Part shown: positions 1-40,644 of the stretch, in pieces
Numbering within the stretch: the stretch's first letter is position 1
Layout: each line of letters begins with the position of its first letter
Notes under the pieces: generated by a model
Seen by the model: only the letters and a program-made list of their open reading frames with translations
Told to the model about the DNA's origin: nothing
Database searches by the model: none
DNA from: Candidatus Scalindua sp.
Lineage (GTDB): Bacteria > Planctomycetota > Brocadiia > Brocadiales > Scalinduaceae
Assembly: GCA_021776915.1 (NCBI GenBank)
Contig: JAIQZU010000059.1
Location: 1 to 40,644, forward strand
Reading direction: 5' to 3'
Length of the DNA stretch: 40,644 nt
Translations under genes and position numbers: made by a program

Positions 1-185
1 AGACAAAAACCCAACGACTTTTTTCGCCACTATGGAGTGCATTGACCGTGTCAATGCTGTCACATGCCACAGGCAGATTTATTGAGGTAGACATCGTCAC
101 GGACGATGTACTCCAAAACTTATTAGCTTGGCAACATTGAATTTCCTATGCATCAAGTTAAGCCGCTATCGCGACAAAAACAATC

Positions 186-248
186 CTTCGACTCCGCCAA
201 AGCTCAGCTTAGCTGTGTCAGGACGACGTCTTCTGAGCGAAGTCGAAG
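186..248. repeat. Imperfect inverted repeat, dispersed-repeat type
   Basis: CTTCGACT at 186-193 is the exact reverse complement of AGTCGAAG at 241-248, and the inner bases GCTCAG and CTGAGC also pair, so the whole 63 bp can fold into a long interrupted hairpin. Elements with CTTCGACTCCGCTCAG ends are common intergenic repeats in many bacterial genomes. That it is a member of such a dispersed family here is inference, since only one copy lies in the window. Confidence 0.6.
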
Positions 249-255
249 TGTAACA

Positions 256-273
256 GCAACCCTGAAGGGTTGC
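256..273. repeat. Short perfect hairpin
   Basis: GCAACCCT (256-263) and AGGGTTGC (266-273) form a perfect 8-bp stem around GA. No T-run follows on either strand, so it is not a canonical terminator. It sits directly beside the larger palindrome and may belong to the same repeat. Confidence 0.5.
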
Positions 274-396
274 CCTACGATCTAAACTTTGAATTTCCTC
301 ATATGGTAATATATTAACTTAATTCAATCTTGTAAATCCTGTTTCCTGTGCATCGGGAGGAACTCCAGAAATACAGGTAATCTCCAATCGTAAAGA

Positions 397-777
397 CTAT
401 TTTTTAATCACAAAGAAAGTTAGCGCCATAAGCTGAAAAATAATAGCAAGGAGTAAAGCAGAATGCACATCTCCACTTTTATTAGTATAAGCAAATACTA
501 ATGCACCAAAAACAAAACACTGCGCCACGGCACCAACGATATTCAGCCATGAACCTGACTCATACGTCAGCACTCTTGCAATATTCTTGACTTCTCTCAG
601 AATCGACTCAAAGAGGAACTGTAATTCATCCGCCCCACCCTTTTCTTTCTTCTTACTAAAGGCATCTGAACACTCCTGACAAATTAATTGCCCATAACGC
701 TCTGTAGTTAACCCTGCTTCTAAATCCTTATGGGGAATACTTTTTTTACACCTGCCACATAATCTAATTTCGGCCAT
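397..777 (-). CDS. Small zinc-ribbon membrane protein of unknown function
   Basis: The 126-residue product starts with two CxxC pairs (CGRC at residues 7-10 and CQEC near 33-36), the pattern of a small zinc ribbon. A charged, probably helical stretch follows (about 45-70), then two hydrophobic segments at about 79-97 and 106-123 that look like a membrane hairpin, with a basic tail. I do not recognise a named family. It begins 11 bases after the stop of the sigma-54 activator gene, so it is probably the last gene of that two-component operon. A role as membrane partner for the soluble kinase is possible but only inferred from position. Confidence 0.7.
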   Translation of the reverse strand: MAEIRLCGRCKKSIPHKDLEAGLTTERYGQLICQECSDAFSKKKEKGGADELQFLFESILREVKNIARVLTYESGSWLNIVGAVAQCFVFGALVFAYTNKSGDVHSALLLAIIFQLMALTFFVIKK

Positions 778-788
778 TATTATCTTCC

Positions 789-2141
789 TTATTTCAAGTT
801 GTACTTTTCCAGTTTTCTGTAAAGAGTCCTTTCTCCAATACCCAGTATCCTTGCGGTCTCTCCTCTATTCCCACCCACATACGCCAAAGTGTTCTTCATT
901 AATTCCTTTTCCATTTCCTCTAATGTTATCCCAACAGGAAAAACAGGCCCGGTCAAAGCTGTTTTATTACTCTTATATATATGCTCAGGTATATCATTTA
1001 TATCAAGTATACCATTTTGATTAAAAACGATCATACTTTCAATACAATTTTTAAGTTCTCTGACGTTCCCAGGCCAATTATACCGGAACAGAATCTTCCT
1101 CGCTTCCGGAGTTATATCTTTAATCTTCTTACCATTTTTTTTAGAGAATTCCTTAATAAACGTATCCATTAACAGGAAAACATCCTCCTGCCGTTCTCGT
1201 AAGGGTGGCAGTCTCATGCATATAACATTAAATCTGAAGTACAAATCTTCTCTAAATTTACCCTCTTTGACCAGCGCTCCTAAATCTTTATTTGTAGCAG
1301 CTATTATCCTTACATCTATCTTTATCGTTTCATTGCTGCCAATACGGACAATCCTCCCGTCCTCTATTACTCTTAACAGTTTTGCCTGAGTTGTAAGCGG
1401 CATGTCTCCTATTTCATCCAGAAACAAAGTGCCATTATTTGCATATTCAAATTTCCCTTTTCTTTGATATGCCGCCCCTGTAAATGAACCTTTCTCGTGT
1501 CCAAACAACTCGCTTTCAAGTAAAGTTTCTGAAATTGCAGCAGAGTTTAATTCTACAAAAGGATTATTCTTACGCGGCCCATTGTAATGAATCGCCCTGG
1601 CTATTAATTCTTTTCCCGTACCACTTTCACCCACTACCAGGACGGTCGCAGTGGTTGAGGCAATCTGCTTAAGTATATTAAATATTCTATGCATTTGCTG
1701 GCTATTGCCCACAATACCAGCAAATGCAAATTTTTCTTCGAGTTGTTTGTGCAATTCTATGTTGCTTCTCACTATATTCTGTTTCTCAACAACTTTCCCA
1801 ACTGCAACCCTTAAAAGGTTTATGTTTACCGGTTTTAAAAGATACGTTGCCGCCCCCTTTTGCATTGAAATGACTGCGGTTTCAACCGTACCGTGACCGG
1901 TTATCAGGATAACTTCTGTGTCCGGTGCCTTCTCTTTTATTTCCTTTAAAATTTTCATCCCGTCTATATCATGCATTATCAAATCCGTAATCACCACGTC
2001 TATCCCGTCTCTTCTAATTATATCGACTACTTTATTACCACTCTCGGCAGTTGAACATGTATATCCAACATTTCTCAAGCTTTCTGCTATCGCTTCAGCC
2101 TGATCTTTTTCATCATCGATTATTAATATGTTTGCATCCAT
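789..2141 (-). CDS. NtrC-family sigma-54 response regulator
   Basis: A three-domain activator of 450 residues. The receiver domain covers about residues 4-118, with acidic residues D9/D10, phospho-acceptor D53 and K103. The AAA+ domain carries Walker A GESGTGKE (171-178), the sigma-54 contact loop as GSFTGA (218-223, where GAFTGA is most common) and Walker B LFLDEIGD (239-246). The C-terminal Fis-type helix-turn-helix lies at about 425-448. It should activate RpoN-dependent promoters after phosphorylation by its partner kinase. The kinase gene lies directly upstream with a 7-base gap, which supports a cognate pair. Its target genes cannot be read from the window; AtoC/ZraR-like naming would be over-precise. 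Confidence 0.93.
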   Translation of the reverse strand: MDANILIIDDEKDQAEAIAESLRNVGYTCSTAESGNKVVDIIRRDGIDVVITDLIMHDIDGMKILKEIKEKAPDTEVILITGHGTVETAVISMQKGAATYLLKPVNINLLRVAVGKVVEKQNIVRSNIELHKQLEEKFAFAGIVGNSQQMHRIFNILKQIASTTATVLVVGESGTGKELIARAIHYNGPRKNNPFVELNSAAISETLLESELFGHEKGSFTGAAYQRKGKFEYANNGTLFLDEIGDMPLTTQAKLLRVIEDGRIVRIGSNETIKIDVRIIAATNKDLGALVKEGKFREDLYFRFNVICMRLPPLRERQEDVFLLMDTFIKEFSKKNGKKIKDITPEARKILFRYNWPGNVRELKNCIESMIVFNQNGILDINDIPEHIYKSNKTALTGPVFPVGITLEEMEKELMKNTLAYVGGNRGETARILGIGERTLYRKLEKYNLK

Positions 2142-2148
2142 AGTTATA

Positions 2149-2862
2149 TTACTTTTCTTGAGATTTGATATTTACCGGCAACTTTATTAAGAAACTACTC
2201 CCTTTGCCGTCTTCACTACGTATACTGATTGTACCTTTATTCTCCTCAATGATTCTCTTGGCAGCAGGCAGCCCAAGACCCGTACCGTTTTTCTTTGTTG
2301 AATAGTAAACCTGGAATATTCTATCAATTCTGTCTCTTTGAATACCAACTCCGGTATCCGTAATATCTATAAAAACGTCTTCACTGTTTCCGTATGTTCT
2401 CACTATAAGCTCTCCACCTTCCGGCATTGCCTGTTGAGCATTAAGTATCACATTTAACAAAGCCTGCTTTATTACGTTACTATCCAGGTTACATTTTGGC
2501 AATTTTGTATCATAACTTTTAAGGATTCTAATAGAATTCTGCATGGCTTCAGGACCTATAAAGTCAAGCACACTATCTATAACTTCATTAATATCACATG
2601 TCTCCAGGTGAAGATCATGTCTCTTTGCAAATCGCAGGAAATCACTAAGTATACTATCCAGTCGACTAACTTCTTTTTGCAGCAACCTGACTCTTCTTGA
2701 CATCTTTGAGTCTTTCTCTATATTACTATTTTGCAAATCTTCATTTAGTAATTGCAAATTTATGCTTATGGCATTTAAAGGATTCTTTATTTCATGTACT
2801 AATCCAGCAGCCAGTGTATTAAGTGAATCTAATTCAGCAGAATCTATATTGTTCTTTGTCAT
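2149..2862 (-). CDS. Soluble sensor histidine kinase
   Basis: At 237 residues this is only the kinase core. The dimerisation and phospho-acceptor helix has the H-box HEIKNP with H23. The ATP-binding domain shows the N-box around LNVILNAQQAM, the G1 box DTGVGI and the G2 box GTGLGL. There is no transmembrane segment and no PAS, HAMP or other input domain before the H-box, so the signal must come from a partner protein or from binding to the core. It most resembles NtrB/ZraS-type kinases. It is co-transcribed with the sigma-54 activator gene that follows 7 bases later. The gene begins about 90 bases after cspA, beyond a strong terminator. Confidence 0.92.
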   Translation of the reverse strand: MTKNNIDSAELDSLNTLAAGLVHEIKNPLNAISINLQLLNEDLQNSNIEKDSKMSRRVRLLQKEVSRLDSILSDFLRFAKRHDLHLETCDINEVIDSVLDFIGPEAMQNSIRILKSYDTKLPKCNLDSNVIKQALLNVILNAQQAMPEGGELIVRTYGNSEDVFIDITDTGVGIQRDRIDRIFQVYYSTKKNGTGLGLPAAKRIIEENKGTISIRSEDGKGSSFLIKLPVNIKSQEK

Positions 2863-2896
2863 CCGTTTCAGACTTTAAAATATACTTAAAAAAAAT

Positions 2897-2932
2897 AAGC
2901 CAGGAAAGCAAATAAATATGCTTTCCTGGCTT
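2897..2932 (-). terminator. Rho-independent terminator after cspA
   Basis: A perfect 14-bp stem (2897-2910 with 2919-2932) surrounds an 8-base AT loop. Read on the minus strand, it starts 25 bases after the cspA stop and is followed by a run of nine Ts (opposite the A-run at 2887-2895). A shorter T-rich tract also follows it on the plus strand. This should separate the cold-shock transcript from the kinase operon, or allow only partial read-through. Confidence 0.9.
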
Positions 2933-2956
2933 TGGTTTTTAAAAACAAACAAAGAT

Positions 2957-3175
2957 TTACGCTTGTGCTTCTCCGGCTTTCACAACATTTTCAGCCTGTA
3001 ACCCCTTATCACCCTCCACAACATCAAATTCCACGCTCTCACCATCTTCTAAAACTTTGAAACCATTTCCCGAAATATTTGAATGGTGAACAAATACATC
3101 ACTACCGCCTTCTTGTTGAATAAAACCAAAGCCTTTTTTTACATCAAACCACTTTACAGTACCTTTTATTGCCAT
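2957..3175 (-). CDS. cspA: Cold-shock protein (CspA family)
   Basis: The 72-residue product is a single cold-shock domain with both RNA-binding motifs: KGFGFI (RNP1, about 14-19) and VFVHHS (RNP2, about 27-32). The length is typical of the family. Such proteins bind single-stranded RNA and DNA and melt RNA secondary structure. The gene stands alone, with its own promoter (3208-3235), a GAGGAG ribosome site five bases before the ATG, and a strong terminator. Members of this family are often constitutive, so the name does not prove cold induction. Confidence 0.95.
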
Positions 3176-3207
3176 CTCTACTCCTCATTTTTCATAGTAC
3201 ATTTACA

Positions 3208-3235
3208 AATATATAAAATAATGACTTGCTTTCAA
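3208..3235 (-). promoter_or_regulatory. Sigma-70-type promoter for cspA
   Basis: On the minus strand TTGAAA (3230-3235) and TATATT (3208-3213) are separated by 16 bases, giving a predicted transcript start about 25 bases upstream of the ATG. The short leader does not leave room for the long thermosensor 5'UTR known from E. coli cspA. Confidence 0.6.
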
Positions 3236-3324
3236 ACCTTTCTTACATTCTTTTTTTACTTGCCTCCTATAAAGAATTTCTTAATGATTTAATAGAATAA
3301 CAAGTCGTAATATTTTTTAACTAT

Positions 3325-5433
3325 CTATGTACTAGTTGTAGTCTGAACAGCACTTTCTTCTTTTAAGGCAGCCTTTCTACTCAGCTTCAGTCTTTTTTGA
3401 TCATCTATTCCTATCAATTTCACCTTGATTTCGTCACCCATTTTAACGGCTTCTTCTACTTTCTCAATATAGTCATTAGAAAGCTCGGAAATATGCACCA
3501 GGCCTTCTTTTCCCGGCATTATCTCAACAAAAACGCCATATTCCTTAACAGAAACGACTTTACCATTATATATTTTTCCTATTTCCGCATCGTCTGTAAG
3601 CCCCCTTATATAAGTCTTAGCAATTTCTACTGATTCCAGAGTAGGAGCTGAAATTATAATGGTTCCATCTTCTTCTATTTCCACCCGTGATCCTGATTCT
3701 TCTTGTATTTTCTTGATATTCTTGCCACCAGGGCCAATAACCAAACCAATCTTCTCAGGATTTATTTTAATCTTAACCAGCTTTGGAGCATGAACTGAGA
3801 TTTCGCTGCGAGGTTCCTCAATTGCAATCCGCATTTCTTTCAAAATATGCATTCTACCTTCTTTCGCCTGAACAAGCGCATCCCTCATAATTTGCTCACT
3901 TATACCTGATATCTTGAGATCCATCTGAAGGGCGGTGATGCCCTCTTCGGTTCCAGCGACTTTAAAATCCATAGCCCCTAAATGATCCTCATCTCCCAAT
4001 ATATCGGACAGAATTCGAACTTCGTCACCTTCCTTTACCAACCCCATTGCTATACCGGCAACGGGACGTTTCATCGGAATTCCGGCATCCATCATACAAA
4101 GCGTACCGCCGCATACGGAAGCCATTGAAGATGACCCGTTTGATTCGAGAATGTCAGCTACTATCCGTATGGTATAAGGAAAATCTTCAAAAGCAGGCAC
4201 CATTGGCTCCAGGGCCTTTTCAGCCAAGGCTCCATGGCCTATCTCTCTTCTGCCAGGCCCTCGGATCGGTTTCGCTTCACCTACGCAAAAAGATGGGAAA
4301 TTGTAATCTAGCATGAATTTTTTTTTGTATCCTTCTACCAAACCATCTACACGCTGTTCATCTATCGAAGTCCCCAGCGTAGATACCACAAGCGCCTGTG
4401 TTTCTCCCCTCGTAAACAGAGCAGAACCGTGTGTTCGCGGCAAAAAACTGACCTCACACGTAATCGGCCTGATGTCTTTGAGACCTCTGCCGTCTATTCT
4501 TTTATTCTCTTTAATAATCTGTTCCTGTACTGCCTCTTCTACAAGCGCACCAAAGATTGACTTAACCTTGCCCTCTCTATCTTCATCATCTGCATCAGTA
4601 CAGCATTCTTCAATTAATTTATTGCGTAGTTCTTTTAACGCCTTTTTACGGGCAAACTTTCCATTGACTACGGATTGTACCTTAATATCTTCATATACCT
4701 TTGCCTTTATTTCATCAAAAAGTACAGTATCTACTGTTGGCTCCTCATGCTCCTGTTTTTCCTTCCCGCACTTTGCAACCAGCTCTTTTTGCATTTGTAC
4801 TATCTTTTTGATCTCTTCAAAGCCGAACATTATCGCATCAACAAACTTATCCTCAGAAACCTCCTTTCCGGAAGCTTCTACCATCATTACGGCATCTTCT
4901 GTCCCGGAAACAACCAGATTCATCACACTTGATTCCAGCTCTGAATTTTTAGGATTGATTACAAATTCATCATTTATCAGACCTACCCGCACCGAACCCG
5001 TAGGGCCGTTAAATGGTATACTGGATACAGCCACAGCCGCAGAAGCCCCTACCATGGAAATAACGTCAGGGTCGGTTTCTTTATCTGCAGATAATACTGC
5101 CGACATTATCTGGATCTCATTTGAATATCCCTTCGGGAAAAGAGGACGCATCGGCCTGTCCGTCATCCTCATTGTCAATATTTCCTTGTTGGTGGGTCTG
5201 CTTTCACGCTTAAAAAATCCACCAGGGAATTTTCCAACTGAGTAAGTTTTCTCTCTGTAATCAACTGTCATTGGGAGAAAATCAAATCCCTTCGATTCTC
5301 CACATACTGCCGCAACCAACACAACCGTATCCCCATAACGAACTATAACAGCGCCATCCGCCTGCTTCGCAACTTCACCGGATTCAATACTCAGGGTATC
5401 CCCGCCAACAGTTTCTTCAACTTTACATTTCAA
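3325..5433 (-). CDS. pnp: Polyribonucleotide nucleotidyltransferase (PNPase)
   Basis: This 702-residue phosphorolytic 3'-to-5' exoribonuclease has the standard order: RNase PH core 1, an all-helical linker, RNase PH core 2 (with the conserved GSSSMASVCGG segment), a KH domain (GLVIGPGGKNI, about 560-620) and an S1 domain (about 625-695, ending in LVHISELS). It degrades mRNA using phosphate and forms the degradosome core in many bacteria. The start is TTG: AAAGGA lies 7 bases upstream, the N-terminus aligns with family members, and no earlier ATG is available. The gene follows rpsO by 24 bases, the classical rpsO-pnp arrangement. Confidence 0.97.
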   Translation of the reverse strand: MKCKVEETVGGDTLSIESGEVAKQADGAVIVRYGDTVVLVAAVCGESKGFDFLPMTVDYREKTYSVGKFPGGFFKRESRPTNKEILTMRMTDRPMRPLFPKGYSNEIQIMSAVLSADKETDPDVISMVGASAAVAVSSIPFNGPTGSVRVGLINDEFVINPKNSELESSVMNLVVSGTEDAVMMVEASGKEVSEDKFVDAIMFGFEEIKKIVQMQKELVAKCGKEKQEHEEPTVDTVLFDEIKAKVYEDIKVQSVVNGKFARKKALKELRNKLIEECCTDADDEDREGKVKSIFGALVEEAVQEQIIKENKRIDGRGLKDIRPITCEVSFLPRTHGSALFTRGETQALVVSTLGTSIDEQRVDGLVEGYKKKFMLDYNFPSFCVGEAKPIRGPGRREIGHGALAEKALEPMVPAFEDFPYTIRIVADILESNGSSSMASVCGGTLCMMDAGIPMKRPVAGIAMGLVKEGDEVRILSDILGDEDHLGAMDFKVAGTEEGITALQMDLKISGISEQIMRDALVQAKEGRMHILKEMRIAIEEPRSEISVHAPKLVKIKINPEKIGLVIGPGGKNIKKIQEESGSRVEIEEDGTIIISAPTLESVEIAKTYIRGLTDDAEIGKIYNGKVVSVKEYGVFVEIMPGKEGLVHISELSNDYIEKVEEAVKMGDEIKVKLIGIDDQKRLKLSRKAALKEESAVQTTTST

Positions 5434-5457
5434 TTTCAGATCCTTTCACCAACTAAT

Positions 5458-5727
5458 TTAGCGACGTATGCCCAACTTCTTTATCAGGCTCTTATAACCT
5501 TCTTCGTTCTTTCCGTTAAGATATTTCAGTAACGTAGCCCTTTTACCAACCATCATAAGTAAACCGCGCCTCGAAGTATGATCTTTTTTGTGTTCTTTAA
5601 GATGATCACTCAGATGTTTTATCTTTTCTGTCAACAAAGCAACTTGCACTTCCGGCGAGCCTGTATCGGTATCGTGTACCTTATTACCTTCAATTATCTC
5701 TTTTTTCAGTCCTTTTTCCATGCTCAT
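5458..5727 (-). CDS. rpsO: 30S ribosomal protein S15
   Basis: This small-subunit primary binding protein contacts the 16S central domain and bridges to 23S. The hallmark DTGSPEVQ and [12 protein letters not shown] segments are present and the protein ends in LGIRR. Three in-frame ATGs compete (5733, 5727, 5721). I chose the second: AGGAG abuts the first ATG with no spacing but lies 6 bases before the second, and this gives the usual 89 residues. A good promoter lies immediately upstream. Confidence 0.95.
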
Positions 5728-5754
5728 CTCCATCTCCTAATTTAAGAAACGGAT

Positions 5755-5784
5755 AATATATCACAAAGGCATTCAGATTGCCAA
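5755..5784 (-). promoter_or_regulatory. Sigma-70-type promoter for rpsO-pnp
   Basis: On the minus strand TTGGCA (5779-5784) and TATATT (5755-5760) are separated by 18 bases, just upstream of the S15 ribosome site. The short leader leaves little room for an S15-binding autoregulatory structure unless it overlaps the start codons. Confidence 0.6.
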
Positions 5785-5792
5785 TAAAAAAC

Positions 5793-8267
5793 TTAGCCCT
5801 GATTTGCCTTAACCTTTGAAATAACAGCATTAACATATGATTCCGAGTCTTTTCTCGTCTCCACAAAGAACGTAATAACTACGAAACTATTTACACAGGA
5901 TATGCTGCTATACTTACCTTTCAAATCTTCAAATGTATACAAGGTGTCAGTTTCAACATTATCCTCACCCCATGATTTCCTTAAATCAATGAAATTCTTA
6001 AGAGATTCCTCAGCAACCGATTTTTCAGGATATTTGACTATCAATATTTTGAACGGCAAGCTGCTTTTATCAGATTTATAATCAGCCACTACTGCATCTG
6101 TCTGCTCACTTAGATTTAATACATTTCTATCAATTAACCTGTCTGAAATGTAAATATTATCAAGGATTATCTTTTTGTGAAAATATCTTGAACTTCCCTG
6201 GATATATCCGTCCTCAGGTAAATACATTAGAACAGCCGGTAAACTAGCCTTACCGGCAGGTATGCTATCTACAATGGCAGTACCAATAAAAGTAATATCA
6301 TCAGGGCTGACATTCCCTCTGTAGGGTTCAAAACTCATAAAATATTTACCTTTCCATACCCACAGATAATTTTCATATAACGAGGCTTCGTTTCCAATAT
6401 TTACGCCTTGCCCGGCTTTGTCCTTTGCAAATATACCGTAGGCGTCATCAGAACTGCCAAATTCCCAGACGTCCACCTTAACAGAATTATCAGTATCCTT
6501 CTTAACATACACAGCTTTTGATACCTGCATAAATGAATAAGACAGATAAACCTCTGCGCCGCCATTGATGTATTCAAAAAGTTTATCTTTACCGGCATAC
6601 ACAGTCGGCTTTCCTTTTCTCTTCCAGTCTTCAACAGATACAGGAAAGAAATCATTTTCCAGCATACCAATTTCGCTTGTCATTACCTGGGGCTGTATCC
6701 CTTCAACAACTATTGCAGAACGTCCATTTACGGGACAAACCTTTTCACAGAAACCACACCCAATACAGGCTTCTTCTCTTACATAAACCCTTCTTATCTC
6801 CTTACCATTACCATGAACATATGTATTGAAATGAATTGCTTTTGTCGGGACGGGACAAACCTCTTCACATACACCGCAACTGACATCCTCCCAATTCTTG
6901 TCCAGATCCGGCAATCGCGCATAACCTACCCACGGGATACACCTGTTCCTGTCTATCCTGGCCTTTCCTATTGCCAGCCGCTTCTTCTTCTCTTTAGAAA
7001 GCCTGGTAATTGCCCCTGAAGGACAAACCTTCGTGCACAGTATGCAATCATGGGCGCAATATCCAATCCTTGGAATCAGCTGCGGGGTCCACATCCCGCT
7101 CAAATCCGCCTCTAAAATTGTAGGATGCAGGCCATTTGTTTTACACACTCTCATACACTCGCCGCACCTTATACACTTAGCCCGAAATTTATCTTCAGGG
7201 AGTGAACCGGGAGGGCGTATAATTCCAAGATCACCGTTACTCTTTTTCTTCTGAAAGTTCAGTGATAGAAGAGGAGCTACAACGGCGCTGGAAACACACG
7301 CTGTTATAAAACCTCTCTTTGTCAAATTTACAGGGACTACCTGTTCCGACGGCTGTTTAAACGTAAACCGGACTGCTCCTGCAGGACATATATCCTGGCA
7401 CTTCATGCATAAAATACACTCACCTGCCTGTGTTTTCTTTCCCGTATCATCAATCGCCCCCATCTTACAATCTACTGTACATCTGTCACAACTGTCACAA
7501 ATATTCTCTCCCACGACACGCTTAAAAAGAGACCAATCTGAAAAGAGAGAAAACAACGCTCCTAATGGACACAGATTCCTGCACCAATATCTCTTATAAA
7601 ACAAGCCTAAAGATATGATTGCAGAAAGCACTAGCAGAAAAATAAAATGCCCCCTGAAAAACGGCGCATGCAATGCAAACAGCGCTTCCTTTAAGAAAAC
7701 ATGGACTTTATCGCTTACAAAACTTATCAGGTAGAATCTATGAAGGAAGTTGAAGAGTGAGTCGATTAGAGAAACGAGATAAGGATGGATAACAATTGTG
7801 TATGCATTTGTGGCAATACTGAGCGGGTCAAGCCAACCAACCATCTGGTGCCCTATAAACAGGCTTAAAAGGAGAAAAGCTAATATATAATACTTAAGCC
7901 TTTTGGCATCATAAATCTTATACGAAATTCCCTTTCTCTGTTTCTTGAGTAAACGATCTGTAATATCAAGCGTTGTCCCGAGAGGGCATATCCAACCGCA
8001 GAAAAAACGCCCTAAAAACAGAGAGGCTACCAGTACAACAATAGCCGGCCAATAGCTTGCAATAAATTCCTTTGCCGCTGCCATTGCACCAATTGCAGAA
8101 AGCGGACTCATGCGAAGGAAGATATCTACCGTCCCATCCTTTTCGGCAATGGGATCCGCAAATATTAACAAACAAATGAATACAATAAAAACAAGTATTT
8201 GTACCGCAAGCCTGATCTTGTAATTTATTGAACCTTTTTTTACGTTTACCTTGCTAAATCCTGTCAT
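5793..8267 (-). CDS. Membrane polyferredoxin: NapH-NapG-like fusion with C-terminal DUF6599-like domain
   Basis: This 824-residue protein joins three modules. Residues 1-250 resemble NapH/NosR/CcoG: about five membrane helices and two CxxxCP motifs (C90/C94 and C229/C233). Two 4Fe-4S motifs follow (from C257 and C284). At about 313-335 a KR-type signal-anchor-like helix (TKRGF) marks the start of a NapG-like module with further clusters (C365-C375, C404-C415, C443 with C464-C471, C501-C511). The last 290 residues lack cysteine motifs; the EYINGGAEVY segment matches what I know of DUF6599. The likely role is electron transfer from the quinone pool to a periplasmic acceptor; the acceptor is unknown. 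The start lies 2 bases after the stop of a small upstream ORF, with AAGGTGA inside that ORF's end. Confidence 0.9.
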   Translation of the reverse strand: MTGFSKVNVKKGSINYKIRLAVQILVFIVFICLLIFADPIAEKDGTVDIFLRMSPLSAIGAMAAAKEFIASYWPAIVVLVASLFLGRFFCGWICPLGTTLDITDRLLKKQRKGISYKIYDAKRLKYYILAFLLLSLFIGHQMVGWLDPLSIATNAYTIVIHPYLVSLIDSLFNFLHRFYLISFVSDKVHVFLKEALFALHAPFFRGHFIFLLVLSAIISLGLFYKRYWCRNLCPLGALFSLFSDWSLFKRVVGENICDSCDRCTVDCKMGAIDDTGKKTQAGECILCMKCQDICPAGAVRFTFKQPSEQVVPVNLTKRGFITACVSSAVVAPLLSLNFQKKKSNGDLGIIRPPGSLPEDKFRAKCIRCGECMRVCKTNGLHPTILEADLSGMWTPQLIPRIGYCAHDCILCTKVCPSGAITRLSKEKKKRLAIGKARIDRNRCIPWVGYARLPDLDKNWEDVSCGVCEEVCPVPTKAIHFNTYVHGNGKEIRRVYVREEACIGCGFCEKVCPVNGRSAIVVEGIQPQVMTSEIGMLENDFFPVSVEDWKRKGKPTVYAGKDKLFEYINGGAEVYLSYSFMQVSKAVYVKKDTDNSVKVDVWEFGSSDDAYGIFAKDKAGQGVNIGNEASLYENYLWVWKGKYFMSFEPYRGNVSPDDITFIGTAIVDSIPAGKASLPAVLMYLPEDGYIQGSSRYFHKKIILDNIYISDRLIDRNVLNLSEQTDAVVADYKSDKSSLPFKILIVKYPEKSVAEESLKNFIDLRKSWGEDNVETDTLYTFEDLKGKYSSISCVNSFVVITFFVETRKDSESYVNAVISKVKANQG

Positions 8268-8269
8268 TC

Positions 8270-8401
8270 TTAATGGTCACCTTTTTCAAGGGCAATTCGA
8301 CAAATTTCATCGACTTTTCGTAATGGCAAATCTTTTTTTCGCAATCTTTCTAACGATTTACGGACTTCTTGTTTAGATACCGGCCTAAACATAAAACACA
8401 T
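8270..8401 (-). CDS. Possible small protein directly upstream of the polyferredoxin gene
   Basis: An open frame of 43 codons (40 from a second ATG at 8392) ends 2 bases before the polyferredoxin ATG. The product is charged, with a predicted helical segment (KQEVRKSLERLRKKDLPLRK), and resembles no family I know. The ribosome site of the next gene lies inside its last codons, so translational coupling is plausible. An overlapping 76-codon frame beginning GTG at 8580 is an alternative reading, and a frameshifted older gene spanning both frames cannot be excluded. Confidence 0.3.
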   Translation of the reverse strand: MCFMFRPVSKQEVRKSLERLRKKDLPLRKVDEICRIALEKGDH

Positions 8402-8545
8402 AATACCACTATAAACAGTGGGTTTTCAACCCAATAACCGGGATATTGGGAAGAAAAGAGAAAAGTCTCCCCCTTGACTGCATGATAATTATTGAGAAAA
8501 CTTACATTATAGATACCATAATGATTTTTGACGGAAACAGATGAT

Positions 8546-8607
8546 GTAGAACAGATGGTACAGTTACCCAAACAATTCACGGCATAGTAAAATTTTATCT
8601 TTCGTAT
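8546..8607. repeat. 62-bp direct repeat, left copy
   Basis: It aligns without gaps to 10029-10090, with 56 of 62 bases identical by eye. The two copies flank the plus-strand ATPase gene. On the minus strand both copies can encode a similar short peptide start (MNCLGN), but the frames diverge outside the repeat, so coding conservation is not convincing. Confidence 0.85.
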
Positions 8608-8636
8608 CTGAATACCGCAAGTTCAAATCTTGAATA

Positions 8637-8665
8637 TTGCCAAAACATACTTGAACCATTATACC
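8637..8665 (+). promoter_or_regulatory. Candidate promoter of the ATPase gene
   Basis: TTGCCA (8637-8642) and TATACC (8660-8665) are separated by 17 bases. The predicted transcript start near 8672 is only about 7 bases before the first ATG (8679), and no Shine-Dalgarno sequence is present. Together these suggest a leaderless or nearly leaderless mRNA. Confidence 0.45.
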
Positions 8666-8685
8666 ATTATATGTTAGAATGGTTC
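8653..8685. promoter_or_regulatory. Operator-like inverted repeat over the ATPase start codon
   Basis: GAACCATT (8653-8660) and AATGGTTC (8678-8685) are perfect 8-bp inverted repeats running from the -10 region to the first ATG. Between them ACCATTAT is repeated in tandem (8656-8663 and 8664-8671). The arrangement could be a repressor site or an RNA hairpin hiding the start codon; the sequence does not decide between them. Confidence 0.4.
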
Positions 8686-9884
8686 CTATGAAGATTAAGC
8701 GATGTTGTTTCGACAAGTTATGGAATGAGGTTTCGTCACCTGAAATTTCTATTTTGCTCGGAGCCAGACAAGTTGGAAAATCTACGTTGATGCAACAACT
8801 TCTTTCAAAGGCAAAAAGGAATGGGTATAAAACATCGTATTATGATCTGGAGCAACCTTCGGATTTAAATCGTCTTGCTGGTTCACAACAGGATGTTATT
8901 GATGAGATCGTCAGAGATGTACAGGTTGTGTTCATTGATGAGTTCCATTACTTGAAGAATGCATCAAAAATATTTAAGGCAATTTATGATCAGAAGAAGT
9001 CTTTGAAAGTTTATGCTTCCGGTTCATCATCACTAGCCATACATAAACATTTGAAGGAGAGTTTGGCTGGTCGTTTCAAGAAAACGATTATTTATCCTCT
9101 CAATCTGGATGAATGGAAAAGAGTTCCAAAATTCAACAATGATGAGTATCTCAGATGGGGAGGAATGCCGGGCTTAATGCACCAGCCTTCAGAGGATGAA
9201 CGGGTTAATCTTTTAGAGAACATTGTCAGTACATACATAACAAAGGATATTAAGGGTTTAATTAAAGAAGAAAATATCCGTTCTTTCAATTCTTTGTTGT
9301 ATTTACTGGCGCAAGCTCAAGGATCAATGGTTGTTGTTTCAAATTTAGCCCGAAAAACAGGATTAAAGGAAATAACAGTTGCTCGTCATCTTGAAATTAT
9401 TTCTCAAACCTATGTAATGTATGTCTTGCACAGCTTTTCTCAAAATTTAGCTAATGAATTAAAGAAATCTAAGAAATACTACTTATTCGACTTGGGTATC
9501 AGAAACATGCTTTTAAAAGATTTTCGTACCGTTGACAAACGGGACTACAAAGGGTGTGTTTACGAAAGCGCTATATTTTTGCATCTACTGCCACAGCTAA
9601 AACCAAATATGGAGTTGAGATTCTGGAGGACAAAGAAGGGGGATGAAGTTGATTTTATTCTTTTGAAAAATAGAGTCCCGATTCCGATTGAAGTAAAATC
9701 AAATTTGTCGTTACCTGAAATTCCTAAAGGTGTCCAGAAATTTATTGGTAAATATCAAAATGTGCCGTTCGGTATTGTATTTAATGAGAACATCAGAAAA
9801 GTGGTAGAAATTGATAATAAACCAATATATTTTAAGCTGTGGACGGATGTCCTGAAATTGGATTTTCTGAAGACGGTTGTCTAA
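8679..9884 (+). CDS. AAA ATPase with DUF4143-like C-terminal domain
   Basis: The 401-residue protein has an AAA_14-type N-terminal ATPase with Walker A GARQVGKST (28-36) and Walker B VVFIDEFHYL (about 87-96), a winged-helix-like middle part (about 215-260), and a C-terminal domain with the FWRTKKGDEVDFIL signature that resembles restriction-endonuclease folds (acidic D/E, then E-V-K in PIEVKS). This architecture is widespread and strain-variable. Its function is not established; links to mobile elements and stress or defence functions have been proposed. The start is either ATG 8679 or ATG 8688; neither has a Shine-Dalgarno sequence. The gene stands alone between 62-bp direct repeats on the strand opposite to the flanking operons, which suggests acquisition. 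Confidence 0.9.
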   Translation: MVPMKIKRCCFDKLWNEVSSPEISILLGARQVGKSTLMQQLLSKAKRNGYKTSYYDLEQPSDLNRLAGSQQDVIDEIVRDVQVVFIDEFHYLKNASKIFKAIYDQKKSLKVYASGSSSLAIHKHLKESLAGRFKKTIIYPLNLDEWKRVPKFNNDEYLRWGGMPGLMHQPSEDERVNLLENIVSTYITKDIKGLIKEENIRSFNSLLYLLAQAQGSMVVVSNLARKTGLKEITVARHLEIISQTYVMYVLHSFSQNLANELKKSKKYYLFDLGIRNMLLKDFRTVDKRDYKGCVYESAIFLHLLPQLKPNMELRFWRTKKGDEVDFILLKNRVPIPIEVKSNLSLPEIPKGVQKFIGKYQNVPFGIVFNENIRKVVEIDNKPIYFKLWTDVLKLDFLKTVV

Positions 9885-10028
9885 TCTCGTTTTACAATGA
9901 ATGTTGATGGTATATTCAGGCAACTATAAATGTATCCCTGTTTATCCTGTGATCCTGTCTAACGCAACCATCTTTTTTCTACTGTTTTACCTTTGGGTTA
10001 AATGTCAACTATGTGCCAAAAGCGAAAC

Positions 10029-10090
10029 GTAGAACAACTGGTATAGTTTCCCAAACAATTCATGGCATAGTAAAATATTATCTTTCGTAT
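10029..10090. repeat. 62-bp direct repeat, right copy
   Basis: It matches 8546-8607 at 56 of 62 positions without gaps. The copies start 1,483 bp apart and bracket the ATPase gene, as a duplicated target or a recombination footprint would. Confidence 0.85.
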
Positions 10091-10103
10091 TCGCAGAAAT
10101 CAA

Positions 10104-10217
10104 TTAAACAGGTATAATGTCCTCAAATTTGTGACCAAAACGCATCGTCTCTAAATGAAACAAAGACTCCAAATCTAAACCAATAGCTTCAGCAAAATAT
10201 TTATCCAAAATACTGAT
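10104..10217 (-). pseudogene. Possible C-terminal remnant of a lost gene
   Basis: The minus strand stays open for 37 codons before a stop at 10104. The predicted residues (DKYFAEAIGLDLESLFHLE, then MRFGHKFEDIIPV) look protein-like and are not low in complexity. There is no start codon except an internal ATG at 10145, and the frame closes at the helicase start. It may be the tail of a gene destroyed when the helicase or the direct repeat arrived. I cannot name the family, and chance is a real alternative. Confidence 0.25.
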
Positions 10218-10239
10218 TAAAAAGAATATAAAGATCTAA

Positions 10240-12312
10240 ATGCCATTAAGCCTCTTAAACGAAGAACAGTTAAACGCTGCTACTGCTAAATCCGGACACA
10301 ACATTGTTATTGCATCTGCCGGAACTGGAAAAACGTCAACAATAGTTGGAAGAATCGCCCATCTTCTTAATTCTAATGTTGCACCAGAAGAGATATTATT
10401 ACTCACGTTTACAAATAAAGCAGCAACTGAAATGGTGGAAAGACTGACACGCTTTTTCCCTAAAGATGTTACTTCAAAAATAGAAGCCGGTACTTTTCAC
10501 GCTACTTGTTATAAGCTTTTAAAAAGGCATCACCCAGGCCTTTTGTTAAAACAACAAACAGAACTTAAAACGCTTTTTAGAAGTATTTATGAAAAACGGG
10601 AGTTTAAAAAACTCGTTTATAAAACAACTGAATACTCCGCTAATTATCTTTATGATATCTATTCTTTTTATCAAAACACTGAACTGGAACTTGGCTTTGG
10701 AGACTGGATGAGTGAAAACTACCCTGACCATGACTTCTATTGCGATATATATGAAGACATATCTAATGAATATGAGTTGATGAAAGAGAACTACGGCTAC
10801 ATAAATTTTAATGATCTGCTTATAAAAACAAGAAACCTCTTAAGCGCTGATATATTTGTAAACTTTAAAGAGGTTCTGGTAGATGAGTATCAGGACACAA
10901 ACTCCCTTCAAGGCTCACTAATAGACAAAATGGATCCCTCTTCACTTTTTTGCGTTGGTGATTATGACCAGAGTATTTTTGCGTTTAATGGCGCCAATAT
11001 AAATCTAATAGGTTCCTTTTCAAAAAAATTTCCCGGTGCGAAAGTGTTTGCTCTTAAAAAAAATTATAGATCAACAGCCTTAATCCTATCGCTCGCAGAT
11101 AGAGTAATAAAATTCAATGATAGAATATATCCAAAAGAACTGATAGTTGTTAGAAAAGATGACCCTATAAGCCCATCACTATTAGAATTCAACGAGCTTT
11201 TTGAGCAGTATAGTAAAGTCTCTTATATGATAAAAGCAAACTCGTCAAATTATGAAGACGTAGCCGTGATCTTCAGAAATAACTCTTCAGCAGATGGGAT
11301 AGAAGCAAGTTTAAGGGAGCTTGGCATACCCTGTAAAAGGAAAGGCGGGAAAAGTTTTTTTGATGCTAAAGAAGTAAAAATACTTTTCGATATGTACGCA
11401 TTTTTTGTAAACCCAAAGGACATGATGGCCTTTATTCATATTTTCGAATATGCGAAAGGGATCGGCAGTGCAACTGCAAAAGATATTTTTGAAGCTTTGA
11501 AAAGGCTGGGATGCGGTTCCGCTTATGAGGGCATCCTGCATCCTGACACTAGTATTAGAAACCCATTTGAACAGAGAAAAGTGAATTACCAACTGGCCCT
11601 TTTTGATGATTTTGTCCATTTAGAAAGTGAATCTAAATTTTCACACCTGGAGTTGGACGACAAGATATCAAACAGTTCAATACTCAAACACCCGAAATTC
11701 ACAGATGAAAGCGCCGGATTCTTTAATGATTTTTATCTGTTATACAAACGAATAATCAGAATTAAGAAACCAATCTCTATGGTCGAAGCAATAAGCGAAT
11801 CAAAAATCTATAAATATATCACCGATATTTTAGCTGACAAAAGGTCTTTAGACAGAAACAAGAAAGTAAATGAAGAGATAAAAGAGAGGGCTCTTTTGAA
11901 TATTAAAAGAAAAGTTGCCCTTATTAAAGAGCTTACAAAGGGTTATACTGACAATCAACGCTTTCTAAACGCCATGATACTAGGTTCAAACGAACTTACA
12001 AAGGGAGAAGGAGTTAACCTCCTAACTGTTCATGCCAGTAAGGGCCTGGAGTTTAAAGACGTTTATATCCTGGATCTAATGGATGGACGGTTTCCCAATA
12101 GGAAGCTAGCTAATAAAGGCGGTAGTATAGACGAAGAGAGACGACTTTTTTATGTAGCGGTAACAAGAGCAAAAGATGGCCTATGGCTCTCCTATGCGAA
12201 AACAGACAAAGTCAGAAAACTAAGTTTCTACCCATCGCTCTTTTTATACGAAGCAGGGCTTATAAAGAACACAGGAGATTACAAGAAACTTTTAAAAGAA
12301 AAACTCAAATAA
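10240..12312 (+). CDS. UvrD/Rep-type superfamily 1 DNA helicase
   Basis: The 690-residue product has the superfamily 1A motifs in order: Q-motif LNEEQLNAA (6-14), Walker A ASAGTGKTS (25-33), motif Ia LLTFTNKAATEM, motif II VDEYQDTN, motif III VGDYDQSIFAFNGA, motif IV KKNYRST, motif V NLLTVHASKGLEF and motif VI FYVAVTRAKDGLW. It should translocate 3' to 5' on single-stranded DNA and unwind duplexes in repair or replication restart. The N-terminus and the FAFNGA form of motif III recall UvrD-like helicases of Campylobacterota (memory of the family, not a search), so transfer is possible. It is a single gene on the plus strand, between the ATPase and the DinB-like gene. GajB of Gabija systems belongs to the same superfamily but is shorter (about 490 residues). 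Confidence 0.93.
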   Translation: MPLSLLNEEQLNAATAKSGHNIVIASAGTGKTSTIVGRIAHLLNSNVAPEEILLLTFTNKAATEMVERLTRFFPKDVTSKIEAGTFHATCYKLLKRHHPGLLLKQQTELKTLFRSIYEKREFKKLVYKTTEYSANYLYDIYSFYQNTELELGFGDWMSENYPDHDFYCDIYEDISNEYELMKENYGYINFNDLLIKTRNLLSADIFVNFKEVLVDEYQDTNSLQGSLIDKMDPSSLFCVGDYDQSIFAFNGANINLIGSFSKKFPGAKVFALKKNYRSTALILSLADRVIKFNDRIYPKELIVVRKDDPISPSLLEFNELFEQYSKVSYMIKANSSNYEDVAVIFRNNSSADGIEASLRELGIPCKRKGGKSFFDAKEVKILFDMYAFFVNPKDMMAFIHIFEYAKGIGSATAKDIFEALKRLGCGSAYEGILHPDTSIRNPFEQRKVNYQLALFDDFVHLESESKFSHLELDDKISNSSILKHPKFTDESAGFFNDFYLLYKRIIRIKKPISMVEAISESKIYKYITDILADKRSLDRNKKVNEEIKERALLNIKRKVALIKELTKGYTDNQRFLNAMILGSNELTKGEGVNLLTVHASKGLEFKDVYILDLMDGRFPNRKLANKGGSIDEERRLFYVAVTRAKDGLWLSYAKTDKVRKLSFYPSLFLYEAGLIKNTGDYKKLLKEKLK

Positions 12313-12438
12313 GATTCTGCGCTGAGAGCATGCGGAAGAAAGTTGACAATGGATACCATCCATATGGGTTACCGACAACCTATCTACTAAACAATTGCTG
12401 CCTGAATTGAGCGATTTTATTTTCTATATTATAGTAGC

Positions 12439-12574
12439 CGTAGGCTTTAGCCTGCGTTCCATTTATTGTTCAAAAGCTGTCATTCCCGCTTTCTTTTAGC
12501 GGGAATCCAGGATGAACGGGTCTTTAGATACCCGATAAAGACGTTCGGATATGACAAAAGCCGCTGCTTTTGTC
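12439..12574. repeat. Cluster of four intergenic hairpins
   Basis: Four small inverted repeats stand in a row: CGTAGGCT/AGCCTGCG (12439-12456, one T-G pair), ATTCCCGCT/AGCGGGAAT (12482-12506), CGGGT/ACCCG (12517-12534) and GACAAAAGC/GCTTTTGTC (12553-12574). None is followed by a strong T-run. GTCATTCCCGC...GCGGGAATCCAG units are familiar as dispersed intergenic repeats. The cluster lies between two convergent genes, the helicase and the DinB-like gene, and might act as a bidirectional transcription barrier. Confidence 0.55.
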
Positions 12575-12601
12575 TTGGATCTTTAATTTGGTTTGCCAAT
12601 T

Positions 12602-13069
12602 TCATTCACCCAGTTGACTTAATGTCCGCACGATTTTTCCCAGATGATATGCATTATGATCTGCAACAAGCAGTATTTCCCTCAGATAAGTATGGCCTTC
12701 TCCATGGGGTATTAGTGCCGTTAAGTCAAATTTCTGATTCTCTACCAGTACAATCAATTCATCCAAATCCTTGAAGTATTGCGAAACAGCATTTGACAGA
12801 ATTTTCTCTGTTATTTTATCAGTATCGGGTGGCCAGAAACCATCCGGCCATTCAAGAGATTTCCAGGCAGGATCGAGAGTGTATCTTAAAATATCTTCCT
12901 GGGCGAGCCGCATATGCTCAAGCTCTTCATATACAGAACGCGTTCCTTGTTGAGGACGTTTGTTGCAGAGTTCAGGTTTGAGGTCATTCAGTACTTCTTC
13001 CAATGTGGCATGTGCCTGACCACCTTTTAATAATTCAATTAAGTCCTTTCGCAACACCTTATCATCCAT
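12602..13069 (-). CDS. DinB-like putative metal-dependent hydrolase
   Basis: The 155-residue protein fits the DinB/YfiT four-helix-bundle superfamily: a metal-binding histidine in helix 2 (LEHMRL, H52) and the C-terminal pair in DHNAYHLGKIV (H138, H142). Members include thiol-dependent transferases and stress-induced proteins of unknown substrate; no specific reaction can be assigned. The gene is monocistronic, begins downstream of the attC-like site on the same strand and converges with the helicase gene. No second attC-like site is visible at its 3' end, so it is probably not a cassette itself. Confidence 0.8.
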   Translation of the reverse strand: MDDKVLRKDLIELLKGGQAHATLEEVLNDLKPELCNKRPQQGTRSVYEELEHMRLAQEDILRYTLDPAWKSLEWPDGFWPPDTDKITEKILSNAVSQYFKDLDELIVLVENQKFDLTALIPHGEGHTYLREILLVADHNAYHLGKIVRTLSQLGE

Positions 13070-13126
13070 GGTTTTCCACTTTTCAATTTATCATTATAAA
13101 ATTTTCAGCATAGTCTCTTTATGTTT

Positions 13127-13198
13127 GTTTAACGTTAAAGCTGTGCGGCGCAAACGAAGCGTAGCGTAGTTTGCGTCCGAACGAGCGCCTTGTTAGGC
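13127..13198 (-). other. attC-like integron recombination site
   Basis: The 72-bp palindromic element begins (minus strand) with GCCTAAC and ends with GTTAAAC, fitting the attC core consensus RYYYAAC and GTTRRRY. GCCTAAC is followed by AAGGC, and the far end carries AGCTTTAAC before the core, as in L'/R' boxes. The middle folds through GCGCAAAC/GTTTGCGT arms. Its R'' end lies 13 bases after the OLD nuclease stop, the place where attC sits in a gene cassette. No integron integrase or attI is visible in the window, so it would be a solitary or displaced cassette. The assignment rests on eye inspection. Confidence 0.6.
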
Positions 13199-13211
13199 CT
13201 TTATTTCGTCA

Positions 13212-14972
13212 TTATTCATATATTCCTCGTATTTTCGACTCTAGCTGTTGGGGCAGCGTAAAGCCTTCATCTGAAACATGTGATAGCGCAACATAGGGTT
13301 TGCTTTTGTTTCCATCAGGCAAGCCTAATTCTTCCTCTATATCATTAACAAAAACTATGCTCTTTCCAAAATCAGCATTTATTTCCGCTTCGACTAATGC
13401 AGTATCTCTGTTAGCAACATCAAGCGCTTGTTGATTCTTATGTGCTTGGTGATCTTGATCATAGACAGAAACATATGGAATTGAAAAGCTATTTAATAAT
13501 CTTGCATAAAGTGGGATAGCTGTTTTTGAACCACAATCGACAAGAGTGACTTCATATCTAAAAATACCCAGGCTCTTTGCGAGTAATGGAATTACTGTTT
13601 TGTCTGTAGGGCCTTCTACTAAAACAACCTTTTTCGCAAAGAACAATTCACTCCTATCTGGATTAAGCCAGTAGGCTAGATTGAAATCTTTTTTGCTGTT
13701 ACCAGCGAATAACTCGCCTGTGAATTGGCATATTTTTGTGCCCTCTGCATCGCTATCTTTCTTAACAATGCAAATAGATGAGTATTTTTCCACATCTATT
13801 AACGCACTTGCATGTGTGCAGAGTAATACTTGGTTTTTTGATTCAGATAAACTTACCAATGAATCAAATAAAGCTCGCTGGGCCTGTGGATGAAGGTACA
13901 ACTCTGGCTCTTCAAGTATAAAGTAAGTAGAATTTGATGCAGACCTGCCTTTAGCTTCATCATCTGCATCTTGCGCTCTAAGTCTCTTAAGTTGATCTGA
14001 CACAACATTGATAAGCGCAAAAGTGAGCGCTCTTTGAAGACCATGCCCTTTTCTTCGAATGTCTGTTCTAACTCCGTCGTTAACCCAAACTTGAGTGTTT
14101 GCCCTGAAAACATCGTCTATATTGGGTGGAATCACCTCTACGTCTATTTCTGCGCCCCAATGTATTAGCTCTTTGCCTAGCTCTTCTTCAAAGACAGTAA
14201 GTTCCTGGGGTCTGTTTTCATTAGCATTACCATTGGCATCTACTTTGTTGAGCATGCCAAAGAGAGTGGAAAGCTTGCCTTTTGTCTCGCGCCAATCATC
14301 ATTTGATTCAGACATAGAGTTAATTACTGATGAATATAGCTTTCCGAAAGCACTTGCCTCTTTAGTTGTGAAGTCTTCGGTGGCATCTTTTATAGCCGGA
14401 ATAAAATAGACGTCCCCAAATATACCTTTTGCTACAGATTTAAGGCCTAGAAAATTAGTTTGCTCAAGTTCATAGTTGAATTCGACGTCATTGTTCTTTA
14501 TATAATCTTTTTGTGCATCAATGATATTCTGCTTTAATATTCTTCCAGCATCAGGAATATATGGATGAAGAGGTAAACTCGCAGCAATTTCTCTTTTAGT
14601 GTAACTTCCAGCATTCTGCTCTTGCAGAAACTCCTCAACTGGATTTTCTATATAACCTTTATAGTCGAAGTTTCCACCAATATAGGCGGTTTTTCTCACC
14701 CTAATTTCATCAGTGCTAGTTAAATATTTTTTAAAAGTAGATTTGTCGTCATCATCCAGATCTGTGAATAATGCCTCAACATACAATTCTTGAGCGCCAT
14801 GATTGAAATCTAAGTCTTGATGTTTAATTTCGCCAAAAAAGAAAAGAATTGATGAAAGGATATTAGATTTTCCATGATTATTTTGACCTATGAAAACCAT
14901 CATGTCTTCAAAGTCTATCTCTAGTTCTTTGATAGAGCGCCAATTAGAGATGATGATTTTTTTGATCTTCAT
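13212..14972 (-). CDS. OLD-family ATP-dependent nuclease (ATPase plus TOPRIM)
   Basis: The 586-residue protein has an ABC-type N-terminal ATPase with Walker A GQNNHGKS (29-36), a signature-like region near RRKGHGLQRAL and Walker B with the catalytic glutamate in YFILEEPELYLHP. A C-terminal TOPRIM domain follows: VLVEGPTDKTVI contains the metal-binding glutamate and VYDQDH the acidic pair. OLD proteins are nucleases; P2 Old and GajA of Gabija defence are examples, and GajA has nearly the same length (578). No helicase gene follows directly, so by arrangement it is a stand-alone (class 1-like) OLD, although a UvrD-type helicase lies 0.9 kb away on the other strand. An attC-like site follows its stop, suggesting acquisition as a cassette. 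Confidence 0.9.
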   Translation of the reverse strand: MKIKKIIISNWRSIKELEIDFEDMMVFIGQNNHGKSNILSSILFFFGEIKHQDLDFNHGAQELYVEALFTDLDDDDKSTFKKYLTSTDEIRVRKTAYIGGNFDYKGYIENPVEEFLQEQNAGSYTKREIAASLPLHPYIPDAGRILKQNIIDAQKDYIKNNDVEFNYELEQTNFLGLKSVAKGIFGDVYFIPAIKDATEDFTTKEASAFGKLYSSVINSMSESNDDWRETKGKLSTLFGMLNKVDANGNANENRPQELTVFEEELGKELIHWGAEIDVEVIPPNIDDVFRANTQVWVNDGVRTDIRRKGHGLQRALTFALINVVSDQLKRLRAQDADDEAKGRSASNSTYFILEEPELYLHPQAQRALFDSLVSLSESKNQVLLCTHASALIDVEKYSSICIVKKDSDAEGTKICQFTGELFAGNSKKDFNLAYWLNPDRSELFFAKKVVLVEGPTDKTVIPLLAKSLGIFRYEVTLVDCGSKTAIPLYARLLNSFSIPYVSVYDQDHQAHKNQQALDVANRDTALVEAEINADFGKSIVFVNDIEEELGLPDGNKSKPYVALSHVSDEGFTLPQQLESKIRGIYE

Positions 14973-15631
14973 GTTTTATCGTGTCCTTACTTCTTTTGAG
15001 GCATAACAGTTAAATATACAGATGCTATGATATATATTACTTTAAAGCAGTTTTTTATGTGGAATTACAATATAACAACCCGGTAAAGTTTCTTAATCTT
15101 AAAACGCTTAAAAATAAAATGTTTAATATTTATTTGAGAAAGGCTATGCCTGGCAAGAAGGTTCGTAAATTTTACATCCCTGTAAATATAAACTTAATTA
15201 GGATGATTTCTACTCATCTCAAAATGGTTTTCGGAAAAGTCCAAAAACAATTTTGCCCGAGCAAAGTCCTCGGCGCTTTTTGTCCGGGGAAAGTCCTCGG
15301 CGTTTTCCAGTCCGGGGATAACTGCCCGCCTGAACGACATGTCGGGCAGGCAACCAAGATTTGGTTTTTTGAAAAACCAAAAACCAAACCGGTTTTAGTA
15401 TATCCACATTATCGGGTGGATTCGTTTTTGTGCTGTTTGAATTGAATATGTTGGAATGATAAAGCTGCAGGTTATTGAAGTCAAGGGTAAAAAGAGTAAA
15501 ACGATTGAGGTGATTCATATATCTTGAGGACTGCAGATTCAGCATAAAACTCAGAGTCTCTTGAAATGAATAAGGAGTCAAGTCCTTCCATAACTGCATA
15601 TCCCTTTAATAAAGTAAATCTTCCCTTTTCC
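14973..15631. other. Gene-poor stretch rich in repeats
   Basis: Two overlapping frames (15059-15445 plus, 128 codons; 15219-15599 minus, 126 codons) cross the repeats and have no ribosome site or family likeness, so I do not call genes. On the minus strand the stretch just upstream of the OLD gene (near 14998-15012) contains TTTAAC and GTTATGCC, which recalls the end of an attC site and might be the left cassette edge. A 27/28-bp tandem repeat and two hairpins lie at 15263-15380. Confidence 0.5.
15263..15317. repeat. Tandem repeat, two 27/28-bp units
   Basis: The units 15263-15289 and 15290-15317 share AAAGTCCTCGGCG at the start and GTCCGGGG at the end, with a few differences in the middle. 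They are more GC-rich than the surroundings. Immediately after, CTGCCCG (15322-15328) and CGGGCAG (15343-15349) form an inverted repeat, and TTGGTTTTT/AAAAACCAA (15361-15380) a perfect hairpin. The block looks like non-coding repeat debris. Confidence 0.7.
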
Positions 15632-16618
15632 CTAAACTGTTATTTCTTCAAAGCCTCTTAATTTAAAATCGATCTCTCCCAGTCCCGCCTCATATGATTC
15701 ACGGATAAAGCCTATGTCCCTGCCGTGATAACCAAACATGGTAGCGCCGTATGAATCCACCGCCACAGGGTCGACACAAAACACTAATCTCCTGGCATTT
15801 TCATAATTGTTGTCAACATCCTCCAGCCTTCCGCCAGTAGGGCCATTTCTTTTTAAGATTCTGAATGCGTCTAGGATAGTAAGATCAACCTTAACAACTT
15901 TATTAAGGTCTGCTATTTTTGGATGTATATTCTTGTGTATTGAACCTCTATTACCGCCTATCATTCCCATAGTATTTTTAAGCGCCATAGATAAACGTGA
16001 AGTACTATGCTGCTTTGCTATAGGAACATTTATTAATACGTCAGCTTCATCCTGATATATAAACTTCTCATAAAAAGGCCATGAATCAAGTACCTTGCCG
16101 CCCGGTATCTTAAAATCCTTAAACAGTCTCTCGTTAACAAATCTGACCTCTGCACCAACCTCTTTTGCGGCCTTTTCAATCCCACTATTTATATATGAAG
16201 GGCCTGGATTCTTTGCGCAGGTATGATCAAGCACGCTCACTCTATTCGCCCCTGCCTCTATACACATTTCAGCCAATGCAGCAACAACAAATGGATTTGT
16301 ATTTACTGCGTACTCAGGCCGCCTGTCCCATGCTATGTTGGGTTTGATAACAACATTATCACCCCTTGAAACCAGTTTGTCCATTCCGCCAATGGCCTTA
16401 ATACCTCTACTTACCATTTCTCTTATTATGGAGCTTTCATCATTTCTCTCAACAATATCACCATGTACGACAACCAGCTTCTTTTTTAGACTATTTTTTT
16501 TAAACGTCTTCAACGACCGTGGCCTCTCAAACGAACTCAAATACGAGAGGCCATAAAGTCCCGTCCCAACCGCAATACCGGTCTTGAGAAAAGTTCTTCT
16601 TGAAATATTATCTTTCAT
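15632..16618 (-). CDS. Tat-exported DUF362 protein
   Basis: The 328-residue protein begins with a complete twin-arginine motif, SRRTFLK (6-12), and a hydrophobic stretch to about residue 30, so it should be exported folded by the Tat system, probably with a cofactor. The rest matches the DUF362 family: conserved segments KPNIAWDRRPE, DHTC, INVPIAKQHSTSRLSMALKN and MGMIGG. The function of the family is not settled; some members are fused to ferredoxin domains. This one has few cysteines and no 4Fe-4S motif. It appears monocistronic. A tatC gene lies elsewhere in the window, but the two are not in one operon. Confidence 0.88.
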   Translation of the reverse strand: MKDNISRRTFLKTGIAVGTGLYGLSYLSSFERPRSLKTFKKNSLKKKLVVVHGDIVERNDESSIIREMVSRGIKAIGGMDKLVSRGDNVVIKPNIAWDRRPEYAVNTNPFVVAALAEMCIEAGANRVSVLDHTCAKNPGPSYINSGIEKAAKEVGAEVRFVNERLFKDFKIPGGKVLDSWPFYEKFIYQDEADVLINVPIAKQHSTSRLSMALKNTMGMIGGNRGSIHKNIHPKIADLNKVVKVDLTILDAFRILKRNGPTGGRLEDVDNNYENARRLVFCVDPVAVDSYGATMFGYHGRDIGFIRESYEAGLGEIDFKLRGFEEITV

Positions 16619-16698
16619 AATATAAGTAGATTAAAAACACGTTTTCTGAAAATTTCGTTTATTTCCCGCACGAAGCCACAAAGCCACGAAGATATTAA

Positions 16699-17079
16699 TC
16701 AAATTTTCCCGTTAAGCAGTCTTGTGATTCCATCCTTCATCAGAGACTCCCCAAAATTCAATAAATATCCCAGTTTCATTCCAGTCAATTTTAAATATGT
16801 TAATACCTGCTTCTTGTGTGCCTTTGAAGCTGTCTCGACAGATTTGAGTTCTAGAACCACTTTGTTCTCCACAATTATATCCGCTCTGAAGCCTTCATCA
16901 AATTTTATTCCACGGTATTCTATTGGAATTGAAACCTGCCGCTTTAATTTCAAACCTCTCGATTGTAATTCATAGGAGAGTAGCACTTCGTAAACAGATT
17001 CGAGAAGTCCAGGCCCTAGCTCTTTATGCAGGCAAACAGCACTGTCAACAACAATTTTTCCTATTTCGTTTTCATTCAT
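16699..17079 (-). CDS. GxxExxY protein (PD-(D/E)XK-like fold)
   Basis: This 126-residue protein carries the family signature GLLESVY (24-30) and downstream residues typical of the group: YRGIKFDEGFRADIIVENKVVLELKSV, with acidic residues and E-L-K as in PD-(D/E)XK nuclease-like folds. The biochemical role is not known. The family is frequent and multi-copy in environmental bacteria with large intergenic regions. It sits alone between the DUF362 gene and ftsY. Short CACGAAG/CACAAAG repeats follow it at about 16660-16690, a pattern I often associate with these genes. Confidence 0.88.
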   Translation of the reverse strand: MNENEIGKIVVDSAVCLHKELGPGLLESVYEVLLSYELQSRGLKLKRQVSIPIEYRGIKFDEGFRADIIVENKVVLELKSVETASKAHKKQVLTYLKLTGMKLGYLLNFGESLMKDGITRLLNGKI

Positions 17080-17175
17080 TTTCTTTGTGTCTCTGTGCGA
17101 GTTTTATATTTTACCTGAGGATGCCTGGAGAGAAGAAATCAATTGTAAAGTGGCGTGTATTCTATGCTTTCATTT

Positions 17176-18150
17176 CTAATCAAACAAAGCATCCACAAAC
17201 TTATCTGCATCAAATTCCTGAATATCATCTACACCTTCACCAAGGCCAATATATTTTACCGGTATATCTACCTCCTTACGCATACCCAGAATAGCACCGC
17301 CTTTTGCGGTTCCATCAAGTTTTGCCAGAAATATTCCCGTAATATCAACTGCACGTTTGAATAATTTCGCCTGTGAGATTGCATTTTGTCCTGTCGTGGC
17401 ATCCAGAACCATCAGCACTTCATGAGGAGCATTCTCAATCTTTTTCGATATTACCCTTTTAATCTTTGACAACTCATTCATTAAATTATCATGAGTGTGT
17501 AAGCGTCCGGCAGTATCAACAATCAAGACGTCTATTCCCCTGCTCAAACTGGCTTCAAGTGCATCAAATGTCACTGCCGCAGGGTCAGCGCCAGCCTGAT
17601 GCTTTACTATATCGGCGCCGATCCTTTTACTCCATATCTCCAGTTGTTCCGTAGCAGCGGCACGAAAGGTATCACCTGCTGCCAGCATAACTTTCTTGCC
17701 CTGTTTTACAAATAAATTGGCAAGCTTTGCGATAGACGTAGTTTTGCCAACGCCATTAACGCCTGCGACCATAATCACAGTTGGAGGAGTAGGAGCTATC
17801 TGTAATGCAGACGCCCCATTCCTGAGGCTTTGCTTGAGGCCATCTTTTAAGAAATCGTAAACACCAGGCGTATCTTCAATCTCTTTAGATTTCCAGGCAT
17901 CTCTAATATCCTGAACAATCTTAGTCACCTGACTGACTCCCACATCTGACTCAAGCAAAATAGTTTCCAGTTCATCAAGAACACTTTCATCAATTTTTCT
18001 TCTGAATAACAATAGATCCTTGAATCTGGAGGTTATTTTGCCGCGTGTTTTTGACAGACTGTTTTTTAGTTGCTGAAATGGAGACCAGGATTTGCCTTTT
18101 ACGTCTTCTTGTTTCGTTGTGACCGGTTTCTTTTTTGAGAACCAACCCAT
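17176..18150 (-). CDS. ftsY: Signal recognition particle receptor FtsY
   Basis: The 324-residue SRP-GTPase docks SRP-ribosome complexes at the membrane and hands them to SecYEG. After a short basic N-terminal part (no long acidic A domain) comes the helical N domain (about 35-115) and the G domain with GVNGVGKTT (130-138), DTAGRLHTHDNLM and TKLDGTAKGG (G4 and the closing loop). The lack of the A domain is normal for many non-enteric bacteria. Upstream, on the same strand, lies the NusB-PHP gene at 146 bases, separated by a repeat pair, so co-transcription is uncertain. The ATG at 18150 has only a weak ribosome site. Confidence 0.97.
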   Translation of the reverse strand: MGWFSKKKPVTTKQEDVKGKSWSPFQQLKNSLSKTRGKITSRFKDLLLFRRKIDESVLDELETILLESDVGVSQVTKIVQDIRDAWKSKEIEDTPGVYDFLKDGLKQSLRNGASALQIAPTPPTVIMVAGVNGVGKTTSIAKLANLFVKQGKKVMLAAGDTFRAAATEQLEIWSKRIGADIVKHQAGADPAAVTFDALEASLSRGIDVLIVDTAGRLHTHDNLMNELSKIKRVISKKIENAPHEVLMVLDATTGQNAISQAKLFKRAVDITGIFLAKLDGTAKGGAILGMRKEVDIPVKYIGLGEGVDDIQEFDADKFVDALFD

Positions 18151-18183
18151 AATTTAATCTGTATAGAAGTTGCACAAGGGGGC

Positions 18184-18266
18184 TACCACGCAGAGCGTGG
18201 GAGCCAGAGAACTGGGAGGGCACCACATGGGTTACCACGCAGAGCGCGGGAGCCAGAGAGACTGGA
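18184..18266. repeat. Pair of hairpin-bearing direct repeats between nusB-PHP and ftsY
   Basis: Two copies of about 34 bp (18184-18217 and 18233-18266), 49 bp apart, share TACCACGCAGAGCG and GGGAGCCAGAGA. Each contains the arms CCACGC and GCGTGG (GCGCGG in the second copy) around AGA. They resemble the dispersed CCACGCxxxGCGTGGGAxCxAG intergenic repeats seen in many bacteria. They lie in the leader of ftsY. Confidence 0.8.
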
Positions 18267-18296
18267 GCAACCACACAACTTCATTAAAATACTCTC

Positions 18297-19598
18297 TTAA
18301 TTCAAAACACCAACCAGATTGTCATGCCTTTCCTTAATCTTGTCAACCAGACCATCATCTATTTTTGTACTTCCTAGCTTAGCATCTGGTTTTCGGTCAC
18401 CATGACAGTCCGAACCACCGGTAATTACAAGATCGTATTTCTTTGCTAATCGCTTATATCTTTTTACGGCTTCCGGCATATGTGCTGGACAATAAACCTC
18501 TATCCCCTGCAGGCCGTACTCAACCATCTTGGGAATCAACGTATCTCTCTTAGTAATACCAGGGTGTGAAAGGACAGGAACACCGCCTGATGACAGGATA
18601 AGCTCGATAGCATCTTTTAACGTCAACGCTACTTTAGGCACATGAGCAGGGCCATTATCAGCAAGATACTTTTGAAAACTTTCCCTAATATCACTGCAAT
18701 AGCCTTTTCTACACAATACGTCAGCAACATGCATACGTCCTGGAGACCCCTTCTCAGCAACATCAAAAACTTCCTGATGCTCTATATTTACACCCATATT
18801 CCGAAGTTTCCCGGCTATCTTTTTGATTCGCTCAATTCTTTCAAAATGCACCTCAGCTAATTTCTCTAAAAGCATACTATTCTTTATATCTATAAAGTAA
18901 CCCAAGAGGTGAATATCTACAGGAGGATAATAAGAAGATAGTTCTATTGCGGGAATAATATTTACCCCCTTCTTATCACCAATGTTCTGGGCAATTTCGA
19001 CAGCGTCTACACTATCATGGTCGGTTATTGCGATTGTACGGAGGTTGAGTTTAGATGCCTCTTCAACCACTTCTTCCGGTGACATGGTTCCATCTGAAAA
19101 CTTCGTATGAATATGTAAGTCAGCGCCCGCCCGTTCTTCCACGGCGTAGTTATTGCTGATATTTGTAGTGATTTCCTGAACCCTTTCATTATTCTTTATA
19201 TATGTTGAATATATCTTATCCAACACCCCATTTACAAATAAGCCGGATTTTTCAGTACTGTATTTCTTAGCTAAATCAATCGCCTCGTTGATGGAAACCT
19301 TTGGGGGGATATCATCCATATAAAACAGCTCATAACATGCCAACCTTAAGACATTTCTGTCTACAACCGGCATCCTGTGCAAGTCCCAATGTTCAGATAA
19401 CTGAGTTATCTTTTGGTCTATCACTTTCATTTTCTGGATACACCCTTTAGCTAATATCGCAGCAAAATCACTTATTGCAACATCCTTACCTTGTTCCCGG
19501 CAAAAAGTATCTATCTCATCTAAAACTTCATTGCCACGAATCTCCAATTGATAAAGAACCTGTAATACGATCTCACGGGAATGCGTTCTTTTTCGCAT
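18297..19598 (-). CDS. nusB: NusB fused to a PHP-domain RNase AM/TrpH-like phosphoesterase
   Basis: Residues 1-135 are a complete NusB: basic start RKRTHSREIVLQVLYQLE, the core VVDRNVLRLACYELFYM and the end INEAIDLAKKYSTEKSGLFVNGVLDKI. After a linker of about 20 residues, 159-433 form a PHP domain with metal motifs DLHIHTKFSDG (160-170), TDHDS (192-196), IELSSYYP, SHPG and GGSDCHG. NusB with NusE/S10 binds boxA for rRNA antitermination; PHP proteins of the TrpH/YciV type include RNase AM, a 5'-to-3' exoribonuclease that trims rRNA 5' ends. One chain thus may join rRNA transcription and maturation (inference). I see no frameshift or internal stop, so it is a true fusion in this sequence. The gene lies downstream of ribH, the usual ribH-nusB order. 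Confidence 0.93.
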   Translation of the reverse strand: MRKRTHSREIVLQVLYQLEIRGNEVLDEIDTFCREQGKDVAISDFAAILAKGCIQKMKVIDQKITQLSEHWDLHRMPVVDRNVLRLACYELFYMDDIPPKVSINEAIDLAKKYSTEKSGLFVNGVLDKIYSTYIKNNERVQEITTNISNNYAVEERAGADLHIHTKFSDGTMSPEEVVEEASKLNLRTIAITDHDSVDAVEIAQNIGDKKGVNIIPAIELSSYYPPVDIHLLGYFIDIKNSMLLEKLAEVHFERIERIKKIAGKLRNMGVNIEHQEVFDVAEKGSPGRMHVADVLCRKGYCSDIRESFQKYLADNGPAHVPKVALTLKDAIELILSSGGVPVLSHPGITKRDTLIPKMVEYGLQGIEVYCPAHMPEAVKRYKRLAKKYDLVITGGSDCHGDRKPDAKLGSTKIDDGLVDKIKERHDNLVGVLN

Positions 19599-19771
19599 CT
19601 ACAAATCTCCACAACAAAAAAAAGTGTAATTCCTCAACATCAAGCAGAATACCATATTGTTTAGAATGAGTATCAACCCTGTTTTCACGGAGATTCCGAG
19701 GCTTAGCGCTGGAATCCTTCCGAAAGGAGGGGTACGTAAATCCACTTGATGGCGAGGAATCACAAGAAATA

Positions 19772-20239
19772 CTATTTCATTTTATCAAACAAATCCACCA
19801 TCTCTATGGCTGTAAGCGCAGCCTCTGCACCCTTGTTACCGCCTCTGGCGCCAGCTCTATCTATAGCCTGTTCCAACGTATCAGTTGTAATTACTCCATA
19901 TATTGTTGGAATACCGGTTTCAAGTCCTACCGCAGAAATACCCTTGGCTGCTTCACTGGAAACATAATCAAAATGAGGAGTCTCACCACGTATTACCGCA
20001 CCGAGACAAACAATACCATCGTGTTTAGCGCTTTTAGCCAATCTCATAGCCGCAATCGGCAGCTCACAAGCCCCGGGAACCCAGTACACGTCAATATTAT
20101 CCTCCTTTGTGCCATGTCTTATCAAGCAGTCCTGAGCACCTTCTAACAGCTTCTTCGTAATAAAACTATTAAATCTGCTGACAACAATACCAAAGGTCTT
20201 ATTCTTACCAATAAGGTTACCTTCAAACGATTTTACCAT
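19772..20239 (-). CDS. ribH: 6,7-dimethyl-8-ribityllumazine synthase
   Basis: The 155-residue enzyme condenses 5-amino-6-ribitylaminouracil with dihydroxybutanone phosphate in the penultimate step of riboflavin synthesis; it forms pentamers or 60-mers. Visible motifs are SRFNSFIT (F23/N24, ribityl site), VPGACELP (54-61), [15 protein letters not shown] with the catalytic histidine H89, and the closing [19 protein letters not shown] precedes the ATG by 7 bases. It stands just upstream of nusB on the same strand, with a candidate promoter and no FMN riboswitch signature in the leader. Confidence 0.97.
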
Positions 20240-20286
20240 GGGATTATCTCCTAATTAAGAGAAAGAGTGACAAGGCTTTAGAGACA

Positions 20287-20315
20287 ATGGTATCAAAAAC
20301 AAACTACCCTTGCAA
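20287..20315 (-). promoter_or_regulatory. Candidate promoter for ribH-nusB
   Basis: On the minus strand TTGCAA (20310-20315) and TACCAT (20287-20292) are 17 bases apart, about 47 bases upstream of the ribH ATG. Both boxes deviate modestly from the sigma-70 consensus. Confidence 0.45.
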
Positions 20316-20599
20316 GGCTTTTCTGATACCCCTCATGGAGGGTGAAAAGTGCCTAAAGTTGAAAATTAGAAGGGATTGAGGGATTGAAGAATTAAGGAAT
20401 TGGGAAACTGAATAATAAATCAATTAATCCTTGAGTTCATAAATTATAATCGTGGACTGCTCTATTTGAAGAGGTTGTTATTTTGCCACCTGTCTGCGTG
20501 CTGCGCACAGGCAGGCAACTTTAGACACTTTAGTTCACTTCACACTTCCTGCCCGAACTGCTTGGCAGGCGGGTAGGCACTTCCTAACCATAATGAATC

Positions 20600-20628
20600 T
20601 TGTAATTTAAACCCCAGCCTAGTATTAT
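20600..20628 (+). promoter_or_regulatory. Sigma-70-type promoter for tatC
   Basis: TTGTAA (20600-20605) and TATTAT (20623-20628) are separated by 17 bases, placing the transcript start near 20635, about 40 bases before the tatC ATG at 20677. Confidence 0.5.
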
Positions 20629-20676
20629 AGCCACACTACAAAATAAAGGTATTATCTAAACGATTTGTGTCTAAAC

Positions 20677-22020
20677 ATGGAAGAAAATAAAGAGATTAAC
20701 GAAAAAAGATTACCCATAAGCGAACATCTTGAAGAGCTGCGATCAAGGATTATAAACTCAATCATCGTAGTTGTTGTACTATTCTTTATCAGTTGGTTCT
20801 TTAAGTCAAGAATTCTTGATATTATAAAAAAGCCTCATAGCATTACCATGGAAAGCCTTGGGCTGCCTCAATCGCTTCAGGTGCTGAGTTATCAGGAAGG
20901 TTTTTATGCTTATATAAAGCTGTGCTTAATGGCCGCCGTTTTTCTGGCATACCCTGTAATCTTATATCAAATCTGGAAATTTGTGGAAGCCGGTTTATAT
21001 AAGAAAGAGCGTAGATACGTGAAGATCTTCGCCCCCGTCTCATTCATTGCATTCATAATAGGAGTATTATTCGGATATTTTTTCTTAATACCCTTTGGCC
21101 TTCAATTTCTGATAAAGATACTGGGGGGGGGGATACAGCCTATTATTACAATGAGCCAGTATATCTCGCTTGTAACTATGCTGACACTCGCACTCGGCAT
21201 TGTTTTCCAGCTTCCACTTATAATGTTATTTATCTCCAGGATTGGAATGCTTAAGGCAGAAGATTTTATTAAATGGCGAATGTATGCAATCCTTATTATA
21301 TTTATTCTTGCCGCAGTAATAACACCACCGGACCCGTTTACACAGATTATGACGGCTTTACCTATGATCATCCTTTATGAAATAGGAATTCTCACAATAA
21401 GACCCACGAAGAAAGCAGTCACACAATTCAGCCTTTTATTAGGTTCCGGTATATTACTGATATATATTGCTTTTTTGATATTTACACTTCCAACAAAAGC
21501 GGATTTCTTAAATTCAACCGGTGTTGTCAATATACTCCCGGACTCAGGCACAAATTGGCAACCTTTATCATCCGAATCTAAGATTCACAATGGAGCCGCA
21601 CTAAAGACAGATAACGACAGTAAAGCCTCCTTTCTCCTGAAAGACGGCACTTATGTCATAATGGATGTTAATACTGAAATCAAGTTTGTTAAGAACAGAA
21701 AACTCGACCTGCTAAATGGACAAATACTCCTCTCTATAAAGGCAGACGAAAAACCATTTATGATAGCCGCCAACAATAACATCATAACTTTAAACGACGG
21801 CAACGTTGACATAAAAATATCAAGACACATAGTCTTTGTTACGGTAACAAAGGGCGAGGCGATAGTTGTTTCAAACGGTGAAGAGAAGAAAGTGTTTGAA
21901 GGAAGGCGATTAAGGGTTGTAACCGGAGGCAATCCAACAAATGTGGATAGCGTTATAAGATGGGCTAAGGAGATGCGAAAGAAATTAAAAGAACAGAACA
22001 AGCGGACTTTAAGCCTGTAG
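20677..22020 (+). CDS. tatC: Twin-arginine translocase TatC with extra helix and FecR-like C-terminal domain
   Basis: Residues 1-245 are a full TatC: ISEHLEELRSRI at the N-terminus, the loop YQEGFYAYIK, YPVILYQIWKFVEAGLYKKERR and TPPDPFTQ with LYEIG, and six membrane helices. Instead of ending there, the protein has a seventh hydrophobic helix (about 252-271) and about 175 more residues. Residues 285-415 show FecR-like beta-rich features (SKIHNGAALKT, ASFLLKDGT, LLNGQILLSI, VTKGEAIVV). With N-in topology the extra helix would put this domain in the periplasm. I chose ATG 20677; a TTG at 20665 is in frame but less likely. The usual TatC length is about 250; this is 447. A 10-G run lies in codons 149-152. 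TatA/TatB are not in the window. Confidence 0.92.
   Translation: MEENKEINEKRLPISEHLEELRSRIINSIIVVVVLFFISWFFKSRILDIIKKPHSITMESLGLPQSLQVLSYQEGFYAYIKLCLMAAVFLAYPVILYQIWKFVEAGLYKKERRYVKIFAPVSFIAFIIGVLFGYFFLIPFGLQFLIKILGGGIQPIITMSQYISLVTMLTLALGIVFQLPLIMLFISRIGMLKAEDFIKWRMYAILIIFILAAVITPPDPFTQIMTALPMIILYEIGILTIRPTKKAVTQFSLLLGSGILLIYIAFLIFTLPTKADFLNSTGVVNILPDSGTNWQPLSSESKIHNGAALKTDNDSKASFLLKDGTYVIMDVNTEIKFVKNRKLDLLNGQILLSIKADEKPFMIAANNNIITLNDGNVDIKISRHIVFVTVTKGEAIVVSNGEEKKVFEGRRLRVVTGGNPTNVDSVIRWAKEMRKKLKEQNKRTLSL
21123..21132 (+). repeat. Ten-G homopolymer inside tatC
   Basis: Ten consecutive Gs lie in the coding region, read as the end of a leucine codon plus three glycine codons (residues 150-152). 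In this copy the frame is intact. Tracts of this length slip during replication and also cause sequencing errors. Confidence 0.95.
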
Positions 22021-22131
22021 AAAGCCAGAAACCTGATCCATAAGTTTTAAATTGGGACATGGCTAGGCTTTGCCTGAACTCCTTCTTGATTTCCATAATG
22101 TTATTTACTAACATCAAAATATGGGGGCAAT

Positions 22132-23031
22132 ATGGATACTTTTTTTAAATTACTTCTCCTGATTGGCATAATCTTAGGATTCGTTTGTATAATCGGTGGA
22201 TTATATCTTTTATTTAAACGGGGATGGCAAAGTAAAACTGAAGTTAAAATCAAATTTTTTGGAACCCTTAAGACTACCGAAACCGGATTGGCTTTGATTT
22301 TCTTTGGATTAGTGCTTTTCACCTTTTCGAGTAGTGGCTTTATGCAATTGAGAGACAAGCAGCGAATTGTGTCGCAGTCAAACATTTCAGATTCCGTGCT
22401 CTCACTTCTCCTGACCCCGTCTCTTATGAAGGAAAAAGATTTCCAGAACTCCGTGAAGGCACTGCCTAAAAACGAGAAGGATGCAATTATTACAAAAGCT
22501 GCCAGGGCTACGTGGAATGAGTTTCATAAAGTTACAGACGTCAAAAACAAGGATTTCGTACCCAGGGATTTTGATAATGTCGATGCAATCACGACATTTT
22601 TGACAGAGTTAGATCAGAAAAATGGTCATGCTTTGTACTATAAGGGAGAAGTTATGAGACTGCTTAAAGATCGAGGCCGATTTCGGGAAAATTTCTTGCG
22701 GTATCTTGATATCGAAGCATCGATTGGGACTAGTCTCCCGGTCGGAATAGAAGCGGAGGTATGCTATAGATCTGCAGAAGGATATTGCAGGCAGAGAACA
22801 GGATGGATTCTTCACCTATTGGCAAACGATTTCTATCAAGAGGGGATTCAAGAGAACGATAGAAATAAGAAGCGAGAACTATTTGAAAGAGCATTGAAAA
22901 AGGCAAAAAAGGTTTGGAAGCATTTTCCGCCTGGATTCCTTTCGGGTAAAACCACTAAGTCTACACAAGACTTACAGGCGACACTCCAAAATGAATTAGC
23001 TGCTTTGGGTTATCAAAGCAAGAAACAATGA
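22132..23031 (+). CDS. Uncharacterised membrane protein with two N-terminal helices
   Basis: The 299-residue product has two hydrophobic helices at about 5-29 and 50-70. A mostly helical soluble region of about 220 residues follows, rich in charged residues, with weak TPR-like helix pairs (for example NGHALYYKGEVMRLLKDRGRFRENFLRYLDIE). I recognise no family or catalytic motif. GGGGGCA lies just before the ATG at 22132. The gene follows tatC by 111 bases on the same strand, and no clear terminator separates them, so co-transcription is possible. It does not resemble TatA or TatB. Confidence 0.7.
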   Translation: MDTFFKLLLLIGIILGFVCIIGGLYLLFKRGWQSKTEVKIKFFGTLKTTETGLALIFFGLVLFTFSSSGFMQLRDKQRIVSQSNISDSVLSLLLTPSLMKEKDFQNSVKALPKNEKDAIITKAARATWNEFHKVTDVKNKDFVPRDFDNVDAITTFLTELDQKNGHALYYKGEVMRLLKDRGRFRENFLRYLDIEASIGTSLPVGIEAEVCYRSAEGYCRQRTGWILHLLANDFYQEGIQENDRNKKRELFERALKKAKKVWKHFPPGFLSGKTTKSTQDLQATLQNELAALGYQSKKQ

Positions 23032-23241
23032 CAACCAGAAAATGGTTAAGTTCTACTTAAAGACTCTTCTGCACCGAGCAGCTAACAGGAAGCAAGCGGG
23101 ACCAGACCTTCATTATTCAATTATGAATACAAAAAAGCCTAAATTGCATTAAGCCAACACCAATATCTAACCGATTTAATATTTATTGAGGCTGCCGCTT
23201 CAAGCCTCTCTTGCAAGCATATACACAGGAGGTGGTTGCTT

Positions 23242-23289
23242 ATGCGAAACGCTAGACTGATGGAAGCCTCCAAAACTAAATATAGATAA
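23242..23289 (+). pseudogene. Fifteen-codon ORF behind a strong Shine-Dalgarno, possible remnant or leader peptide
   Basis: AGGAGGTG ends 7 bases before the ATG, one of the best ribosome sites in the window, yet the frame closes after 15 codons (MRNARLMEASKTKYR). The start MRNA followed by a short helix recalls, from memory, the N-terminus of some group II intron reverse transcriptases, so it may be the 5' stump of one. A leader peptide or chance are alternatives. Confidence 0.25.
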
Positions 23290-23291
23290 CC

Positions 23292-23447
23292 ATGGAAGGC
23301 ATATTAGGAATTATGACGATTGCTGTAAGGAATGAAGGAAATACAGAAAAGTATAAACGCAAGAAAAGATTTCTTATGAAATGGATTAATGGAAGGTTGA
23401 CAGAGAAGACTTCTTACGACAAACATGATTTACTGATCAAGAATTGA
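23292..23447 (+). CDS. Possible 51-residue basic protein
   Basis: An open frame of 51 codons begins 2 bases after the stop of the 15-codon frame and ends just before the phosphatase gene's stop on the other strand. The product is basic in its centre (KYKRKKRF) and matches no family I know. Translational coupling to the upstream mini-ORF is possible. Coding status is uncertain. Confidence 0.25.
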   Translation: MEGILGIMTIAVRNEGNTEKYKRKKRFLMKWINGRLTEKTSYDKHDLLIKN

Positions 23448-23452
23448 TTATA

Positions 23453-23905
23453 TTATTTGTGACTGCCTTGGTCTTCGTACTTCATAACTAATTCTTCCTG
23501 TTCGATGGTCTCTATTGAACCGGGCCTTTTCACCCTGACTTCTTCTATTGCCTTTGCAGCACTGCATCCTTTACTGACAAGGTAACATGCCAGTACCGTT
23601 CCGGTCCGTCCTATCCCTGCATCACAGTGAACCACCAGCTTTTTACCCTCGGCACGTGCTTTCTCTGCAAATACTACAAATTCTTCAATCTGCTCCAACG
23701 TTGGAGCTTCAAAGTCTCTAACCGGAATATGCTTTACACTAAAACCAAATTCCTCTATCAATGCTTCATTAAGGGGAAATTCGGTAAGTGATACTATTGC
23801 TTCAAAACCATTTTCTTTGAGGAATTCAAAATCATACACAGAAGATGCTGGTTTGGCCATACCAGCAATTTCGCCTTCTATTAACCAGCTGAAGTTTCTA
23901 ATCAC
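23453..23905 (-). CDS. DUSP23-like dual-specificity protein phosphatase
   Basis: The 150-residue cysteine phosphatase has the P-loop HCDAGIGRTG (93-102; catalytic C94, R100) and a likely general acid D64. It resembles the small atypical VH1-like phosphatase DUSP23 along its length: the N-terminal NFSW with a following AG-A-P segment, VSLTE, ACYLV and the C-terminal RPGSIET-EQE. The start is GTG, chosen because the family N-terminus begins right there; no Shine-Dalgarno sequence is evident. It lies 28 bases after rplQ, at the tail of the ribosomal block, so it could be co-transcribed. Its substrate is unknown. Confidence 0.9.
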   Translation of the reverse strand: MIRNFSWLIEGEIAGMAKPASSVYDFEFLKENGFEAIVSLTEFPLNEALIEEFGFSVKHIPVRDFEAPTLEQIEEFVVFAEKARAEGKKLVVHCDAGIGRTGTVLACYLVSKGCSAAKAIEEVRVKRPGSIETIEQEELVMKYEDQGSHK

Positions 23906-23933
23906 TTTTATAGTGCTACATTTGATTTAAAAT

Positions 23934-24497
23934 CTATTTTTTTTCTTCTGACACTGTCACTCTGGGCGTTATCTCTTTTTCCTCTTCAACTTCCTCTATC
24001 AATTCAAAGATAACCCGGCTGGCATTATCTCCCAGGCGATTTCCAATCAGGCGAAGTTTTCGTTCAAAACCTTCCATTTTATATTCTAATTCAGGTATAT
24101 CTCCTACACTGCTTCCGGACAATACTCCCATTCTACTTCCTGAAAGCTTGAGTATTCTGGTATAGCCGCCATTACGGTCAGCATACCTTTCAGCAATACC
24201 GCCAGACTCGCGCCACTTTCCCTCACCAAACAACTTTCTAACCACCTCTTTATCATTAAGCTTAGACAACACCTGTCGATAGTGATGTATATAAGCAGGC
24301 TTATCTGTTTCTCTCTTTACGACACCTTTTTTTGCTGTTGTAATCAACTTTTCAACAAATGAGCGAACATATTTTGCTTTCTCCAAAGTCGTTATAATCC
24401 TGCCATAAGTAAAAAGACTTTTGGCCAGATTACATCGTAATGCCTTTCTATGACTGGATGTTCTTCCAAAATGTTTGTCGTTTTTCCTATGCCTCAT
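23934..24497 (-). CDS. rplQ: 50S ribosomal protein L17
   Basis: The N-terminal L17 core is clear: [20 protein letters not shown], then the ITT-EKAK segment and [11 protein letters not shown]. At 187 residues it is 55-70 longer than most bacterial L17; the extra part is a C-terminal domain that ends in an acidic E/K-rich tail (EEVEEEKE). L17 sits near the peptide exit tunnel. Its start overlaps the end of rpoA by 11 bases, which indicates translational coupling. Confidence 0.96.
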
Positions 24498-25518
24498 AAG
24501 AAACTTCCTTTCCTGCCAAACTTACATCTTCATTAGCTTTGAATGACAAACCCAACTGATTAAGTTTTTTCTTAATTTCAACTAACGTTGTCTTGCCAAA
24601 ATTCTTCAACTCTAACAATTCTTCTTCTTCTCTTATAACAAGTTCACCAAGTGTTTTTATGTTTGCATACTCAAGACAGTTGGACGCCCTGACCGACAAA
24701 TCCAGTTCGGAAACCGGTATAGCCAGTTTTTTGTTTACTTCGTCAGCAGAAGTCTCTTCCTCTTCCACTTTTTCAATCTGTTTCTCACCTGCCTGAGGAA
24801 GTTCCCTGCCCAATTCAAAGTAGTGTACAAATGGATTTAAATGTTTCCTGAAAACCTTTGACGCTTCTGCCAACGCCATTTCGGGAGAGACTACACCATT
24901 TGTCCACATTTCAATAATCAATTTGTCGTAATTAGTTCTTCTGCCAACCCTGGTCTCCTCAACACGAATTTTTGCCTTACGAACCGGAGAAAAAATTGCA
25001 TCTATGGGAATAACACCTACCTCATTACCGCCATCTACTCCGTTTTCCTCGGCAGTTTTATAACCTCTTCCATTCTTAACATCCATCTCAACATTAAATT
25101 TTATATTTTCAGAAATCGTTGCTATATGAAGATCTTTATTAATAACTTCCACACCGTCGTCCGTAATAATATCCGCAGCCGTGATTTCTCCTTTTCTCTT
25201 CGTTTCTATTCTTATTTTTCTTGGTTTGTCTGAATGTAGCTTTACAACAAGATTCTTGATATTTAGAATAATATCAATTGCATCTTCCACTATACCTGGA
25301 ATTGTACTGAACTCGTGTTCAACGCCTTCAATCTTAACCGAAGTAACAGCACTCCCTTCTATTGAGGAGAGCAAAATTCTTCTCAGCCCATTTCCAATCG
25401 TGATTCCAAAACCTCGTTCAAAAGGCTCAGCAATGAATTTCCCATAAGTGTCCGTATATGTTTCTTTTTCTATACTAACTCTATTGGGTAATTCAAACTC
25501 CTTCCATCTGATACGCAT
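24487..25518 (-). CDS. rpoA: RNA polymerase alpha subunit
   Basis: Residues 1-235 form the dimerising N-terminal domain ([30 protein letters not shown]). After a linker comes the C-terminal domain (about 265-330) that binds UP elements and activators, with LELSVRA-like and [16 protein letters not shown] segments. Alpha starts polymerase assembly. I chose ATG 25518, since AGGAGG lies 7 bases upstream; an in-frame TTG at 25524 would be too close to it. The protein has 343 residues. It shares the transcript with rpsD upstream and rplQ downstream; a hairpin lies in the leader between rpsD and rpoA. Confidence 0.97.
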
Positions 25519-25553
25519 ATACAATCCTCCTTCCTACATTAAATATCTCTTTG

Positions 25554-25579
25554 AAAAAGTCTTACACGGAAGACTTTTT
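25554..25579 (-). terminator. Hairpin with U-tract in the rpsD-rpoA gap
   Basis: A perfect 10-bp stem (AAAAAGTCTT, 25554-25563, with AAGACTTTTT, 25570-25579) around 6 bases can form on either strand and ends in Ts. On the minus strand it lies about 35 bases before the rpoA start. The stem has few G-C pairs, so termination would be partial; it may act as an attenuator or processing site between S4 and alpha. Confidence 0.5.
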
Positions 25580-25709
25580 TGTTGTGATTAAATCGTTATG
25601 AACCTTATGAACCGGAAAAAAAGCCTTTCGTTCCAACAAGACACTCAAGGTAGGACTTCATAAATTAATTGTGCACTCTTATACTTTATTAATAAAATGG
25701 CTATTGAGT

Positions 25710-26339
25710 TTATTTTGAGCAAAGCTCAACTACCAGCTGTTCCTGTATATTTACCGACACCTCATCCCTATTAGGTACCTGCAGAACACGACCCTCTAAT
25801 TCATCATCAACCAGTGCTAACCACGATGGAGGCGTCCGGTCCTTATTTGAATCTATATTTGCCTTTATCATGTTAATACTATCTTCCTTCTCAACAGGCC
25901 TGATTACATCACCTTGTTTAACTAAAAAGGAAGCGATATCAACCTTCCTGCCGTTTACTGTTATATGGCCGTGATTAATTACCTGCCTTGCATGGCTACG
26001 TGAAAAACCATATCCGATATGGTATAAAGCATTATCAAGTCTTCTTTCTAACAATATAAGTAAATTCTCTCCCGTATTGCCCTGTTTTCTTTCCGCCTTA
26101 TGATAATAATTTCTAAACTGTCTTTCAAAAACACCATAAAAACGCTTTAACTTTTGTTTTTCCCTGAAATGGATTCCATATGAAGACAGTTTTCTGCCCC
26201 TTCTTGATAATTTCCCGCCCGGCAAGCCTCTTCTTTTAGTTATACTGCATTTCGCAGTCTCACAGCGGAGTCCCTTCAGATACAACTTTACGCCTTCTCT
26301 TCTGCACAATTTACATTTAGGGTCTATGTGTCTGGCCAT
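25710..26339 (-). CDS. rpsD: 30S ribosomal protein S4
   Basis: A primary 16S-binding protein that nucleates the 30S body. The 209 residues show a zinc-binding N-terminus (C-type: CKLC, then GLRC and AKC near 9-31), RRGLPGG, and the S4 RNA-binding domain (RRLDNALYHIGYGFSRSHARQVINHGHITVNG, about 95-130). In many bacteria S4 represses its own operon by binding the leader mRNA; no such pseudoknot is evident here. The gene stands between rpsK and rpoA as usual. Confidence 0.97.
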   Translation of the reverse strand: MARHIDPKCKLCRREGVKLYLKGLRCETAKCSITKRRGLPGGKLSRRGRKLSSYGIHFREKQKLKRFYGVFERQFRNYYHKAERKQGNTGENLLILLERRLDNALYHIGYGFSRSHARQVINHGHITVNGRKVDIASFLVKQGDVIRPVEKEDSINMIKANIDSNKDRTPPSWLALVDDELEGRVLQVPNRDEVSVNIQEQLVVELCSK

Positions 26340-26432
26340 ATTTTTCCTTATTCACAAATCAAAAGTTATACTAAATTTACAATTTCAAGAATTTCCACTC
26401 TTTCTCTTTAGCAAAGAAGTAGGAAATATCTG

Positions 26433-26807
26433 CTAAACTCTTCTCTTTTTTCTGGGGCGACAGCCATTGTGCGGTAATGGTGTAACGTCCTCAATAGCTC
26501 TAACCAGAAGTCCTGCTTCTTGTAAGGCAGTTATTGCGGATTCTCTTCCCGGGCCCGGCCCCTTTACTCTGACTTCAACCTCCTGGACACCAAACCTTTT
26601 CCTCGCTCTCTCCGCAACATTTCTGCCCGCTCTCTGCGCTGCAAAGGGAGTACTTTTCCTTGATCCTTTAAAGCCAACTGTTCCCGCGCTAGCCCAGCAC
26701 AAGGTTTCACCATATATATCAGAAATGGTTATATATGTATTATTGAAAGTAGCCTTGATATGCACAACTGCTTTTGCGACACTACGTTTTGCCTTTTTTT
26801 TACCCAT
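26433..26807 (-). CDS. rpsK: 30S ribosomal protein S11
   Basis: The 124-residue protein forms part of the 30S platform near the mRNA exit and the Shine-Dalgarno helix. Hallmarks include [25 protein letters not shown] and the C-terminal [18 protein letters not shown]. It normally follows rpsM directly; here a methyltransferase gene stands between them. Confidence 0.97.
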
Positions 26808-26832
26808 TTATATATATCCTATCATTTAAGTA

Positions 26833-27636
26833 CTATTGGTAGAAAAACTCCTGTAAGCTTAAGTTCGTATTAAACATATTGCTGAGTTGATTGTATCCTT
26901 CTAGATTTCTTTTGTTCTTTCCCTTTTGTTTCCTTGCTGATATTAAAATATTCTTCGGGGTTAATTTCGGGGATACTATTTCTAAAAGTTCAACATAGTA
27001 TCCATTACCGGAAAGAAATTGTGATCTTAACGCATCTGTCAATATGTCAGCAAATTTATACCGCAGTAAACCAAACTGAGTTACATTTGTTAAGGGGTGA
27101 TGAGATTTAATTTGAGAACGTAACTGCCCCTGGCAACACGGCACAACCATAATATACTTAGCACCAATTTTAATACCTTTGGCAATTGCTTCATCAGTAG
27201 CTGTATTACATGCATGTAGTGCAATAACTACATCAATCTTTTTATCAAAAGAAAAATCAATCGTCCTTCCATGCTTAAAGGTCATATTCTCATAACCTAA
27301 AACTGATCTGGTCTCCTCACATCTTTGTATAAGCTCTTTATTGGTGTCTACACCGAAGAAAAAGGGTGTTGTATTAAACTCATTTTCAAGGATATAACTT
27401 AAAACAAACGAAAGGTAAGATTTGCCACATGAGCATTCCAGAAATGAAATTTCTTTTTCTCTGTCAAACTTCCTGACCACCTTCAATATTTGTTCGCAAA
27501 AACCGGCAATCTCATTAATCTTCTTGTTCATTTCCTTTTTTAACAGTCCGTTGCTGTGCCTGAACCCAAGGGGATTTGTTATGTTGCCTTCTTGTTCTAA
27601 GAGATTTAGTATTTCTGCCTTATTTGTTATTCTCAT
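26833..27636 (-). CDS. SAM-dependent methyltransferase inserted between rpsM and rpsK
   Basis: The 267-residue protein has a class I methyltransferase core: FLECSCGKSYLSFVL (motif I, about 64-78, with C in place of the more common G-rich form), FFGVDTNKELI (motif II acidic residue), ALHACNTATDEAI (motif IV region) and VVPCCQGQL. This pattern matches the Methyltransf_32/METTL25-type family as I know it. The substrate is unknown; its place inside the ribosomal block suggests rRNA, tRNA or a ribosomal protein, by inference. It follows rpsM by 20 bases and precedes rpsK by 25, all on one strand, so it must be co-expressed. It is not a standard member of this operon. Confidence 0.88.
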   Translation of the reverse strand: MRITNKAEILNLLEQEGNITNPLGFRHSNGLLKKEMNKKINEIAGFCEQILKVVRKFDREKEISFLECSCGKSYLSFVLSYILENEFNTTPFFFGVDTNKELIQRCEETRSVLGYENMTFKHGRTIDFSFDKKIDVVIALHACNTATDEAIAKGIKIGAKYIMVVPCCQGQLRSQIKSHHPLTNVTQFGLLRYKFADILTDALRSQFLSGNGYYVELLEIVSPKLTPKNILISARKQKGKNKRNLEGYNQLSNMFNTNLSLQEFFYQ

Positions 27637-27656
27637 TACTTTTGCTGATAAAACCC

Positions 27657-28043
27657 TTATCCTTTCATTTCCTTTACACTCTTCTTAACCGATACTGTTC
27701 TCTTCTTTCCCTTTCGCGTACGTGCATTAGTCTTTGTTCTCTGCCCCCTTGCGGGTAATCCCAAACGGTGACGCAATCCTCTGTAACATCCTATATTTTT
27801 CAGTCTTGTTATATTCTGTGATTCCTGCCTTCTCAGTTGGCCTTCAATAGAGAAATTCTTTTCTAAATAAGCTCCCAGCGTACTCAAATCATCTTCTGAA
27901 ATATCCTTCGCCCGGATGTTTTCGTCTATTTTAAGAGCCTCTAGCGCTTTTTGAGACAAGTGCTTACTGATACCATAAATATATGTTAATGAAATAACAA
28001 TCCTTTTGTCTCCAGGAATATCAACTCCAGCAATTCTTGGCAT
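27657..28043 (-). CDS. rpsM: 30S ribosomal protein S13
   Basis: S13 sits in the 30S head and contacts the P-site tRNA and 50S bridges. The 128 residues begin MPRIAGVDIPGDKR, contain YIYGISKHLSQKAL and end with the basic RGLRHRLGLPARGQRTKTNARTRKG type tail. Followed by the methyltransferase gene rather than rpsK. Confidence 0.97.
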   Translation of the reverse strand: MPRIAGVDIPGDKRIVISLTYIYGISKHLSQKALEALKIDENIRAKDISEDDLSTLGAYLEKNFSIEGQLRRQESQNITRLKNIGCYRGLRHRLGLPARGQRTKTNARTRKGKKRTVSVKKSVKEMKG

Positions 28044-28107
28044 TTAAAATAATCCTTTCAAAATTTATAAAATAGTCTTAATATCCAAAGATATCCTACT
28101 CAGTGTT

Positions 28108-28224
28108 TTATTTCCCCTGTCTCTGTTTATGACGAGGATTTACACAAATCACACGAACAATTCCTTTGCGTCTGATTATTTTACAATTTTCACATAGCCT
28201 CTTTACAGATGCTCTTACCTTCAT
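28108..28224 (-). CDS. rpmJ: 50S ribosomal protein L36
   Basis: This 38-residue protein begins [15 protein letters not shown] and ends [10 protein letters not shown]. The zinc ligands of the C+ form are present (C11, C14, C27, H32). It is short but unmistakable and in its usual place between infA and rpsM. Confidence 0.96.
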
Positions 28225-28238
28225 AAATCTTCCTTCTT

Positions 28239-28457
28239 TTAACCCTGACGATAAATTATTCTTCCCTTACTAAGGTCGTAAGGTGACATTTCTATTGTAA
28301 CCTTATCACCGGGGAGTATACGAATAAAATGCATTCTCATCTTCCCTGATACGTGTGCAAGCACCTCATGTCCGTTTTCCAACACAACACGAAACCTCGC
28401 ATTAGGCAATGCCTCTTTTACTACTGCCTCGACTTTTATCGGTTCTTCTTTGGCCAT
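28239..28457 (-). CDS. infA: Translation initiation factor IF-1
   Basis: A single S1/OB-fold domain of 72 residues, with the family segments [34 protein letters not shown] and [14 protein letters not shown]. It binds the A site of 30S during initiation and aids IF-2 and IF-3. It stands between map and rpmJ, the common order. Confidence 0.97.
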
Positions 28458-28503
28458 AAAATAAACATGTACCTATTATATTGCAGGCAAGATACTCTTT
28501 CCT

Positions 28504-29256
28504 TTAAACAGTAAGAATTTCAGCACCGTTTTCTGTTACCACAACCGTGTGCTCAAAATGCGCTGAAAGTTTTCTGTCTTTTGTAACCACTGTCCATCTA
28601 TTTCCGAGAACTTCCGTATCATATTTACCTGCACATATCATTGGCTCTATCGCTAGCGCCATCCCCTGTAATAGTATTTCATCTGCCTTTAATAATTCCT
28701 TGCTGACAAAATTGGGAATCTGAGGATCCTCGTGCATTTGCCTGCCGATACCATGCCCCGTATAATCTCGTATTACCGAAAACCCCTGACTCTCTACGTG
28801 GTTTTGTATCGATCTTGAGACTTCAGACAACTTGTTGTTTGCACAAGTTACCTCAATTGCCTTGTTAAGTGCTTCTTCACAGACCTTTAGTAAATTCTCT
28901 ACCCCGTCAGAAATTTTTCCGATTGGGATAGTAATTGCTGCATCGGCAACATATTTACGATATTCCACCCCAATGTCAACACTCAATATATCTCCATCAC
29001 GGAGTTTTCTTTCGTCTGGAATCCCATGGACTATCTCTTCGTTAATGGATGTACATATACTTTTGGGATAACCTCTATAACCTTTGAAAACAGGAATACC
29101 ACCTTTCTGCAATACATATTTTTCCAATTTTGCATTTAACTCCTCAGTGGTCATACCTTCCTTTGCAGTCTCTTTTGCAATTGAAAGAGCATCAGCTACA
29201 ATTCTCCCTGCTTTTCGCATAATTTCAATTTCACGTTCAGATTTACAAACTATCAC
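28504..29256 (-). CDS. map: Methionine aminopeptidase, type I
   Basis: The 250-residue dinuclear metal hydrolase removes N-terminal methionine from nascent chains. The ligands are visible: D in DIGVEYRKYVADAA (two aspartates), H in GHGIGRQMHEDP, E in AIEPMI and E in HFEHTVVVTE. The absence of an N-terminal zinc-finger extension fits type Ia. It starts 5 bases after the adk stop. Confidence 0.97.
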   Translation of the reverse strand: MIVCKSEREIEIMRKAGRIVADALSIAKETAKEGMTTEELNAKLEKYVLQKGGIPVFKGYRGYPKSICTSINEEIVHGIPDERKLRDGDILSVDIGVEYRKYVADAAITIPIGKISDGVENLLKVCEEALNKAIEVTCANNKLSEVSRSIQNHVESQGFSVIRDYTGHGIGRQMHEDPQIPNFVSKELLKADEILLQGMALAIEPMICAGKYDTEVLGNRWTVVTKDRKLSAHFEHTVVVTENGAEILTV

Positions 29257-29261
29257 CCGCT

Positions 29262-29933
29262 CTACTCCATTCCCTTTTCGTCCTCTGACATCGAATGCAA
29301 ACCTTCACATATATTTTGCTGAATCTCTGATTTCTCTCCATTGCAGTTTACTTCTATTAATTCGCCATTCCTCTTATAATAGTCAATTAACTCTTCTGTC
29401 TGTTCTTTATATACTTTCGACCTTACTGATGTCGTTTCCGGATTATCATCCTTGCGTTGATATAGTTCTGAACCACATTTGTCACACACATTATCATTTA
29501 CCGGAGGACTATACATCTCATGATACTGAGCTCCACATGATTTGCAAATTCGCCGACCTGCTATCCGTTTAATTATAACATCTTCACTTGCTGTAAAATA
29601 AAAAACCTTATCTATCCTCTTCCCTGATTCATTTAAAGTGTTGTCAAGGCTTTTTGCTTGAGAGAGATTCCTTGGAAATCCATCTAAAATAAATCCTTTC
29701 TCACACTCTGCCGATGTAATTTTCTCTACAACTATCTTAACTACTAATTCATCTGGAACTAATAAGCCCTTTTCAATATACTCTTTTGCTTTTAAACCTA
29801 TTTCTGTTTTAGCATCGACAGCCGTTCTCAAAAGATCGCCAGACGATATATGAGATATATTTTCCTTTAAACTAACATTTGCAGCTTGAGTACCCTTACC
29901 CACACCGGGAGGTCCCAAGAAAATAAGCCTCAT
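29262..29933 (-). CDS. adk: Adenylate kinase
   Basis: This 223-residue enzyme interconverts 2 ADP with ATP and AMP. The P-loop GPPGVGKGTQ lies at about 7-16, DGFPR near 85, and the long LID contains two CxxC pairs (CKSC, CDKC), the zinc-binding form found outside the enterics. An acidic tail follows. Its start overlaps the secY stop by 4 bases (ATGA). Confidence 0.97.
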   Translation of the reverse strand: MRLIFLGPPGVGKGTQAANVSLKENISHISSGDLLRTAVDAKTEIGLKAKEYIEKGLLVPDELVVKIVVEKITSAECEKGFILDGFPRNLSQAKSLDNTLNESGKRIDKVFYFTASEDVIIKRIAGRRICKSCGAQYHEMYSPPVNDNVCDKCGSELYQRKDDNPETTSVRSKVYKEQTEELIDYYKRNGELIEVNCNGEKSEIQQNICEGLHSMSEDEKGME

Positions 29934-31312
29934 CCTCTCCTTCCCCTTACCCTGGCAGTGCCTCCAAGAAAGCCTCCATAGTGTCTCATGATTAGATGAG
30001 ATTCTATTTTCTGGACCAAATCCAAGGCGACACCAACAACAATAAGAAGACCTGTACCACCATAAAAACTGGCAACTGCCCTGTTAATTTCAAACCCTCC
30101 GGAAATTATCATAGGCAGAATTGCAATTAAAGACAAAAACGATGCTCCTGCAAGCGTAATCCTGCTCATTACGCTTTCAAGATATTCTGCTGTTCGATGC
30201 CCTGGCCTGATACCCGGAATAAAGCTGCCATAATCCCGCATGTTAATTGACATTTCCTTAGGATTAAATTGTATTACTGTCCAGAAATAGCAGAAAAAGA
30301 CAATCAAAACTATATACATAACCACATATGTAAAACCACCTTGAAACATTTCAGTCAACCGGGATGTAATCCAATACCAGAACGTTCCAGGCTCGAATCT
30401 GACCTGCAGACCTCTGGTTATAGCAGCAGGAAAGATTAGTAAGGATTGCGCAAAGATTATGGGCATAACACCCGCTTGATTCACTTTTAAAGGCAGAAAA
30501 TGCTTTTGGCCACCATAAACTCTTCTACCCCTTGTATGTTTCGCCTGCTGAACGGGAATACGCCTCTGGCCCTGAGTTATGTATACCACTCCTGCTACAA
30601 TCGCAAGAAACATACCTAAGAGTAATAGTAATTTTGCTATCCCTATCTCGTGTTCCGCAGGTGCGACTGAGAAAGTAAAGTTTTGTAAAATCTGACTAAA
30701 CGCCCATGGCAGCCTATCAATAATACCTATCATAATAATCAGAGATATTCCGCTGCCAATACCATTTGCATCAATCTGCTCGCCTATCCACATCAAAAAA
30801 ACAGTCCCGGTCGTTAAAAGCACCGCCGCCATAAGTTGAAATTGGATACCCTGGATATGAATAGGCACAACAGGCACACCATTAATCTCGATTGCGTACA
30901 AAGTACGTATCATTATAAAGGCTTGAAACAAACATAAACCAACTGTTGTTATTCTTGTATATTGATTAATCTTTTTCCTGCCAGATTCACCTTCCTTTTG
31001 TAACTTCTCAAGAAACGGAACAACGCCTACAAGAAGTTGAAAGATAATGGAGGCACTTATATACGGCATAATTCCCAAGCCAAAAATCGCACCGGAGCTC
31101 ATAGCTCCTCCAGCAAACAAATCCACCAAACCCAGCAATTGGCCAACACCAGTCTGCGTAAACTGCTGAAAGTAAGTTTTAAGCACCGTTGTATCTATAC
31201 CCGGCATTGGGATAAAGACGCCTAGCCTGCATACAGCCAACAATCCCAGAGTAATCAACAGCTTATTCCTCAACTCCGGAATCTTAAACATATTGGTGAA
31301 TTTCTCTATCAT
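29930..31312 (-). CDS. secY: Preprotein translocase subunit SecY
   Basis: The 460-residue protein has ten membrane helices and family motifs IPMPGID near the N-terminus, GLGIMPYISASII (plug/TM2 region), GIGSGISLIIM, RRIPVQQAKHTRGR in the C4 loop and SFIPGIRPG in C5. It forms the translocation pore with SecE and SecG. Both ends overlap neighbours by 4 bases (rplO and adk), so the three genes are translationally coupled. Confidence 0.97.
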   Translation of the reverse strand: MIEKFTNMFKIPELRNKLLITLGLLAVCRLGVFIPMPGIDTTVLKTYFQQFTQTGVGQLLGLVDLFAGGAMSSGAIFGLGIMPYISASIIFQLLVGVVPFLEKLQKEGESGRKKINQYTRITTVGLCLFQAFIMIRTLYAIEINGVPVVPIHIQGIQFQLMAAVLLTTGTVFLMWIGEQIDANGIGSGISLIIMIGIIDRLPWAFSQILQNFTFSVAPAEHEIGIAKLLLLLGMFLAIVAGVVYITQGQRRIPVQQAKHTRGRRVYGGQKHFLPLKVNQAGVMPIIFAQSLLIFPAAITRGLQVRFEPGTFWYWITSRLTEMFQGGFTYVVMYIVLIVFFCYFWTVIQFNPKEMSINMRDYGSFIPGIRPGHRTAEYLESVMSRITLAGASFLSLIAILPMIISGGFEINRAVASFYGGTGLLIVVGVALDLVQKIESHLIMRHYGGFLGGTARVRGRRG

Positions 31313-31752
31313 GATAACGTTTCTACTTCTCCTCCTGCTTCCTTAATCTTTGTAATCGCAGTCTCACTGAATTTGTGTGCAACTATAGTAAGTGATTTGG
31401 ATAGTTTCCCTTCACCCAATACCTTTAAATCGTACTTTGTACTTCTAATCAACCTGCTATCTTTTAATTTCTGGAGGTCGACACGCGTTCCAGCATCAAA
31501 ATTCTCGAAGTCTTCAACATTCATTATTGTATATTTCTTCTTGAAAGGATTATTAAATCCTCTTTTTGGAATCCTGCGGAACAAAGGCGTTTGCCCACCT
31601 TCAAATAATAATCCCGTCTCATTACCTGAACGCGAACCCGCACCTTTAGAACCTCTACAACTTGTTTTACCATGACCAGAGCCACGGCCCCGCCCAATCC
31701 TTTTTCTCTTCTTCCTTTTTTGTAAGGAATTCTTAGCATCTATTAAATTCAT
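31309..31752 (-). CDS. rplO: 50S ribosomal protein L15
   Basis: Large-subunit assembly protein of 147 residues with the very basic glycine-rich N-terminus (KKRKRIGRGRGSGHGKTSCRG) and the middle GGQTPLFRRIPKRGFNNPF. It overlaps rpsE by 4 bases and secY by 4 bases. No rpmD gene fits between rpsE and rplO. Confidence 0.97.
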   Translation of the reverse strand: MNLIDAKNSLQKRKKRKRIGRGRGSGHGKTSCRGSKGAGSRSGNETGLLFEGGQTPLFRRIPKRGFNNPFKKKYTIMNVEDFENFDAGTRVDLQKLKDSRLIRSTKYDLKVLGEGKLSKSLTIVAHKFSETAITKIKEAGGEVETLS

Positions 31753-32234
31753 TCTATCTTTACACCTCTTAACTGTTCGATTTCCTGCTTGGTTCTCAAA
31801 GCCTTTAAACCCTCAGCTGTAGCTTTAACAACATTCAGAGGGTTTCTTGTACCATAACATTTTGTTAAAATATCAGTAACACCTGCAGATTCAAGAACAG
31901 TTCTCGCTGGCATTCCCGCTTTAATACCGGTACCATGCGCCGCCGGTTTCATAAATACCCTTGCAGTTTTATAACGCCCCCATACCTCGTGCGGTATTGT
32001 TCCATCAATAACATGCACCGTAACAGTGTTTCTATTTGCATCTTTTACTGCTTTTCCAACAGCATTTGGAACCTCTCTAGCCTTTCCATAACCATATCCA
32101 ACTGTTCCATTTTTATCACCAACTACAACCAATGCACTAAAACTCATACTCTTCCCACCCTTAGTTACATTGGTACATCTGTTGATTTTTACAACTGTCT
32201 CTTCTAATTTTTCAGTATCAGTTTTTTGTGCCAA
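31749..32234 (-). CDS. rpsE: 30S ribosomal protein S5
   Basis: The 161-residue protein contains the S5 double-stranded RNA-binding N-terminal domain (VVKINRCTNVTKGGKSMSFSALVVVGD) and the C-terminal domain with GTGIKAGMPARTVLESAGVTDILTKCYG-type sequence. It works in decoding accuracy at the mRNA entry. Its stop overlaps the rplO start by 4 bases. Confidence 0.97.
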   Translation of the reverse strand: MAQKTDTEKLEETVVKINRCTNVTKGGKSMSFSALVVVGDKNGTVGYGYGKAREVPNAVGKAVKDANRNTVTVHVIDGTIPHEVWGRYKTARVFMKPAAHGTGIKAGMPARTVLESAGVTDILTKCYGTRNPLNVVKATAEGLKALRTKQEIEQLRGVKIE

Positions 32235-32294
32235 AAAAACCTCCTATTACTCAACCAAACACACTAATTATTATAATATTCCATAAAAAGACTT

Positions 32295-32663
32295 TTAGAA
32301 AACAAGGTTACTTTCCCTTGCACTATCAGCCAATGCCTTAACCCTGCCATGATATTTATATCCACTTCTATCAAAGACTACCCTGGTAATACCTATCTTT
32401 GCAGCCTCCTCCGCAATCTTCTGACCCACCAGTTTTGCCGCTTCAATGTTTCCACCGTAAGGCAATTTGCCTTTGACATCTTTTATCAATGTTGAAGCGC
32501 TGGCGAGTGTCATACCGGTTGTATCATCTATTAACTGACAGTATATATTTTCTGAACTTCTAAATACGCTCAACCTGGGTTTTTCTTTAACGCCAAAAAC
32601 CTTTTTTCTTATTCCTTTACGACGTTTAAGCCGCCTTTTGTATTTTTTCTTTAAAATATTCAT
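32295..32663 (-). CDS. rplR: 50S ribosomal protein L18
   Basis: This 122-residue 5S rRNA-binding protein starts with a strongly basic arm ([17 protein letters not shown]), followed by [18 protein letters not shown] and the C-terminal [23 protein letters not shown]. The length and position are normal. Confidence 0.97.
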
Positions 32664-32698
32664 ATGTTAATCTTTTGGAGTAAAAGAAATGTTAAAAA

Positions 32699-33259
32699 CT
32701 AAGACGCAGAAGCCGTCGCCTTACCAGCCTTCCTGCGAATAACCTCATCAGCATATTTAACACCTTTCCCTTTATACGGTTCCGGTGGACGCAATCTTCT
32801 AATATTTGCTGCAAATTGACCGACCAACTGCTTATCGATACCACTAATCGTAAATTTTCCAGGATTTGTCTGATTCGCAATCTCTACCTTTAAACCATCT
32901 GGAATTTCAACATTAATGGGATGCGAAAACCCTAATTGCAAGACCAAACCGTCGCCCTGCATTTTAATGCTATACCCTAATCCTATTATCTCTAAACTCT
33001 TTGAAAAGCCAGCAATAACACCAAGAATATTATTTGCTACAAGTGTGCGTGTCAGACCATGAAGCTCTTTGCATTTTCTCTCGTCAGAAGGGCGTATTAC
33101 AAGAGTCTGTTTTGCCTCTTCATTAACTTCTATCTTCATCAGCGGATGAATCGCCTGTGTCATTGTGCCTTTGGGGCCTTCAATAGTCAGCACACCGTTA
33201 TCACATTTAATTTTGACACCTTCAGGAATTGGTATTGGTTTTTTCCCTATTCTAGACAT
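32699..33259 (-). CDS. rplF: 50S ribosomal protein L6
   Basis: The 186-residue protein begins MSRIGKKPIPIPEGV and ends with PPEPYKGKGVKYADEVIRRKAGK; it binds 23S near the factor-binding site. The frame is open for 34 more codons upstream, but they look non-coding and overlap the rpsH end, so I chose the ATG at 33259, which gives the usual length. Confidence 0.97.
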   Translation of the reverse strand: MSRIGKKPIPIPEGVKIKCDNGVLTIEGPKGTMTQAIHPLMKIEVNEEAKQTLVIRPSDERKCKELHGLTRTLVANNILGVIAGFSKSLEIIGLGYSIKMQGDGLVLQLGFSHPINVEIPDGLKVEIANQTNPGKFTISGIDKQLVGQFAANIRRLRPPEPYKGKGVKYADEVIRRKAGKATASAS

Positions 33260-33332
33260 AATTCTTATTTGTACAACTATACAACAAAATATTTTATCCG
33301 GATTTAATAACTCAGTTAAATTAAAACATCTT

Positions 33333-33731
33333 CTACCATACAGTACAAATATGCTCACCACCTATTTTGTTTTCTCTACATTCTTTATTGCTCAATATCC
33401 CCTTTGAAGTCGAGTATATTGATATACCGATACCATTAAGCACTTTCCTGATATCTTCCACTTGATTATAAATCCTTCTACCCGGCTTGCTTTCTCTTTT
33501 TATGTGATTAATTATTTTCTGATTCAAAGGCCCATATTTTAAATAAATCCTCAATACACCTTGCTTATCATCAGGGATATACTTAAAATCTTTTACAAAA
33601 CCTTCCTTTTTCAAAACTTCTGCAATGCCCACCTTAATACGAGATGAAGGCATATTTACAGCCTCTCTCTCCACCATATTAGCATTACGTATTCGCGTCA
33701 ACATATCGGCGATTGGATCTGTCATACTCAT
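33333..33731 (-). CDS. rpsH: 30S ribosomal protein S8
   Basis: The 132-residue protein has DPIADMLTRIRNAN at the N-terminus and the C-terminal STSKGILSNKECRENKIGGEHICTVW. S8 binds the 16S central domain and, in E. coli, represses the spc operon through an L5 mRNA site; no such site was evident by eye here. Confidence 0.97.
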   Translation of the reverse strand: MSMTDPIADMLTRIRNANMVEREAVNMPSSRIKVGIAEVLKKEGFVKDFKYIPDDKQGVLRIYLKYGPLNQKIINHIKRESKPGRRIYNQVEDIRKVLNGIGISIYSTSKGILSNKECRENKIGGEHICTVW

Positions 33732-33780
33732 TTTAATAAACCCCTTTTTCTCTTAAAAAAAATCTACGCTTCATAGTATT

Positions 33781-33966
33781 TTACCAACTTGCCTTTTTTA
33801 TACCAGGTATCTCCCCTTTCGACGCAAGGCTTCTAAAACATATTCTACATATTTGAAATTTTCTATAATACGCTCTGGGCCTACCACAAAGCTGGCACCT
33901 ATTATATCTCCGGGTTTTGTATTTTGGTTCCTTTTTAGATTTTACTATCAATGCTTTTCTTGCCAT
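33781..33966 (-). CDS. rpsN: 30S ribosomal protein S14, zinc-binding type Z
   Basis: The 61-residue short form has two CxxC zinc pairs (CQLC at about 24-27 and CRIC at about 39-42), unlike the roughly 100-residue zinc-free form. It begins MARKALIVK and ends KASW, the usual C-terminus. Confidence 0.97.
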
Positions 33967-34023
33967 ATAAACTCCGCGGGTTAGTAATCCATTATTAATT
34001 TTATAATTCTAAAGAAAACTATT

Positions 34024-34563
34024 CTATGTTCTGAATGGCATACCAAACAACTTGAGCATCTCATACGCTTGTTCATCCGATTTCGTAGATACCACAAATG
34101 TTATATCCATCCCTTGTACAAATTCAATATCATCTATACTTATTTCAGGGAAAACAGCCATTTCACTTATACCCATTGTATAACCCCCACGGCCATCAAA
34201 TGATCCTGCAGGGAGGCCACGAAAATCTTTTATTCTCGGGAGAACTATACTTATCAGGCGATCCATAAACTCGTAAGCCATTTTGTTCCGGAGTGTTACC
34301 TTGCAACCAACAGCATCCCCTTTTCTAAGCTTGAAACCTGCTATATCTTTTCTGGCCCTGGTAATTTTAGGCTTCTGACACGCAACGGTTGCTAAATGCT
34401 TCATTGCATCTTCAAGAATTTTCTTATTTTCCTTTGCCCTTCCGACACCCATATTTATCACTATCTTAACCAGTTTCGGAACCTCTAGCTTGTTTTTAAA
34501 ATGAAACTTCTCCATTAACCTGGATACAATTTCTTCCTGATATTTATCTAATAAACGTGCCAT
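34024..34563 (-). CDS. rplE: 50S ribosomal protein L5
   Basis: The 179-residue 5S rRNA-binding protein contains PKLVKIVINMGVGRAKENKK, KDIAGFKLRKGDAVGCKVTLR and RIKDFRGL with FDGRGGYTMGI. It forms the central protuberance with L18 and 5S rRNA. Confidence 0.97.
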   Translation of the reverse strand: MARLLDKYQEEIVSRLMEKFHFKNKLEVPKLVKIVINMGVGRAKENKKILEDAMKHLATVACQKPKITRARKDIAGFKLRKGDAVGCKVTLRNKMAYEFMDRLISIVLPRIKDFRGLPAGSFDGRGGYTMGISEMAVFPEISIDDIEFVQGMDITFVVSTKSDEQAYEMLKLFGMPFRT

Positions 34564-34588
34564 ATCTTTAATATTTTAATTTTATAGA

Positions 34589-34924
34589 TTATTCAGAAGC
34601 AATTATTTCGCTTCCACATTTATAACAAACCCTGACCTTATCACCATTTTCAAGAAATTTCTGTTTGACTCTCACACCCTTACCATTTTTTTCACAACTC
34701 TTATTTTGGCATATTACCAGTACATTTGACAATGAAATAGGCGCCTCCTTTTGCATGCGTCCGCCCTGTGGATTTTTCTCACTACGTTTTACATGCTTTT
34801 GAATATAACTTATCCCTTCTACAACAACTCTCTTATTCTTAGTTATTATATTCAAGACCTTGCCCTTTTTACCGGCATCATCACCTGCTATCACTTGCAC
34901 AGTATCGTTTTTTCTTATATGCAT
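34589..34924 (-). CDS. rplX: 50S ribosomal protein L24
   Basis: An assembly-initiating protein with a KOW motif (VIAGDDAGKKGKVL) and a C-terminal part bearing four cysteines (CQNKSC and CYKC), likely a small zinc ribbon as in many bacterial L24 proteins. The frame is open from a TTG at 34936, but I chose the ATG at 34924 (111 residues) because its N-terminus fits the family and GGAAAG directly abuts the TTG. Confidence 0.95.
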   Translation of the reverse strand: MHIRKNDTVQVIAGDDAGKKGKVLNIITKNKRVVVEGISYIQKHVKRSEKNPQGGRMQKEAPISLSNVLVICQNKSCEKNGKGVRVKQKFLENGDKVRVCYKCGSEIIASE

Positions 34925-34957
34925 ATCTTTAAACAACTTTCCATTAAAACATCACAT

Positions 34958-35326
34958 TTACACCACTTCAGGTGCTAAAGAAATTATTCTCATAAAATTC
35001 TTTTGTCGCAACTCTCTCGCAACTGCACCAAAAATACGAGTACCTTTAGGGCTTCCGTCATCTTCAACCATTACAATTGCATTTCTATCAAACTTCAGAT
35101 AAGAACCGTCTTCACGTCTTATATTTTTCTTTGTTCTTACAACTACGCCTTTAGCCACGTCCCCCTTTTTCACAACGCCACTAGGAATTGCCTTCTTTAC
35201 TGCAACGACTATAACGTCCCCAACCGACGCATAAACACGCTTTGAGCCTCCAAGAACTTTAATACACTTAGCCATTTTAGCACCGGAGTTATCAGCAACA
35301 TCCAGCATAGTTTGTTCCATTATCAT
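34958..35326 (-). CDS. rplN: 50S ribosomal protein L14
   Basis: The 122-residue protein contains [21 protein letters not shown] and ends [12 protein letters not shown]. It lies at the subunit interface and forms bridges to 16S; RsfS binds it to block joining. The length is typical. Confidence 0.97.
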
Positions 35327-35344
35327 TTTATCAGCTTCCTTATA

Positions 35345-35602
35345 TTATTTTATAATACGAACCAATCTCCAACGTTTACTCTTGCTTAGTGGCCGGGATT
35401 CTACAATCTCCACCTTGTCCCCGTTGCCAGCCTTGTTTTCTTCGTCATGAGCTTTATAAATTGTCATCCTTTTAACAAATTTTCCATATCTGGGATGCTT
35501 TACACGCCTTTCTGATCTCACAGTAATTGTCTTGGACATTTTACTGCTTGACACTACACCGATAACAGTCTTTCGCCGTTTAACATTTTTCTCAGTTTCC
35601 AT
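35345..35602 (-). CDS. rpsQ: 30S ribosomal protein S17
   Basis: The OB-fold primary 16S-binding protein of 85 residues shows [28 protein letters not shown] and [18 protein letters not shown]. Its ATG overlaps the rpmC stop codon by one base (TAATG). Confidence 0.97.
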
Positions 35603-35838
35603 TATGCACTTTCTTTTTCATTCCTTTTTCCAGGGAGGCTCTCGTTAATTCCTAACTCGGCTTCTCTTAAAACAGTCTTTAATCTCGCAATATCTTTTCT
35701 GATTTGTCTATATTGTGCTGAGTTACGCAATTCACCTGCCTGCCATTGAAACCCGAGGTTTAACAACTCTCTCTTGCAGGCCTCTAACTCTTCAAGTATT
35801 TCCTGATGCGATTTTTCCCTAATCTCACTTGCCTTCAA
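35602..35838 (-). CDS. rpmC: 50S ribosomal protein L29
   Basis: The 78-residue two-helix protein begins [18 protein letters not shown] and carries the [16 protein letters not shown] segment. It sits at the exit tunnel near SRP and trigger factor docking. The gene overlaps rplP by 4 bases and rpsQ by 1. Confidence 0.96.
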
Positions 35839-36254
35839 ATCGCCATTCTCCTTTTAACAAATCTTACCCTGACAGGCATCTTGTATGCGATTCTACCAAA
35901 GGCCTGTTTTGCCATATCCTCAGGAACTCCTCCTATCTCATATAAAATAGTACCTGGCTTTACAACAGCAACCCATTTTTCAGGTTCGCCCTTACCCTTA
36001 CCCATTCTCGTTTCTATAGGTTTTGATGTAACCGGTTTGTGTGGAAATATCCTTATAACTAATTTACCTTCTCGCGAAACGTATTGTGTCGCCGCCACCC
36101 TGCCAGCTTCAATATGTTGTGCCGTTATCCAACCCGGCTCAGTAGACTGTAAACCATACTCACCAAAACATACGGTATTTCCCCTCGTGGCATTACCTTT
36201 AATCGTTCCTCTTTGAGTCTTTCTAAATTTTACCCTTTTTGGCATCAACCGCAT
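35835..36254 (-). CDS. rplP: 50S ribosomal protein L16
   Basis: L16 organises the A-site tRNA region of 23S. Motifs are [42 protein letters not shown] and the [22 protein letters not shown] segment. I chose ATG 36254 (139 residues): GGGG lies 6 bases upstream. ATG 36245 is an alternative, and an in-frame TTG at 36260 is unlikely. It overlaps the rpsC end by 32 bases. Confidence 0.95.
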
Positions 36255-36900
36255 AATCAACCCCTTTTTTCAAATCAACTAATCCCTTATAAATCCACAC
36301 CTTAACACCAATCGTACCGTAGCTGGTTAAAGACTCTGCAAATCCGTAATCGATGTTTGCCCTTAATGTATGCAGAGGAATACTTCCCTGAGTAGATCCT
36401 TCCGTCCTTGCTATCTCTGCCCCAGCCAGGCGTCCGGAGATCTGAATCTTTACTCCTTTTGCACCCATACTCATAGTGCTATCAACAGCTTTTTTGATAG
36501 TCCTCCTGAACGCTGCTCTTTTTTGTAATTGTTCAGCAATGCTCTCAGCCACTAATTGTGCTTCCAGATCCGGCTTTTCAGTTTCCTGAATCCTTATATC
36601 TACGTCTTTCTCTACTAACTTTCCGAGACCTTCTTTTAATTTTTCTATTTCAGCCCCTTTACGGCCTATTATTAAACCTGGCCTTGCTGAATAGATAATG
36701 ACTCTTGCACCTTCATCACGCGTTCTTTCAATTTCTACCTTCGGTATTCCTGTGAAGCGATAGTTCTTTTTGATATATTTTCGTATTTTTTGATCTTCGA
36801 CCAGTAATTTGCCAAATTTCTTCTTATCTGCATACCATCGCGATCTCCAATTCTCGGTTATCCCCAGCCTAAAACCTATTGGACAAACTTTTTGACCCAT
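36223..36900 (-). CDS. rpsC: 30S ribosomal protein S3
   Basis: A 225-residue protein at the mRNA entry channel. It begins [14 protein letters not shown], contains the KH domain ([16 protein letters not shown], about 72-87) and the C-terminal [19 protein letters not shown] with RANIDYG. Its last codons overlap rplP. Confidence 0.97.
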
Positions 36901-36974
36901 CTTTTCCTTCCTAATTAAGATTCGGAAATAAATACCACTTTAATTTATTAACCTTTCTTCACTACCTGAAAGAT

Positions 36975-37319
36975 TTATACTAATCCCTTCCCATCTGACA
37001 GCACTAAAGATATATGACTTGTACGTTTCTTAATCGTTGCAGAAACGCCCCTTGCCCTGGGCCTAAACCATTTACGTGCCGGACCCCCATCAACATATAT
37101 TTCTTTTATATATAAAGAATCTATATCCACATCTTGTCTTTCGTTAGCACCTGCAATTGCAGCCCTTAAAGTTTTATCTATAAAGTATGAAGCCCTTCTA
37201 TGTGTCAGCCTTAATGCTTCCAGCGCATGATTTACAGACTTCCCCCTTACCAGATCAACGACATATCTGGCTTTCCTGGGAGATATCCTGACATATTTAC
37301 TGCTTGCTTTGATATTCAT
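36975..37319 (-). CDS. rplV: 50S ribosomal protein L22
   Basis: The 114-residue protein lines the exit tunnel with its beta-hairpin loop. Segments ASSKYVRISPRKARYVVDLVRG and RKWFRPRARGVSATIKKRTSHI are typical; the latter is the tunnel loop region associated with macrolide resistance in other bacteria. Confidence 0.97.
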   Translation of the reverse strand: MNIKASSKYVRISPRKARYVVDLVRGKSVNHALEALRLTHRRASYFIDKTLRAAIAGANERQDVDIDSLYIKEIYVDGGPARKWFRPRARGVSATIKKRTSHISLVLSDGKGLV

Positions 37320-37360
37320 TCTGAAATAACAAATTTTATGAAATTTAGTTACCGCTTATC

Positions 37361-37630
37361 CTACTTCTTCTTTGTCCCGCCATGGCCCCTATACGTTCTC
37401 GTAGGAGCAAATTCTCCAAGTTTGTGTCCGACCATATCTTCCATAATAAAAAGCTTATGGAAAATTTTCCCATTATGCACCATAAATGTATGTGACACAA
37501 ATTCCGGGATAATTATACAACTGCGCGCCCAAGTACGAATCGGTTGCTTATCACCCGATTCCCTTTGTCTTGATACCTTCTTAAGCAGCTTACTATCAAC
37601 AAAAGGGCCTTTTTTTACAGAACGTCCCAT
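37361..37630 (-). CDS. rpsS: 30S ribosomal protein S19
   Basis: The 89-residue protein forms the 30S head interface with S13. It begins [12 protein letters not shown] and carries [15 protein letters not shown] and [14 protein letters not shown]. Standard length and position between rplB and rplV. Confidence 0.97.
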
Positions 37631-37665
37631 AGTTACACCTTCTTAATTTTTATATTTTTAAATAA

Positions 37666-38508
37666 CTAACCTTTATTACGCCTGGACTTTCTTCTTCTTA
37701 TTATAAACTTATTACTTGTAGCCTTCCTCTTTCTTGTTTTTCCACCTTTCGACAATTTACCTGTCGGAGAACAAGGATGTCTTCCACCATGACTTCGGCC
37801 TTCTCCCCCACCCATTGGATGAGCTACTGGATTCATTGCAGTACCTCTTACATGCGGCCTACGTCCCATCCATCTCTTCCTGCCAGCCTTACCGATTTTC
37901 GTGCCCATATTGTCCGTATTGCCAACCTGGCCTATGGTAGCCCTGCATTCATGAAATATCTTACGTACTTCACCAGAAGGCAAGACTACCTGCACATATT
38001 TATCTTCTTTAGCTAAAACCCGTGCAACACTACCTGCTGACTTAACAATCTTACCGCCTTCTCCAGGCCTCATTTCAATATTATGCACCTCAATCCCCAA
38101 ATGTATATTTTTAAGTGGCATACAATTACCGATCTGCGGATCAATTTTCTCGCCAGAAACAACATGTTGCCCTACAGCCAAACCAGCAGGCGCCAGGATA
38201 TATCGTTTTTCTCCATCCACATAATGCAACAATGCAATATTAGCTGAACGATTGGGATCATACTCAACACTTGCCACCTTTGCAGGAATATCACATTTAT
38301 TTCTTTTAAAGTCTATTATTCTATATTTTCTTTTACTTCCACCACCTCTATGCCTGACAGTAATCTTGCCTTCGTTGTTTCTTCCACCTGTTTTGCTTAG
38401 AGGCATCAACAAACTTTTTTCTGGAGTTACTTTTGTTATTTCTGAAAAATCAGAAACACTCCCTTGTCGTCTTCCATTAGTTGTAGGTTTATAACGTTTA
38501 ATTCCCAT
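37666..38508 (-). CDS. rplB: 50S ribosomal protein L2
   Basis: A 280-residue protein essential for subunit association and peptidyl transfer. Features are [20 protein letters not shown] in the N-terminal part and, at the C-terminus, the conserved [19 protein letters not shown] containing the histidine near the peptidyl transferase centre. Confidence 0.98.
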
Positions 38509-38536
38509 TCAGATCACACTTTCAATTAGCATAAAT

Positions 38537-38818
38537 TTAATAACCAAGGTCTATCGTATCGCCCTCTTGCAAGGTTACTATTGCTTTTTTCCATCCACTT
38601 GTTTTATACACCTTGTTCCTATGCTTTCTCTTCTTTCCAACTCTATTTAAAGTTCTAACACATAACACTTTTACATCAAACAGCTTCTCTACTGTTTCTT
38701 TTATTTGAATTTTGTTCACTTTCTTATTTACTTCAAAGTGGAACGAATTTGCCGACTCTCTATCGCCAACACTTTTTTCAGAAGATAAAGGTCTTTTTAT
38801 AATATGATAATAGTCCAT
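38537..38818 (-). CDS. rplW: 50S ribosomal protein L23
   Basis: The 93-residue protein at the tunnel exit is the main docking site of trigger factor and SRP. It has IIKRPLSSEKS at the N-terminus, FHFEVNKKVNKIQIKETVEKLF, and a basic loop GKKRKHRNKVY. Normal length. Confidence 0.97.
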   Translation of the reverse strand: MDYYHIIKRPLSSEKSVGDRESANSFHFEVNKKVNKIQIKETVEKLFDVKVLCVRTLNRVGKKRKHRNKVYKTSGWKKAIVTLQEGDTIDLGY

Positions 38819-38856
38819 AATGGATTTTGAATTTAGTTAGTTTTTATTTAGTAAAT

Positions 38857-39474
38857 TTATTTAAATTTAATGTTATCTAACACATCTTTAACTATTAATA
38901 ACCTTTTGTACTTAATCACATCGTAAGCATTCAAGTCCGAAGCAACACGAACCTTCAGGCTATAAATATTTCTTGAGGATTTCCATATTGTCTCATTTAG
39001 CTCTGGTATTACTATAAGGCAGCTTTCTCTGATCCCTAAAGACTTCAACAGGCTAGCCATTTTCTTTGTACTTGGAGAATCAAAGTCCAGCTTATCAATT
39101 AGAACTACCTCATTATCCTGTAATTTAGACAAAATCGCAGATTGTAAGGCAACTTTCCTTGCCTTACGATTTACTGAATAAGAATAATCCCTTGGCTGTG
39201 GCCCAAAAACTACTCCACCTCCTTTCCATAACGGAGACCGTATGCTCCCTGCCCTCGCCCTTCCAGTATGTTTCTGCATCCATGGTTTTTTGCCACCGCC
39301 CTTAACTTTTCCCCTGGTTTTAGTAGACGCTGTACCCCGCCTGTGATTTGCCTCGTGCATAATTACCACATCTCTTAAAAGCTCCCTGTGTACCTTACCC
39401 CCAAATCTCTCTTCAGGCAAAGATGTATTCTCTAAAGGATTACCGCTACTATCATATACTGGTACGTTTATCAT
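38857..39474 (-). CDS. rplD: 50S ribosomal protein L4
   Basis: The 205-residue protein contributes its extended loop (TKTRGKVKGGGKKPWMQKH followed by TGRARAGSIRSPLWKGGG) to the exit tunnel. In E. coli L4 also represses the S10 operon; no leader is within the window to assess that. It starts 2 bases after the rplC stop. Confidence 0.97.
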   Translation of the reverse strand: MINVPVYDSSGNPLENTSLPEERFGGKVHRELLRDVVIMHEANHRRGTASTKTRGKVKGGGKKPWMQKHTGRARAGSIRSPLWKGGGVVFGPQPRDYSYSVNRKARKVALQSAILSKLQDNEVVLIDKLDFDSPSTKKMASLLKSLGIRESCLIVIPELNETIWKSSRNIYSLKVRVASDLNAYDVIKYKRLLIVKDVLDNIKFK

Positions 39475-39476
39475 GA

Positions 39477-40109
39477 TTAACTATATCTACTCTTTCTTAT
39501 AATGACATATCCGCCATTTGGGCCTGGAACAGCACCTTTGACAAACATTAAATTCTTGTCTTTATCTATTTTAATAACATCCAGGTTTCTTACAGTACAT
39601 TTTTTACCACCCATTCTACCTGGCATCTTTTTGCCCCTCCACACACGCCCCGGATTAGTACCTGCACCAACTGAACCAGCACTTCTAGGCGTAGTACAAC
39701 CGTGCGTAGCAGGCCCGCCGTGAAACCCCCATCTTTTCATGACACCGGCAAAACCTTTACCCTTGCTGGCACCTGTTACATCAATCACCTCCACGCCGTC
39801 AAAGACATCAACTGTCAATACCTGCCCAAGCTCATATTCCGTATCTAAAGTATCATCACGAAATTCCCGCACTAATTTTTTTACACCTGTTTTTGCCTTT
39901 GCACAATGTCCTATTTCGGCCTTAGTCGCCCTCTTCTTTTTTCGTTCTTCAAAACCAACCTGTATAGCCGAATACCCATCGTTTTCCTTGTTTTTTATCT
40001 GCAGGATATTACATGGGCCTGCCTGTATCAGTGTAACAGGAATTAAATTACCCTCTGTATTAAACACCTGGGTCATTCCCAATTTTTTACCTAATAAACT
40101 TACTACCAT
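39477..40109 (-). CDS. rplC: 50S ribosomal protein L3
   Basis: The 210-residue protein starts early 50S assembly. It begins LLGKKLGMTQVFNTEGNLIPVT and contains VTGASKGKGFAGVMKRWGF and GRVWRGKKMPGRMGGKK. In this last region a glutamine is methylated by PrmB in E. coli; here the local form is FHGGPATHG. Confidence 0.97.
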   Translation of the reverse strand: MVVSLLGKKLGMTQVFNTEGNLIPVTLIQAGPCNILQIKNKENDGYSAIQVGFEERKKKRATKAEIGHCAKAKTGVKKLVREFRDDTLDTEYELGQVLTVDVFDGVEVIDVTGASKGKGFAGVMKRWGFHGGPATHGCTTPRSAGSVGAGTNPGRVWRGKKMPGRMGGKKCTVRNLDVIKIDKDKNLMFVKGAVPGPNGGYVIIRKSRYS

Positions 40110-40171
40110 TATAATTTACCTTAAAAATCTTATCAGAAAAGTTTTTAGCATTTAAGACGCCTGATACCTTC

Positions 40172-40489
40172 CTACGCTTTTATTTTTATTTCTATTCCAG
40201 CAGGCATATTAAGCTTGTTCAAAGCATCAACAGTTTTCGGTGTTGGCTCAATAATATCTATCAACCGCTTGTGTGTCCTCATTTCAAACTGCTCTCTGGA
40301 CTTTTTATCAACGTGCGGAGAACGAAGAACTGTATACCTCTCCATACGTGTTGGTAGAGGTATCGGCCCGGACACCTTTGCTCCCGTACGCTTGGCAGTT
40401 TCTATTATATCTGCAGCCGACTGATCAAGTATCCTGTGATCATAAGCTTCCATACGAATCCTGATTTTAAAATCTATTTCGTTTCCCAT
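40172..40489 (-). CDS. rpsJ: 30S ribosomal protein S10 (NusE)
   Basis: The 105-residue protein contains [51 protein letters not shown]-type sequence and the end [10 protein letters not shown]. As NusE it pairs with NusB on boxA RNA, so it is the direct partner of the NusB-PHP fusion encoded at 18297-19598. It starts 13 bases after the tuf stop. Confidence 0.97.
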
Positions 40490-40502
40490 AGCTCAAATAG
40501 TA

Positions 40503-40644
40503 TTATTCAATAATTTTAGTAACAACACCCGCCCCTACCGTCTTTCCACCTTCTCTTATCGCAAACCTCAACTCCTTGTCCATCGCTATCGGCGTTATCA
40601 ACTCTATCTGCAAATTAGCATTGTCCCCCGGCATCACCATCTCG
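40503..40644 (-). CDS. tuf: Elongation factor Tu, C-terminal end (partial at window edge)
   Basis: The last 46 residues of EF-Tu domain 3 are present, from [12 protein letters not shown] to [15 protein letters not shown] and the end VVTKIIE. The rest lies beyond the right edge. EF-Tu carries aminoacyl-tRNA to the ribosome. The tuf-rpsJ junction shows that the str and S10 gene groups are joined here, as in many bacteria. Confidence 0.97.

Follow-up and report, generated by a model that had tools for sequence, protein, structure and literature searches.

The closest described counterpart of the protein analysed here is kustc0286 of Kuenenia stuttgartiensis, in which TatC is followed by a C-terminal FecR domain (PF04773) that three topology predictors place outside the cytoplasm (Medema et al. 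2010, PMC2881027). Kuenenia carries a single TatC gene, with FtsY nearby by locus number (kustc0279), and its Tat system is predicted to be anammoxosomal. Medema and colleagues called the fusion absent from all other TatCs then known, tied it to the anammoxosome and suggested a part in sorting to that organelle (PMC2881027). Extra parts of a different kind are described for TatC of Myxococcus xanthus (9e03), where an insert in a periplasmic loop of the (TatBC)3 core forms a homotrimer that adds TatC-TatC contacts, and for Nitratifractor salsuginis, whose insert is disordered and unrelated to it (PMC13323110). FecR-type regions are in turn represented by PupR of Pseudomonas capeferrum (6ovk), which has a cytoplasmic anti-sigma domain, a CJM subdomain at residues 110-238 and a C-terminal STN subdomain at 250-324 (PMC7186176).

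The window, that is, the whole stretch of 40,644 nucleotides of Candidatus Scalindua DNA that was analysed, encodes a protein which looks like the ortholog of kustc0286 in a Scalindua-type genome (Table 1). As in Kuenenia, it is the sole TatC of the genome (3.79 Mb searched) and ftsY lies nearby. The original prediction had taken the fusion to be unreported; the 2010 paper on Kuenenia (PMC2881027) had already described it, so that it is known in kind. Measured against the open-licence literature, beyond which later reports may exist, what is new is its wider range, its apparent single origin, a fold reduced to the CJM half, evidence against a strict anammox link, and the occurrence in other planctomycetes of another C-terminal TatC tail, unrelated to this one.

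Partners of the TatA/B family are present as two TatA-like genes, one on contig C14 and one on C63, so the tatA genes, whose position had been marked for checking, lie elsewhere in the genome; beside these two no clear TatB was seen in it. On the strand opposite tatC lie ribH, a nusB-PHP fusion and ftsY, and downstream of tatC follow an open reading frame of its own strand, a phosphatase-like frame, rplQ and rpoA. For ribH, the phosphatase-like frame, rplQ and rpoA, the name is presumed from reading the sequence. NusB-PHP-like sequence adjoins tatC in most Brocadiales loci searched. The frame directly after tatC was considered as an operon partner and rejected, since it has no tblastn match in the other loci searched; nor does it match any Pfam family at E 0.01. 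No sigma-factor gene was found among the neighbours of tatC, and no partner gene adjoining tatC is conserved across the loci of the class.

Table 1. Coordinates of the features discussed. Positions without a prefix are those of the window; prefixed positions belong to the named contig or locus.
Feature	Position	Residues	Strand	Basis or remark
NusB and PHP-domain part fused in one frame	18297-19598		-	Pfam
tatC-fecR gene	20677-22020	447 aa	+	ATG start, uninterrupted ORF
TatC core, six helices	20722-21363	16-229	+	PF00902, E 1.8e-66
Positively charged stretch in cytoplasmic turn between helices 6 and 7 (...RPTKK...)	21388-21432	238-252	+	overlaps start of helix 7
Seventh transmembrane helix	21409-21486	245-270	+	AlphaFold2
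All-beta FecR-type domain, predicted non-cytoplasmic	21499-21921	275-415	+	PF04773, tail model
C-terminal helix with invariant W429	21943-22014	423-446	+	AlphaFold2, conservation
ORF after tatC	22132-23031	299 residues	+	
TatA-like genes	G000:C63:48627-48773 and G000:C14:114192-114332			distant from tatC
Tailed TatCs of families f14/f36	L065:865-2211, L067:877-2202, L068:853-2202			
Tailed TatCs of families f14/f36	L083:3625-4950, L084:3626-4984, L085:3582-4955, L086:4221-5594			

Structurally, the N-terminal part is an ordinary and complete TatC, as had been predicted. It scores 224.3 bits against PF00902 (Pfam cut-off 25.1) and passes the NCBIfam TatC equivalog TIGR00945 (192.6 versus 132.7). 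Its six-helix core adopts the solved TatC fold in Foldseek comparisons (4b4a, E 3.5e-11, target TM 0.90), with further matches to the TatC structures 9e07 (E 5.2e-12) and 9dzz. The accompanying statement that known TatCs stop near residue 250 was too general, as the large periplasmic inserts of the M. xanthus and N. salsuginis proteins (PMC13323110) and the many longer planctomycete TatCs contradict it. The seventh helix is borne out both by hydropathy, which gives seven helices with the last at 253-271, and by the AlphaFold2 model of the full protein, built from a 33-sequence alignment (mean pLDDT 82.8). Across 33 homologues the mean net charge is +2.6 before this helix versus -0.2 after it, a bias that, by the positive-inside rule, places the beta domain across the membrane from the cytoplasm. 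Helix 7 would thus run from in to out, with the FecR domain on the periplasmic or anammoxosome-lumen side; the outward orientation first proposed from the sequence agrees with this topology inference and with the confident model.

The tail itself is FecR-like by family model, by fold and by profile. PF04773 matches residues 309-394 (E 2.3e-7, 31.6 bits against a gathering cut-off of 24), the tail searched on its own reaches E 4.6e-8, and 27 of the 33 fusion homologues give a FecR match at E 0.01. Modelled alone, the tail is predicted with a pLDDT of 94.6 and a pTM of 0.79. Its beta domain superimposes on residues 111-231 of PupR, the twisted beta-solenoid-like CJM fold (Z 16.0, 113 residues, rmsd 1.6), and on the anti-sigma-like BDI_1681 (4m0n, Z 15.5), the next unrelated structure following at Z 7.5; at the sequence level, a profile of the tails retrieves the same structures (6ovk, E 3.8e-8). 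The structural alignment is confined to the CJM half. Pfam gives no STN match, and the beta domain ends at about residue 415, followed by a single helix; in PupR the STN comes after the CJM, and the tail stops short of where an STN would begin. An anti-sigma domain is likewise without a Pfam match, only a short turn lying between helices 6 and 7. Compared to PupR, therefore, the window protein has neither the anti-sigma domain nor the STN, TatC standing in place of the former. Profile matches and predicted structure show the beta domain to correspond to the membrane-proximal (CJM) half of the PupR periplasmic part, minus the rest of the FecR regulator. Like the M. xanthus protein, this TatC would have an additional folded domain facing the periplasm, here judged from topology inference and a model; in contrast to the homotrimeric loop insert, its domain is C-terminal, follows helix 7 and has a FecR fold.

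We surveyed 75 genomes of the class, comprising 62 Brocadiales, nine of family f9, two of f6 and one each of f7 and f8. The tail is present in 65 of them, namely 56 of the 62 Brocadiales, where a search for the same architecture had been advised, and nine others (f7 1/1, f8 1/1, f9 7/9, f6 0/2). A TatC match is found in 58 Brocadiales genomes, all of which but G008 and G011 also match the tail; in these two the TatC is cut by a contig end, and in G024 the tail lies on a different contig. All seven f9 genomes with a TatC carry the tail, and the f6 TatCs are short and untailed. Brocadiales and f9 tails align over 194 columns (hhalign 99.6%, E 1.6e-23) and are, on this profile comparison, homologous along their length. 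Leaving aside frames that run into a contig edge, the only short ones in Brocadiales are those of G029 (L007) and G039 (L029), which break shortly after the core and continue the FecR part in another frame, either through an assembly error or through a real frameshift. No separate downstream fecR gene was seen in the relatives, these two short frames being frameshifts; the stop after residue 245 with a separate gene, named beforehand as the mark of an artefact, was not seen. A frame or assembly artefact is rejected, as the same fusion recurs in all 65 genomes. Elsewhere in the phylum, none of the next-best tail matches read (from about 1e-21, in seven genomes outside the class) is a TatC, and the TatCs from outside Planctomycetota recovered in a scan of genome contigs are untailed. 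TatA/B-family matches number one in most tailed relatives searched and two, in tandem, in the untailed f6 genomes.

On a midpoint-rooted tree of the first 250 TatC residues, with the tail left out, all 35 tailed TatCs form one clade (98/97) and the untailed f6 sequence, a long branch, falls outside it; the f9 and f8 TatCs lie outside Brocadiales. The tailed TatCs thus apparently have a single origin, and two histories fit: the tail was gained once after f6 split off, or was gained earlier and lost in f6. In 12 pairs dN/dS is 0.09-0.28 for the tail and 0.04-0.21 for the core, which shows, from codon comparison, purifying selection on the tail. Among the best non-TatC relatives of the tail in the phylum are zf-HC2-TM-FecR proteins (e.g. 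L124, L126, L129 and L130), and the match to L126 includes the helix; these proteins differ in having a zf-HC2 zinc finger where TatC stands, and extra C-terminal parts. Since they are among the best relatives, such a protein may plausibly have donated its TM-FecR piece, and we infer that a TM-FecR segment like theirs joined tatC once.

We tentatively favour the reading that the domain acts on the Tat core from the far side of the membrane and would stabilise or shape it. The window protein is the only TatC of its genome and would carry its accessory domain permanently on that side. Because the core complex contains TatC as a trimer, its three FecR domains would come together there around the same axis. 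They could stabilise or shape the core in the way that the trimeric periplasmic insert adds TatC-TatC contacts in M. xanthus, and they might also touch emerging cargo. Several observations count against this reading. In M. xanthus the insert lies within a loop rather than at the C-terminal end. The tail changes at about twice the rate of the core, and its few invariant residues, mainly glycines and one tryptophan, point, as far as conservation can tell, to upkeep of the fold and name no binding site. To our knowledge, moreover, the roles described for FecR domains are in signalling, not in assembly.

A rather unlikely alternative, though the best placed of the rivals, is far-side docking, whereby the FecR domain would bind a maturation factor, a chaperone, or a cell-wall or cargo domain and recruit it to the exit site of Tat. 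In PupR, the CJM half belongs to a protein-binding surface (PMC7186176), and the domain is kept wherever it can be judged, both of which would suit a docking platform; against it, neither half of PupR binds its partner alone (PMC7186176), the conserved residues look structural, and tatC is adjoined by no conserved partner gene across the class.

Sorting to the anammoxosome, as suggested by Medema et al., would have the domain help bring Tat, or the proteins it carries, to the anammox organelle. The tail occurs in every assessable Brocadiales genome, and the predicted anammoxosomal location of the Kuenenia Tat system (PMC2881027) agrees with such a role. The same tail is, however, found in f8 and in seven f9 genomes, both outside Brocadiales on the core tree. 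The family model of hydrazine synthase alpha (PF18582) finds a match in 40 of the 62 Brocadiales genomes and in none of the nine f9 genomes, which are 67-96% complete, so that a single absence would be weak evidence and nine of nine is not. A whole-protein search with Brocadiales HzsA likewise returned nothing in f9, versus 64-100% identity in Brocadiales controls; our calling f9 non-anammox goes by this one marker, hydrazine synthase alpha. The f7 and f8 genomes (G064 and G065) contain only distant HZS_alpha-domain proteins, the best at 34% identity over the main stretch. These proteins constitute an expanded family, with 11 matches in G064 and 16 in G065, mostly in frames well over 850 residues compared to about 820 for HzsA. 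The range of the fusion, which reaches relatives without hydrazine synthase, sets it apart from the Kuenenia report and weakens the sorting idea: we consider that explanation improbable, and the tail probably does not serve to fill the anammox organelle. Anammox bacteria may nevertheless have co-opted it later.

The original prediction also raised a tie between Tat and FecR-type sigma signalling, in which the domain would sense a far-side signal and control an anti-sigma or sigma factor. The homology of the FecR domain speaks for it, as does the fact that the nearest non-TatC homologues in the phylum, the zf-HC2-TM-FecR proteins, resemble anti-sigma factors. The protein nevertheless has no anti-sigma domain and no STN subdomain, no sigma gene adjoins tatC, and PupR needs both subdomains for partner binding (PMC7186176); this possibility was accordingly not borne out and is very improbable. 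An artefact or a functionless tail, for which only the two frameshifted assemblies G029 and G039 could be cited, is hardly credible and already refuted, given a tail kept over most of the class with dN/dS well below 1.

Returning to the favoured role in stabilising or shaping the Tat core, a fuller scenario, which is possible at best and less secure than that role itself, would be that a FecR-type sensor module, freed from sigma signalling, was taken up once in the ancestor of most Brocadiia, and that three copies of it cap or gate the Tat core. Anammox bacteria would have inherited this arrangement and may use it on the organelle membrane.

C-terminal additions to TatC are not confined to this class. 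Families f14 and f36 carry a second extension, whose bearers form one clade on the core tree (99/95). Hydropathy gives a seventh helix in f14 only and not in f36, and the two members scanned have no Pfam match in the tail. These tails were considered as FecR relatives and rejected (hhalign 0.4%). The TatC of f13 (L082:1463-2794) has a different tail again, in which nothing beyond a weak HEAT-repeat match was seen.

Since 2010 the TatC-FecR protein has been a candidate device for sorting proteins to the anammox organelle. Now that it is also found in relatives lacking hydrazine synthase, the explanation moves away from organelle sorting and towards a property that the Tat core of this lineage has in general. 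As planctomycete TatCs have gained a C-terminal extra part at least twice, once a FecR domain and once the unrelated f14/f36 domain, the outer face of Tat in these bacteria merits a structural look.
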